A stretch of 52,694 nucleotides of DNA from Spongiactinospora gelatinilytica (GTDB taxonomy: Bacteria > Actinomycetota > Actinomycetes > Streptosporangiales > Streptosporangiaceae): positions 1-52,694 of the forward strand of contig NZ_POUA01000007.1 in the NCBI RefSeq assembly GCF_003236385.1, written 5' to 3'. Below, one piece after another: positions 1-52,694 of this stretch. Below the pieces are notes generated by a model. The model worked only from the letters and a program-made list of their open reading frames with translations, had not been told where the DNA came from and did not search any database. Numbering within the stretch: position 1 is the stretch's first letter; the number at the start of each line of letters is the position of its first letter. Made by a program: the position numbers and the translations under genes.

Positions 1-1
1 G

Positions 2-283
2 GTGGTGGTGTCGCTCGGGGCGGACGGGCTGGTGGCGGTCACGGCGGAGGGTACGTGGCGGGTGCGCATGCCGTACCCGGTGGCGGGCAACCCGACCGGC
101 GCGGGTGACGCCGTGGTGGCCGGGCTCGCCCAGGGCCTGGTCACCGGCGTCCCCTGGCCCGACCGCCTCCGTACCGCCGCCGCGCTGGGAGCCGCCGCCG
201 TGGCCGCGCCCGTCGCCGGCGACTTCGACGTCACCCTCTTTCAGAGCATTCGCCATCGCATAGACGTCCAGGAAGAGGAGTGA
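2..283 (+). CDS. PfkB-family sugar (phosphate) kinase, C-terminal part
   Basis: The window opens inside this gene, so only about 93 C-terminal codons are visible and the first GTG is an internal codon. The visible part carries the PfkB signature GNPTGAGDAVVAGLA, with the catalytic-base Asp in GAGD, followed by the usual helical tail. The family phosphorylates sugars or sugar phosphates in the cytoplasm. The stop is 4 bases before the start of an aldolase gene whose ribosome site lies inside these last codons, so the two are co-transcribed and translationally coupled. That pairing suggests a 1-phosphofructokinase or tagatose-6-phosphate kinase feeding a bisphosphate aldolase. The exact substrate cannot be read from the fragment. 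Confidence 0.85.
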   Translation: MVVSLGADGLVAVTAEGTWRVRMPYPVAGNPTGAGDAVVAGLAQGLVTGVPWPDRLRTAAALGAAAVAAPVAGDFDVTLFQSIRHRIDVQEEE

Positions 284-287
284 CACC

Positions 288-1112
288 TTGCCTTTGGTCA
301 GCACCGGGGACATCGTCCGCGCGAGCGTGGGCGGAGTCGGGGCGTTCAACGTGATCCAGCTTGAGCACGCCGAGGCCATCGTGGCCGGCGCCGAGCGGGC
401 CGGGGCCGGGGTCGTACTCCAGATCAGCGAGAACTGCGTGCGCTACCACGGCGCGCTCGCCCCCATCGCGCTCGCCTCGCTGGCCGTGGCGCGGGCCGCC
501 GCCGTACCCGTCGCCGTACACCTGGACCACGCCACGGACCGCGCGCTGGTCGAGGAGGCCGTCGGACTCGGCGTCGGGTCGGTGATGTACGACGCGAGCG
601 CGCTGCCCGACGCGGAGAACGTACGCCGTACCGCCGAGGTGACCGCGTGGTGCCACGAGCGCGGCGTGTGGGTGGAGGCCGAGCTGGGCGAGGTCGGCGG
701 CAAGGACGGCGTACACGCGCCGGGCGCGCGCACCCGCCCGGACGAGGCCGTCCGCTACGTCGCCGACACCGGCGTGGACGCGCTGGCCGTCGCCGTGGGT
801 ACGTCGCACGCGATGACCACCAGGGACGCCACGCTGGACCTCGCCCTGATCGCCGACCTGCACGCGACCGTCCCCGTGCCCCTCGTCCTGCACGGCTCCT
901 CCGGCGTCCCCGAGGAGACCCTGCGCGCCGCCGTCCGGCACGGCATGCAGAAGATCAACATCGCCACCCACCTCAACAAGGCGTTCACCACCGCCCTGCG
1001 CGACCGCCTGACCGCCGACCCGAACCTCGTGGACCCCCGCAAATACCTCGCCACAGCCCGCGACGCGGTATCCCAAGAGGTCGCCCATCTGCTGACGGTT
1101 CTGACTCTTTGA
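288..1112 (+). CDS. Class II fructose/tagatose-bisphosphate aldolase (KbaY/GatY/Fba type)
   Basis: This 274-residue protein has the length of small class II aldolases, which cleave fructose- or tagatose-1,6-bisphosphate to DHAP and glyceraldehyde-3-phosphate with a zinc ion. The catalytic and zinc region HLDHATD is at residues 78-84. VEAELGEVGG (about 130) supplies the conserved acidic segment, and VLHGSSGVP (about 203) and KINIATHLN (about 225) are the second zinc-His and phosphate-binding motifs. The start is a TTG at 288, chosen because a strong Shine-Dalgarno GGAAGAGGAG (271-280) precedes it by 7 bases and no better codon exists. The gene is coupled to the upstream PfkB kinase and probably works on its product. 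It converges with the NERD gene downstream. Confidence 0.9.
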   Translation: MPLVSTGDIVRASVGGVGAFNVIQLEHAEAIVAGAERAGAGVVLQISENCVRYHGALAPIALASLAVARAAAVPVAVHLDHATDRALVEEAVGLGVGSVMYDASALPDAENVRRTAEVTAWCHERGVWVEAELGEVGGKDGVHAPGARTRPDEAVRYVADTGVDALAVAVGTSHAMTTRDATLDLALIADLHATVPVPLVLHGSSGVPEETLRAAVRHGMQKINIATHLNKAFTTALRDRLTADPNLVDPRKYLATARDAVSQEVAHLLTVLTL

Positions 1113-1241
1113 CCTCCTCCCCGGGCCTTCGTCGGCGTTCATAGAGCCGGTGGCCGATCACATCGGGGCGCGCGAGCGACGATACGACTTTGCGGCAAGG
1201 ACGGCGTCTGGAGCGACCCACTCGACCCGTGCCGACCAGCG

Positions 1242-2024
1242 TCACCGGCTGCGGGGATGCTCGGTTTCGGTGTACGCGGGGAACAGTTCGGCCGCCGCCG
1301 CCTCCAGCCGTGCGACGTCGGCCGGGGAGTGCCGCGCCGGGCGGCGTAAGACCCAGCCCGCGACCATCGACGCGCGCAACATGCGCACACCGTCCACGCT
1401 CAGGCCGCGCAGCGGCACATGCGGGCCGTGTACCGCCAGCACCGGCGTGACCTCCACCGGCGTGTTCAGCCGGCCGCTGAGCGCGGCGGCCACCGAGCGG
1501 GTCTCGTACCGTACCGACTTGACCTCATCGGAGCCCCAGCGGCGGCCGACGTTGACGTATCGGCCGCGGCGGGTGATGCGCCGGTCGCGGGACCACGCCT
1601 TGCTGTCGATCACGTAGACGCCGGACGGGCCGATGGCCAGATGGTCGAGGTTGGCGCGGCCGGTCGGCAGTGCGCGGTCGTGGAGCACCAGGTATCCGGC
1701 GGCCTCCAGACGGCGGAGCCGGCGTGCGGTCCGCCGCTCACCCTGCGCACCGCGACGCCAGGTACGGACCGCCTCATGCCTGCGCCACTGATACACCGTG
1801 TCGGCCGCTCCGGCGACGACCGCGAACAGCAGGCCGCCCTCGAAGCCGATCACGATCCAGCCCGCGACGCCGGCGACGGCCATCACGGCGCCGCGGATCA
1901 CCAGCCGCCGGGTGCGGCCTGCGGCGAGTTCGGCGCGGTAGCGGGCGTACGCGGACGCGCCGGCACCAGACGACCGAGGACGCGGCGATGGAGCCGCCGG
2001 GGGAACGGGGGACGCCGAAGCCAT
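1242..2024 (-). CDS. Membrane-anchored NERD (nuclease-related domain) protein
   Basis: The protein has about 260 residues. An alanine/proline-rich N-terminus precedes two hydrophobic segments (roughly residues 43-75), then a NERD domain (about 95-190) with GERRTARRL, the core RANLDHLAIGPSGVYVIDSK and a following Trp/Arg-rich strand. The D...G-V-(Y/F)-V-I-D-(S/T)-K pattern is the nuclease-like core of NERD, a relative of the restriction-endonuclease fold. Its biological role in actinomycetes is not established. I start at the ATG at 2024, because GGAGG lies 8 bases upstream; an in-frame TTG at 2039 is less likely. It stands alone and converges with the aldolase gene. Confidence 0.8.
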   Translation of the reverse strand: MASASPVPPAAPSPRPRSSGAGASAYARYRAELAAGRTRRLVIRGAVMAVAGVAGWIVIGFEGGLLFAVVAGAADTVYQWRRHEAVRTWRRGAQGERRTARRLRRLEAAGYLVLHDRALPTGRANLDHLAIGPSGVYVIDSKAWSRDRRITRRGRYVNVGRRWGSDEVKSVRYETRSVAAALSGRLNTPVEVTPVLAVHGPHVPLRGLSVDGVRMLRASMVAGWVLRRPARHSPADVARLEAAAAELFPAYTETEHPRSR

Positions 2025-2293
2025 CGGAAGGACCTCCAAGCGAGCAGATACCGGGGGAATGCGCGTGCGGAGGAGCTACACAGAGCGTACGTGTGGTCAC
2101 CGACAAAAGGGGGCGAATCCATAGAAGCCGGCGGCTCGGGCAAGGCGCTCAGGATGTTGTCGGCGTGCTCACCGGATCACCGCCGCGCTGGAGGCCGAAG
2201 TGCCCGACGTCGTGCTGATCCGGGTGGCGCGGTGGCTGACCAGCCGCCCGGCGAGCGGGCCGCTCACGCCCTGGCCCACACTCGTGCGACGCG

Positions 2294-2490
2294 CATGACG
2301 GGGAGATCCAGCGGCTTCAGGGGTGGCGGGACTTCGCCGAGACCGCCGACGAACTGCGCCAATGGGCGGCAGCGACGACACCCCACGAGGGATACGACTG
2401 GGTCTACGTACTCAACGGAAGGCTCCGGCCAAGCCCGCGGAGTTCGACACGCGCACCCCGCACTGGTTCGGGGCGACCAGCACGGTACTA
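2294..2490 (+). pseudogene. Remnant of an XRE/cupin-type transcriptional regulator (cupin domain, deleted and frameshifted)
   Basis: Two adjacent frames together spell the cupin part of the common actinobacterial XRE-cupin regulators. One frame gives WRDFAETADELRQW followed by HEGYDWVYVLNGRLR, ending near 2428. The next frame, starting near 2430, gives AEFDTRTPHWFGA. In intact relatives these motifs are joined by about a dozen residues of the beta-barrel, so the copy has lost that segment and its reading frame. No HTH part remains upstream; 2025-2290 holds no recognisable gene. The rest of the C-terminus is also absent, replaced by the end of the ATPase gene on the other strand. This is inferred from memory of the family pattern. 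Confidence 0.5.
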
Positions 2491-2967
2491 GGGAAGGGGC
2501 ATGAGCGCGTAGACCACCTTTGTCCAAGGTGGGGGCGCGTCCTTTGGGAAGCGGTATCCCCAGCTCGCCGCCAGGGCATCGACGAGGGCGAGGCCCCTGC
2601 CGCTGAGGGAATCGAAGGCGACCTCTCCGCGTGGCTCGGGGGCGTGCGGGTGGGCGTCCCATACCTCGATGACCAGGGCGTCGATGTCGGCAGGCACTTC
2701 CAGGACGAGGCGGATCAGGGACTCCCCGGCGAGCAGGGCACTCAGCTTCGGCTGCTTTTCGGAAAGGCCGGCGGCCTCGATGGCGTTGGTGACCAGTTCG
2801 CTCACCACTGACCGGGCGTTGTCCACGAACTCCTCGTCCACGAGTCCCCATCCGCGAATAGTCGCCGCCGAATATGCGCGCGCGAGGTACGCGGAATTGG
2901 GGAGCGCGACGAGGGTAAGTGAATCGCGGCGACTCGCGATGGTTGCACTAATTTGGATAGCCGTCAT
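2488..2967 (-). CDS. ATP-binding protein, RsbW/AbaA-OrfB-like HATPase
   Basis: The 159-residue protein has a GHKL/HATPase fold. The N box SELVTNAIEAAG (residues about 56-67) has the Glu and Asn needed for Mg-ATP, VIEVWDAHPHAP (about 97-108) is the G1-like box, and SGRGLALVDALA (about 121-132) is the G2 box. The family includes anti-sigma kinases of the RsbW type and the small ATPases found next to WhiJ-type regulators. It is divergent from the DUF5753/DUF397 pair at 3126-4174, so the three genes look like one WhiJ/AbaA-type set influencing development or secondary metabolism. The ATG is preceded by AAGGGTG. The intergenic region 2968-3125 should hold both promoters. Confidence 0.85.
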   Translation of the reverse strand: MTAIQISATIASRRDSLTLVALPNSAYLARAYSAATIRGWGLVDEEFVDNARSVVSELVTNAIEAAGLSEKQPKLSALLAGESLIRLVLEVPADIDALVIEVWDAHPHAPEPRGEVAFDSLSGRGLALVDALAASWGYRFPKDAPPPWTKVVYALMPLP

Positions 2968-3125
2968 TTGACGTCACCCTTGCGTAGTGGCGAAGAATCG
3001 TGTCTCATACATTGCCGTAGCAACGACTCGGCCGATCCGAATATCGTCCGACACAGAACGTCAGGTGGCTCCAACTGGTGTGCCCAGATGTGAGCTTCTT
3101 GCGTCCGGCCCTCGAGGAGCCGCCT

Positions 3126-3944
3126 ATGGCCAAGGAAAAGAATACCTCCCCAAAGGATCAATTCCGGCAAGAGCTGCGGAAGTGCCGAACCGCCAAGCAG
3201 TGGACGCATCGGGCACTGGCCAGCCGCCTCAACTGCGGCCACAGCCTCGTGGGGGCCATCGAGCGAGGTACCAGAAATCCGCAGCTCAGGTTCGCGGAGA
3301 AGTGCGATGAGGCATTTGGCCTGGATGAGCGCTTCGTCAAGCTTTGGAAGCGGATGAACAACGCTTTCAGCGGAGCTCAGTGGTACGCGCACTGGGCCGA
3401 CGAGATCGAACCCGAGGCGCGCACCCTTCGCTCCTGGGTTCCGCTGATGATCCCTGGGCTGCTCCAGACCGAGGAGTACGCCCGCGCGATGTTCACACTC
3501 GGCATTGTCGAGGAGGAAGAAGTCGAAGATCACGTACGTGCGAGGTTGGCCCGACAGACCATCCTGGGGCGCGAGAAGCCGCCTACGCTGTGGGTACTGG
3601 TTGACGAATGGGCACTCCAGCGCCAGGTCGGCCCCCCGGAAGTGATGGCGAGACAGCTCGACCACCTGCTAACGCTTTCAGGACGCTCCAGGGTGCACAT
3701 CCAAGTGCTGCCCGCCGACCCGGAGACCACCGCAGGGCTGGCCGGAGGCTTCATGATCGCGGAGATCGACGACCAGCCGACCACGGTTTACATAGATTCA
3801 GCGGCGCAGGCAGAAGTGACATCAGACCCTGAGCTGGTATCCATCATTCTGCGTAGATATGACAAACTTAGGGCGGGCGCTCTTCGCGTTAGCGAATCAC
3901 AACAAGTGATCAAGAGGTGGCGGGACTCGTGGACCAGCAAGTAG
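3126..3944 (+). CDS. XRE-family transcriptional regulator with DUF5753 (WhiJ/AbaA-OrfA type)
   Basis: The protein has 272 residues. An N-terminal helix-turn-helix (about residues 10-65) includes WTHRALASRLNCGHSLVGAI. The DUF5753 ligand/regulatory domain (about 90-265) is marked by WVPLMIPGLLQTEEYARA, the RLARQ helix, and the C-terminal VYIDSAAQAEV followed by the YDKLRAGAL helix. I chose the ATG at 3126 because GAGGAG (3114-3119) precedes it; the longer GTG frame from 3078 has no such site. It overlaps the DUF397 gene by 16 bases, so the two are translationally coupled. By family precedent it is a developmental repressor whose activity is modulated by the DUF397 partner and the divergent ATPase. 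Confidence 0.9.
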   Translation: MAKEKNTSPKDQFRQELRKCRTAKQWTHRALASRLNCGHSLVGAIERGTRNPQLRFAEKCDEAFGLDERFVKLWKRMNNAFSGAQWYAHWADEIEPEARTLRSWVPLMIPGLLQTEEYARAMFTLGIVEEEEVEDHVRARLARQTILGREKPPTLWVLVDEWALQRQVGPPEVMARQLDHLLTLSGRSRVHIQVLPADPETTAGLAGGFMIAEIDDQPTTVYIDSAAQAEVTSDPELVSIILRRYDKLRAGALRVSESQQVIKRWRDSWTSK

Positions 3945-4174
3945 GCCTTGATGGAGCGATATGGCGGAAAAGCACCCGCTCCTCCGACAACGGGGGTGAC
4001 TGTGTAGAGGTGGCCACCAACCTCCCCGGCCTCATCGCCCTACGCGACAGCAAAGACCCCACCGGCCCCACCCTCACCTGCACCCCAGCCGAGTGGACCG
4101 CGTTCCTCCACCGGGTCAACGACGGCGTGGGGCCTACGGCGATGCGGCCCAGAACTGAACCTTCAACAGAGTGA
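3929..4174 (+). CDS. DUF397 small protein, partner of the DUF5753 regulator
   Basis: The 81-residue protein matches DUF397, with WRKSTRSSDNGGDCVEVA (residues about 12-29), then LIALRDSKDP and the terminal WTAFL helix. The GTG at 3929 is preferred over GTG 3917 because the GAGGTGG at 3914-3920 then has normal spacing. The gene begins inside the end of the regulator gene. Proteins of this family sit beside WhiJ-like regulators and are thought to antagonise or co-act with them; that role is family knowledge, not visible here. Its 3' end overlaps by 41 bases the convergent immunity-like gene on the opposite strand. Confidence 0.88.
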   Translation: MDQQVGLDGAIWRKSTRSSDNGGDCVEVATNLPGLIALRDSKDPTGPTLTCTPAEWTAFLHRVNDGVGPTAMRPRTEPSTE

Positions 4175-4580
4175 AGCTGACCAGGTCCGGAGTGAATTCT
4201 TCATGCCCGAGGGATTTACGGTAGACCCTGGCATTCCAGTCGCCGTCCGGCCGGCCGAGGTCGAATTCCTCGCCGTAGGACGTCCCGCCCGAGGCTCCGC
4301 TGATCGCGGGCACTCGCCCCGTCGTGAAGCGCACGCTTCCGGTCCAGTTCCTGTCCCAGGAGGCGAGGAGCGGGGGCGTGTCGTCCCAGAGTTCGTACTT
4401 GATCAGGCACCTCTCGCTCCGGCGCTCGTTGATCACGATCCCGTTCTCGCCGGTCGTGATCCACTCCGCCGGATCGCCGCTGATGTCGTAGAGAGCCCAC
4501 GTCTCCTCGGCGTCCGAGACACCGTGCAGATACTTCGATATCTCGTTCGGGTCGAGAAGTTCGGCGATAATACCGGCCAT
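4134..4580 (-). CDS. Candidate immunity protein A, paralogue of 4891-5322
   Basis: I do not recognise a named family. The 148-residue protein is a clear paralogue of the gene at 4891-5322. Shared features are an N-terminal MA-I/L-I-x-ELLD, the central (I/V)-I-(N/D)-E...C-L-(I/V)-(K/R)-YELWD (near residues 50-66), FDLGRP followed by WN-x-RV, and C-terminal LGH-x-x-F-x-P ending in QFW. It has no signal peptide or membrane segment, so it should be cytoplasmic. It lies just after a decayed NucA/NucB toxin tip (4650-4845) on the same strand, the order expected for a toxin-immunity cassette. I infer an immunity role from this arrangement; no direct evidence exists. The start has no obvious Shine-Dalgarno. 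Confidence 0.6.
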   Translation of the reverse strand: MAGIIAELLDPNEISKYLHGVSDAEETWALYDISGDPAEWITTGENGIVINERRSERCLIKYELWDDTPPLLASWDRNWTGSVRFTTGRVPAISGASGGTSYGEEFDLGRPDGDWNARVYRKSLGHEEFTPDLVSFTLLKVQFWAASP

Positions 4581-4649
4581 GGCTGAGGATATTCCAATAC
4601 GTCACAGGCGGGAGTGCGGCTTGGCCGGACCGCCCAGCGCGGCCCGGCC

Positions 4650-4845
4650 AATCCTATGAGGCCACTGGAGATCGACCCAGTATTCTCGGTGCCGTCTATC
4701 CAGGCGACCGAGAAATTGTGCGGAGGGTTGACACGTACCACCCCTTGCAGGGTCGATCCGACGGGTCGAGTTCCTTTTTGGAGACGCCGTTACACTCTGG
4801 CAACTTGTTCCAGCTACCGCCTGGGATGTTCTTGGGCCGCTCGTC
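4650..4845 (-). pseudogene. Decayed second NucA/NucB toxin tip (orphan cassette)
   Basis: On the minus strand, one frame reads DERPKNIPGG (from 4845). After a frame change near 4745, another reads STLQGVVRVNPPHNFSVAWI. The intact toxin at 5421-11057 has ERKNIPGN and STYQGAARANPDHNFSVARI at matching positions near its C-terminus. The remnant lacks about 25 codons between these two motifs, including the CDEFPF catalytic segment, and the frame changes once. The terminal N-N-R-I...G-F-Y-I-E-L strand is not recognisable. It is thus a dead copy of the nuclease tip, sitting between the two immunity-like genes. Confidence 0.65.
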
Positions 4846-4890
4846 GCCGACCCCGGCTCCTTCAGGCCCTCGGCCGCCGCGCTCGGCCTC

Positions 4891-5322
4891 TCACGGCCAG
4901 AACTGCAGGGTGATCAACGTCCGCTGGACGACCTCCGGCGGGAACGCCCCGTGGCCGAGCCGCTCGCGGTGGACGCGGACGTTCCACCGTCGGCCGGGCC
5001 GACCGAGATCGAACTTGCTGTCGGCCAGATAGGTGCCGTCGATGGCCTCGGGCTGGATGATCCCGGACTCCAGATAGACGGTCCCCTGCCAGGTCGATGC
5101 CCCGGGCGGGTGCGCCGCCGGCTCGCCGTCCCACAACTCGTACCTGACGAGGCAGCCCTGTTCGATCGGCTCGTCGATGACGATCCAGTTGTCCCTGGCC
5201 GCGGCCCATCCTCCCGGCTCGATGGCGTACTCGTCAGGGGATTCCTGGGCTGCGGTGTCCACCACGCCGGCGAGGCCATGAGTCGGGTCGTCGTCCAGTA
5301 ATTCACTGATCAATGCGGCCAT
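4891..5322 (-). CDS. Candidate immunity protein B for the NucA/NucB toxin
   Basis: This 143-residue cytoplasmic protein is a paralogue of 4134-4580, sharing ELLD near the start, RYELWD, FDLGRP with WNVRVH, LGHGAFPPE and the terminal QFWP. I start at the ATG at 5322, where GGAGG lies 8 bases upstream; the longer frame to 5400 adds only arginine-rich sequence and runs through a terminator hairpin. It is the first gene downstream of the large secreted toxin on the same strand, the classical immunity position. The two are separated by 98 bases containing a perfect 18-bp hairpin (5361-5398), so it probably needs its own promoter or read-through. The immunity function is an inference from position and duplication. 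Confidence 0.65.
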   Translation of the reverse strand: MAALISELLDDDPTHGLAGVVDTAAQESPDEYAIEPGGWAAARDNWIVIDEPIEQGCLVRYELWDGEPAAHPPGASTWQGTVYLESGIIQPEAIDGTYLADSKFDLGRPGRRWNVRVHRERLGHGAFPPEVVQRTLITLQFWP

Positions 5323-5360
5323 GCTGCCTGCCTCCGCGGTTCGAGGGTGGTGGCGATGTC

Positions 5361-5398
5361 GGGATGGGGTCACCGCGCGAGCGCGGTGACCCCATCCC
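5361..5398 (-). terminator. 18-bp perfect hairpin between toxin and immunity gene
   Basis: The arms 5361-5378 and 5381-5398 are perfectly complementary, with GGGATGGGGTCACCGCGC on the left and only 2 unpaired bases at the tip. It begins 22 bases after the toxin stop codon (minus strand) and lies upstream of the immunity start. There is no T-tract, as is usual in actinomycete terminators. Confidence 0.75.
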
Positions 5399-5420
5399 AC
5401 CTCATCGGACGGCTACGGCG

Positions 5421-8400
5421 CTACGGGAGCTCGATGTAGAAACCGTCCTTGTTGATGATCCGGTTGTTCCAGTACCAGGCCTTCAGCACGTTGCCGTGCT
5501 GAAAGTTCATGGTCTTGTTGATCCTGGCGACGGAGAAGTTGTGGTCAGGATTCGCGCGTGCCGCCCCTTGATAGGTCGACTCGAAGGGGAACTCGTCGCA
5601 GCTCTTCTTGTTCTGATCCTCGACCGGGACCTCATTCTTGCAGACACGGGCTGTCGCCTTGTAGTTCGCCTCCCTCGTGGCCTTGAACGCCGCCCGGGTC
5701 AGCCTTGACGCGATGCTGTTCCCGGGAATGTTCTTGCGTTCGTTCTCGGTGTCGGGGAATGACTTCCCGCCGGCCAGAGGGTAGGTCTGGTCCGGATCGT
5801 AGAAGGCCCTTGAGACGTGGAAGTAGATGTCGTTGAAGTGGACTCCCCGCGGGTTGACGTCGTCCAGCCGCATGACCATCTTCGTGACGGCGTTCATGTG
5901 CACGCAGCCGCCGCCGTTCTTGTTGTGCCAGCCGATCGTCGGCGAGGCGTCGCAGCGGACGAAGGAGGGGAGGCCGACCGTGCTGCTGAACTCCCGTGGT
6001 CCCTTGTCGAAGGGGCTCTCGCCGTGCACGTAGCTATTGACCGTGCACCTGCCCAGCTTGTGGAAGCCCTCCCGGTACGGGTCGGAGTAAGTCTCCGTCA
6101 TGTGCCAGCCGGGTTGCTGCGACGACGCCGTGGCCCACTGGGCGACGGTGTGCATGCCGAGCATGCCGGAATCCGATTTGTCGTAGCAGCGGGTCGGGTT
6201 CTGGTCGGCCGGCACCGTGGTCAGCACCTCCGAGCCGAACGCCACCCTCTTGGGCTGGTAGCCCCAGCTCTTGTCGGGGAGCAGCGAGATCCTCTTGTCC
6301 ACTTGGAAGATCCGCTGGGAGACACGGGTACCGGTGTGCATCATCTGGAAGCCGTGCAACTGTCCCCTGAGCACCGCCGAGGAACTGCCCGGCGTCCCCT
6401 CCCAGACGTTCACCACGAACCTGGTCAGGCGGCAGTGTGAGAAGCGGTTGAGGGTGTAGACGCCGCCGGAGGACGCGCGCCCGGCCTCCCGGTAACAGTC
6501 CTGGGGGGTCGCCCACTTCGGTTGCTCCGCCCCGGTGGGCAGGGTGGTCTTGAGGTCATCGGGGGTGGTCGGAGGGTCGGCGGCGGGGCGCGCCGTGACC
6601 TTGGGGTTCCGGTCGACCATGATGGTCTGCCAGCCGGTCCAGTCGCCTGTGACGCCGCCGGTGGTGACCCGGGCCCGCCAGCGCACCTCTGAGCCCGCCC
6701 GCAGCCGGTCCTTGGGCACCCGCAGTGTGGCCTGCGCGTCGCCGGGTCCGGCGGTGGCCTGGCCGGACCAGATCGGCCGCCGGTCCGCGCCCGGCTTGTC
6801 CGCCTTGCCGGTCTTGGCGCCGGTTTTGGCAGCAGGGGCACGGGCGACTTCGACGTCCACCTTCGCCTCGCCGTCGCGCCTGGCGGGCAGCCAGGTGGTC
6901 AGGCGGGGGGTGAGGGTGGAGGTGACGGCGACGCCGTCCGCGGTGCGGGCATCGTCCACGGTCAGCCTGGCGATCTCGGGTGCCGAGTTCGTGGTGATGT
7001 CCACGCGCTGTTGCCGCGCGGGCGCGGCGGCACCGACCGGCTTGTTCATGTCGGCCTGGATCTCGGCGGCGGTCTGGGCCCGGTTGTAGACGCGTACCTC
7101 GTCGATCAGGCCGCTGAAGTACTCGTCGTCCCAGACGGCGTTGCCGCCCAGGCGCAGGTCACCGGCGTCGTCGACGAGTTCGCCGGTGATCGGGTAGGCG
7201 TCGGCCTGCACGCCGTTGACGTACAGGTAGGCGACGTTGCCGTTGTAGGTGAGGGCCAGGTGGCTCCACTGGTTCAGCGGCAGCGGGTCCTCGCCCCGCA
7301 CCCCGCGGGGCGCGTCGGCGAGTTCCACCGAGCCCATGGGCAGGGAACCGCCGGAGTCGGAGTAGAGGGTGTAGGAGCCGTCCGTGATGTTCTCCTTCAT
7401 CAGCACGGTGCGGTAGCCGCCCGACGCGGTGGGCCGTACCCAGGCCGACACCGTCAGTGTGTCGGTCATGCGCAGCGACTGGGCGTGCGGGACGGTGACC
7501 CAGCTGGTGGAGCCGTTGAAGGACAGGGCCTTGCCGTGCCTGCCGGCCGCCGCCCAGGTGGTGTCGGTGGCCGTGCCGATGTTGTTCTTGCCGGAGGAGT
7601 CGCCGACGATGGTGCCCGCGCCCTCTTCCATGCCGTAGGCGGCCACCAGGCCCGGGTTGGCCGGTGGGTCCGTGACGGTGGCCGCGGCCTCGTTCGATGA
7701 CGGGCTGAGGTTGCCGGCCGCGTCGAAGGCCCGGACCCGGTAGTGGTAGGTTGCGGCGGCGAGGCCGGCGTCGGTGAACGTGGTGGCCGTCGAGGAGCCG
7801 ACGGCGTTCGCGGCCGACGGGGTGAACTGCGGCGTCGTGGAGCGGTGGATCGAGTAGCCGGTCACGCCCACGTTGTCCGTCGAGGCCGTCCAGGTGAGTT
7901 GCGCGGTGCCGGCGCCGCCCGTCGCGGTGAGCGAGCCGGGTGCGCTCGGCGCCTGGGTGTCCTGTACCGGCGGCCGGCCGACGGGGGTGTTCATGTCGGT
8001 CTGGATCTCGGTCGCGCTCTGGGCGCGGTCATAGACGCGTACCTCGTCGATCAGGCCGGCGAAGAACTCGCCCCAGGCGGCGTTGCCGCCGATCCGCAGC
8101 GGGCTGCCGTCGTCGTACAGGCTGCCGGCCAACGCGGTCTGGCCGGCCTGCTGTCCGTTGACGAACAACCGCAGCGCGGCTCCGTCGTAGGTGAGCGCTA
8201 CGTGGCTCCAGGTGCTGACCGGCAAGGGTGAGGCCCCGTCGACGGTCGTGGGGGTCTCCGGATCGGTCTGCACCCAGCCGGAGGGGACCGTGCTGTTGGA
8301 GGCGTACAGGGTGTAGGAGAGCGCCTCCTCGCTCAGTTCCTTGCCCAAGATGGGGCTCCAGGAGGACACGGTGGCCGGGTTGACCCAGGCCGAGAGCGTC

Positions 8401-11057
8401 ATCCCGGTCGTCAGCCGTAGCGAGGCGGCGTCCTGGACGGTGACCCAGCTTGAGGAGCCGTTGAACGACAGCGCTTTGCCGTACTTGCCGTTCGCCCAGG
8501 TCGTGGCGCTGCCGGTGCCGGTGTTGTTCTTCCCGGAGGCGTCGGCCACGTTCGTGCCCGAGCCCTCGTTCATGCCGTAGGCGGCCACCAGCCCCGGGAT
8601 CGGCTGCGGCGCGTCCGCGGCCGTGGTGAACGACCAGATGTGCGGCGCGGCCATGACGTTGCCCGAGGTGTCCTTGGCCCCGCTCACCTCGGCCGTGAAC
8701 ACGGTGGTGCCGGCCAGCCGCTGCTGCGGGGTGAAGGTCAGCACCTTGCCCTCGGCGTCCATCGCGGACGTGCCGGCGACTGCGGCGCCCTGGGCGTTCT
8801 TGACGGTGATCTGCGCGTCCGACACCTTCTCGCCGAAGGTCGCCCGCACCGGTGCGTCGACCGGCACTCCGGTGGCGTTCGCGGCCGGGCTCGTCCCCGA
8901 CACGACCGGCGGGGCGGTGTCCGGCGCGGCGGTGGTGAAGGACCACGTCCGGGGGGTCATCACGTTCTCCGCGATGTCCTTGGCGCCGCTCACCTCGACG
9001 GTGTAGGCCGTGTCGCCGGCCAGCGCCGCGTCCGGGGTGAAGGTCAGCACCTTGTGGGAGGCGTCCAGGACGGCGTTCCCCGCGACCTGCGCCCCTTGCG
9101 GGTTCTTGACGGTGACGGCGGCGTCGGTGACGTACTCGCTGAAGACCGCCACGACCGACGTCGTGGTGGGGACCCCGACCTGGCCGCTCGCCGGGCTGGT
9201 CTCCGTCACCGTGGGGGGCGTTGTGTCGTCCTCGGGGAGTGGGTTGATGTCGGGCTCGGGCTCTTCCGGCGGCGCCTCGGGATCCGTGTCGATCCCCTCG
9301 ATCAGTTCCTCGTCGGTGAGCCCTTCCGGATAGTAGGCCTCGGTCAGGGAGGTCTGCGCCGAGCTGTTGCCGGCCACGGCGTTGGCCAGCGCCTCGTCGT
9401 CGGTCATGACGCGCGACGGGGGAAGCTCGTCGTAGTGGACGTTGCCCGCGGCCACCCATGCCTGGTCGTCGGCGTACGACGCCGCGGGCGGCTCCTGGTC
9501 GCCCGGGTACGTGCGGAGCACGATCTGGTGCTCCTTGACGCTCGGGATGTACTCGATCATGAGGGCGGGCGGGTGGCGGTAGCCGGGATAAGGCTGGCCG
9601 CCGCCGAACTGGCTGGAGTAGTACTGACGCCAGTTGATCGCCGCGGTCTCGCTGGCGGCCCGCAGCACCATGCCGTGGTTGGGCACGCCCTGCTCGATCC
9701 AGGCGCGGGCCATGCCGGTGACCCGGTAGAAGAGTTCGTCGTCCTTGGCGCACCAGGTGGCGGGGTCGGCGTCGTAGTTGTAGCCGGCCCGGTTCAGCCC
9801 TTCGGTGCCGGTGGCCGAGGGCTGGTTGGTCCAGTCCAGGCTGTCGGCCGTCCCGTCCAGGGTCCACGGGCCGGTGACGCGCGCGGCCACGATGCCCGCG
9901 CCCAGCGGGTCGCCGCACAACTGGCCGTTGGGCCCGCCGGACTTGTAGTTCCACATCCTCAGGTCGGCCTGAACGACGGTGGCGCCCTTCAGCACAGGGT
10001 CCGTGGTGTCGAACTTCATGTAGACGCGGGCGATGTCCGCGCTGGTCGAGGTGGTGCCCGCGCGAAGGTACCCGGCCGCCGCGTTGTTGTTGTAAGGGTC
10101 GTTCTTGCTGACCCAGGCGTCCTCGGGGGCGCCGCCGCCGAACCATTCGGAGGCGGCGGCGATGGTCACCGGGTAGGCCACCGCCGGGTCGGCCAGGAAC
10201 TTCGCGTCCGGGGAGAACACCAGCTCCGAGGTCTTGCCGGAGGTCTCCACCCGGGCCTTGACCGGGGAGGTCCTGCCCTCGCCGGGGGCGGCCTCCACCT
10301 TGGCGTCCGTCGCGGTCAGCACGACGGGCGCGGCCTTGGCCCTGCCCTTGGCGTCCTTGAGCTGCGGCAGCCCTTGGGACGTCTCACCGAATTCGGTGCC
10401 CTCGGGCAGGGTGAGCGGCAGGCGTACGGTGACCGGGCCGGCCGGCTTGCGCCGGAAGACCACCTGGGAGACGAAGCCGTCGGCCTGGGCCTGCACCACC
10501 AGGTCGGCCCCGGGGGCGATGGCGTCGGGGTAGGTGACGGCGTTGCCGGAGATCTTCGGCTCGGGCAGCGCACGGGTCACGCCCAGGCCGGTACCGCCGT
10601 GCTCGCCGGTCGCGGACACCAGGTGCTTGGCGCCTCGGCCGCCGAAGGTCAGCGGGGTCTTGACGCGGGCGGCCTGGAGCTTGCCGTCGCGGGTGACGAT
10701 GCGGGTGTCGATGGGTTCCCAGGCGCCGCTGGCCTTGTTCTTGAGCTGGATGGGGCGGGTGTGCAGCTCGGCTTTGAGCTTCTTGCCGTCGGGGTCGGCC
10801 CAGACCTTCATGGTCTCGGTGAACTGGGCGGGGACTTCGATGGGTTTGCCGGTCTTGGCGGCTTTGTCCCAGGCGCTTTCGAGCGCGGGGTCCTGCGTGG
10901 CGCCTGCTGGTGTGGAAGTCGAGGCGGGGGGCGGTTTGGTTTCCTGGGCGATGGCGGGCGCGCTCATCAGGGAGAGCGGCAGCGTCAGAGCCGTGATCAG
11001 GGCGGCGGGGCGGCGCGTCCGGCGAGGTCGGCGGGACGCTAATCGGCGCTTGTTCAT
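5421..11057 (-). CDS. Giant secreted polymorphic toxin-like protein with C-terminal NucA/NucB nuclease domain
   Basis: The protein has about 1,878 residues. A Tat/Sec-like signal peptide (Arg-rich n-region, LITALTLPLSL core, APAIA cleavage region, residues 1-40) leads into an alanine/lysine-rich pro-region. Then come a DNRLRE domain (about 305-500), two Ig-like repeats (about 611-810, each ending WSFTT), a LamG jelly-roll (about 819-1015), a fibronectin type III domain (about 1035-1120) and a second LamG (about 1137-1335). A cysteine-containing segment follows. The last ~100 residues resemble NucA/NucB DNases: CDEFPFESTYQGA, a later N...G and the final GFYIEL strand. The Gln in YQG stands where I recall a catalytic acid (Glu) in many relatives, so activity should be tested. 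ATG 11057 (GAAAGG 7 bases upstream) is preferred over TTG 11063. The architecture suggests a wall-associated antibacterial or extracellular nuclease. Confidence 0.85.
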   Translation of the reverse strand: MNKRRLASRRPRRTRRPAALITALTLPLSLMSAPAIAQETKPPPASTSTPAGATQDPALESAWDKAAKTGKPIEVPAQFTETMKVWADPDGKKLKAELHTRPIQLKNKASGAWEPIDTRIVTRDGKLQAARVKTPLTFGGRGAKHLVSATGEHGGTGLGVTRALPEPKISGNAVTYPDAIAPGADLVVQAQADGFVSQVVFRRKPAGPVTVRLPLTLPEGTEFGETSQGLPQLKDAKGRAKAAPVVLTATDAKVEAAPGEGRTSPVKARVETSGKTSELVFSPDAKFLADPAVAYPVTIAAASEWFGGGAPEDAWVSKNDPYNNNAAAGYLRAGTTSTSADIARVYMKFDTTDPVLKGATVVQADLRMWNYKSGGPNGQLCGDPLGAGIVAARVTGPWTLDGTADSLDWTNQPSATGTEGLNRAGYNYDADPATWCAKDDELFYRVTGMARAWIEQGVPNHGMVLRAASETAAINWRQYYSSQFGGGQPYPGYRHPPALMIEYIPSVKEHQIVLRTYPGDQEPPAASYADDQAWVAAGNVHYDELPPSRVMTDDEALANAVAGNSSAQTSLTEAYYPEGLTDEELIEGIDTDPEAPPEEPEPDINPLPEDDTTPPTVTETSPASGQVGVPTTTSVVAVFSEYVTDAAVTVKNPQGAQVAGNAVLDASHKVLTFTPDAALAGDTAYTVEVSGAKDIAENVMTPRTWSFTTAAPDTAPPVVSGTSPAANATGVPVDAPVRATFGEKVSDAQITVKNAQGAAVAGTSAMDAEGKVLTFTPQQRLAGTTVFTAEVSGAKDTSGNVMAAPHIWSFTTAADAPQPIPGLVAAYGMNEGSGTNVADASGKNNTGTGSATTWANGKYGKALSFNGSSSWVTVQDAASLRLTTGMTLSAWVNPATVSSWSPILGKELSEEALSYTLYASNSTVPSGWVQTDPETPTTVDGASPLPVSTWSHVALTYDGAALRLFVNGQQAGQTALAGSLYDDGSPLRIGGNAAWGEFFAGLIDEVRVYDRAQSATEIQTDMNTPVGRPPVQDTQAPSAPGSLTATGGAGTAQLTWTASTDNVGVTGYSIHRSTTPQFTPSAANAVGSSTATTFTDAGLAAATYHYRVRAFDAAGNLSPSSNEAAATVTDPPANPGLVAAYGMEEGAGTIVGDSSGKNNIGTATDTTWAAAGRHGKALSFNGSTSWVTVPHAQSLRMTDTLTVSAWVRPTASGGYRTVLMKENITDGSYTLYSDSGGSLPMGSVELADAPRGVRGEDPLPLNQWSHLALTYNGNVAYLYVNGVQADAYPITGELVDDAGDLRLGGNAVWDDEYFSGLIDEVRVYNRAQTAAEIQADMNKPVGAAAPARQQRVDITTNSAPEIARLTVDDARTADGVAVTSTLTPRLTTWLPARRDGEAKVDVEVARAPAAKTGAKTGKADKPGADRRPIWSGQATAGPGDAQATLRVPKDRLRAGSEVRWRARVTTGGVTGDWTGWQTIMVDRNPKVTARPAADPPTTPDDLKTTLPTGAEQPKWATPQDCYREAGRASSGGVYTLNRFSHCRLTRFVVNVWEGTPGSSSAVLRGQLHGFQMMHTGTRVSQRIFQVDKRISLLPDKSWGYQPKRVAFGSEVLTTVPADQNPTRCYDKSDSGMLGMHTVAQWATASSQQPGWHMTETYSDPYREGFHKLGRCTVNSYVHGESPFDKGPREFSSTVGLPSFVRCDASPTIGWHNKNGGGCVHMNAVTKMVMRLDDVNPRGVHFNDIYFHVSRAFYDPDQTYPLAGGKSFPDTENERKNIPGNSIASRLTRAAFKATREANYKATARVCKNEVPVEDQNKKSCDEFPFESTYQGAARANPDHNFSVARINKTMNFQHGNVLKAWYWNNRIINKDGFYIELP

Positions 11058-11159
11058 GCACAACCTTTCGAACAGATGTATGAAAGTGGGCCGATCATCA
11101 CATAAGGAAGGTAGAAAAGTAAAGATCGTTTCGAGTAACGGGAACGGGATCCTCCGTCA

Positions 11160-11312
11160 TTACGTGAAGTGATCCACTTGCGGCTCAGCGCATGATCGAA
11201 GGTGAGCAGAGGCATCGTGAACAGGGAGTTCGTCGCATCCGATGGCGACGGCACGATGCTGGTCGAGCCGGGCGATACCTCGCTCCACAGCGTGGCGTAA
11301 CCGGTCGAGCAC
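11160..11312 (-). pseudogene. IS5-family transposase C-terminal fragment (decayed)
   Basis: The minus-strand frame ending at 11160 contains VERGIARLDQHRAVAIGCDELPV. This resembles the RxINxLKxxRxVATRYDKLAVRY stretch at the C-terminus of many actinobacterial IS5-type transposases. The rest of the transposase, including the DDE catalytic residues, is missing and no terminal inverted repeats were found. It lies just upstream of the toxin gene and is a sign of past insertion in this island. Confidence 0.45.
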
Positions 11313-11710
11313 CGGGCCGAAGGCGGGGGCCCCTGGACTACCTCGCGGGGATGGTGGCCTTGATGCCGCACCCGGCCTGGGCCTCGGGTCGCCCGCATTC
11401 AAGGCATGGCACCGGATACCGCCGACTCGCGGCGGTGAACGGCGGGTCAGGCGGTCCTATCACGCCCGGAAGTACCACTCATAAGTGCGTGGCCGGGGAC
11501 CTTGCCGTGCCGTCGCGCGCGGTGAGCGCCCTGGGCAGTGCCCTTCGCCCCTGCCCACAGGCCATATGCGCCTTGGCGACCGGCCGCTCGCGCGGCGGGC
11601 GGTCCATCGCCACGGTCAGCACCGGGCGGCTTGGCGTCCGGGTGAGAGATCCGGCCACACCCGTCAGAGCCGGCGCAGGACCGGCGTCGGCGTGTGGCCG
11701 GAGTGGTCGA
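11313..11710. other. Non-coding stretch between transposase remnant and guaB3
   Basis: I see no convincing gene here. Frames that cross it lack a ribosome site and recognisable motifs. It is likely decayed mobile DNA plus the 3' flank of guaB3. Confidence 0.5.
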
Positions 11711-12823
11711 TCAGCGGGGGGCGACGACGACCTCTACCCGCTGGAACTCCTTGATGTCGGAGAAACCGGCGGTGGCCATGGTGCGGCGCAGTGCGCCCAT
11801 CAAATTCATCGAGCCGTCGGCCACCGTGGAGGGGCCGTGCAGGATCTGCTCCAGAGTGCCGACCGTGCCGAAGGTCACGCGCCTGCCGCGGGGCAGGTCG
11901 GGGTGGTGGGCCTCCGAGCCCCAGTGGTGGCCCCGGCCGGGGGCCTCGGCGGCCCGGGCGAGCGGTGAACCGACCATGACGGCGTCGGCCCCGCAGGCGA
12001 TGGCCTTGGCGATGTCACCCGAGGTGCCCATGCCGCCGTCGGCGATGACATGAACGTACCGGCCGCCCGACTCGTCCATGTAGTCGCGGCGGGCGGCGGC
12101 CACGTCGGAGATGGCGGTGGCCATCGGCACGGCCACGCCGAGCACCGTGCGGGTGGTGTGGCCCGCGCCGCCGCCGAAGCCGACGAGCACGCCGGCCGCG
12201 CCGGTGCGCATCAGGTGCAGCGCCGCCGTGTAGGTCGCGCAGCCGCCGACGATCACCGGTACGTCCAGCTCGTAGATGAACTGCTTCAGGTTGAGCGGCT
12301 CGGCCTGCCCGGAGACGTGCTCGGCCGACACGGTGGTGCCACGGATGACGAAGATGTCGACCCCGGCGTCGATCACCGCCTTGTGGTGCTGGGCGGTGCG
12401 CTGGGGTGACAGCCGGCCCGCGGCGATCACGCCCGCGGCGCGGATCTCCTCGACGCGCCGCCCGATCAGCTCGTCGCTGATCGGCGCGGAGTAGATCTCC
12501 TGGAGCCGCCGCGTCGCCGCCTCGCCCTCCATCTCGGCGACCTCGGCGAGCAGCGGCTCGGGGTCGTCGAAGCGGGTCCACAGCCCTTCGAGGTCGAGTA
12601 CGGCAAGCCCGCCCAGCCGCCCCACGTCGATCGCGATCTTGGGGGACACGACGCTGTCCATCGGGCTCACCACGACGGGCAGCTCGAACCGGTAGGCGTC
12701 GATCTGCCAGGCGATCGAGACCTCTTCGGGGTCGCGGGTGCGGCGGGACGGCACGATGCCGATCTCGTCGAGCGCGTAGCCACGCCGCGCGCTCTTGCCT
12801 CTGCCGATCTCCACCTGAGTCAT
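11711..12823 (-). CDS. guaB3: GuaB3-family IMP dehydrogenase-like protein
   Basis: The protein has 370 residues and no CBS domains, and follows guaB on the same strand after 26 bases. It has the IMPDH/GMPR TIM barrel, with PVVVSPMDSVV (about 48-58), HVIADGGMGTSGDIAKAIACG (about 255) and the C-terminal GALRRTMATAGFSDIKEFQ typical of GuaB3. In the loop where IMP dehydrogenase has its catalytic Cys (SICTTR in the neighbouring GuaB), this protein reads GGGAGHTTR, with His in place of Cys. That matches my recollection of actinobacterial GuaB3 and makes a classical IMPDH mechanism doubtful. Its exact reaction in actinomycetes is unsettled. The ATG at 12823 follows AGGAAG; a longer frame exists but only shadows guaB. 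Confidence 0.9.
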   Translation of the reverse strand: MTQVEIGRGKSARRGYALDEIGIVPSRRTRDPEEVSIAWQIDAYRFELPVVVSPMDSVVSPKIAIDVGRLGGLAVLDLEGLWTRFDDPEPLLAEVAEMEGEAATRRLQEIYSAPISDELIGRRVEEIRAAGVIAAGRLSPQRTAQHHKAVIDAGVDIFVIRGTTVSAEHVSGQAEPLNLKQFIYELDVPVIVGGCATYTAALHLMRTGAAGVLVGFGGGAGHTTRTVLGVAVPMATAISDVAAARRDYMDESGGRYVHVIADGGMGTSGDIAKAIACGADAVMVGSPLARAAEAPGRGHHWGSEAHHPDLPRGRRVTFGTVGTLEQILHGPSTVADGSMNLMGALRRTMATAGFSDIKEFQRVEVVVAPR

Positions 12824-12849
12824 GCTGTGCTTCTTCCTGGCCGGAACTG

Positions 12850-14891
<2,042 letters not shown>

Positions 14892-15914
14892 ATGCGCAAC
14901 GACTCCCACACGCTACCCGACCCGCTCGGCGGCCTCGGCCTCACCCCGGCCCAGGCCGTGCTCTACACCACGATCCTCCGGCTGCACCGCGCCTCACCCG
15001 CCGAGCTGGCCGCGGCGACGGACCACCCGCAGGAGCGGCTGGGCGAGCAGCTCGCCGCCCTGGTACGGCTGGGCGTGGTCGACCAGCGTTCGGGCGAGTA
15101 CTTCGCCAGGCACCCGGCGGCGGCGCTCGGCCGGCTGGTCGCCGACCGGCTGGACCGGCTGGCGGCCGAGAGCAGGCAGATCGACTCGGCGCTGAGTTCG
15201 ATCAGAGAGCTGATGCGCGACTACGACGCGGGGCACGACCTGCGCAGCGGCCCGTTCCCCGTGGAGCAGGTCAGCGGCGCGGACGAGCTGTTCGAGAGCG
15301 TGGTGGGCATGGCGGTGGACGCGCCCCCGCTCGACGTCTGCGCGGCGATTCCGGACCATCGCACGATGGCCGACTTCGCCAGGAGATATGCCGACACGTG
15401 GGTCGATACGCAGCGGCGCGGGCTCATGTCGCTACGCATGATCGTCCCGGTGGAGTCGCTGAGCGTCCCCGGCCTGGCCGGCAAGCTCCAGGAGCTGACC
15501 GCGGGCGGCGGCAGCGCGCGCACCCTCGACCGCGTGCCGAGCTGGTTCTTCACCGCCGGGCACGACACCGCGGGGCTGCCCGCCCTGTGGGGCGGCAACC
15601 CGCCCGACCACGGCTACAAGTGCTACTTCGTGCGGGCCTCAGTGATGGTCGGGGGGCTGCGCTCGCTGTTCGAGGAGCTGTGGGCGCGGGCCGAGCCGCT
15701 GCCCTGGGCCGGTTCGGCCGACGGCGTGGTGCAGGTGCTGCGGCTGGCGGCGCAGGGGATGTGCGATGAGCTGATCGCCCGGAATTTGGGGGTTTCGGTA
15801 CGCACGGTACGGGCACGCTTCGCCGACGCGATGACCGAACTCGGCGCGCAGTCCCGCTTTCACGCGGGCGTGCGGGCCGCGCGGCGAGGATGGCTGAAGG
15901 AGGCGGACCGGTGA
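14892..15914 (+). CDS. TrmB-like / LuxR-type transcriptional regulator
   Basis: The protein has 340 residues. The N-terminus (about 12-80) looks like a TrmB/winged-helix region with GLGLTPAQAVLYTTILRL. A central region (about 105-260) contains a phospholipase-D-like or effector fold typical of these regulators. The C-terminus (about 275-325) is a LuxR helix-turn-helix with GMCDELIARNLGVSVRTVR. The start follows AGGAG at normal spacing. It stands between guaB and DUF5319, apparently not part of the conserved block, and may control itself through the repeats at 14762-14811. Its regulon cannot be inferred from the neighbours. Confidence 0.8.
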   Translation: MRNDSHTLPDPLGGLGLTPAQAVLYTTILRLHRASPAELAAATDHPQERLGEQLAALVRLGVVDQRSGEYFARHPAAALGRLVADRLDRLAAESRQIDSALSSIRELMRDYDAGHDLRSGPFPVEQVSGADELFESVVGMAVDAPPLDVCAAIPDHRTMADFARRYADTWVDTQRRGLMSLRMIVPVESLSVPGLAGKLQELTAGGGSARTLDRVPSWFFTAGHDTAGLPALWGGNPPDHGYKCYFVRASVMVGGLRSLFEELWARAEPLPWAGSADGVVQVLRLAAQGMCDELIARNLGVSVRTVRARFADAMTELGAQSRFHAGVRAARRGWLKEADR

Positions 15915-16047
15915 GGCGCACGGCGACCCCAACACCGAGCGCGAACGGCGACGGCAAACAGTGCTTCATCAGGCGCGTCACACACCGAGCAAGACGGGGA
16001 GCCAGACTATAGGCTCTTTCCCCATAGTCGTTGACAAGGTGGGATGC

Positions 16048-16422
16048 GTGGAAGATCTCCCCCGCGACCCGTTCGCGGACGATCCTGAAGACCCGGCCGG
16101 AGCCTTCAGCGGGCTCACGGAGAGCGAACCGCTGACGCCCGCCGAGCGCGACGAGGCGATCACCGACCTCGCCGACGTGGAGGTGTTCCGCTCGCTGCTG
16201 GAGCCGCAGGGCGTGCTGGGCCTGGTGCTCGACTGCCCGGAATGCGGTGAACAGCACTACTTCGACTGGGACCTGCTCCGCGGCAACCTGCGCCAGATGA
16301 TCGACAACGGCCGCCCGCAGGTACACGAGCCCGCCTTCCAGCCCAACCCGACCGACTACGTGAGCTGGGAGTACGCCAGGGGCTACGTGGACGGCGTGAT
16401 CGACACCGAGGAGCGGCGCTGA
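16048..16422 (+). CDS. DUF5319 protein (conserved next to sigD/guaB in actinobacteria)
   Basis: This acidic 124-residue protein starts MEDLPRDPFADDPEDP. It has a central VLDCPECGEQHYFDWDLL segment with a CPxC pair that could bind metal, and ends [16 protein letters not shown]. This matches the conserved DUF5319 family, whose M. tuberculosis member (Rv3412) also lies between guaB2 and the sigD region. The GTG at 16048 is chosen because it gives the family's usual N-terminus. Function is unknown. Its 3' end overlaps by 40 bases the convergent RsdA-like small gene. Confidence 0.88.
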   Translation: MEDLPRDPFADDPEDPAGAFSGLTESEPLTPAERDEAITDLADVEVFRSLLEPQGVLGLVLDCPECGEQHYFDWDLLRGNLRQMIDNGRPQVHEPAFQPNPTDYVSWEYARGYVDGVIDTEERR

Positions 16423-16592
16423 TCGACGTCGTCGATCAGCGCCTGTAGCAGGCGGACCGCCGGGTCACCCGAGTCGGCGGGCGCCTCCCGGCGGGACAGC
16501 TCGCGGCAGATCATGTCGTCGGCGACCACACCCGACTCCTCGCCGCCGGGCCGCAGCGAGCGAGCCTGACAGTAGGGGTCGAGCGCGCTCAA
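16383..16592 (-). CDS. Small RsdA-like anti-sigma candidate, coupled to the sigma factor
   Basis: The 69-codon frame starts with a TTG whose last two bases belong to the TGA stop of the sigma gene (TTGA overlap), the same junction seen at rpsI-glmM in this window. Third codon positions are overwhelmingly G or C, which argues for real coding. The segment [15 protein letters not shown] followed by [15 protein letters not shown] resembles the sigma-D-binding N-terminal region of the anti-sigma factor RsdA (ADD-x-(L/I)-x-x-x-L...D-P-x-x-x-L-L). RsdA (Rv3413c) occupies this place in mycobacteria but has a membrane segment and extracytoplasmic part; here only the binding region exists. I infer a soluble anti-sigma or sigma-binding peptide. 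It is conserved in position but reduced in length. Confidence 0.6.
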
Positions 16593-17245
16593 GCGATCGA
16601 CTCCAGCTCGGCCATCGCGCGCAGTCGCGCCAGCGCCCGGTGCTGGGCGACCCGAACCGCACCTGGTGACATGCCGAGTACATTACCGGTCTCTTCGGCG
16701 GACAGTCCGGAGACCACGCGCAGAATGATCAGCTCGCGCTGGTTGTCCGGCAACCGCGACAGCAGCCGCCGCGCGTGCTCGGCCTCGATGTAGCGGACCA
16801 CGGTCTCCTCGGGCCCAGGGCCGTCGTCAGGCCCGTCGGGCAGGTCCTGTGTCGGTACGGCCGAGCGCACCGAACTCCGGAGCGCGTCGGCCACCTTGTG
16901 CGAGGCGATGCCGAAGACGAAGGACGCGAACGGCCGTCCCATGTCGCGGTAGCGCGGCAGCGCGGACAGCACCGCAATGCACACTTCCTGAGCGACGTCA
17001 TCGGCAATGTGATACTGCCCCGCTACTCGGCCCAGTCGTGCACGGCAATAACGCACCACCATCGGGCGCAACCGCCCGAGCAGTGTTTCGATCGCACTGC
17101 GATCCCCCTGAACGGCCAGGCTCGTCAGTTCCCTGAGGTCGGACTCATCCGATCTCGTCGCAAGCCTTACCCCACCTATGGCGTCGGCGACGCTTCCCTC
17201 GGTCACGTTAGGCATGATGCCCGTACTGATCGGGCCTGTCGTCAT
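16589..17245 (-). CDS. shbA: ECF-type RNA polymerase sigma factor, ShbA/SigD family
   Basis: The 218-residue protein has sigma region 2 (about residues 45-115: [50 protein letters not shown]) and region 4 (about 155-210: [20 protein letters not shown], then [25 protein letters not shown]). Position next to groEL, DUF5319 and guaB matches Streptomyces ShbA, which drives transcription of the principal sigma factor gene hrdB, and mycobacterial SigD. The start used gives a longish N-terminus; an ATG ten codons in is possible. It is translationally coupled to the RsdA-like gene. Membership in this subfamily is well supported; the target promoters are inferred. Confidence 0.9.
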
Positions 17246-17346
17246 GGCGAACGGCTACGGATTGGTCACATTGACGGGACGCTGACCCCCCGTAATCGAA
17301 TGACGACAGTGCGGATTAATTGCCATGCAATATTTCCGGGGATTAG

Positions 17347-17365
17347 CCAATATGCGGCCTATTGG
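17347..17365. promoter_or_regulatory. Inverted repeat upstream of the sigma gene
   Basis: CCAATA and TATTGG are separated by 7 bases, about 100 bases upstream of the sigma factor start, within the 17246-17586 gap. It is a possible operator; no binding factor is suggested by sequence. The rest of the gap holds the groEL terminator and no gene. Confidence 0.3.
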
Positions 17366-17523
17366 GGCGATCCTTGGACGACGCTTTAAGCCCGGCGTAG
17401 GTTTACCGCGAAACAGATTTCTATCCGACACACTTGCGTCTCACTGATCACATGCCCGCGGAATGGCGCCGCCACACGGGGGCGGGGCGACGGCCCGCGG
17501 GCGTACGGCCCGCTGGTACGCGA

Positions 17524-17560
17524 ACGGCCCGCGACCCCCCGTGAGAGGGCCGCGGGCCGT
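17524..17560 (-). terminator. Terminator hairpin after groEL
   Basis: ACGGCCCGCG (17524-17533) pairs perfectly with CGCGGGCCGT (17551-17560), 27 bases past the groEL stop on the minus strand. The loop can form a further inner pairing. No T-tract follows, as is common in this group. Confidence 0.65.
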
Positions 17561-17586
17561 ACGTGAGAGCCCTTACGCGGGGGCGG

Positions 17587-19640
<2,054 letters not shown>

Positions 19641-19729
19641 GATCGGACCTCCCCTTCAGATTTCGATTATCTAGAAGAGGCGACCAGCGGGGCCTGCCGT
19701 CGCGGGTGTCAGACCTGCCTCGTCGCATG

Positions 19730-19756
19730 TTGGCACTCTCAAGGGGAGAGTGCCAA
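19730..19756 (-). promoter_or_regulatory. CIRCE operator of groESL (HrcA binding)
   Basis: Perfect 9-bp arms TTGGCACTC and GAGTGCCAA flank a 9-base spacer, 90 bases upstream of groES. This is the GC-shifted form of the canonical CIRCE TTAGCACTC-N9-GAGTGCTAA. Confidence 0.95.
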
Positions 19757-19955
19757 CACGAAACAGTATGCAAGGGTGCGCGAGTCGTCAACACGAACCG
19801 CTCGCAGGTCAGGACCTATCCTGTCCGCCCAGAGAGGAACGCGTGTCGCTACGGGCGGAAGAGCAGGCAGGGGTCCACACTACGCCCACACACTTGATCA
19901 TGGTTCGTGGTCTGGACTTCGGGGCCCGCCAGGACGCGCGAGAGACCGGACACAC

Positions 19956-19989
19956 GAGGGAGCCGGCGCCTCGCGGCGCCGGCTCCCTC
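19956..19989 (-). terminator. Terminator of the first small secreted protein gene
   Basis: GAGGGAGCCGGCGCC (19956-19970) pairs perfectly with its complement (19975-19989) around a TCGC tetraloop, 39 bases past the stop at 20029. It also shields the divergently arranged groES promoter region from read-through. Confidence 0.85.
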
Positions 19990-20028
19990 AGTGGGCGATC
20001 AAATCCCCCGTTGATCACGGATACCAGA

Positions 20029-20280
20029 TTAGTTGTTGTTCTGGTAGGCCCGGATGCTGCAGTCGACAGGCTTGCGCGTGGCGATGGTAACCGGGGTGAG
20101 AGGAATCACCGGGATAATGATGTCGCCGATGGCCTGGTTGCCACAGACGACGATGTTGTCCGACTGCCGAGCAACATTGCCGCCGTCGTCGGGCCCGATG
20201 GTCGCGTGGGCCGGAGCGGCGAGCCCCACTCCTGCAAAAGCCGCGAGCACCGCACCACCAAATGCGAGCTTCTTGAGCAT
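20029..20280 (-). CDS. Small secreted two-cysteine protein, array member 1
   Basis: This 83-residue protein has a clear signal peptide (MLKKLAFGG, hydrophobic core, cleavage near AHA at 25-27) and a mature chain of about 56 residues. It shares the array consensus: Q-(S/N)-(G/D)-N followed by CGN-x-(A/T)-IG, a hydrophobic stretch, PV, then DCS-x-R-x-x-QN at the end. The two Cys are separated by exactly 27 residues, as in the other three copies. I know no named family. The CGN motif and the amphipathic VIPL/LLNL stretch recall chaplins, the amyloid surface proteins of aerial hyphae, but the Cys spacing differs. Each copy has its own promoter region and terminator. Confidence 0.8.
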   Translation of the reverse strand: MLKKLAFGGAVLAAFAGVGLAAPAHATIGPDDGGNVARQSDNIVVCGNQAIGDIIIPVIPLTPVTIATRKPVDCSIRAYQNNN

Positions 20281-20411
20281 CTAAATCTCCCGATCGATCT
20301 CGGATGAGGATCCAGCTCGTACCACCTGAAGGCCGAGCCGATAGCAAGTAGACCCACCTGAGGCCCGAACAGCAAGCCAATTGCACCATAACTGCCGTAA
20401 AGAAAAGGCAA
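20281..20411 (-). promoter_or_regulatory. Conserved upstream region of array member 1
   Basis: Reading toward the gene, it holds TTGCCTTTTCTTTACGGC (20394-20411), ATTGGCTTGCT, then GTCTACTTGC with AGTAGAC on the plus strand exactly 67 bases from the start, and GGGAGAT as ribosome site. The same blocks occur upstream of the other copies. Confidence 0.65.
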
Positions 20412-20741
20412 ATCACCATCCCGGGCAGGTGAATTCATGCGAGCATTCGCGGGCCACATCGGGGGAATTCTCACGGTTAAGGCTTCTGACGGTTTTCGGG
20501 TAGGCGAATTGGAGATTTCCTACCTCAGGGGCTTATAGGAAGACTGTCCGGATCTTCCCGCTACCCAGCGCGTACCCTTGCGTGACCGAGACCCCCGCCG
20601 GGAGCACCGCGGAGTCAGGGAGTTCGGCCGTACATGCGATCGGGGGAGACTCCGGATGGGAGGGTCCCATCGGTGTCTCCCCCGTGGCCTTCGCACGAGC
20701 TGGAGCGTGAAGGTTCAGCGCGCGCCCGTGGTGGAAGGCGT

Positions 20742-20795
20742 ACGCCGGCGCGGGAACGATCGGCCAAGGCCCTGGCCCGAGGTCCGCGCCGGCGT
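20742..20795 (-). terminator. Terminator hairpin after array member 2
   Basis: ACGCCGGCGCGG (20742-20753) pairs perfectly with CCGCGCCGGCGT (20784-20795); the loop has an inner GGCC/GGCC pairing. It lies 31 bases past the stop at 20827. The remaining spacer 20412-20741 shows no gene. Confidence 0.7.
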
Positions 20796-20826
20796 CCGGT
20801 CACCCCTTGTGAACGACTCAAGCGGC

Positions 20827-21072
20827 TCAGTTCTGGTAAACGCGAACGCTGCAGTCCACAGGCTTCTTCGTTGCGACGCTTACCGGGCTGAGGTTGAGCA
20901 GTGTGACGATGATGTCACCAATGGCGCTGTTGCCGCACACGATCACGTTGCCGGACTGCTGGGCGGTATTGGTCTCGTCCGCCGGCCAAGGTGCGGCCGC
21001 CACCGCCGGTGCTGCGACCCCCGAGACGGCGAAAGCCGTCAGCATCCCGCCGATTGCGAGCTTCTTGAGCAT
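20827..21072 (-). CDS. Small secreted two-cysteine protein, array member 2
   Basis: This 81-residue paralogue has signal peptide MLKKLAIGG...GVAAPAVAA and a mature region with QQSGN, VCGNSAIGDI, TLLNLSPV and KPVDCSVRVYQN. Members 2 and 3 are the closest pair in the central segment (CGNSAIGD, LLNL). I use the ATG at 21072 because the context (GGAGAAT then ATG) and the MLKKL start equal those of the other copies; the frame continues upstream for 15 codons without a ribosome site. Secreted, probably with one disulfide; function unknown. The nearest functional analogy is chaplin-like surface proteins, which I regard as a hypothesis only. Confidence 0.8.
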   Translation of the reverse strand: MLKKLAIGGMLTAFAVSGVAAPAVAAAPWPADETNTAQQSGNVIVCGNSAIGDIIVTLLNLSPVSVATKKPVDCSVRVYQN

Positions 21073-21203
21073 CTGAATTCTCCTGATCGATCTTGCGTGA
21101 GGTTCCGCACTCGCCACCCGAGCACAGGACCGATTGCAAGTAGACCCGTACCAGTCACGAACAGCAAGCCAATAGCACCGTTATTGCCGTAAAGAAACGG
21201 CAA
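21073..21203 (-). promoter_or_regulatory. Conserved upstream region of array member 2
   Basis: It has the same blocks as member 1: an inverted repeat GCCGT-AAAGAA-ACGGC (21186-21201), AGCAAGCCAAT, and AGTAGAC (21139-21145) exactly 67 bases from the start. The inverted repeat is perfect only in this copy. Confidence 0.65.
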
Positions 21204-21310
21204 TCAACCGGATTTTCGCTTTGCGGACTTCAACCACCTGATGCCCATATTCCAATAAATCGGACTTCACGCACGCAGCGTGCCTACCACTACAAAATTC
21301 GCAACCAACA

Positions 21311-21344
21311 AAAAAGGGGCACCGCAGCGTCAGCAGCGGTGCCC
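21311..21344 (-). terminator. Rho-independent terminator with T-tract (minus strand)
   Basis: GGGCACCGC (21317-21325) pairs with GCGGTGCCC (21336-21344). On the minus strand the stem is followed by a C and then TTTTTT. It ends transcription arriving from the omega-RNA-like element and from array member 3. Confidence 0.85.
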
Positions 21345-21374
21345 GCACAGCCGGAACATCTCCCGGAACGGTCC

Positions 21375-21540
21375 GTTGACTCCTCCGCATGGATGAATCC
21401 GGAGGATTCCAGCCCTCGCGAGCCGGATCTTCCCGCTTCACCGGCGACAGGCCCGGCGGCTGGTTCTCGCCGCCGGGCGGGGCCGCTACGCGGCGGGTTC
21501 GCTTTCCTCCCCCGGGCTGAAGCCCGGGGTCTCCAACGAG
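21375..21540 (-). ncRNA. Solo TnpB omega-RNA-like structured element (IS200/IS605-type right end)
   Basis: Reading the minus strand from 21540 there is GGAGACC, then an 8-bp hairpin CCCCGGGC/GCCCGGGG (21510-21529) followed by GGAGGAAAGCGAA. A small CCGC/GCGG hairpin (21483-21493) and a 9-bp hairpin GCCCGGCGG/CCGCCGGGC (21451-21478) follow. Then comes GGCTGGAATCCTCCG, whose CCTCCG (21382-21387) pairs with CGGAGG (21400-21405), ending AGTCAAC (21375-21381). This order of hairpins and the GGAAT-C...G-GAGG-x-GTCAAC end closely resembles the 3' omega RNA of actinobacterial IS605-type tnpB elements. No TnpB coding remains between here and 21939. The bases after GTCAAC would be the guide. This relies on recollection of the family, not on an alignment. 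Confidence 0.5.
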
Positions 21541-21939
21541 GGAGTCCCGATGAACGACCCTGAACGACCCCGGCAACTCGGCGACCCCGGCGACCCGGCG
21601 GTGGCCGTCCATGCGCCGAGGACGATCCGCCGGATTCGCCGGATCGGTTCACCGAATTGGTTCACCGGTCGCCGTGAGTTCCCTGGTCAGAGGTGGCATG
21701 CGAGGTATCGCACCCGATCGGGCAAATGCACCGAGGGCGGCCAACGGCCGTCCTCGCCCCTCGTCGCCGGCACGGCCGATGAATGGAGATCGACGGTGGT
21801 TCACGGGCCGTCGTCTCCCGCCGTACCTCGGACGACGGCCTCCAGGTAGAGACGGCGGGCTGGAGGCCCTCGTCACGAAGTCTCCCTAGCGGCCTCTGCT
21901 TCCGCCACCCATCAGGAAGGGGAACTCAGTGTCTGCGGC

Positions 21940-22197
21940 TCAGTTGCCGGTGTTCTGGGTGACCCGGATGCCGCAGTCGACCGGCTTGCGGTCGGCGAGA
22001 GTCACCGGCGTCAGGTTGAGCAGGTTGACGAACACGTCGCCGATGGCGCTGTTGCCACAGGTGATCGTGTTGCCGTTCTGCTGCGAGGCGTTGATCTCGC
22101 CCCCGGGCCACGGCGTGGCCGCGTGGGCCGGTGCGGCGAGCCCCATGCCGGCGAATGCGGCGATCATGGTCCCACCGAGTGCGAGCTTCTTGAGCAT
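21940..22197 (-). CDS. Small secreted two-cysteine protein, array member 3
   Basis: This 85-residue paralogue has a signal peptide from MLKKLALGG to the APAHA cleavage region. The mature chain contains PWPGGE, QQNGN, TCGNSAIGDV, NLLNLTPV and KPVDCGIRVTQN, with Cys 27 residues apart. The hydrophobic segment between the cysteines alternates polar and apolar residues, as in beta-forming surface proteins. Start and ribosome site (GGGAGAT) equal those of member 1. No partner gene is adjacent; its downstream flank holds the omega-RNA-like element, so insertion may have occurred between members 2 and 3. Confidence 0.8.
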   Translation of the reverse strand: MLKKLALGGTMIAAFAGMGLAAPAHAATPWPGGEINASQQNGNTITCGNSAIGDVFVNLLNLTPVTLADRKPVDCGIRVTQNTGN

Positions 22198-22310
22198 TTA
22201 AATCTCCCGATCGATCTCGGAACGAGAATTCAGCTCGTACCACTGACGGCCGAGCCGCTAGCCAGTAAAACGGCACGCGACACGAACGGCAAGCCAATCA
22301 CCACTCCGGC
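22198..22310 (-). promoter_or_regulatory. Upstream region of array member 3 (partly diverged)
   Basis: It keeps the ribosome-site block, GGCAAGCCAAT and an AGTAAAA (22264-22270) in the AGTAGAC place, 67 bases from the start, but lacks a clear GCCGTAAAGAA block. It may be expressed differently. Confidence 0.5.
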
Positions 22311-22459
22311 GACCACAAAAAGAACCCCAACGGAGGCCATGCGCCGTTCCAACGATCTGGGCCCGGTGGGCGCGTACCCTAATGCGCACTGAGCGATGGC
22401 TTGACCTAGCGGCATGGACGACAAACCCCGACACCAGAGCCGGTTAGGCGCAGATCTGG

Positions 22460-22507
22460 CGGAACAAAAAAGGAAGCGGGTGTCACGGCTTTCACCGCGA
22501 CACCCGC
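22460..22507 (-). terminator. Rho-independent terminator with T-tract (minus strand)
   Basis: GCGGGTGTC (22476-22484) pairs with GACACCCGC (22499-22507). On the minus strand the stem is followed by TTCCTTTTTTGTT. It is the second terminator behind array member 4. No gene is seen between the two terminators. Confidence 0.85.
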
Positions 22508-22710
22508 AAGCCCAACTTTATCCTCGCGAAGCCGATGCATCCCCAATAATGGATTTCGTAGCATCAGAGGCGTATACCCTCGAAGGTCCGCCGATCACGC
22601 CGGCGCGTGCAGACCTTACGATCCTCATCGCGTCGAAAGTGAACGAACAGACCAGGAATGCCGATAAGCGGACCCGCCGCCGCCCGGCCCCCTCTCGCTC
22701 CCCCGGCCCT

Positions 22711-22742
22711 GGCCGGCCGCTCCCGCAGGTGAGCGGCCGGCC
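22711..22742 (-). terminator. Terminator hairpin after array member 4
   Basis: GGCCGGCCGCT (22711-22721) pairs perfectly with AGCGGCCGGCC (22732-22742), about 110 bases past the stop at 22851. Confidence 0.7.
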
Positions 22743-22850
22743 AAAGGTGCCCGACCGGCCAGAAGTACACGGCGGCGAAGGTTCCACCGCAGCGCCCCGT
22801 GAACGAATCGATGCTCCGGCACCCCCCCGTCGAGGCTCGCCGGGGGCACC

Positions 22851-23090
22851 TTAGTTCTGGTGCACCCGGAAGCTGCAGTCCGTCGACTCGTTGTTGGAGT
22901 TCGTGACCGGGGCCAGCGGGATGATCGTGATGAAGATGCCCCCGATGGTGCGGTTGCCGCAGACGTTAACATTTCCGCTCTGCTCCGCAGCGTTGCTGTC
23001 CCACCCATCACCGGCATGCGCCGGCGAGGAAAGTCCCAGGGCGGCGAAACCCGCGACAACGGCACTGCCGACGATGAACTTCTTGAGCAT
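22851..23090 (-). CDS. Small secreted two-cysteine protein, array member 4
   Basis: This 79-residue paralogue is the most diverged. The signal peptide runs MLKKFIVGS to SSPAHA; the mature chain has EQSGN, VCGNRTIGGI, TIIPLAPV and STDCSFRVHQN, again with 27 residues between the cysteines. The region before the second Cys is polar (NSNNES) instead of lysine-rich, so surface charge differs between copies. I start at the ATG at 23090 with GGGAGAT-type ribosome site; the longer frame lacks one. It lies nearest the Lys/Tyr-rich protein gene, on the same strand but separated by about 890 bases. Confidence 0.8.
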   Translation of the reverse strand: MLKKFIVGSAVVAGFAALGLSSPAHAGDGWDSNAAEQSGNVNVCGNRTIGGIFITIIPLAPVTNSNNESTDCSFRVHQN

Positions 23091-23210
23091 GTCAATCTCC
23101 CGTTCGATCTGGTCTGATAGCCCGGCCTCCCTCCTTGGATGCCGAGCCACTAATTAGTAGACCTGAGACATTGTGCTAATAGCAAGCGAATAGCGGTAAA
23201 GAAAGCCCAA
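23091..23210 (-). promoter_or_regulatory. Conserved upstream region of array member 4
   Basis: GCGGTAAAGAAAGCCC (23193-23208), AGCAAGCGAAT and AGTAGAC (23156-23162, 66 bases from the start) match the blocks of members 1 and 2. Confidence 0.6.
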
Positions 23211-23880
23211 CTCTTACCGGTACACCCTTAGTATGATAAATGCGACATACGGGGCGGGCGTATCCCTCTAAATTGGACTCCATCCCACCAAACCTCTCAG
23301 TAGCAATATTTCCCTCCGGTTCAATGTCGAGAGCCGGTCGATCGCGAGCCGCCATGGCAAGCGCGATGGTCGTGTCCCGCAGCGTGCTGGAATTGCGACG
23401 ACCAAGCCCGCCCCCAGCGGGCAGGTGGCGGACCGGCCCGGCGGCCGGAGCAACCACCACCGCCCCGTACACCGAACCCCGTGAGAACGCGGCTGAGGGC
23501 CGCCCGGCCGTACATGGTCAGAGGCAGTGGCGCTTCGTGCTCGCGGGCTCTGCGGCGCGCGCGACGGACCTGCGTTCGCGTGTGAACCGCCGGGCGGCTT
23601 CGGCGGCGGGCCATCACCTGGCCAGGTCCGACGCGCACGCCAGGCGGACCTGCCTCGGGTGCCTCGGCCAGCGGAGGGGCCGGGGATCAGGCTCGGGGGG
23701 ACGTCGCAGATCCGATTCGGGCGGAGTGGTCCTCGAAACCGCATCGCACTACGGGAAAAGGCGCTCACACCAGGGGCGACCTGCCAGGCCGGGCGCTGTC
23801 TCAATCCAGACCACATTGCTGAGGGCGCCTCGGCGGGAGTGCGAAGGGACCGCGCAGTCCCGCCCGGCGGGGGGCACCAC
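23211..23880. other. Non-coding stretch upstream of array member 4
   Basis: No gene can be supported. A plus-strand frame (23527-23898) contains CQAGRCLNPDHIAEG, faintly like the C-x-x-x-x-C-x-NPDH core of HNH nucleases, but the surrounding sequence does not fit and there is no ribosome site. Confidence 0.4.
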
Positions 23881-23956
23881 AAAAGGGGGCCGGCATGACC
23901 ACTGCCGGCCCCTTGGGGTGAACGACACCCGGCCCCGCTCGTCGCGGGACCGGGTG
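23881..23956 (-). terminator. Two hairpins ending the Lys/Tyr-rich gene
   Basis: GGGGCCGGCA (23886-23895) pairs with TGCCGGCCCC (23903-23912) and is followed on the minus strand by CTTTTG. A second stem (23926-23938 with 23944-23956, one mismatch) lies between it and the stop codon at 23977. Confidence 0.8.
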
Positions 23957-23976
23957 CGCGTGTCGTCGTGTCAGTC

Positions 23977-24624
23977 CTAGCTCAGGACGGCGCTGTTGCG
24001 CTCCGACTCCTCGAAGACCCAGCCCTCAAGCTCAAGCCCGGACTTCTTGTGCCCGGGCTTCTTGTACTCCGGCTTCTTGTAGTCGGACTTCTTGTACTCC
24101 GGCTTCTTGTACTCAAACTTCTTCGACTCGTGCTTCTTGTTCTCGGCCTTGTCAACCTCGACGTACGTGTTCTTCTCGTACTTCTTGTCTTCCTCGTAGT
24201 TCACGTCCGTCGAGTCGTCCTTGTTGAACGAGTCTTTGGCCGTCGCCTCCTTGTTGTAGGAGCCCTTGGCGGAGTCGTCCTTGTTGAAGGACTTCTCGAC
24301 TTCGAGCTCACGGTCGTGAGAGTCCTTCGACTTCTTGTTCTTGAAGTCCTTGTTGAAAGAGTCATCGGTGTAGACGTACCGGTCGCAGTCGCTACGGCTC
24401 TGCTTCTTGTCCTGGGCGTTGTAGATGCCGTCGAACGACGTGCCCACCCAGTGACCGATGTTCCTCTTGTCGACGTCACACAGGTAGACGTAGTACACCG
24501 TGTTGACGGTTTCGTGCTTCTTCTCGGCAGGCTTCGTCGGCTCGGTGCCGGCGTTCGCCTGGGCGGCGAAGGTCATGGCCAGACCTGCGGCCAGCAGGCC
24601 CGCGGTTGTCATCTTCCTGATCAT
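23977..24624 (-). CDS. Secreted Lys/Tyr-rich protein with YKKPE repeats
   Basis: The 215-residue protein has signal peptide MIRKMTTAGLLAAGLAM...QANA. A globular-looking segment with two Cys (YLCDVDKRNIGHW and SDCDRYVY) follows. Then comes a low-complexity charged region with SFNKDDS/SYNKEA repeats (four loose copies, about residues 85-130) and a tail of pentads EYKKP, EYKKS, DYKKP, EYKKP, GHKKS (about 165-190), ending GWVFEESERN. I recognise no family. Tyr-Lys-Pro pentads recall adhesive or structural proteins such as mussel foot proteins, but this is only resemblance. The start is the ATG at 24624; the ribosome site is weak. Its amino-acid makeup gives a locally lower GC content than its neighbours. 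Confidence 0.75.
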   Translation of the reverse strand: MIRKMTTAGLLAAGLAMTFAAQANAGTEPTKPAEKKHETVNTVYYVYLCDVDKRNIGHWVGTSFDGIYNAQDKKQSRSDCDRYVYTDDSFNKDFKNKKSKDSHDRELEVEKSFNKDDSAKGSYNKEATAKDSFNKDDSTDVNYEEDKKYEKNTYVEVDKAENKKHESKKFEYKKPEYKKSDYKKPEYKKPGHKKSGLELEGWVFEESERNSAVLS

Positions 24625-24933
24625 CGCTTTGCGACTCCGTACTTCGTGCTCGCCAGGCAAAAGTTGGATGGTCTCGAATCGAGCTCACCAACTCGCCACT
24701 CGAATCTTCCGTCGTCTTGAATACCGCTGATCCCAGAAAGACAAACAACACCATCTCTTTTCCTGGCATCACCCAATTGCGCCACGTTTGCCCAGCAACG
24801 GCACTCCTGTTGGGTGCCGGGTAAATCGCAACTATGCAAGATCTATCACTTATGACCCAAATATGGTCTTTTATCCCCTCATATGCACCGCTCGCCGACC
24901 GTCCGGACGGCTCCCTGCGATAGCGTCGGGAAC

Positions 24934-26178
24934 ATGAACCTTGACGCATTTCTTGAGCTCCTGACGAGCCGCGGGCAGGCCGCCCTGGCCATGGCGGCGG
25001 AGCTGGTGTCAAGGGACGATCCGGTCGCGGCGGCCACCGCGCTGCGCCGCGACCACCCGGCGGACCTGGCCGCGGCGGCCCTCACCCAGGCGCGCCTGCG
25101 CGCACGCGCGCAGGCCAAGTTCGGGCCGGACGCCGAGCGCATGTACTTCACCCCGGACGGCCTGGAGCAGGCCACCCGCCCCGAGGTCGCCGCCCATCGC
25201 GCCCACCGGATCGTCGCGGGCGCGGCGCGCGTGTCGGTGGCGGACCTGTGCTGCGGCATCGGGGGCGACGCGATCGAGCTGGCCCGGGCCGGGCTCGGCG
25301 TGGCGGCGGTGGACCGCGACCCGCTCACCGCCGCCGTCGCGCGGGCCAACGTCGACGCGCTCGGCCTTTCGGCCCTCGTCCAGGTCGGTACGGCCGAGGC
25401 CGGGTCCGTCGATCCCCGCCGCCACGACGTCGTGTTCCTGGACCCGGCCCGGCGTACCTCGGCCAGGCGGGTTTTCGACCCGATGTCCTACTCCCCTCCC
25501 CTCCCCGACGCGCTGGCCATGGCGGCGGCGGCCCGCGGGGCGTGCCTGAAGGTGGCCCCGGGCCTGCCGTACACGTTCGTGCCGGACGGGGCGGAGGCCG
25601 AGTGGGTCTCCCACCGCGGCGAGGTCAAGGAGGCGGCCATCTGGCTCGGCGACCTCGCCGGGCCGGAGACGGCCCCCGAAGGCACGGAATGGCCGTTCCT
25701 GCGGAGGGCGACGATGCTCCCGTCCGGAATGACCCTGACGGCCGGGCCGGGCTCGTCCGAGCAGATTCCACAGATCGGACCGCCCGGCCGTTTCCTGTAC
25801 GAACCGGACGGCGCCGCGATCCGCGCGCACCTGGTCGCCGACATCGCCGCCTCGGTCGGCGGGCGGCTGCTGGACCCGCGGATCGCGTACATCACCGGCG
25901 ATGAGGACGTTGCCACGCCGTGGGCCGCGCGCTATGAGGTCGCCGAGGTGATGCCGTTCTCCCTCAAGCGGCTGCGGGCGGCGCTGCGCGAGCGGCAGGT
26001 CGGCACCGTGACGCTGAAGAAGCGCGGCTCGGCCGTGGACATCGAACGGCTGCGGCGGGATCTCCGGCTTTCCGGGGAGAATTCCCTCACCGTGGTACTT
26101 ACCCGTATTGCCGAAAAGCCGTTCGCCCTTCTCTGCACCGCCGCCGCCCCGGCGAAACACGCTGCTTCCCTGACTTAG
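24934..26178 (+). CDS. Class I SAM-dependent methyltransferase with THUMP-like domain
   Basis: The protein has 414 residues. The SAM-binding Rossmann core has motif I VADLCCGIGGDAIELA (about 99-114), the acidic VAAVDRDPLTAA, and the catalytic-site-like VVFLDPARR (about 168-176), the DPAR variant of the DPPY-type motif. The C-terminus (about 330-390) has the THUMP-like segment with MPFSLKRLRAALRER and VTLKKRGSAVDIERLRR. Relatives are presumed RNA or nucleic-acid methyltransferases; the target is not known. The ATG at 24934 is chosen over an earlier in-frame ATG at 24883 because it gives the usual N-terminus. It is divergent from the Lys/Tyr-rich gene. Confidence 0.88.
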   Translation: MNLDAFLELLTSRGQAALAMAAELVSRDDPVAAATALRRDHPADLAAAALTQARLRARAQAKFGPDAERMYFTPDGLEQATRPEVAAHRAHRIVAGAARVSVADLCCGIGGDAIELARAGLGVAAVDRDPLTAAVARANVDALGLSALVQVGTAEAGSVDPRRHDVVFLDPARRTSARRVFDPMSYSPPLPDALAMAAAARGACLKVAPGLPYTFVPDGAEAEWVSHRGEVKEAAIWLGDLAGPETAPEGTEWPFLRRATMLPSGMTLTAGPGSSEQIPQIGPPGRFLYEPDGAAIRAHLVADIAASVGGRLLDPRIAYITGDEDVATPWAARYEVAEVMPFSLKRLRAALRERQVGTVTLKKRGSAVDIERLRRDLRLSGENSLTVVLTRIAEKPFALLCTAAAPAKHAASLT

Positions 26179-26386
26179 GGACGATTCCTCGACAATCACC
26201 AAGTTTTTGATTACCGGCATCCGATCCCGCCAGGACGGGCTACAGTTTTGGAGCCTCGGAGGGATCCGCCGCCGGCGACGCGGTGAGGTCGTCCACACCG
26301 GGCGGGCCCATGCGGCCCCCCGGGCTCCGAGCCTCGACCATCCCACCGCTGTGCGGCCGACCGTCGGCGAGCGAAGGAGCCATTCG

Positions 26387-27835
26387 GTGGACCACTCCGG
26401 CAACACCCTGTTGCAGGCAGGCAGTCAGACCGCCATCTCCGAGCGCATGCGCGAACTCCTCGCGCGCGCTGCCCAGGACCACGTCTACGAGCAGCGCACG
26501 CAGGGCGCGGTGCTCGACGAGATCCGGCAGCGGCTGGAGGGCATGGAGTGGCTGCTGCGCGAGGTACGCGAGCGTGAGCTGGGCGGCCTCAGCGGCAGCC
26601 TCGACGCCGTGTCCGGGCGCCTGGACGAGATCACCGCCCGGCCGCCCTCCTGGGCCGAGGGGCTGGCGCAGCACATCGAGGCCGTCCGCGACCACGTGGA
26701 CGTGGTCGGTGTCCACATCGACGCGGTCGGTGAGCAGGTCAAGCCCCTCGCCGAACTGCCCAGCGTGTGGGCCGACATCGGCGCGGTGGGCGAGAACGTG
26801 GAGCAGGCCCTGTCCCGCCTCGCGGTGCTGCTGGAGGGCACCCAGGCGGTGTCCCAGCGGGTGAGCGACTTCGCCGCCCGCCTCGGTCAGTTGCAGAGCA
26901 GCATGGAGGCGGCGGCGGGCCGGTTCGGCCGGCTGGACAAGGCGGTGGCCGACCTCGCCCAGCGCGGGCAGGACGACACCACCGCCCTCACCGCGCGCGT
27001 CGAGACGGCCATCGAGCGGATCGGCGGCCTGATCGACGTCTCCGAGGCCCGGATGACCGAGCGGGTGGAGGGGCTGTCGGAACGCCTCGGCGCGGTACGG
27101 TCGGGCCTGGACGAACGTCTGGACGCGATGCAGTCCGGCCTCGGCGAGCGGATCGACGCGCTGGAGGGGCGGATCGGCGAGATCGTCGGCGGCGGTGCGG
27201 CGAGGGTCGGCGAGCGGATCGACGCGGCCGGTTCCAAGGTCGCGGAACACATCGACGAGGCCGAATCAAGGCTGGGCGAGCGCATCGACGCCGTCGGCCC
27301 GGCGGCCGGCGAACAGGCGGGCAGGCGCATCGAGTCGCTGGGCGAGCGGATCGGGCAGGCCGACGCCCGGGTCGCGGCGGCGGCCGAGGTACTGACCGGG
27401 CTCGACGGCAGGCTCACCGCGCTCGGCGGCCGCCTCGACGGGGTCGACACCCGGCTCACCGAGCTGGTCAGCGGGGCCGAGGAGGCCAAGGAGCAGATCG
27501 GGGCGGTGGACGACCACGTGGAGGCGGTCAACCAGCGCGTCGGCCAGCTCCCGGCCACGCTGGGCATCGGCGAACGCGTCGGCGAGAAGGTCGGCGAACT
27601 CCTCGACGCGCAGAGCGAGGACCACGCCAGGCGCTTCGACGCCCTGGCCAAGGCCGCCGCCGCGCTCACCGAGCTGATCGACGCGCACCCCGATCGCGAC
27701 AAGCTCACCGAGGCGGTGAGCGAGGTCGTCCAGCCGGCCCACGCCGACCTCACCCGCCGGCTCAGCGCGCTTGAGGAGACCATGCTGGCCCTGGCCGAGG
27801 CGCTGCTGCGCCCGGCCAGGACCACCAAGGACTGA
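26387..27835 (+). CDS. Long coiled-coil (apolipoprotein-like) protein
   Basis: The protein has 482 residues, almost wholly predicted alpha-helical, with repeating amphipathic 11- and 22-residue units such as RLDEITARP, ERIDALEGRIGEI, ERIDAAGSKVAEHIDEAES and RLGERIDA. There is no signal peptide or membrane segment. The repeats resemble apolipoprotein A/E-type or chromosome-partition-like helical arrays. I recognise no catalytic domain. The start is the GTG at 26387 with AAGGAG 7 bases upstream; earlier in-frame codons lie in a different-looking sequence. It converges with tsaD, 17 bases apart. A scaffold, cell-pole or membrane-associated role is possible, but none can be supported. Confidence 0.7.
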   Translation: MDHSGNTLLQAGSQTAISERMRELLARAAQDHVYEQRTQGAVLDEIRQRLEGMEWLLREVRERELGGLSGSLDAVSGRLDEITARPPSWAEGLAQHIEAVRDHVDVVGVHIDAVGEQVKPLAELPSVWADIGAVGENVEQALSRLAVLLEGTQAVSQRVSDFAARLGQLQSSMEAAAGRFGRLDKAVADLAQRGQDDTTALTARVETAIERIGGLIDVSEARMTERVEGLSERLGAVRSGLDERLDAMQSGLGERIDALEGRIGEIVGGGAARVGERIDAAGSKVAEHIDEAESRLGERIDAVGPAAGEQAGRRIESLGERIGQADARVAAAAEVLTGLDGRLTALGGRLDGVDTRLTELVSGAEEAKEQIGAVDDHVEAVNQRVGQLPATLGIGERVGEKVGELLDAQSEDHARRFDALAKAAAALTELIDAHPDRDKLTEAVSEVVQPAHADLTRRLSALEETMLALAEALLRPARTTKD

Positions 27836-27852
27836 CCGGAGGGACCGGCCGC

Positions 27853-28884
27853 TCAGACGTGGACGGTGGTGATCGGGAGCGACGAGTCGGCCGGGATGGT
27901 GAGGGCGGAGGGAGCGGCGCCGCCGCTCACCAGGTCGGCGCCGAGCGCGGCGACCATCGCGCCGTTGTCGGTGCAAAGGCCCGGACGCGGCACGCGCAGC
28001 CGGATGCCCGCGGCCTGGCAGCGTTCCCTGGCCAGCGCGCGCAGCCGCGAGTTGGCCGCCACGCCGCCGCCGATGAGCAGGTCGCGTACGTCGTACCGGC
28101 GGCAGGCGGCGATGGCCTTGCGGGTCAGCACATCGACGACCGCCTCCTGGAACGACGCCGCCACGTCGGGAACGTGGATCGACTCGCCGGCCGCCCGCCG
28201 GGCCTCCACCCAGCGCGCCACGGCCGTCTTCAGCCCGGAGAAGGAGAAGTCCAGCGTGCCGTCGTCGTACTTGCCGCGCGGGAAGGCGACGGCCGTGCCC
28301 GAGCCGTCGCGGGCCTCGCGGTCGATGTGCGGGCCGCCCGGGAACGGCAGCCCGAGCACCCTGGCGACCTTGTCGAACGCCTCGCCCGCCGCGTCGTCCA
28401 CGGTCGAGCCGAGCGAGATCACATCGCGCGCCACGTCGGGGACGAGCAGCAGCGAGGAGTGCCCGCCCGACACCAGCAGGGCCACGCACGGCTTGGGCAG
28501 CGGCCCGTGTTCGAGCTGGTCCACCGCGACGTGCGCGGCCAGGTGGTTCACGCCGTACAGCGGGACGCCGAGCCCGAGGGAGTACGCCTTCGCCGCGGCC
28601 ACCCCGACCAGAAGCGCCCCGGCGAGCCCGGGGCCGGCCGTCACCGCGATGGCGTCGATGTCGCCGAAGCCCACCCCGGCCTCGGCCAGGGCCCGCTCCA
28701 CGGCGGGCGTCATGGCCTCCAGGTGGGCCCTGGAGGCCACCTCGGGCACCACCCCGCCGAACCTGGCGTGCTGCTCCACGCTGGAGGCGATGGTGTTGGC
28801 CAGCAGCGTGTGGCCCCGGACGATGCCCACGCCGGTCTCGTCGCAGGAGGTCTCGATGCCCAGCACGAGCGGTTGGTCAGCCAT
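27853..28884 (-). CDS. tsaD: tRNA N6-adenosine threonylcarbamoyltransferase TsaD
   Basis: The 343-residue enzyme transfers the threonylcarbamoyl group to A37 of ANN-decoding tRNAs, working with TsaB and TsaE. It has the N-terminal ASKHA motif [15 protein letters not shown], the metal-binding pair in [10 protein letters not shown] (H-x3-H, about residues 110-120), the [11 protein letters not shown] strand, and the C-terminal [16 protein letters not shown] and [13 protein letters not shown]. Length and motifs are standard. It overlaps rimI by 8 bases, so tsaB-rimI-tsaD is a tight operon. The partner TsaE gene is 4 kb away, separated by an accessory island. Confidence 0.97.
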
Positions 28885-29341
28885 GCAGCTTCCTCATCAT
28901 CGTGATCGCGTCGGTGCCGTCGTCGTAGTAGCCGCGGCGTACGCCCATCTCCGTGAAGCCGAACCGCTCGTAGACGCCTCGGGCCTGCGGGTTGTCGGCG
29001 CGTACCTCAAGGAAGACGGCGACGGTGCCGCGCCGTACCGCCTCGGCCAGCAGTTCGCGCAGCATGGCCCCGCCCACGCCGGTGCCCTGGTGCGCGGCCG
29101 TGACGGCGATGGTCTGTACGTCGGCCTGGTCGCCCGCGGCGGCGAGCCCGGCGTATCCCACGATTTCGCCGCCCATCAGCGCCACCACGTAGTGGCGGGT
29201 CCGCGGCTGGTCGGCCAGCTCGCCGCGGAGCATGCCCTCGCTCCACGCGTCGGCGGGGAACGTCGCACGCTCGATCTCAAGTACGGCGGGCAGGTCGTCC
29301 ATGGTCATGGGGCGCAGCGCCACGGAGGGCTCGCCGGTCAT
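28877..29341 (-). CDS. rimI: GNAT acetyltransferase RimI
   Basis: The 154-residue GNAT protein has the acetyl-CoA-binding loop [14 protein letters not shown] (about residues 84-97) and the C-terminal [19 protein letters not shown] strand-helix typical of RimI. It acetylates the N-terminus of ribosomal protein S18 in E. coli; in actinobacteria the substrate range may be wider. The ATG overlaps the tsaB stop (ATGA), and its own end overlaps tsaD. The tsaB-rimI-tsaD order is conserved across actinobacteria. Confidence 0.95.
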
Positions 29342-29988
29342 GCCGTCACCCGCTTCGGCGCGCCGGGCTCCTGCGCGTCGGGACGGCGCAGGTAGATCGG
29401 CAGCGGCGGGTCCAGCTCCGCGCCCTCGGCGATGCGGGCCACGGTGATCGCCGCCAGCGCGCCCGCCCACGGGTGCTCGGGCGCGCTCTGCACCCGGTGA
29501 GGGCCGATGACCTCGGCGTACATCAGGCCGCCCGCCCCGATCACCGGCAGCTCGGCGGGCAGGTCGTGCGGCCTGTCCACGAACGGCCCGGCCTCGCGCG
29601 TGCCGTCGGCGGCGTAGCGGGCCCAGAAGACCTCCTTGCGCCGGGCGTCGGTGGCGGCGATGAAGGGCCGGGACATGTCCGCGGCGTGGGCCAGGGCGTC
29701 GAGCGTGCACACGCCGTACGCGGGGACCTGCGCGGCGGCGGCGAGCGCCTGGGCGGTCGCCAGGCCGACCCGCAGCCCCGTGTAGGGGCCGGGACCGGTG
29801 CCCGCGACGATGGCGGTCAGCTCGCGCGGCGTCGCACCGGCCTCGCGCAGCACCGCCTGCACGGCGGGAACCAGCAGCTCACCGTGTCGCCGGGCATCGA
29901 TGGTGGTGGACTCCGCGAGCACCCGGGCACCGTCGTATATCGCAGCGGTGACCGCGGGGGTCGCCGTGTCAAAGGCCAGGACCAGCAC
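29338..29988 (-). CDS. tsaB: tRNA threonylcarbamoyl adaptor TsaB
   Basis: The 216-residue, TsaD-like scaffold protein starts with LAFDTATPAVTAAI and has the family motif GTGPGPYTGLRVGLATAQALA near residue 70. It forms the TsaB-TsaD-TsaE complex for t6A synthesis and lacks the metal-binding His pair of TsaD, as expected. It heads the tsaB-rimI-tsaD operon, with ATGA coupling to rimI. The upstream 70 bases (29989-30058) separate it from the phosphotransferase gene on the same strand. Confidence 0.95.
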   Translation of the reverse strand: MLVLAFDTATPAVTAAIYDGARVLAESTTIDARRHGELLVPAVQAVLREAGATPRELTAIVAGTGPGPYTGLRVGLATAQALAAAAQVPAYGVCTLDALAHAADMSRPFIAATDARRKEVFWARYAADGTREAGPFVDRPHDLPAELPVIGAGGLMYAEVIGPHRVQSAPEHPWAGALAAITVARIAEGAELDPPLPIYLRRPDAQEPGAPKRVTA

Positions 29989-30058
29989 GAACGTCTAGCC
30001 TATCGGCTCTCTACCGTGCCCACGCCCGCCGACGCGTGCCGGCGACCGGGCGGGTGGG

Positions 30059-31036
30059 TCAGTCGGGCCAGCCGGTGCGGGCGCGCAGCCAGTCGAGCGC
30101 CACGATGCCCTGGGCGCGCTGGAAGGCCCGCACGGTGGGCAGACCGGGCGGATCGGGCCGGCGGCTCATCCTCAGCATGAACTCGGCGAGCGCCGCCACC
30201 ACCGCGGTCACCGCGCCGGGGTCGGCGGCGCGGCCGAGCGGGTGTCCCGCAAGGACCTCCTGCGGCGGCGGCCCGCCCTGCATCCGCACGCTCGGCAACA
30301 TCTGCACCAGGTCGAACCACGCCGCCCCCCGGCTCGCCCACGCCCAGTCCACGATGACCACCCGGTCAGCGGTGAGCAGCACGTTGTCGGCGCGGATGTC
30401 GGCGTGTACCAGCGTCTCGCCCGCCACCCCCAGCGGCCAGTCCGCCTCGATGGCGGCCAGCGTGTCGAGGTGGCGCACCGCCCATGGGTGCAGGCCGGTG
30501 ACGTCTTCGCCGCCGGCCAGCCTGCGCCAGCCGACGAAGGCCCGCGCCAGGCGGTCCGCCAGGGCGGGAAGGGCCGGTGGGGCCGGCACCCGCGCCAGCT
30601 CGCCCAGCGCGCCGAGCACCCGGGCCAGTTCGTCGGGCCGCCAGGGCATGGTGGGCTGCCGTCCATCCACGTCGTCGAAGACGAGCGCCACCCAGCCGTC
30701 GGTGTCGAAGGCGGCGCGCAGCGGCGGCGCGGGAGCCGTGGCGGGCAGCGCGGCGGAGATCTCAGCCTCTTCGAGGTACATCCCCCGGGAGTGGGGGTTG
30801 ACATCGGACCCGACCGCTTTGACGAACGCCCGCCGCCCGTCGGCGAGCCGCAGCCGGGCCGCCGCGGCGGGCGAGAACCCCCCGATCTGCGTGACGGCCT
30901 CGACGACGCGCCCGCCCAGGTGCGCCTCCACGGCCGCGCGCACGGCCGGGGGCACCTCGTGCCAGGGCAGCCGGACACCGGCCGCCAGGGGGGCGGCGAT
31001 CTCGTCCTGGGGGCTCATCCACACATGCTTTCGCAT
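30059..31036 (-). CDS. Aminoglycoside phosphotransferase-family kinase
   Basis: The 325-residue protein has the kinase-like fold of the APH/choline-kinase family. The catalytic loop is LVHADIRADNVLL (Asp as base, Asn as metal ligand) near residue 212, followed by the metal-binding VIVDWAWAS. The N-lobe has FVKAVGSD as the likely ATP-binding Lys. Substrate is unknown: members phosphorylate antibiotics, but most chromosomal ones act on small metabolites. The start may be either Met1 or Met7. It lies between the sortase pair and tsaB on the same strand and could be transcribed with them. No resistance role is implied by its context. Confidence 0.85.
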   Translation of the reverse strand: MRKHVWMSPQDEIAAPLAAGVRLPWHEVPPAVRAAVEAHLGGRVVEAVTQIGGFSPAAAARLRLADGRRAFVKAVGSDVNPHSRGMYLEEAEISAALPATAPAPPLRAAFDTDGWVALVFDDVDGRQPTMPWRPDELARVLGALGELARVPAPPALPALADRLARAFVGWRRLAGGEDVTGLHPWAVRHLDTLAAIEADWPLGVAGETLVHADIRADNVLLTADRVVIVDWAWASRGAAWFDLVQMLPSVRMQGGPPPQEVLAGHPLGRAADPGAVTAVVAALAEFMLRMSRRPDPPGLPTVRAFQRAQGIVALDWLRARTGWPD

Positions 31037-31073
31037 CGGGCCGACGTCCGGCGAGCTGTTCTTCCCACGCGGA

Positions 31074-31625
31074 TCATGCCCGTTCGGCCAGCGAGGCGTA
31101 CACGATGACGTTGTCGCGGTACTCGCGTTCGGCCCAGTCGAACGAGCCGCCGCAGGTGACCAGGCGCAGGCCGTCCTCCACGTAGACCCGGCGGGCGGGG
31201 AAGCGGTTCTTGTCCACCTGTTCCACCGATTCGACCCGGTACTTCGCCACCTTGCCGTCGCTGCGCTCGACCCGGATCTCCTGGCCCTTGCGAAGCTGCT
31301 TGAGCCGGTAGAACACGGCGGGCGCGGTCTTGGTGTCCACGTGGCCGATTATGACCGACGCGCCCTTGTCCCCGGGGACCGCGCTGTGCCGGAACCATCC
31401 CGCCGTGTCCGGTTTCTCATAGGGGGGCAGTTCGACCTCGCCGTCGCCGGACATGCCGAGCTTCATCAGCGGCGCCTCCAGTTTCAGCGCCGGGATGTCG
31501 ATCGTCCGGGGCACCACGGCGGCCTGGGCCGGCCGTTCCTCCTGCCCGCCGCGGTTGATCGCGACCAGTACCGCGCCGGTCACCACGCCCGCCAGGACGA
31601 TGCGGCCCCACCGTGTTTCCGCCAT
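31074..31625 (-). CDS. Class F sortase
   Basis: The 183-residue transpeptidase has an N-terminal membrane anchor (IVLAGVVTGAVLVAI, about residues 9-23). Its catalytic triad is His in VIIGHVDT, Cys in LRLVTCGG, and Arg in EYRDNVIV. Class F sortases of actinobacteria link surface proteins to the cell wall. The gene follows a membrane protein gene on the same strand with 30 bases between, forming a pair common in actinomycetes. No LPxTG substrate is obvious nearby: the neighbour has a C-terminal membrane segment and RRRRS tail but lacks LPxTG. Confidence 0.92.
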   Translation of the reverse strand: MAETRWGRIVLAGVVTGAVLVAINRGGQEERPAQAAVVPRTIDIPALKLEAPLMKLGMSGDGEVELPPYEKPDTAGWFRHSAVPGDKGASVIIGHVDTKTAPAVFYRLKQLRKGQEIRVERSDGKVAKYRVESVEQVDKNRFPARRVYVEDGLRLVTCGGSFDWAEREYRDNVIVYASLAERA

Positions 31626-31655
31626 GCCAGGTGCTTTTGCTGCTCGCCGGGTCGC

Positions 31656-32327
31656 CTACGAGCGGCGACGTCGTACGACGGCCACGCCGACGCCGCCCGC
31701 CAGCGCCCCGCCGAGGAGCAGCGCGGTCAGGCCGGGCGACAGGCCCTCGTCGTTCTGGGCGGCCCCGGCCGCGGTGCCGCCACCGCCCGCCTTCGGGGCC
31801 TTGGTGGGCACCACGGTGGGCTCGTCCTTGTCGGCGGTGACCCGCAGTCGTCCTCTGCCGGTGTCGTTGGTGCCCTCGCACTTGACGTCGACGTTGTAGC
31901 GGCCGGGGTCGGCGCCGCTACGCACCTGGGCCTCGCCGCGGACCCACGGTACGGGAGCGGGCTGGCCCTCGGCGGTCGCGGTGGGCGTGGGCGGCGGCAC
32001 GGGGTCGAGGGTGACGGCACGGACGAACGCGTCGGAGGTGGCGCTGCCGCTGTGCTCGGGGCCGCCGTTCGGCACGGGGCAGTTGGCCAGGATCCACACG
32101 CTGGACTCTTGGCCCTCGATCACGCTGTCGGGGTTGAGCCGGACCGTGATGTTCTGGCGGCCGGGGCCGCTCGGCGTCGGAGTGGCGCCCGAGTCGGTCG
32201 GCGTCGGCGCGGGCGTGGGCGCACCGGTACCGGCCTCCGCGCTGCACCCCACCACACCGATCATCGCGAGGGCCCCCACGGCCGTGACACGCCTGATTCT
32301 CGACACCGCTGCCACCGCGTGCTCCAC
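31656..32327 (-). CDS. Putative lipoprotein/membrane protein partner of the sortase
   Basis: The 223-residue protein has an N-terminal signal ending in a lipobox-like VVGC (about residue 28). A Pro/Thr-rich linker, an extracellular Ig-like region (about 60-165, with RLNPDSVIEGQESSVWI), another Pro/Ala/Gly linker, and a C-terminal membrane helix (LTALLLGGALAGGVGVAVV) followed by RRRRS complete it. This resembles the sortase-neighbour membrane proteins of actinomycetes. No LPxTG-type signal precedes the helix, so it is probably not itself a sortase substrate. It forms an operon with the sortase gene downstream. The exact function is unknown. Confidence 0.75.
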   Translation of the reverse strand: MEHAVAAVSRIRRVTAVGALAMIGVVGCSAEAGTGAPTPAPTPTDSGATPTPSGPGRQNITVRLNPDSVIEGQESSVWILANCPVPNGGPEHSGSATSDAFVRAVTLDPVPPPTPTATAEGQPAPVPWVRGEAQVRSGADPGRYNVDVKCEGTNDTGRGRLRVTADKDEPTVVPTKAPKAGGGGTAAGAAQNDEGLSPGLTALLLGGALAGGVGVAVVRRRRS

Positions 32328-32627
32328 TTCGCCGTCGACTGTTGATCGCCCAATGGACCTGATACCCCGAAATATCAGCCCAACCCGCCCCGGGCGATCT
32401 TCAAGACCGATGATCTATATCAACCGGGACTGACGTCAAGCGTGCCAAAAACCCGCCCCACATGGTGGGAGAAAACGTAAGAGCTACCTAGCGGATACGC
32501 CCACCGCCCCCATGAAACGACAAACCACCCACCCAATGAGACCGCCCCACACACCGCCCGACCGAACACCGGCCCCTCGACGGGCGGATGAAGTAGCGGG
32601 GTGCCGTCGCCAGGCCGTCGGACGCCT

Positions 32628-32920
32628 CGGATTCGGGCGGAGCCGGGACTCCGTCCGGCCACCATGGACCAGCGACAGGGAGACCACGGAGAAGGACCAC
32701 GCCGATTCGGACAGGGCCGGGGGTCCAGCGGACACCGCCGCCGTAGAGGCGGACCACACGGATGCAGACGGGCCGAAGCCTCAGCCGACGGTCACAGCGC
32801 AGCCATGACACAGAACCCCGGATTCGGGGCGGAGCCGGGGACCTCAGCCGATCACCGCAGGCCAGGGAACACCGACGCCATGGCCCTGACAGCCCGAATT
32901 CGGACAGAGCCTGGGTCCGG
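32628..32920. repeat. Four degenerate copies of a GATTCGG-x-CxGAGCCGGG motif
   Basis: Related blocks begin at 32628 (CGGATTCGGGCGGAGCCGGG), 32702 (CCGATTCGGACAGGGCCGGG), 32818 (CGGATTCGGGGCGGAGCCGG) and 32893 (CCGAATTCGGACAGAGCCTG). Spacings are 74, 116 and 75 bases, so a unit of about 190 bases may have been duplicated. The whole 32328-32952 gap has no convincing gene; the repeats are its only structure besides the tsaE terminator. Confidence 0.6.
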
Positions 32921-32942
32921 CCGGCCGCAACGGGCCGGCCGG
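32917..32942 (-). terminator. Terminator hairpin after tsaE
   Basis: CCGGCCGGCC (32917-32926) pairs with GGCCGGCCGG (32933-32942) around 6 bases, 10 bases beyond the tsaE stop codon at 32953. Confidence 0.75.
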
Positions 32943-32952
32943 TGGAGAGACT

Positions 32953-33426
32953 TCAGGCGGTCAGCGTGGACCAGCGGGGGCCGATGCCGTGCAGGTGGAC
33001 GATGCGGGTCTCGTCGCCGCCGCCCTCTTCTGGGCGTTCGATGGAGACCTCCAGGCGATCGTCGGTGAGCCCTTCGACCAGGCCCTCGCCCCACTCGACG
33101 ACCGTCACCGACTCCTCCAGAGAGGCGTCGAGGTCGAGGTCGTCGACCTCCAGCCGGCCGCCGAGGCGGTAGGCGTCGGCGTGTACCAGGGGCGGTCCGT
33201 CGCACAGCGACGGGTGTACGCGTGCGATCACGAACGTCGGCGAGGTGATCGGCCCGCGTACCTTCAGGCCGTCGGCCAGCCCCTGGACCAGGGTCGTCTT
33301 CCCCGCCCCGAGCGGCCCGGACAGCACCACGAGATCACCGGCCGACAACAGCTCGGCCAGCTCCGCTCCCAGCGCCCGCATGTCGTCGGCGGTCGCCGCG
33401 ACCCGGCGCTCCTCCATCGCGGTCAT
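32953..33426 (-). CDS. tsaE: tRNA threonylcarbamoyladenosine ATPase TsaE
   Basis: This P-loop ATPase of about 157 residues drives TsaB-TsaD turnover in t6A synthesis. The Walker A motif GPLGAGKTTLVQG (about residues 36-48) is followed by the family motif SPTFVIARVH and by LVHADAYRL. The start at 33426 overlaps the hydrolase stop (ATGA); an internal ATG at 33417 with GGAAGG upstream is also possible. It is coupled to the hydrolase and alr upstream. In relatives tsaE is usually adjacent to tsaB; here three accessory genes and the repeat block separate them. Confidence 0.95.
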   Translation of the reverse strand: MTAMEERRVAATADDMRALGAELAELLSAGDLVVLSGPLGAGKTTLVQGLADGLKVRGPITSPTFVIARVHPSLCDGPPLVHADAYRLGGRLEVDDLDLDASLEESVTVVEWGEGLVEGLTDDRLEVSIERPEEGGGDETRIVHLHGIGPRWSTLTA

Positions 33427-34472
33427 CCTTCCCCTGCGGCCTGCTTCAGCAGGTCGCGCAGCGCGTCGTTGACCACGCCCGGGCGCTCCAGTTGCACCAG
33501 GTGCGAGGTGTCCGGCACCTGGGTGAACCGGGCGTGCGGGAGCGCCGCCGCGATGGCGCCCGCGTGCTCGGGCGGGGTCAGCCAGTCCTTCTCGCCCACC
33601 AGGATCGCGGTGGGCACGTCGCCGAGCACGCCGAGCGCGCTCAGCTTGTCGTGCGACATCAGCGCCGGATAGAACTCGGCGATGACCTCCGTCGGCGTGA
33701 ACCTGATCATCGATTCCACGAAGTCGACGACGGTCGGGCTCGCGTTCGCCGAATCGCCGAAACCGAAGAGCCGCAATCCCAAGAATGCCACGTCGCTGCC
33801 CGCCTGCCGGCCACGGTCGACCCACGCCCCGCGGCGGCCGATCGCCGACACGGCGGTCGGTGCGACCTTGTGCACCGCCTTGGACACCAGCGCGGGCAAC
33901 CCCAGCGTCAGCTCCGCGAGCTTGCCCGCCGAGGTGGAGATCAGCGCCACGCCGCGCACCCGGTCGCGGAACAGGTCCGGACGGCGGTCGGCCAGCGCCA
34001 TGATGGTCATGCCGCCCATGGAGTGACCGACCAGCACGCAGGGGCCTGGTACCAGGGCCTCGATCACCTCGGCGAGGTCTTCACCGAGACGGTCGATCGT
34101 GGAGTCCTCGGCGGGGCTGCGTTGCGAGCGCCCGTGGCAGCGCTGGTCCCACAGCACCACGCGGTGGGTGCCGCCCAGGTCGCGCCGCTGGTAGTGCCAG
34201 GAGTCGAGGTTGAGCGTGTACCCATGGCAAAGGACCACGGTGAGCGGTGCGTCCTCCACGCCGTCGACCTCACAGTGCAGGGTGACGCCGTCGGAGGTGA
34301 CCACGGTCGCGGGACGGCCGCGCAGTTCGCCGAACGGCTCGCCGGCCTCCGGGTCGGGGCGCAACCGGATGCGGCCCACGGCATAGCGCTTGGCCAGCGC
34401 CACCGCCGCCACCCCGGCGGACGCGACACCGACGACCGCGCCTACGATACCGGCCCTCCGCCGCCTACTCAT
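33423..34472 (-). CDS. Alpha/beta hydrolase
   Basis: The 349-residue protein has a short N-terminal hydrophobic segment (about residues 8-28), so it may be membrane-anchored. The hydrolase core has the oxyanion HGYTLNLDSW, the nucleophile elbow VGHSMGGM (Ser), the acid in GEKDWLTPPEH, and the catalytic His in PDTSHLVQLERP. The substrate is unknown; it is probably an ester or lipid. The ATG at 34472 has GAGGAGG upstream; earlier in-frame codons are not supported. It sits between alr and tsaE, a conserved arrangement in actinobacteria, and overlaps tsaE. Confidence 0.9.
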   Translation of the reverse strand: MSRRRRAGIVGAVVGVASAGVAAVALAKRYAVGRIRLRPDPEAGEPFGELRGRPATVVTSDGVTLHCEVDGVEDAPLTVVLCHGYTLNLDSWHYQRRDLGGTHRVVLWDQRCHGRSQRSPAEDSTIDRLGEDLAEVIEALVPGPCVLVGHSMGGMTIMALADRRPDLFRDRVRGVALISTSAGKLAELTLGLPALVSKAVHKVAPTAVSAIGRRGAWVDRGRQAGSDVAFLGLRLFGFGDSANASPTVVDFVESMIRFTPTEVIAEFYPALMSHDKLSALGVLGDVPTAILVGEKDWLTPPEHAGAIAAALPHARFTQVPDTSHLVQLERPGVVNDALRDLLKQAAGEG

Positions 34473-34694
34473 CCGGGCCTCCTCGCGGTGTCCGAGTCCC
34501 CAGCGTGGGAGAACACCGGGTATACGACATCCCGGGCATTCTGCCCTGACCATCCACGAAACCCAACGGCACCCCCGCCCCAACCCCTCGTACGCCCATT
34601 ATTTCCCGCCCGACCAGTACTCCGTCCCATTACTTTCACCCCAGGACCAGGGAACGACGCACACGGGTCACCAGCCCGAGCCGCCGTCGTCGCC

Positions 34695-35020
34695 GCGGTC
34701 GTGTCCGGAGGGAGTAGGTGAGGGGCAAGCGGGTGCCGCGAGGGCGCGTCGGCGCTCTGGACTGAGGAGGGAAGGAGCGAGAAACGAGCGGATGAGCACC
34801 GAGGAAAGCGCGCAGACCATCAGCACCCGAGCCGCGACGCACCAGCGTCGCCATAGGCAGGCGGGGAGGAGGGCCGCGACCTTGAAGGCGCCCTGCCAAG
34901 TGCTGCGCGGGCCGTAACCACGCACGGCCCGGGCGCGGTCGTGTCCGCAGCGACGAGAGAGGGAGTGAGGAACGAACGACTGAGCGAGGAGAGAAGGACG
35001 CGACCTTCAAGAGCGCCCGG
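34695..35020. repeat. Imperfect repeats in the alr-hydrolase spacer
   Basis: The block GCGGTCGTGTCCG occurs at 34695 and 34935, each time followed by a GAGGGAGT-x-AGG-x-GA-rich stretch. CGCGACCTT(G/C)AAG with GCGCCC follows at 34875 and 35000. No gene is recognisable in 34584-35046. The pattern suggests duplicated non-coding sequence. Confidence 0.5.
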
Positions 35021-35046
35021 GCCCGCGCGAGCGAAGCGAGTGCAAT

Positions 35047-36165
35047 CTATACGTAGATGCGGGGGACTCGGGTGCCTACTCCGGTGACGATTTCGTAGGA
35101 GATGGTGCCGAGGCGGTCGGCCCATTCCTGGGCTGTGGGCTCGCCGTGCTCGCCCGGCCCGAAAATGATCACTTCGTCGCCCAGGGACAGGGCGTCGTCG
35201 CCTACGTCGATCATGAACTGGTCCATGCAGACCCGCCCCGCCACCGTGCGCCGCCGTCCCCCCGCGAACACGTCGCACCGGTTGGTCGCCCGGCGCTGGA
35301 TGCCGTCGGCGTAGCCGAGGGGGATCATGGCAAGGGTGGTCTCCCGGTCGGTGACGTACTCGTGCCCGTAGGAGACCCCCGACCCCGGCGGCACGCGCTT
35401 GACCAGGGACACGGTCGATACCAGTGTCATCGCCGGCCGGAGTTCGCAGTCGCCGAGTTCGGGGACGGACGGCAGGCCGTAGATGGCACTGCCCAGCCGT
35501 ACCATGTCGAACCGGGCGCGCGAGAGGGTGAGCGTCGCCGCGGAGTTGGACAGGTGCCTGATCACGTGCGACCCGGCCACGCCCGCCTTCTCGGCCATGG
35601 CCATGGCCTCGTCGAACCTGTGCGTCTGCGCGCCGATGGACGGGTGCCCGGGGGTGTCCGCGCAGGCCAGGTGTGACCAGATGCCGGTGACCTCGACCAG
35701 GCCCTCCGCCTGCGCCGCCGCCGCGCGGTCGAGGAGTTTCTCCCACTCGGTCGCGGTCGCCCCGCCCCGCGAGGTGCCGGTGTCGATCTTGAGGTGGATC
35801 CGCGCCGTACGGCTCCGGCGGCGAGCCGCCTCCATCAGGTCGTCCAGCAGCCAGAGGGCGCCCACGGACACCTCGATGTCCTCGGCGATGGCCTCTTCCA
35901 GCCGATCTCCCGGCGTGATGATCCAGGCCAGGATCGGCGCGCCGATGCCGGCCTGCCGCAGGGTCAGTGCCTCACCGATGAAAGCGGTGCCCAGCCGACC
36001 GGCCCCCGCGGTGAGAGCCGCGTGCGCGCATGGCACCAGCCCGTGCCCGTAGGCGTCGGCCTTCACCACCGCCATCAGCTCCGCGCCTGCGGCGCGCTCG
36101 CGCATGACCTCGACGTTGTGCCTGATGGCCGCGAGGTCCACGCGCGCTACTGTCGGGAAATCCAT
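35047..36165 (-). CDS. alr: Alanine racemase
   Basis: The 372-residue PLP enzyme interconverts L- and D-alanine for peptidoglycan. The PLP-lysine motif AVVKADAYGHG is at residues 32-42. The catalytic Tyr is in GSGVSYGHEYVT (about 260), and the C-terminal barrel has the VCMDQFMIDVGD strand. Length and motifs are normal. It lies between nnrDE and the hydrolase/tsaE genes on the same strand, as in other actinobacteria, and probably shares a transcript with nnrDE only loosely (64-base gap). Confidence 0.97.
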   Translation of the reverse strand: MDFPTVARVDLAAIRHNVEVMRERAAGAELMAVVKADAYGHGLVPCAHAALTAGAGRLGTAFIGEALTLRQAGIGAPILAWIITPGDRLEEAIAEDIEVSVGALWLLDDLMEAARRRSRTARIHLKIDTGTSRGGATATEWEKLLDRAAAAQAEGLVEVTGIWSHLACADTPGHPSIGAQTHRFDEAMAMAEKAGVAGSHVIRHLSNSAATLTLSRARFDMVRLGSAIYGLPSVPELGDCELRPAMTLVSTVSLVKRVPPGSGVSYGHEYVTDRETTLAMIPLGYADGIQRRATNRCDVFAGGRRRTVAGRVCMDQFMIDVGDDALSLGDEVIIFGPGEHGEPTAQEWADRLGTISYEIVTGVGTRVPRIYV

Positions 36166-36229
36166 CTTACAAGAATGACAGGTGAGGGACTCTGCTCAGC
36201 GATAGGACTCTCACTCCCCAGGGAACGCA

Positions 36230-37693
36230 TCAGGTCAAGGACCGCGCCACCTGCGGCAACGCGTCGGCCACGTCGGACGCGGCCAGCGGAGCACCGTCGG
36301 CGGCCACCCGTGCCGCCGCGCCGTGCAGGTAGGCCGCGCATGAGGCGGCATCGTAACAGTCCAGTCCGGCGGCCAGCAGCGTACCGAGGATGCCGGAAAG
36401 CACGTCGCCGGTGCCCGCGGAGGCCAGCCACGGGGTGCCGGTGAGGTTGATCCTGGGCGGTCTGCCGGGCTCGGCGACGATCGTGGTCGAGCCCTTGAGC
36501 AGCACGGTCACCCCGAGCGTCCGCGCGGCCTCGCGGGCGTGGTGCAGGCGGGCGGCCTCGATGTCCTGCCTGGGTACGCCGGTCAGCCGGGACAGTTCGC
36601 CCGCGTGCGGGGTGATCACCGTGGGCGCGTCCCTGCGCAGCAGGGACGGCTCGGCGGCGGCGAGGGTCAGCGCGTCGGCGTCCAGCGCCACGGGCAGGTC
36701 GCCCGCCAGCACGGATTCGGCCACCGCGAGCGCGTCGTCGTCGGTACCTAGGCCCGGCCCCAGCACCCACGCCTGCACGCGGCCCACCCGATCGACACCC
36801 TCGCCGGGCGCCAGCGTGGTGATCACCGCCTCCGGCCAGCGGTCCCTGACCGCGGAGGCCGGTTCGTCCTGCCCGGCGTAGCGGACCATCCCCGCGCCGG
36901 ACCTGATCGCGCCCGCCACCGTCATGACCGCGGCCCCGGTGAACCTGCTGCCGCCCGCGACGATCCCGACGACTCCTCTGCGGTATTTGTCGGACTCCCG
37001 CCCGGGCCTGGGCAGCAGCCCGGCCACGTCGAGATCGGTCAGCGCAACCACGTCGGCGTCGGGAAGGTAGGGCCCGAGCCCGATGTCCACGAGTTCCACG
37101 ACCCCTGACTGCCCAGCGCCGGGGTCGATGAACAGACCGGTTTTGCACGCGCCGAACGTCACCGTGAGGTCGGCGCGCACGGCGGCGCCGTCCACCTGCC
37201 CGTTGCTCGCGTCCACGCCGCTCGGCACGTCCACCGCGACGACGATCCCGGGCGTGTCGTTCACGATCTCGGCCAGCGCCGCGTACGGCTCGCGCAGCGG
37301 GCCCGTCCCGCCGATGCCGACCAGCCCGTCGATGATCAGGTCGGCCCGGCCGGCCGCCCGGCGTACCGCCTCGGACTCGGAACCGCCGAGCACCCTGCCG
37401 CCCGCCGCGCGCAGGGCGGCCAGCCCGCCCTGGTGGGTGCGCGAGCCGGCGAGCAGGGCGTCCACCCGCGCGCCGCGCCCGGCCAGGGTCGCCGCCGCGT
37501 AGAGGGCGTCGCCGCCGTTGTCGCCGCTGCCCACGAGGACGAGCACCCGCGAGCCGTACACACGGGGCAGCAGGCCCGCGCAGGCGGCGGCGAGGCCGGC
37601 GGCGGCCCGGCGCATCAGCGCGCCCTCGGGCAGGCGGGCCATCAGCGCCCGCTCGGCGGTGCGAATCTGGTCACTGGTGTACGCGATGCGCAT
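36230..37693 (-). CDS. nnrDE: Bifunctional NAD(P)H-hydrate epimerase/dehydratase (NnrE-NnrD)
   Basis: The 487-residue fusion repairs hydrated NAD(P)H. The N-terminal epimerase (about 1-210) has LVGSGDNGGDALYAA and VDVPSGVDASNG. The C-terminal dehydratase (about 220-480) has VVGIVAGGSRFTGAAVM, the dinucleotide/ATP site GTPWLASAGTGDVLSGIL, and TPHAGELSRLTG. The order epimerase-dehydratase is usual for bacterial fusions. It stands 15 bases from acpS, with which it is probably co-transcribed. Confidence 0.96.
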   Translation of the reverse strand: MRIAYTSDQIRTAERALMARLPEGALMRRAAAGLAAACAGLLPRVYGSRVLVLVGSGDNGGDALYAAATLAGRGARVDALLAGSRTHQGGLAALRAAGGRVLGGSESEAVRRAAGRADLIIDGLVGIGGTGPLREPYAALAEIVNDTPGIVVAVDVPSGVDASNGQVDGAAVRADLTVTFGACKTGLFIDPGAGQSGVVELVDIGLGPYLPDADVVALTDLDVAGLLPRPGRESDKYRRGVVGIVAGGSRFTGAAVMTVAGAIRSGAGMVRYAGQDEPASAVRDRWPEAVITTLAPGEGVDRVGRVQAWVLGPGLGTDDDALAVAESVLAGDLPVALDADALTLAAAEPSLLRRDAPTVITPHAGELSRLTGVPRQDIEAARLHHAREAARTLGVTVLLKGSTTIVAEPGRPPRINLTGTPWLASAGTGDVLSGILGTLLAAGLDCYDAASCAAYLHGAAARVAADGAPLAASDVADALPQVARSLT

Positions 37694-37708
37694 GCTGCCG
37701 AAGTTATC

Positions 37709-38059
37709 TCAGCCTTCGGCGATCACATACGCGATGGCGACACCTCCGTCGTGGGTCAGCGACAGATGCCAGCGCCGCACGCCCATCGCCTCGGCGGTCT
37801 CGGCCACCCGGCCGGACACCCGCAGCAGCGGCCTGCCGTGCTCGCCGGTGTGCACCTCGGCGTCGAGGTGACGCAGGCCGGGCGGCGCGCCGAGGGCCTT
37901 GGCCACCGCCTCCTTGGCCGCGAACCTGGCGGCCAGCGAGTGTACGGCCAGCCCCCGCTCCGCCTCGGTGAACAGGCGTGCGGCCAGCGCGGGGGTACGT
38001 TCCAAGGTGGCGGCGAAGCGCGTGACGTCGACCACGTCCACGCCGATTCCCACGATCAC
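37709..38059 (-). CDS. acpS: Holo-[acyl-carrier-protein] synthase
   Basis: The 116-residue 4'-phosphopantetheinyl transferase transfers the pantetheine arm from CoA to acyl carrier protein. It has [15 protein letters not shown] at the N-terminus (metal-binding Asp) and the central [15 protein letters not shown] (metal-binding Glu), then the [16 protein letters not shown]-terminal strand. It is next to coaA on the divergent strand, so CoA synthesis and its use sit together here. Confidence 0.97.
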
Positions 38060-38121
38060 CGGCCCAGCCTAGACCGCGGGCCACCGAGTGGCCGCCGTCT
38101 CGCGCTGAGTAGGCTTCCGTC

Positions 38122-39063
38122 ATGGTCACCGAGGCAACCGCGGTCGAGACGTCCGCGTACGTCGAGCTGGGCCGTGAGCAGTGGCGGGATCTGCGCAAGA
38201 ACACCCCGCTCACGCTCACCGAGGCCGAACTCGAAGACCTGCGCGGCGTGGACGACCCCATCGACCTGGCCGAGGTCACCGACATCTACCTGCCGCTCAC
38301 CCGGCTGCTCAACCTCCACTTCACCGGCGCGCGCAAGCGGGGGGCCGCGGTCAGCGCGTTCCTCGGTGAGAAGGACGCGCCGCCCCCGTACATCCTGGGC
38401 ATCGCCGGCAGCGTGGCCGTGGGCAAGTCGACCACCGCCAGGCTGCTGCACACGCTGCTGGCCCGCTGGCCCGAGCACTCCAGCGTCGAGCTGATCACCA
38501 CCGACAGCTTCCTGTATCCCAACGCGGTCCTGGAAGAGCGCGGGACCATGCACCGCAAGGGCTTTCCGGAAAGCTACGACCGGCGGGCGCTGGTCCGGTT
38601 CGTGTCGGCGGTGAAGGCGGGCGCGGCCGAGGTCACCGCCCCCGTCTACAGCCATCTGGAGTACGACATCGTGCCGGGCGCGACGCAGAGCGTGCGGCGG
38701 CCGGACATCCTCGTCGTCGAGGGGCTCAACGTACTCCAGCCGGCCCCGCCGACCGCGCTGGCCGTGTGCGACTTCTTCGACTTCTCGATCTATGTGGACG
38801 CCCAGGTGGAAGACGTCCGGGAGTGGTACGTGGACCGGTTCCACAAACTGCGCCGCACCGCGTTCGCCGACCCGAAGTCCTATTTCCGGCACCTGGCCGA
38901 CCTGTCGGAGACCGAGGCGACGGCGTTCGCGCGCGACGTGTGGCGCGAGGTCAACGAGCGCAACCTGGTCGAGAACATCGCCCCGACCAGGGCCAGGGCG
39001 GCGCTCGTGCTGCACAAGGGCCGCGACCACGCCGTGCAGCGCGTACTGCTGCGCCGCACGTAA
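38122..39063 (+). CDS. coaA: Type I pantothenate kinase
   Basis: The 313-residue P-loop kinase catalyses the first step of CoA synthesis. Walker A is [17 protein letters not shown] (about residues 92-108). The substrate region has [27 protein letters not shown], and [11 protein letters not shown], then VVEGLNVLQ (Walker B-like) and FSIYVDAQ. It starts at the ATG at 38122, divergent from acpS with 62 bases between. It is typical in length. Confidence 0.97.
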
Positions 39064-39110
39064 AACCCGTTCCGGGCCCGCCGCCGAGCGCTCTCACTAG
39101 GGTGGGCCAC

Positions 39111-40085
39111 GTGCTGCACATGCGCGTCATAAGTCCCGCCACGCACACGGCCGCGGCCGTCGAGTATCTGACCGACGCCCCCGGCGTGGTCGACCTGGTC
39201 GTACTTCCGGGCGTGGCCACCCGCCCGCAGGGCGACGTACTGCTGTTCGACGTGGCCCGCGAGGTCGCCAACGACGTGCTCGGCCGGCTGAAGGAGATGC
39301 GCCTGCACGAGGTGGGCTCGATCAGCGCCGACAGCGCGGGCCTGATCCTCTCCGAGGTCGCCGACCGGGCCGAGGCCGAGGCCCCCGGCGACCCCGACGA
39401 CGCCGTGGTGTGGGAGGAACTCAGCCAGCGGGTCGCCGACGACAGCCGGATGACCTGGGCCTATTTCGCGTTCTTCGCCATCGCCACGCAGATCGCGGCC
39501 ATCGCGGTGGTGGTCGACTCGCCGATCGTGCTGGTCGGCGCGATGGTGCTGGGGCCGGAGTTCGGGCCGATATCGGCGATGTGCTTCGGCCTGCTACGCC
39601 GCGACGGCGCCCTGATCGGCCGGGCGGCCAGGAGCGTGGCGGCCGGGTTCCTGGTGGGCATCGCGGTGACGTTCGTGTGCGCGCTGGTCTCGCTAGTGAT
39701 CGGCTGGATCGGCCCCACGACGCTGGACTCCCACGCCGAGGTCGAGTTCATCGTCAACCCCGACCGCTGGTCGTTCATCGTGGCGCTGCTGGCCGGCGCG
39801 GCGGGCGTACTGTCCATCACGGCCGCCAAGTCGACCGCGCTGATCGGGGTCTTCATCTCGGTCACCACCGTGCCCGCGGCCGGCTACGCCGCCCTGGCCC
39901 TGGCGCTCGGCCGCTGGGGCGACCTCGGCTCCTCGGTCGCCCAGGTCGCGATCAACGTGCTCGGCATGACCATCTCGGGCACGGCGACGCTGTACTCGCA
40001 GCGGCTGCTGTGGTCGCGCCTCCGCGGCCCCTATCCCGGTCAGCTACGGAAGACGCTGCAGCACACGACCCTGACCCGGGGCTAA
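39111..40085 (+). CDS. DUF389 membrane protein
   Basis: The 324-residue protein starts MLHMRVISPATHTAAAVEYL, a soluble N-terminal domain (about 1-95) with EVGSISADSAG. About six membrane segments follow (from AYFAFFAIATQIAAIAVVV), including the DUF389 motif VLVGAMVLGPEFGPI and later VLSITAAKSTALIGVFISV. I use the GTG at 39111 because it gives the family's MLH start. The function of DUF389 proteins is not established; some are fused or linked to transport. It lies between coaA and the ABC operon, on the same strand. Confidence 0.88.
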   Translation: MLHMRVISPATHTAAAVEYLTDAPGVVDLVVLPGVATRPQGDVLLFDVAREVANDVLGRLKEMRLHEVGSISADSAGLILSEVADRAEAEAPGDPDDAVVWEELSQRVADDSRMTWAYFAFFAIATQIAAIAVVVDSPIVLVGAMVLGPEFGPISAMCFGLLRRDGALIGRAARSVAAGFLVGIAVTFVCALVSLVIGWIGPTTLDSHAEVEFIVNPDRWSFIVALLAGAAGVLSITAAKSTALIGVFISVTTVPAAGYAALALALGRWGDLGSSVAQVAINVLGMTISGTATLYSQRLLWSRLRGPYPGQLRKTLQHTTLTRG

Positions 40086-40145
40086 GGGTCAGATCCTACA
40101 TTCGGACGAGGGCACAGCCGGATATGCGGCGATAGAGTCCGCCAC

Positions 40146-41123
40146 ATGACGATCCTCGCGACCGAAGGGTTGACCAAACGCTTCCCCCGGGTGACCGCGC
40201 TCGACACGCTCAGCGTCACGGTCACGCCGGGGGTCACAGGTCTAGTGGGGGCCAACGGCGCGGGCAAGTCGACGCTCATCAAGATCTTGCTGGGCCTTCT
40301 CGAACCGACCGCCGGCACGGCCCAGGTGCTCGGCCTCGACGTGGCCACCAAGGGCGCCGAGATCCGGCGTTCGGTCGGTTACATGCCCGAGCACGACTGC
40401 CTGCCTCCCGATCTGTCGGCCACCGAATTCGTGGTCCACATGGCTCAGATGTCCGGGCTGCCGCGTACGGCGGCCCGCGAACGCGCCGCCGACACGCTGC
40501 GCCACGTCGGCCTGTACGAAGAGCGTTACCGCCCGGTGGGCGGCTACTCCACCGGCATGAAGCAACGGGTCAAGCTCGCCCAGGCGCTGGTCCACGACCC
40601 GCGCGTGGTGTTCCTCGACGAGCCGACCAACGGCCTGGACCCACAGGGCCGTGACGACATGCTCCGGCTGATCCGGCGGATCGGCGCGGAGTTCGGGATC
40701 AGCGTGCTGGTCACCTCGCACCTGCTGGGCGAGCTTGAGCGCGTCTGCGACCACCTGATCGTGATCGACGGCGGGAAGCTGCTGCGCTCATCGGCGATCG
40801 GCGAGTTCACCGGCGTGACCCAGACCGTGACGGTCGAGGTCGAGGAGGACTCGCGGCCGCTCGCCGCCCGGCTCGGCGAGCTGGGCGAGACCGTCAGCGC
40901 CGCGGGCCGCCTGCTCATGGTCAAGGTACGCGGCCCGGAGACCTACGACGCCGTACGCGACGCCGTGTGCGACCTGGACATGTCGCTGATCCGGCTGGAG
41001 CAGGGCCGCAGGCGGATCGAGGACGTCTTCCGCGGCTCGGCCGCGGAGATCGACGAGACCGGCCAGGCAGGCCGGACCCACGAGACGACTTCCGCCGCAG
41101 CCTCCGGGGGCGTGACAGTATGA
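40146..41123 (+). CDS. ABC-2 transporter ATP-binding protein 1
   Basis: The 325-residue ATPase has Walker A GANGAGKSTLIK (about residues 37-48), the signature YSTGMKQRVKLAQAL, Walker B VVFLDEPTNGLDP, and the H-loop TSHLLGE. The C-terminal 100 residues form the extension usual for ABC-2 exporters. No Shine-Dalgarno is visible. A TAGAGT 7 bases upstream of the ATG could be the -10 of a leaderless transcript. It is the first of four coupled genes, paired with the permease that starts inside its stop codon (ATGA). Confidence 0.93.
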   Translation: MTILATEGLTKRFPRVTALDTLSVTVTPGVTGLVGANGAGKSTLIKILLGLLEPTAGTAQVLGLDVATKGAEIRRSVGYMPEHDCLPPDLSATEFVVHMAQMSGLPRTAARERAADTLRHVGLYEERYRPVGGYSTGMKQRVKLAQALVHDPRVVFLDEPTNGLDPQGRDDMLRLIRRIGAEFGISVLVTSHLLGELERVCDHLIVIDGGKLLRSSAIGEFTGVTQTVTVEVEEDSRPLAARLGELGETVSAAGRLLMVKVRGPETYDAVRDAVCDLDMSLIRLEQGRRRIEDVFRGSAAEIDETGQAGRTHETTSAAASGGVTV

Positions 41124-42016
41124 CGGCCATATCGACCCCCGAGCCCGCGGGCGTCATCCACGACATCGGCTACCGGCACTACGACGGCGCGCGGCTGGGC
41201 CGCGGCCACGCCAGGGTCGCGCTGACCCGGCACAGCCTGCGCGGGGCCTTCGGCCTGGGCCGCTCGTTCCGCGCGAAGGTCATGCCGTTCGTGCTGCTGG
41301 TCATCATGCTGCTGCCGGCCATCGTGTCCATCGCGGGGATGGCGCTGGCCCAGCAGCGCGGGCCGGTGATCGACTACCCCAACTTCGCCGCGACCATGTC
41401 GGTCGTGCTGGCCATCTTCCTGGCCACCCAGTCGCCCGTACTGGTCGCCCCCGACCTGCGCTTCCGCGTCCTGCCGCTGTACTTCTCCCGGCCGGTGACG
41501 GTCGGCGACTACGTCGTGGCCAAGGTCACCGCGATGTCGCTGGCGCTGCTGATCCTGCAGTGGCTGCCGCTGACCGTGACGTTCGTCGGCGAGTTGCTGG
41601 TCAACCCGCCCGGCGACCCCGGTACCGGCCGCTACCTGGCGAGCATGGTCCTCTCGGTCGTCTACTCGCTGATGCTGGCCTGCCTGGGCCTCGCCATCGC
41701 CTCGCTCACCCCGCGCCGCGGGCTCGGCGTGGCCGCGGTCATCGCGTTCTACCTGTTCACCACCGCGGTCTCCCAGGTGCTCACGGAGATCCTGGGCTCG
41801 ATGAGCCAGGACGACTCGGCCGGCTGGGCGCTGCTGATCAACCCGTTCTACCTGGTGGACGCCGTACAGGTGTGGCTGACCGGGGCCTCGGCCGCGATGG
41901 GCAACTCCTACCCCGGCGGAGCCTCCGGGCCGGTCGCGGCCCTCGGCATCGTCGCGCTGACCGCGCTGGGCGGCGCCGTACTGATCCTGCGCTACCGGAA
42001 GGCGGCATCCGCGTGA
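41120..42016 (+). CDS. ABC-2 transporter permease 1
   Basis: The 298-residue membrane protein has about six helices (FVLLVIMLLPAIVSIAGMA, ALLILQWLPLTVTFVGEL, SMVLSVVYSLMLACLGLAIA, VAAVIAFYLFTTAVSQVL, and a final ALGIVALTALGGAVLIL). It starts with an ATG overlapping the ATPase stop, and its own stop overlaps the next ATPase start. The pattern of two alternating ATPase and permease genes suggests a heteromeric exporter. The substrate is unknown; the extracellular YPGGASG loop gives no clue. Confidence 0.88.
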   Translation: MTAISTPEPAGVIHDIGYRHYDGARLGRGHARVALTRHSLRGAFGLGRSFRAKVMPFVLLVIMLLPAIVSIAGMALAQQRGPVIDYPNFAATMSVVLAIFLATQSPVLVAPDLRFRVLPLYFSRPVTVGDYVVAKVTAMSLALLILQWLPLTVTFVGELLVNPPGDPGTGRYLASMVLSVVYSLMLACLGLAIASLTPRRGLGVAAVIAFYLFTTAVSQVLTEILGSMSQDDSAGWALLINPFYLVDAVQVWLTGASAAMGNSYPGGASGPVAALGIVALTALGGAVLILRYRKAASA

Positions 42017-42984
42017 CCACCACCGCAACGGAGGGCGTGACCGCGCCACCCGCCACCACCGCACCCGCCCGCATCGAGCTTCGCCAGGTGTCGCGCTGGT
42101 ACGGCAACGTCGTCGCGGTCAACGACGTCACGATGACGATCGGCCCCGGCGTCACCGGCCTGCTCGGCCCGAACGGCGCGGGCAAGTCCACGCTGCTGCA
42201 CATGATGGCCGGGTTCCTGGCCCCCTCCAACGGCAGCGTGACCCTGGACGACCGGCCCATCTGGCGCAACCACGACGTGTACCGCTCGATCGGCCTGGTC
42301 CCCGAGCGGGAGGCCGTGTACGGGTTCCTCACCGGCTGGCAGTTCGTGCTGTCCAGCGCCAAGCTGCACCGCCTGCCCGATGCTGCGGAGGCGGCGCGCC
42401 GCGCCCTGACCACGGTCGAGATGCTGGACGCCGCCGAGCGCCGGATCGAGACCTACTCCAAGGGCATGCGCCAGCGGGTCAAGGTCGCCGCGGCGATGGT
42501 CCACGATCCGCGCGTACTGCTGCTGGACGAGCCGTTCAACGGCATGGACCCGCGCCAGCGCCTGCACCTGATGGACCTGGTCAGGCAGATGGGCGCGGCG
42601 GGCAAGACCATCCTGTTCAGCTCGCACATCCTGGAGGAGGTCGAGCGGGTCGCCCAGCAGATCGAGGTCCTGGTCGCCGGCCGGCACGCCGCCTCCGGCG
42701 ACTTCCGCGAGATCCGCCGCAGGATGACCGACCGGCCGCACCTGTTCACCATCCGCTCCAGCGACGACCGCGCCCTCGCCGCGGCCCTCATCGCCGACCC
42801 CTCCTCCGGCGCCGTCTCCCTCACCGAGAACGGCCTACAGGCCCAGGCGGTCGATTTCGCCCGTTTCACACGCCTCCTCCCCCGCGTCGCCAAGAGCGCC
42901 GGCATCCACGTCTGGCAGGTCGCCCCCGCCGACGAGGACCTGGAGAGCGTGTTCTCCTACCTCATCACCAGGAGCGCCACATGA
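42013..42984 (+). CDS. ABC-2 transporter ATP-binding protein 2
   Basis: The 323-residue ATPase has Walker A GPNGAGKSTLLH, signature YSKGMRQRVKVAAAM, Walker B VLLLDEPFNGMDP, and the SSHILEEVERV switch region. The GTG at 42013 overlaps the permease stop. It is a distinct paralogue of the first ATPase, about equal in length. Coupling makes co-expression and probably a heterodimer likely, but two independent transporters are possible. Confidence 0.93.
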   Translation: MTTTATEGVTAPPATTAPARIELRQVSRWYGNVVAVNDVTMTIGPGVTGLLGPNGAGKSTLLHMMAGFLAPSNGSVTLDDRPIWRNHDVYRSIGLVPEREAVYGFLTGWQFVLSSAKLHRLPDAAEAARRALTTVEMLDAAERRIETYSKGMRQRVKVAAAMVHDPRVLLLDEPFNGMDPRQRLHLMDLVRQMGAAGKTILFSSHILEEVERVAQQIEVLVAGRHAASGDFREIRRRMTDRPHLFTIRSSDDRALAAALIADPSSGAVSLTENGLQAQAVDFARFTRLLPRVAKSAGIHVWQVAPADEDLESVFSYLITRSAT

Positions 42985-43033
42985 ACGCGCCCACCGGCCA
43001 CCCGCGCCCCCGCCACCCGAACGGAGTGAGGCC

Positions 43034-43750
43034 ATGAGTACGGTCGCGGGGATCAGTTACCGGATGGTCATCGGGCGGCGGCGGATCTGGCTGATGGTCC
43101 TGCTGCCCGCCGGGCTCATCGCGCTGGCCGTACTGCTTCGCATGCTGGGCAGCGCCGACGAGCGGTCCGCGCTGATGCTCATGCAGATCTTCGGCGTGGG
43201 CACCATGCTGCCGCTGCTCGGCCTGATCGCCGGCACCGGCGTGATCGCGCCCGAGATCGACGACGGCACCATCGTCCACCTGTTGTCCAAGCCGATCTCC
43301 CGCCCGGCGATCGCGATCACCAAGTTCGGGGTGGCCGCCTCGCTGCTGGCGCTGTTCGGCGCGCTGCCCGCCTTCGCCGCCGCCTACCTGCTGGTCGGCA
43401 TGGAAGCGGGGATCGCCTTCGGGTTCGCGGTCGGCGCGTTCGCCGGTGGCCTCGCCTACGCCGCGCTGTTCCTGTTGCTCGGCGTGATCACCAAGCACGC
43501 GGTGGCGATCGGCATCGCGTACGCGCTGATCTGGGAGTCCGTCGTCGGCGTATTCGTCCCCGGGGCCCGCAACTTCTCCATCCAGCAGTGGGCCCAGTCG
43601 GTCGCCTTCCAGTTCAACACCTCGGGCTTCTTCACCAAGCCCAGCGTCGGCATCGGCTTCGCCCTCATCGCCATCGCCGTCGTCACCGTCGGCGCGGTCC
43701 TCTGGGCCGGCCAGCGCCTGCGGTCCTTCACCCTCGCCGGCGAGGAGTGA
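43034..43750 (+). CDS. ABC-2 transporter permease 2
   Basis: The 238-residue membrane protein has about six helices and the ABC-2 motif with APEIDDGTIVHLLSKPISR (a cytosolic coupling segment), then ALFGALPAFAAAYLLVG and LAYAALFLLLGVITKHAVAIG. The ATG at 43034 follows GGAGTGAGG. It completes the four-gene operon; a 49-base gap separates it from the second ATPase. Its substrate is unknown. Confidence 0.88.
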   Translation: MSTVAGISYRMVIGRRRIWLMVLLPAGLIALAVLLRMLGSADERSALMLMQIFGVGTMLPLLGLIAGTGVIAPEIDDGTIVHLLSKPISRPAIAITKFGVAASLLALFGALPAFAAAYLLVGMEAGIAFGFAVGAFAGGLAYAALFLLLGVITKHAVAIGIAYALIWESVVGVFVPGARNFSIQQWAQSVAFQFNTSGFFTKPSVGIGFALIAIAVVTVGAVLWAGQRLRSFTLAGEE

Positions 43751-43824
43751 CATCCGCGCGTGTGCGCCCCGTACGGTAGGGCGGGGCGCACACGCGCGAC
43801 ACGGCCCGACCGAACGCGGCGGTG

Positions 43825-43923
43825 ATGAGTTCTGCGCTCCGGCGCGGTCTCGCCCTCACCGGTGCCATGCAGACGGTGGCGGCATTGACCGCCTGCGCCG
43901 GCGAGCAGGCCCCTGCCGCGTAG
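43825..43923 (+). pseudogene. Truncated lipoprotein (signal peptide and lipobox, premature TAG)
   Basis: The frame encodes 32 residues with an Arg-rich n-region, a hydrophobic core and a lipobox ending LTAC, then stops at TAG after AGEQAPAA. Past the stop the same frame continues for about 58 codons (GVSSLRKGGVEIRFLETYP...) without another stop until about 44100. It therefore looks like a lipoprotein gene broken by one nonsense codon. The rest of 43751-44203 has no gene that I can support. Confidence 0.4.
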
Positions 43924-44203
43924 GGCGTCTCGTCCCTGCGGAAAGGCGGGGTGGAGATCCGTTTCCTGGAGACCTATCCGAATCTTACGGCGACGCCGCT
44001 CAACCCTGATCAGGGAATAGCCGCCAGCGCAAAAGGTCAGAACATCCCGTGCGGAATTCGGGCGGGTTCCCGAGTTCCTTGTTGTTCGCGGCTTTACCTT
44101 CACTGGTCTCGGTCATGGGCCCGACCGTTCCAGAATTCGTGCGGCCGTGTCGATTACCCACGAGGTAATCGAGCGGATCGGCACTGCGGGCGATAATGTC
44201 CCC

Positions 44204-45008
44204 ATGATGGGAGATCGGCCGGCCGGTGAGCTGCTGCGCGAATGGCGGCACCGCAGGGGGCTCAGCCAGCTCAACCTGGCGATCCAGGCCGGGGTGTCCA
44301 CCCGGCACATCAGCTTCGTGGAGACCGGCCGCACGGTCCCCAGCAGCGCGATGGTCCTGCGGCTGGCCGAGCACCTGGACGTCCCGCTGCGGGAGCGCAA
44401 CCGCCTGCTGGTGGCCGCCGGGCACGCGCCCCGTCGTCCGCAAGCGGCCACTGCAAGATCCCCATCTGGAGCCGGCCAGGGACGCCATGCGGCAGGTCGT
44501 CCGCGGCCACGAGCCCTATCCCGCGGTCGCCATGGGCCGCCGCTGGAACATGCTGTTCGCCAACTCGGCGATCGACGTCTTCCTGGAGGGGGTCGATCCG
44601 GCGCTGCTGCGGCCGCGGGTCAACATGATGCGGGTGGGCCTGCATCCCAGCGGCTACGCGCCCCGGCTGCTCAATCTCGCCCAGGTCCGCGCGTTCCTGC
44701 TCCCCCGCCTGGCCCGCCAGGCCGCCAGGACCGGCGACCCGGAGCTCACCGCCCTGTACGAGGATGTGCGGTCCTACGGGCCGGACGACGATCCGCCGCC
44801 ACTCGACCCCGCCGACATCGCGCTCCCCATCCGCATCCGCCACCAGGGCACCGAACTCACCTTCATCAGCACCGTCACCACCTTCGGCACCGCGTTCGAC
44901 ATCACCCTGGACGACATCGCCGTGGAGGCGTTCTTTCCCGGCGACGCGACCACGATCCACCACTTCGGCCGGGTGCCCGGCCGAAGAGCCGGCGAGCTGA
45001 CGAACTGA
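44204..45008 (+). pseudogene. XRE regulator with MmyB-like ligand domain, frameshifted
   Basis: The N-terminus (from ATG 44204) is a helix-turn-helix with ELLREWRHRRGLSQLNLAIQ, then VSTRHISFVETGRTVP and LAEHLDVPLRERNRLLVAAGHAP. The C-terminal ligand domain of MmyB-like regulators (DPHLEPARDAMRQV, RRWNMLFANSAIDVF, LYEDVRSYGPDDDPP, and the final FFPGDATTIHHFG) is in the next frame. The break is at a CCCC run (44429-44432); removal of one C restores one continuous frame of about 268 codons. It is either a real frameshift or a sequencing error. Intact relatives are common repressors, often next to an oxidoreductase, absent here. Confidence 0.8.
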
Positions 45009-45184
45009 CGAACTGACGGCCAAGGAATTGCCGAAATCGGCTTCGGGTATCGGTCCGGCCCAGGAGGCGACAAGGTAGACTGCTTGTACCGAGGACTTCT
45101 CGTGCGTTGGCATTCAGGTCGGCGTCGCCCGCGGCGATAGATACATCAGCGGGCCCCGCAAGGCCCGGTCAGGCCAGGCAAACC

Positions 45185-45655
45185 ATGATGCCGACACCTC
45201 TGTCGCGGCGCAGGCCGCTGACCGTGATCGCCCGCGCGACTCCCACGATCGATTCCGCCGTCCGGCTCAGCCTCAATCCGGCACGCGGCCGGCGGGCAGG
45301 CGTCGACGGGGCGTGGTGGCCCCGCTCGTGCGACGCCGACGCCGAACTGCCCGCCCTCATCGCCGCCGTAGATCAGCGACTGGACCACACCACCGTCAGC
45401 GTCCGTGTGCATCCCGACGCATGGGACCACATCCCGCGTCTCATCCCGGCCCGAGGGCGTCACATCCAGGTCGGCCCGCTCGTTCGCGATGACCCACGGG
45501 TGGTCCGCCTGACATCGGCGGACGGCGAGTCGATCACCCTGCTGGTCGTCGAGCCGGACAACGCGGCACGTCCCGCCGCGGATGAGCACCGGACCGGCCG
45601 ACCGACCGTGCCGAACTGCCCGGTACCGCTCACCGGCCCTGCAGAGCGATCCTGA
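45185..45655 (+). CDS. DUF5994-family protein
   Basis: This protein of about 156 residues has the DUF5994 pattern LSLNPARGRRAGVDGAWWPR, then ELPALIAAVDQRL, and the WDHIPRLIPARGRHIQVG and SITLLVVEPDN strands. The function is unknown; members are widespread in actinobacteria, often with stress or anti-sigma regulators. It precedes a STAS-domain gene on the same strand, which fits that trend. Start at the ATG at 45185 or 45188; earlier in-frame codons lack support. Confidence 0.75.
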   Translation: MMPTPLSRRRPLTVIARATPTIDSAVRLSLNPARGRRAGVDGAWWPRSCDADAELPALIAAVDQRLDHTTVSVRVHPDAWDHIPRLIPARGRHIQVGPLVRDDPRVVRLTSADGESITLLVVEPDNAARPAADEHRTGRPTVPNCPVPLTGPAERS

Positions 45656-45745
45656 CGTCGCCTGCGCGACCGGCCCGACTCCTGTCAACCGCACGGCGGC
45701 GGACACCCCGGCGGCTTTCTCACACTTCTCCGATCGGAGAAACCC

Positions 45746-46072
45746 ATGACGGTAATCGACAGTATTCCGCTCAGCGCGGCGAGGGCATCGATGCCCACCA
45801 CCGTTCGTCTGTACGGCGAGATCGACATCTTCACCAGCGCGGCGCTTCGCCGGCGACTGCTGGAGGAGCTGAAGCGGAGCACGAGCCTGCTGGTCCTCGA
45901 CCTGTCCGCGATGACATTCTGCGACGCCAGCGGGCTGGCCGTCCTGGTCGGCATCCAGCACCGAGCCAGCGCGCAGGGCATCACACTGGTGCTGACCGCA
46001 CCGCGCCCGTACATGTCCCGGCTCCTGTACATCACCGGCCTGGACCGCAGGCTGCCGGTGGTGGCGTGGTAA
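45746..46072 (+). CDS. STAS-domain anti-sigma factor antagonist
   Basis: The 108-residue protein is one STAS domain: VRLYGEIDIFTSAALRRRL, then LLVLDLSAMTFCDASGLAVL with the phosphorylatable Ser of the D-x-SG motif, and GITLVLTAPRPYMSRLLYITGL. In the SpoIIAA/RsbV family the unphosphorylated form binds the anti-sigma kinase and frees the sigma factor. The kinase partner is not adjacent; the ATPase at 2488 is the only such gene in the window. The ATG follows an AGAAACC-like stretch; no strong ribosome site. Confidence 0.9.
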   Translation: MTVIDSIPLSAARASMPTTVRLYGEIDIFTSAALRRRLLEELKRSTSLLVLDLSAMTFCDASGLAVLVGIQHRASAQGITLVLTAPRPYMSRLLYITGLDRRLPVVAW

Positions 46073-46304
46073 TCAAAGCGGGCCCTGGAGTCGGCCATAT
46101 TCGCGCGTAAAGCGTGGAATCCTCTGATAACGGTGTCGGGTCTTGTTCGGCGCCCGTGGAGGCGCTTCCGTGATCTCAAATGGTCATTCCGGCCTATGGC
46201 CACGGAAAACCAGGTGATCGACAATCTGGGCGTCCAGGTAATGGACGTGCGCTGGCGATTGGAGATCACATGCGTAAAGCCGGCCCATTATTCGCCTCCC
46301 CCGC

Positions 46305-47163
46305 CGCGTCCGCGCCCTCGTCCTGGACAGCGTCGTGGACCACAGCATCGATGAGGGCCGCGCGTTCCGCGACACGGCCGCATTCGCCCAGGACGCCTTC
46401 GACGCCTTCGTGAAGTGGTGCGCGGGCGAGACCCGGTGCGCGCTGCACGGCAAGGACGTGCGGGCGATCTGGACGCGGCTGATGGACCGGGCCGAACGCG
46501 GCGAGCTGGGCACGTACACCAGGCGGAGCGTGGCCCGCATCATCTCCAGCGGTTCGTACGCGCCCGCGTGGTGGTCGGTCGCCGACCAGATCGCCCGCCT
46601 CGACGCGAGCGCAGGCACGGCCAAAGGCGCAGGCGCAGGCGCAGGCGGATGGCATCCACCTTGCCTGGCAGCTCGACCGCGCGGACTTCGACACGTCGAT
46701 CCGCGACTACCGGCAGTACGCCAGGTACCTGCGCCGCGCCAAGGCGGTCGCGCCCGACGTGGAGCTGAACCCGTCCCACCTGACGCTCAACACCTGGTGC
46801 CTGAGCGAGCCGAAGCCCATCCCGAACCCGCAGCACCGCCTGCGCGTACGCGGCGCGCCGCCGATCCTGGTCGTCAACTTCCGGCACGACCCCTCCACCG
46901 GTCACGCCTGGGCGGTCAGCGTCGCCCGCCAGCTCGGCAAGACCGGCCGGCTGCTCACCTACGAGGGCGTGGGACACGGCGTCTACGACCGCAGCGACTG
47001 CACGATCAGCACCATCGACCGCTACCTGATCACGCTGAAGCCGCCCGCCTACCGGGCGAGCTGCCCCGCCGTACCGCTGGAACCGCCCGCGCAGGCCCGC
47101 GAGTCGCACGACTTCCTCCTGCGGGACCTCACCGACCGGCCGGTCTACGAGACCAGTTCGTAG
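46305..47163 (+). pseudogene. Decayed secreted alpha/beta hydrolase (tripeptidyl-aminopeptidase type)
   Basis: One frame encodes RVRALVLDSVVDHSIDEGRA, FAQDAFDAFVKWCAGE and SGSYAPAWWSVADQIARLDA. After the GGCGCA repeat at about 46630-46650 the next frame continues with IHLAWQLDRADFDTSIRDY, PPILVVNFRHDPSTGHAWA (Asp) and YEGVGHGVYDRSD (His), ending at 47163. The N-terminal half, with signal peptide and catalytic-Ser elbow, is missing upstream of 46305. The gene is therefore truncated and frameshifted. The 46073-46304 spacer shows nothing else. Its 3' end overlaps the HMA gene by 19 bases on the opposite strand. Confidence 0.7.
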
Positions 47164-47351
47164 CCGGCCTCCTCGACCGCGGCGCGGACCTCGCCGACGT
47201 CCAGGGCACGGTCACTGGTGACGGCGACCGTGCCGCCGTCGACGTCCACCGTCACCGCGTTCACGCCGGGGACGCGTTCGATCTCCTCGCCGACGAACCG
47301 CGCGCAGTGCCCGCAGACCATGCCGCTCACCCGGTAGGTGTTCTGTGTCAT
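47145..47351 (-). CDS. Heavy-metal-associated (CopZ-like) protein
   Basis: The 68-residue single HMA domain has the metal site GMVCGHCARFV (C-x-x-C) at residues about 10-20 and the usual beta-alpha-beta-beta-alpha-beta pattern, ending EEAGYELVS. Such proteins carry copper(I) or other soft metals to P-type ATPases; none is in the window. The ATG overlaps the stop of the SnoaL-like gene upstream (ATGA), so the two are coupled. It is likely under the TetR regulator at 47850 via the operator in the divergent spacer. Confidence 0.9.
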   Translation of the reverse strand: MTQNTYRVSGMVCGHCARFVGEEIERVPGVNAVTVDVDGGTVAVTSDRALDVGEVRAAVEEAGYELVS

Positions 47352-47780
47352 GCCTGCGCCTCCTCCTGGCCGGGGAGCATGCGGGTGAGCATGTTGGCCT
47401 CGCGCATCCGCCCGTCGGGGGCGAACCGCCCGAAGAAGCACACCTCGATGGCGAGATCCCGCTTGGGGTTTCGCACGTGCAGCGTGTTTCTGGCGGCGAG
47501 CGTGTCGCCCCCCCAGCGCCTCGTGCACCTCCATGCGGACCGCCGGGCGGTTCTTGCGCACCGGGCGGGTGTGCGCGACGAGCTTGTAGCGGTCCATCCG
47601 GTGCCCGTCGGCGACCTGGACGATGTCCGGCGTGTGGTAGCGGTCGATGATCACCCCCGCGTCCTCGTCGGTGTTGATCAGGTCGTCGTTCAGGGCCCGG
47701 TAGAACCCGGTGATGAACTCCTTGGGGTCGGTCCCGTTGAGCGAGGTGCCGTTGAGCAGGCTGTCTTTGAACATGGTCAT
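47348..47780 (-). pseudogene. SnoaL/NTF2-like protein, frameshifted at a C7 run
   Basis: The start (MTMFKDSLLNGTSLNGTDPK, then FITGFYRALNDDLINTDEDA and RYHTPDIVQVADGHRMDRYKL) is an NTF2/SnoaL-like fold. At the run of seven C (47508-47514) the frame breaks. In the next frame the protein continues as DTLAARNTLHVRNPKRDLAIE, VCFFGRFAPDGR and MLTRMLPGQEEAQA, ending at the start of the HMA gene. Deleting one base of the run restores about 144 codons. It may be a sequencing error. SnoaL-like proteins bind small hydrophobic ligands; the function here is unknown. Confidence 0.75.
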
Positions 47781-47792
47781 CCCATCACCTAC

Positions 47793-47817
47793 TATCTCTT
47801 ACAGCCCGTAAGATATA
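47793..47817. promoter_or_regulatory. Palindromic operator between TetR and the SnoaL/HMA pair
   Basis: TATCTCTTAC (47793-47802) and GTAAGATATA (47808-47817) are near-perfect inverted arms around AGCCC. A TGTAAGAG half-site lies at 47842-47849, directly before the TetR start. It lies 12 bases upstream of the SnoaL-like gene, where a TetR repressor would act on both genes. Confidence 0.7.
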
Positions 47818-47849
47818 CACCCGACGAAAACCTTGGCAAGGTGTAAGAG

Positions 47850-48431
47850 TTGTCTCGGTACCAGGCCCGCAACCGCCGTGCCGACGCGCTGCGCAGCAGG
47901 GCGGCCATCCTCGACGCGGCGCTACGGCTGCTGCGCACCGATCCCGACGCCAGCGTCGAGGCCATCGCCATCGCCGCCGACGTGACCCGCCAGACCGTCT
48001 ACGCGCACTTCCGCTCGCGCGAGCAGTTGCTGGCCGCCGTCGTCGAGCAGGTCACCGACGAGACCGCCGCCGCGATGGACGCCGCCGACCCCGACACGGG
48101 CCCGGCCACCGAGGCGCTGCTACGGGTGCTCGACGCCGCCGCCCGTACGGCCGAGCGCTACCCGGGGCTCATCCAGGCGATCGTCACGACGCCCGTGAGC
48201 CCGCACACCGACCGCAAGGTCCACGCGCCGATCAGCGAGCGCCTGATCCGGGTTATCGAGCGGGGGAGACTGGCCGGGGAGTTCGATGACCGCCTGCCGG
48301 CGGAGTGGCTGGCCATGGTGACCGTCAAACTGGCGCACGCGGCGAGCGAGCAGGTCACCGCGGGGCGCATGCCGCCCGAGGAGGCCGCGCAGGCACTGCG
48401 GACCACGCTCCTGCGCGCCCTCACCCCATGA
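47850..48431 (+). CDS. TetR-family transcriptional regulator
   Basis: The 193-residue protein has the TetR helix-turn-helix with SRAAILDAALRLLRT, then VEAIAIAADVTRQTVYAHFR (about residues 38-57), and an all-helical C-terminal ligand domain. The start is a TTG at 47850, right at the operator half-site; it may be read from a leaderless or short-leader transcript. It is divergent from the SnoaL/HMA genes and is the likely repressor of both. The ligand is unknown. Confidence 0.9.
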   Translation: MSRYQARNRRADALRSRAAILDAALRLLRTDPDASVEAIAIAADVTRQTVYAHFRSREQLLAAVVEQVTDETAAAMDAADPDTGPATEALLRVLDAAARTAERYPGLIQAIVTTPVSPHTDRKVHAPISERLIRVIERGRLAGEFDDRLPAEWLAMVTVKLAHAASEQVTAGRMPPEEAAQALRTTLLRALTP

Positions 48432-48447
48432 CGGCCGGAGAACACGA

Positions 48448-48476
48448 CACCCCGGCTGCGAAACAGAGCCGGGGTG
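48448..48476. terminator. Bidirectional terminator between TetR and glmM
   Basis: CACCCCGGCT (48448-48457) pairs perfectly with AGCCGGGGTG (48467-48476) around a 9-base loop. It lies between two convergent genes and can serve both. Confidence 0.8.
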
Positions 48477-48493
48477 ACGTGCGACGTAGAGGT

Positions 48494-49891
48494 TCAGGAG
48501 CAGGTGGTGCGGACCGTCTCCGCCAGCCGGCCCGCGATCTCCTGGGCCATGGCCTCGGAGGACGCCTCCACCATGACGCGGATCATGGGTTCGGTGCCGC
48601 TGGGCCGGATCAGCACGCGGCCGGTCTCGCCGAGCTCGCCCTCCGCGCGGCCGATCGCCGCCGCGAGTTCGGCAGAGGCCGCGGCCTTGGCCTTGTCCAC
48701 GCCCTTCACATTGATCAGGACCTGCGGCAGCCGGGTCATCACCGAGGCCAGCTCGGCCAGCGAACGCCCCTGCCTGGCCACCTCCGCGAGCAGGTGCAGC
48801 GACGTCAGGAGCCCGTCGCCGGTGGTGGCGTGGTCCAGCAGCAGGACGTGTCCGGACTGCTCGCCCCCCAGGTTGTAGCCGCCGGCCTTCATCGCCTCAA
48901 GGACGTACCGGTCGCCGACGGCCGTCTCGATGACGTTGAGACCGGCCCCCCGCATGGCGATCTTGAAACCCAGGTTGGACATGACCGTGGCCACCACGGT
49001 GTCCTTGACCAGCTCTTTCTTGGCGTGCATGGCGAGCGCGAGAATGGCCATGATCTGGTCGCCGTCCACGATCTCGCCCTCGTGGGTGACCGCCAGGCAG
49101 CGGTCGGCGTCGCCGTCGTAGGCGACCCCGAGGTCGGCGCCGCGCGACACCACGACCTGCTGGAGCCGGTCGAGGTGCGTCGAGCCGTACCCGGCGTTGA
49201 TGTTCAGGCCGTCCGGGCGGGCGCCGATGGCCTCCACCGTCGCGCCCGCGCGCACCAGGGCCTCGGGGGCGACGGTGTGGGCGGCGCCGTTGGCGCAGTC
49301 CACGACCACGTTGATGCCCTCAAGACGGACGGGCAGCGTGGTCAGCAGGTGCGCGATGTACCGGTCGGCCTCGCCGTACGCCTCGTGGACCCGGCCCACA
49401 CCGGATCCGGCCGGGCGCTCCCATCGCTCGCCCAGCCGTTCCTCGATCTCGTTCTCCACGGTGTCGGGCAGCTTGTAGCCGCCCTTGGCGAGGAACTTGA
49501 TCCCGTTGTCGGGCGCCGGGTTGTGCGACGCGGAGAGCATCACCCCGAGGTCGGCGCCGAGCGCCGCCGTGAGGTAGGCGACCGCGGGCGTCGGCAGTAC
49601 GCCGAGCCGCAGCACGTCCACCCCCGAGGAGGCGAGCCCGGCGACCACCGCGGCCTCAAGGAACTCCCCCGAGGCCCGCGGATCCCTGCCCACGACCGCC
49701 ACCGGGCGGCCACGCCCAGCGGCGCTGCCGGCCGCGCCGACGCCCGCCATGTCGCCCGTGCCCCCGGCGAACGCTCCCGCGTCACCGAGCACGTGCGCCG
49801 CCGCCACCGACAGCTCCATGGCGAGCTCGGCCGTGAGGTCGCGTCCCGCGACCCCACGGACCCCGTCGGTGCCGAAAAGCCGCGCCGTCAA
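48494..49891 (-). CDS. glmM: Phosphoglucosamine mutase
   Basis: The 465-residue enzyme interconverts glucosamine-6-P and glucosamine-1-P for UDP-GlcNAc and peptidoglycan. It has the N-terminal [13 protein letters not shown], the phosphoserine loop [17 protein letters not shown] (about residues 98-114), the metal-binding [10 protein letters not shown] (about 240-250), and the phosphate-binding [14 protein letters not shown] near the C-terminus. A short insert (residues about 40-60, [14 protein letters not shown]) is unusual. The start is a TTG that overlaps the rpsI stop, so the three genes rplM-rpsI-glmM are coupled. No other start fits the family. Confidence 0.97.
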
Positions 49892-50409
49892 CGCTTGCTG
49901 TACTGCGGAGCCTTACGGGCCTTCTTCAGGCCGTACTTCTTGCGCTCCTTGACCCTCGCGTCGCGGGTCAGGAAGCCGGCCTTCTTCAGCGGCGGGCGGT
50001 TGGTCTCGACGTCGAGCACGGAGAGCGCACGGGCCAGGCCCATGCGCAGCGCGCCGGCCTGGCCGGTCACGCCGCCGCCGTCGATCCGCGCGACGATGTC
50101 GAACTGCTCCTCGGCCCCCAGCGTGACGAACGGCTCGTTCACGATCTGCTGGTGGACCTTGTTCGGGAAGTAGGTGTCGAGGGTGCGACCATTGATCTTC
50201 CACTTGCCCGTGCCGGGCACGATGCGGACCCGCGCCACGGCCTCCTTGCGGCGGCCGGTGCCGTAGGAGTTGCCCGTCGTGATGGGCTTGCGGACAGGCG
50301 CGTCGCCGGCGGGGACGGACTCGCTGGTGTATTCGGTCGGGAAGTCCTCGCCGGAGAGTTCTTCCAGCTCGCCTTCGACGGGCGTCTCGACACCGGTGGG
50401 CTCGGCCAC
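49888..50409 (-). CDS. rpsI: 30S ribosomal protein S9
   Basis: The 173-residue protein ends in the S9 domain: [19 protein letters not shown], then [37 protein letters not shown] and the terminal [17 protein letters not shown], whose C-terminal Lys-Arg reaches the P-site tRNA. An acidic N-terminal extension of about 50 residues ([16 protein letters not shown]...) is common in actinobacteria. It is 45 bases downstream of rplM and overlaps glmM. Confidence 0.98.
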
Positions 50410-50454
50410 GGTTCTCCTCTTACTTTCTCGGCGCTACTGGTGGGATGCTCTGGG

Positions 50455-50898
50455 CTACTGAGAGATCTGGGTGATCTCGAACGGGACCGGCTGCTGCGCC
50501 TGGTGCGGGTGCTCCCCACCGGCGTAGACCTTCAGCTTCTTGACCATCCTCCGGCCGAGGGCGTTCTTCGGGAGCATTCCCTTGACGGCCTTCTCCACGG
50601 CGCGGTCGGGGCGCTTTTCCATCAGCTCGCCGTAGCTGACGGAACGCAGACCGCCGGGGTAGCCCGAGTGGCGGTACGCCTTCTTCTGCAGAAGCTTGTC
50701 ACCGGTCAACGCGATCTTGTCGGCGTTGACGACGATGACGAAGTCGCCGGTGTCGACATGCGGGGCGAAGATCGGCTTGTGCTTACCGCGAAGCAGCGTC
50801 GCCACCTGACTGGCGAGCCTGCCCAGCACGACGTCGGTCGCGTCGATCACGAACCACTGGCGCTGAACTTCGGCGGGCTTGGTTGAGTACGTGCGCAC
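50455..50898 (-). CDS. rplM: 50S ribosomal protein L13
   Basis: The 147-residue protein has the L13 motifs [57 protein letters not shown] and [20 protein letters not shown]. The start is a GTG (MRTYSTKP) with AGAAGG upstream. It heads the rplM-rpsI-glmM operon. L13 is often autoregulated, but I saw no certain leader structure. Confidence 0.98.
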
Positions 50899-51276
50899 GG
50901 TCGTATGGCCTTCTTTGCTCGCGTCTTCGGCGCTGCCTTCGGGATGGCAGCCTGTGGTGGGAAGGTGCGGGCACACGGCGACCCGGACCTTCCGTCTCCG
51001 CACACGGGAGAAGACGCCGGACGCGCCGCGCTCCAGTCGCCAAGGACTGGCTCGCACACAACGAACAAGCAGAATACCGCCCCTTGGCGGCATGGGTCAA
51101 AACAGCCGCGCCGGACCACGCTGCCCCAAGGCTCCTGCGGGGCTCCTACGGGACTTGGACCGGGCTCCACGGCGAAGATCGCTGATGCGCACGGGGGACG
51201 GAAGGAGAACGGTTGGGTTTCGTTCCCGCGATTCCCTTTTTCCCCAAGACTCAACATCTCTATCGTTGGGGGCGGA
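50899..51276. other. Divergent intergenic region rplM / CAP-domain gene
   Basis: This 378-base stretch must hold the promoters of both genes. It contains no tRNA and no gene that I can support. The reading frames through it lack a ribosome site and family motifs. Confidence 0.5.
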
Positions 51277-52080
51277 ATGCGGCAGCCCCCTCACGTTCGG
51301 TCACCCCAGGCGATGCTCCGGCGCCGGAGTCACCTGGGGATCGTGGCGTGCCTGGTGTCGGTACTCATCACCGGCATCGTCATCGGACGGGTCTCACGCG
51401 GCCCGGAGGAGCCGGAGCCGGTGTTCCTGAACAACGTCGAGCCGGCGACGCCCACCGTACTGGCCCAACCGCGCGCCGGCCGCAGCCGCGCGCCGCTCGG
51501 CGCCGTCATGCGCCCCACGCCCTCCGCGCCGCACGCCAAGCACACGCAGGCCCCACGTCCCCGCTCGACCAGCGATGCCACCGGCGAGCACATGCCAGGG
51601 CCGCAGGACGCCGTGGGGGCGCAGGCGACCGTCGGCGCCGATGTCGGCGGGCAGCTCAGTGAGCAGCCGCGGATCGTCCCGAGTTCGCCGTACGGCTCGC
51701 TGCGCGCGATGGAGAGCCAGGCGGTACGACTGACCAACCGGGCCAGGCGCAAGCACGGCTGCCGGCCGTTGCGTCTGGACCAGCGGCTGGTGCGGTCCGC
51801 GCGGCAGCACTCCGCCGAGATGGCGGAAAGCGGGCAATTCACCCATAACTCTCCGGACGGCTCGTCGCCGTGGAAGCGGATGGAACGGGCGGGCTATAAG
51901 GACGGCGGCGCGGAGAACATCGGCCGTGGGTACCTCAGCGCGAAGGAGGCCGTGCAGGGCTGGATGAACAGCCGGAGCCACCGCGCGAACATCCTCAACT
52001 GCAGGATGGTGGCCATCGGAGTGGGGGTCGCGGAGGGGCCCGGCGGGCTGTGGTGGACACAGGACTTCGGATATTCATGA
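51277..52080 (+). CDS. Secreted or membrane-anchored CAP (SCP/PR1)-domain protein
   Basis: The 267-residue protein has a membrane/signal segment (HLGIVACLVSVLITGIVIG, about residues 20-38), a long Pro/Arg/Ala-rich linker, and a CAP domain (about 140-265). The domain shows LTNRARRKHGCRPLRLDQRL, SARQHSAEMAESGQFTHNSP, GAENIGRGYLSAKEAVQGWM, and SRSHRANILNCRMVAIGVGV. The His, Glu and second His/Ser of the CAP cavity are present. Bacterial CAP proteins are extracellular; the activity is unknown. The ATG at 51277 follows GGGGGCGGA; a later ATG (51313 region) is possible. No partner is adjacent except the partial gene downstream. Confidence 0.85.
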   Translation: MRQPPHVRSPQAMLRRRSHLGIVACLVSVLITGIVIGRVSRGPEEPEPVFLNNVEPATPTVLAQPRAGRSRAPLGAVMRPTPSAPHAKHTQAPRPRSTSDATGEHMPGPQDAVGAQATVGADVGGQLSEQPRIVPSSPYGSLRAMESQAVRLTNRARRKHGCRPLRLDQRLVRSARQHSAEMAESGQFTHNSPDGSSPWKRMERAGYKDGGAENIGRGYLSAKEAVQGWMNSRSHRANILNCRMVAIGVGVAEGPGGLWWTQDFGYS

Positions 52081-52115
52081 CCATCTCGGTGCCCGTTCAC
52101 AGTTAATCTCTGCGC

Positions 52116-52694
52116 ATGGGTAACCCCGGGGAACCGTCACGTCGCCAGCCGTATGAGCAGTCCGGCTCTTCGCCACCGGCCAATGAGAACTGGTTCGCGG
52201 CCTCGCCGCACAACCAGCAGCCCGCCGAGCCGCCGCACGACTCCCAGCGCGCGCCCGGCACCGGCCCGGAGACCGGCCCTGACCATCCCGACCACCCGGA
52301 TTACGGGCTGAACCCGGGGTTCGAGCGGGCGCTCGACCCGGACTTCGATCCCTTGGACCTCAGCCGGCCGCTGGGCGCGCCGAGGCCGACGGGGGCGGCC
52401 CCTTCTGGGGAGAGCGTGCCGGGGAGCGACCCGTTGGGGCTGGGGACGAGCGAGGTCTTCGGGCGCGGGCGTCCCGAGGGGCCGGGTTCGGGTCCTGGCT
52501 CCGGCTCTGGCCCTGTCGGCTCTGGTTCGGCGGACCCTTTGGGGGTCGGTCCGATCCTCGGTGGCGGACCGGGGCCGCAGGACTTCGACAACGGTCCCAA
52601 CACCGATCCCGGGGCCAGCACGAACCCCGACATCAGGACCGGCCCGGGCTCCGGGCTCGGCGAGCCGTTCGGGCTCGGCGAACCCTTCCGGAGC
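52116..52694 (+). CDS. Pro/Gly-rich protein, N-terminal part (runs off the window)
   Basis: The frame from ATG 52116 is open to the last base, 193 codons. It has no signal peptide. The sequence is a low-complexity Pro/Gly/Ser/Asp mixture with DPDFDPLDLSRPLG, GPGSGPGSGSG and, at the end, two copies of GLGEPF(R/G). It may be the disordered N-terminus of a membrane or envelope protein, as in many actinobacterial envelope proteins, but no domain is visible. It starts 36 bases after the CAP gene on the same strand and may be co-transcribed. Confidence 0.55.
   Translation, partial: MGNPGEPSRRQPYEQSGSSPPANENWFAASPHNQQPAEPPHDSQRAPGTGPETGPDHPDHPDYGLNPGFERALDPDFDPLDLSRPLGAPRPTGAAPSGESVPGSDPLGLGTSEVFGRGRPEGPGSGPGSGSGPVGSGSADPLGVGPILGGGPGPQDFDNGPNTDPGASTNPDIRTGPGSGLGEPFGLGEPFRS

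Follow-up and report, generated by a model that had tools for sequence, protein, structure and literature searches.

The feature at positions 21549-21376 on the minus strand of the window, the 52,694-nucleotide stretch of Spongiactinospora gelatinilytica DNA analysed here, is, judged from its relatives, a 174-nt sequence that derives from a TnpB element of IS200/IS605 type and lacks tnpB. It is very probably a recent, decayed and non-autonomous (PATE/MITE-like) derivative of actinobacterial type, consisting of both ends and the stub of a solo element, from which tnpB and the omega-RNA core have been deleted. Taken alone, this copy is an ordinary remnant and most likely inert DNA. For the family to which it belongs, we lean towards a broader interpretation: a large group of actinobacterial IS605-type TnpB elements, with their solo omega-RNA and ends-only offspring, appear to be built for seamless insertion into translation junctions, where they would act as mobile intercistronic linkers that uncouple overlapping genes and break neither, and TnpB guides would be drawn systematically from gene starts and operon junctions, with the window copy as a decayed member. 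The anatomy, the loss of the omega core, the empty site in a sister genome and the arrangement of start codon, Shine-Dalgarno sequence and stop codon in relatives are all read from sequence comparison.

Anatomy of the window element

The features of the element and its immediate surroundings are as follows.

21550-21849, plus strand: 99-aa ORF from the ATG beside the left end
21550-21554, minus strand: target motif TTCAT, adjoining the left end; its plus-strand complement is ATGAA, with ATG at 21550-21552
21534-21549, minus strand: left-end tip CGGGACTCCCTCGTTG; its plus-strand reading, CAACGAGGGAGTCCCG, is an outward Shine-Dalgarno-like sequence ahead of the ATG
21501-21533, minus strand: left-end hairpin GAGACCCCGGGCTTCAGCCCGGGGGAGGAAAGC, with a perfect stem at 21529-21510
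21482-21500, minus strand: left-end-proximal GAACCCGCCGCGTAGCGGC, with 0-2 changes against the left ends of TnpB elements L029, L031 and L036
21452-21477, minus strand: hairpin CCCGGCGGCGAGAACCAGCCGCCGGG, similar to a stretch of the tnpB-less solos L159, L160, L164 and L166
21446-21452, minus strand: internal deletion site; the missing ~70 nt, including the omega core, are present in L160 and in 13/13 aligned TnpB-linked ends
21405-21445, minus strand: omega-RNA 3' half, GCCGGTGAAGCGGGAA plus hairpin GATCCGGCTCGCGAGGGCTGGAATC, placed by right-end alignment and covariance model
21376-21405, minus strand: right-end terminal hairpin and tip CCTCCGGATTCATCCATGCGGAGGAGTCAA, placed by right-end alignment and covariance model
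21358-21375, minus strand: host flank at the guide position, CGGACCGTTCCGGGAGAT; the 16-mer tested matches only itself in the own genome
21310-21344, minus strand: host intrinsic terminator, kept in two same-genus genomes (G001 and G002) without the element

The initial annotation had placed a complete, tnpB-less omega-RNA scaffold of an IS605-type element at 21375-21540, followed by a terminator. Its hairpins and ends are present as described (GAGACCCCGGGC...GGGGGAGGAAAGC at 21533-21501 and GGAATCCTCCG...CGGAGGAGTCAAC ending at 21375), as are the absence of tnpB, the retained ends, the omega-RNA 3' sequence and the terminator; the identity of the first hairpin, the completeness of the scaffold and the boundaries, now 21549-21376, required correction. 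The assignment of both hairpins to one omega RNA was dropped, because homologues of the hairpin at 21533-21501 sit 5' of tnpB or of a tnpB remnant in L029, L031, L036, L039 and L044; this hairpin is therefore the left end of the element. The omega 3' half and right end occupy only about 21450-21376.

Both hairpin ends are homologous to those of a tnpB-bearing element, and a fixed short motif lies 5' of the left end (TTCAT in the window, TCAT in 75/80 relatives). A search of 200 same-family genomes with the element gave matches in 77, the strongest falling on one of two separate parts; many weaker matches, possibly fortuitous, lie in the GC-rich middle. The 3' part of the window element matches a right end that in L041 follows a TnpB ending in DRDVNAAKNILAAGLAER, and the Pfam domains in the L081 TnpB are HTH_OrfB_IS605, OrfB_IS605 and Cas12f1-like_TNB. 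The minus-strand fold is stronger than that of shuffled sequences (z -2.99; 1/200 shuffles as good). One further, diverged relative in the own genome was detected by the RNA covariance model only. An exact pattern scan of the genome contig collection for the left-end hairpin returned 0 matches, and a search of the phage collection with the element also returned none; the plasmid collection yielded one 50-nt match, on a Streptomyces plasmid whose incomplete gene table lists no TnpB.

Across the whole window, Rfam gave 0 matches at gathering score. Overlaps with the families HgcC, SorX and CRISPR-DR9 were set aside as resemblances of a single hairpin. The HgcC resemblance involves the left-end hairpin with its 5' flank (21545-21510; 20 bits, cut-off 50, E 0.024), is the best below threshold and may point to a relationship between HgcC and IS605 ends. 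The plus-strand ORF at 21550 is probably not a real gene, because it has no Pfam match and shows several length differences against G001; no convincing gene lies behind the start site of the window copy. Short secreted proteins, which we take to be chaplin-like, are encoded on the minus strand on both sides of the element (about 20827-21072 and near 21930-22200). They are mutually similar by eye, and the one tested, of 81 aa, had no Pfam match.

Loss of the omega-RNA core

Right ends were aligned from 13 TnpB-linked elements, 13 further hits, the window and the second copy in the own genome. All 13 TnpB-linked rows, chosen from 40 TnpB-end rows because core and right end were found there, contain GCCTGTGGAG, then GT.AGA, then GTGAAGCAGGAA; the window keeps the last part only. 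The omega core (GCCTGTGGAG..GT.AGA, stems 1 and 2) is thus missing from the window, and the omega 3' half, terminal hairpin and tip are retained. Relative to L160, the window lacks ~70 nt between GCCGCCGGGCC and TGTCGCCGGTGAAG. Among the 13 further hits, L171 and L174 are also without the core, and L162 and L168 are degenerate at it. Because this conserved core is missing, the scaffold is not the full one initially proposed. By exact string the core is not universal, since TGTGGAG is absent within 420 nt in 6/40 TnpB-end rows (L067, L087, L109, L110, L111 and L178).

A covariance model was built from 11 TnpB-linked sequences, with changes on both sides in 9/34 pairs. Applied to 17 sources, it scored the top twelve rows at 74.1-99.6 bits (11 loci, L166 and L037 being one), followed by L024 (58.2), the window (55.4), L162/L033 (one locus, 48.3) and L047 (41); the window score is not the lowest, with scores close to it or lower in other tnpB-less copies. 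Within the own genome the window match reaches E 8.7e-13. In the covariance check proposed in the initial annotation, the model derived from TnpB-linked omega RNAs thus matched the feature, although every Rfam family stayed below gathering. Run unfiltered, the model aligns the window over all 127 positions, pairing alternative bases in place of the lost core; the 3' part alone scores 38.8 bits in the window vs 51.5 for the same part of L160. We read the window sequence, from this comparison, as an omega-RNA descendant with a damaged core. Its RNA may retain residual TnpB binding, as the full-length model alignment and the nearby scores of tnpB-less copies would allow. A weak third omega-like match in the own genome (L291 953-1047, contig 688; 22.9 bits) combines GGTGAAGCAGGAATCCCC with a GTCAA end. 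The omega-RNA stretch itself encodes the C-terminal tail of TnpB, of the VKQE..GIP type, in L029, L036, L057, L081 and L089.

Related elements form a size series that runs from TnpB elements through tnpB-less solos of 254-298 nt and the 174-nt window copy to ends-only elements of 52-54 nt. Eight of the 13 further hits have a left end and a length of 254-298 nt; L174 measures 215 nt and L171 95 nt, and no left end was found in L162, L165 or L167. Ends-only elements number 14 in the left-end collection described below (set 1). The solos L159, L160, L161, L163, L164, L166, L168 and L169 mostly have a clear omega core and mostly precede coding-signature starts; one genome (G161) holds three of them (L159, L160 and L164). 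The tnpB-less solos are possibly a family of guide-RNA-only elements.

Age of the insertion, TnpB partner and guide

Two same-genus genomes, G001 and G002, were compared with the window. The flanks of the element align with G001 as far as 21368 and again from 21579 onwards (86-92% identity), 5 bases separating them, so that the orthologous site is without the element; ~21 nt beyond the element also differ, and short repeats leave the exact junction ambiguous by about 21 nt. G002 contains the terminator and no element was seen there, its right flank hardly aligning. The empty G001 site agrees with the option, raised initially, of a recent remnant. The annotated terminator is present, with its stem starting 31 bases beyond GTCAA (21344-21310) and a T-tract following; because it is conserved in G001 and G002 without the element, it is host DNA older than the insertion.

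The own genome is an 8.05-Mb draft assembly (957 contigs; 95.92% completeness) from which an intact TnpB could be missing. Profile searches of this draft gave 0 matches for PF01385 and one for PF07282, a 31-residue stretch of contig 355 that spans positions 27-60 of the 60-position profile. An intact TnpB was not detected, in line with the earlier statement that no TnpB coding is left in the spacer. The contig 355 match belongs to a second copy with deletions, which keeps a left end, a tail of tnpB and the omega core (74.1 bits). This copy (L027 1496-1721; contig 355, about 3796-4021) has a damaged right end and lies directly ahead of a 285-aa gene (HTH_31, DUF5753), with GGAGG before the gene's ATG.

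The initial annotation had also raised the possibility of a domesticated solo omega RNA, loaded in trans by TnpB and directed by the flank at 21375-21358. The covariance match, the terminator 31 nt downstream, which would give a clean 3' end, and the existence in several genomes of tnpB-less solos with intact core all speak for it. Yet the core is lost in the window, the intact matching TnpB looked for in the draft genome was not found, the element was not seen in G001 or G002, and no sigma-70-like promoter was found in 21250-21950. The guide fares no better: the 16-mer GGACCGTTCCGGGAGA has one exact match in the own genome, itself, and ten further places there carry 2 mismatches, hardly more than the 7 obtained with a backwards control; viral contigs gave a raw count of four exact 16-mer matches. 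We therefore regard domestication as highly improbable. Smaller still, close to negligible, is the chance that the feature is an unrelated REP-type palindromic repeat or a fortuitous pair of GC-rich hairpins. The region is GC-rich, such hairpins are frequent and weak hits are many. However, the many identical copies expected of a simple repeat did not appear, the own genome holding a single copy by DNA similarity (next match E 0.068); the order of left end, solo stub and right end is that of mobile elements, the model matches over full length, and the sister genome lacks the element. A recent, decayed derivative of a TnpB element remains the preferred reading.

Left ends at start codons

Left ends were collected (set 1) by querying 341 family genomes with the left end, at most two candidates being scored per genome; 61 gave matches, and every place listed was taken except one resembling a copy of another (G005 contig 150). 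Of 97 loci with a hit, 80 were retained after removal of 6 duplicates, 2 right-end hits, 8 lacking the core pattern, and L116; among the 80, L097 and L126 represent a single insertion shared by two species. The triplet beside the left-end tip is CAT in 79/80 and CAA in 1/80 (exactly TCAT in 75, CCAT in 4 and TCAA in 1); one of the four CCAT is a wrong pick, and the rows L085 and L101, in which a wrong CAT was picked, were left as counted. A Shine-Dalgarno-like word stands in the outward-read tip 3-11 nt before the start codon in 67/80 left ends; as these were found by homology, the word is partly given by the search, and the gene start is not. A coding-signature ORF, defined by >=60 codons, GC3 >=0.8 and GC3 0.15 above GC2, starts at the tip in 59/80, comprising 55/67 with the word and 4/13 without (Fisher p 0.0005). 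Tips with AAGGAG at 5-6 nt spacing recur ahead of unrelated genes. A target complementary to the Shine-Dalgarno sequence itself was considered and dropped, given that CAT is invariant whereas CTCC varies. Left ends of the GGAGACCCCGG[CT]CTTCAGGCC type (L105, L106, L110 and L111) have neither a Shine-Dalgarno-like tip nor a coding-signature start.

As a control, 610 TCAT sites flanking the set-2 loci described below were scored: 218 begin a coding-signature ORF (internal Met included), 89 have the word and 35 have both. Both features occur in 55/80 of set 1 vs 35/610 of the control (Fisher p 8e-38), and the coding signature alone in 59/80 vs 218/610 (p 1e-10); these p-values serve as a guide only, the rows being not fully independent and the control drawn from other genomes.

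A second collection (set 2) came from a TnpB-alignment scan, as the best 80 of 565 confirmed stretches: four cyanobacterial, one from a Gemmatimonadetes MAG and the others actinobacterial by title. A first hairpin finder, which placed 34/80 left ends, was replaced by an anchor, and its control counts were kept. Among the 76 non-cyanobacterial loci, 63 yielded the automatic anchor and 52 had TCAT or TCAC at the tip; the 24/76 loci without a usable call are partly the script's fault, and wrong TCAC picks in at least L200 and L201 were left as counted. Those 52 tips, two of which repeat set-1 loci (L206 and L241, both positive), include 44 with a Shine-Dalgarno-like word, 33 with a coding signature and 30 with both. 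Split by start codon, both features occur in 27/41 ATG rows and 3/11 GTG rows (L179, L183 and L189, with Shine-Dalgarno-like tips and a GTG start), some GTG rows being wrong picks, so that a TCAC/GTG subgroup is a lead only. Inspected by eye, the cyanobacterial left ends of set 2 had no such Shine-Dalgarno tip.

Twenty host proteins, picked at even steps from the 55 + 30 positives and hence only from positive-called rows, were checked against Pfam. In all 20 a domain scored above cut-off and aligned from one of the first 11 positions of its model. With domain starts between residues 2 and 153 of the proteins, the check shows that no N-terminal domain is truncated; it does not fix each ATG as the exact start. 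In L237 a lipoprotein-like signal appears only at residue 26.

Placement at start codons could also be a by-product of TCAT targeting and the removal of harmful insertions, not something built into the ends, and we give this account slightly less than an even chance. Ends of IS605 type would require TCAT as the target, and tips lacking a Shine-Dalgarno-like word are rarer at coding starts, as the 4/13 against 55/67 indicates. On this account, however, neutral intergenic TCAT sites would be expected to be common among the hits, yet 59/80 left ends sit at coding-signature starts, and the recurrence of AAGGAG tips before unrelated genes argues in the same direction. Targeting and selection need not exclude each other.

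Right-end stops and element-free junctions

A script recognised the right end in 29/80 set-1 elements via GTCA, a few of which may be chance. In 11/29 (ten independent insertions) the TGA of the right tip is the exact end of an upstream coding-signature ORF that is open over all codons examined; the other two frames gave 0 and 0. No such upstream gene was seen for the remaining 18.

Element-free relatives show the expected junctions at the three loci compared, and after insertion both start and stop are kept at each. For purQ-purL, purL was found in 40/41 genomes, and 22 of 30 loci were examined at the junction: G063 has a 52-nt element and the other 21 have none. Of the element-free junctions, L261, L264, L271, L272 and L273 read ..GC|ATGAC and L263, L265 and L267 read GTGA; in others the gap is longer, and the start was missed in L275-L280. 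For the kinase gene next to the L077 TnpB element, 18/39 genomes gave a match and 11 junctions were examined; 10/10 relatives without the element read ..CC|ATGAG, and the carrier reads ..CCC TTGA..[element]..GGGAGATTCG ATGAG. The L115 regulator gene was matched in 16/16 genomes, and the best loci of 15 comprise two carriers (L311 and L314) and 13 without the element, nine with ATGACG and four with GTGACG. The empty-site junctions at the L077 and L115 loci are clean with respect to insertion without target duplication.

Proposed insertion mechanism

The right end of IS608 is cleaved at TCAA. In the scheme that we propose, a Y1 transposase acting in trans would join the element 3' of TCAT; since this motif reads ATGA on the other strand, the left end would be placed directly against the start codon of an oppositely oriented gene. 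The left-end tip would hand this gene a Shine-Dalgarno sequence, from which translation could presumably begin, and the right-end tip TCAA (TTGA in gene sense) would return the upstream gene's stop in the register of the lost ATGA. With TCAT on the left and TCAA on the right, insertion into NN-ATGA would by itself yield NN-TTGA...ATGA, and the Shine-Dalgarno tip would be an addition. Deletion of the core would presumably have cost the window RNA its binding to TnpB. Insertion by a Y1 transposase 3' of a short motif and without target duplication is described for IS200/IS605 elements in the available text of PMC8612924 and PMC7290912.

Relation to known systems and significance

Within the actinobacteria, TnpB elements and solos (L029, L041, L160, L164 and others) share the left end, right end and TCAT with the window element and differ from it in keeping tnpB and/or the omega core. 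ISDra2, as portrayed in the available text of Karvelis et al. 2021 (PMC8612924), resembles the window family in its palindromic ends, in a motif 5' of the left end without target duplication and in a guide RNA formed by the tnpB 3' end and right end with flanking DNA as guide, whereas its target is TTGAT and that of the window family TCAT. The window copy further differs from ISDra2 in lacking tnpB and the omega core, and the family in having tips with an outward Shine-Dalgarno sequence and a stop. The Halanaerobium PATE-like IS605 'ends-only' sequence (PMC7290912) is likewise short, with palindromic ends only, and such elements are described there as often moved by a trans-acting transposase; in contrast to the present family, the available text of that paper mentions no omega-RNA parts and no start-codon placement ('start codon', 0 occurrences).

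TldR proteins share a TnpB origin with the window element and need a TnpB-like protein and a kept guide, neither of which was seen for the window element. They are presented as RNA-guided transcription factors in the available text of PMC13418256. TnpB/IS605 elements at start codons with an outward Shine-Dalgarno sequence did not appear among the matches listed from the open-licence literature, and a prior description is possible.

The family result would explain how TnpB transposons spread inside dense, GC-rich operons, for example before purL, apparently without breakage. It suggests that the TnpB nuclease motif in these bacteria is TCAT, perhaps TCAC before GTG starts. The family would also offer a ready set of natural RBS-hairpin insertions for measuring translational coupling.
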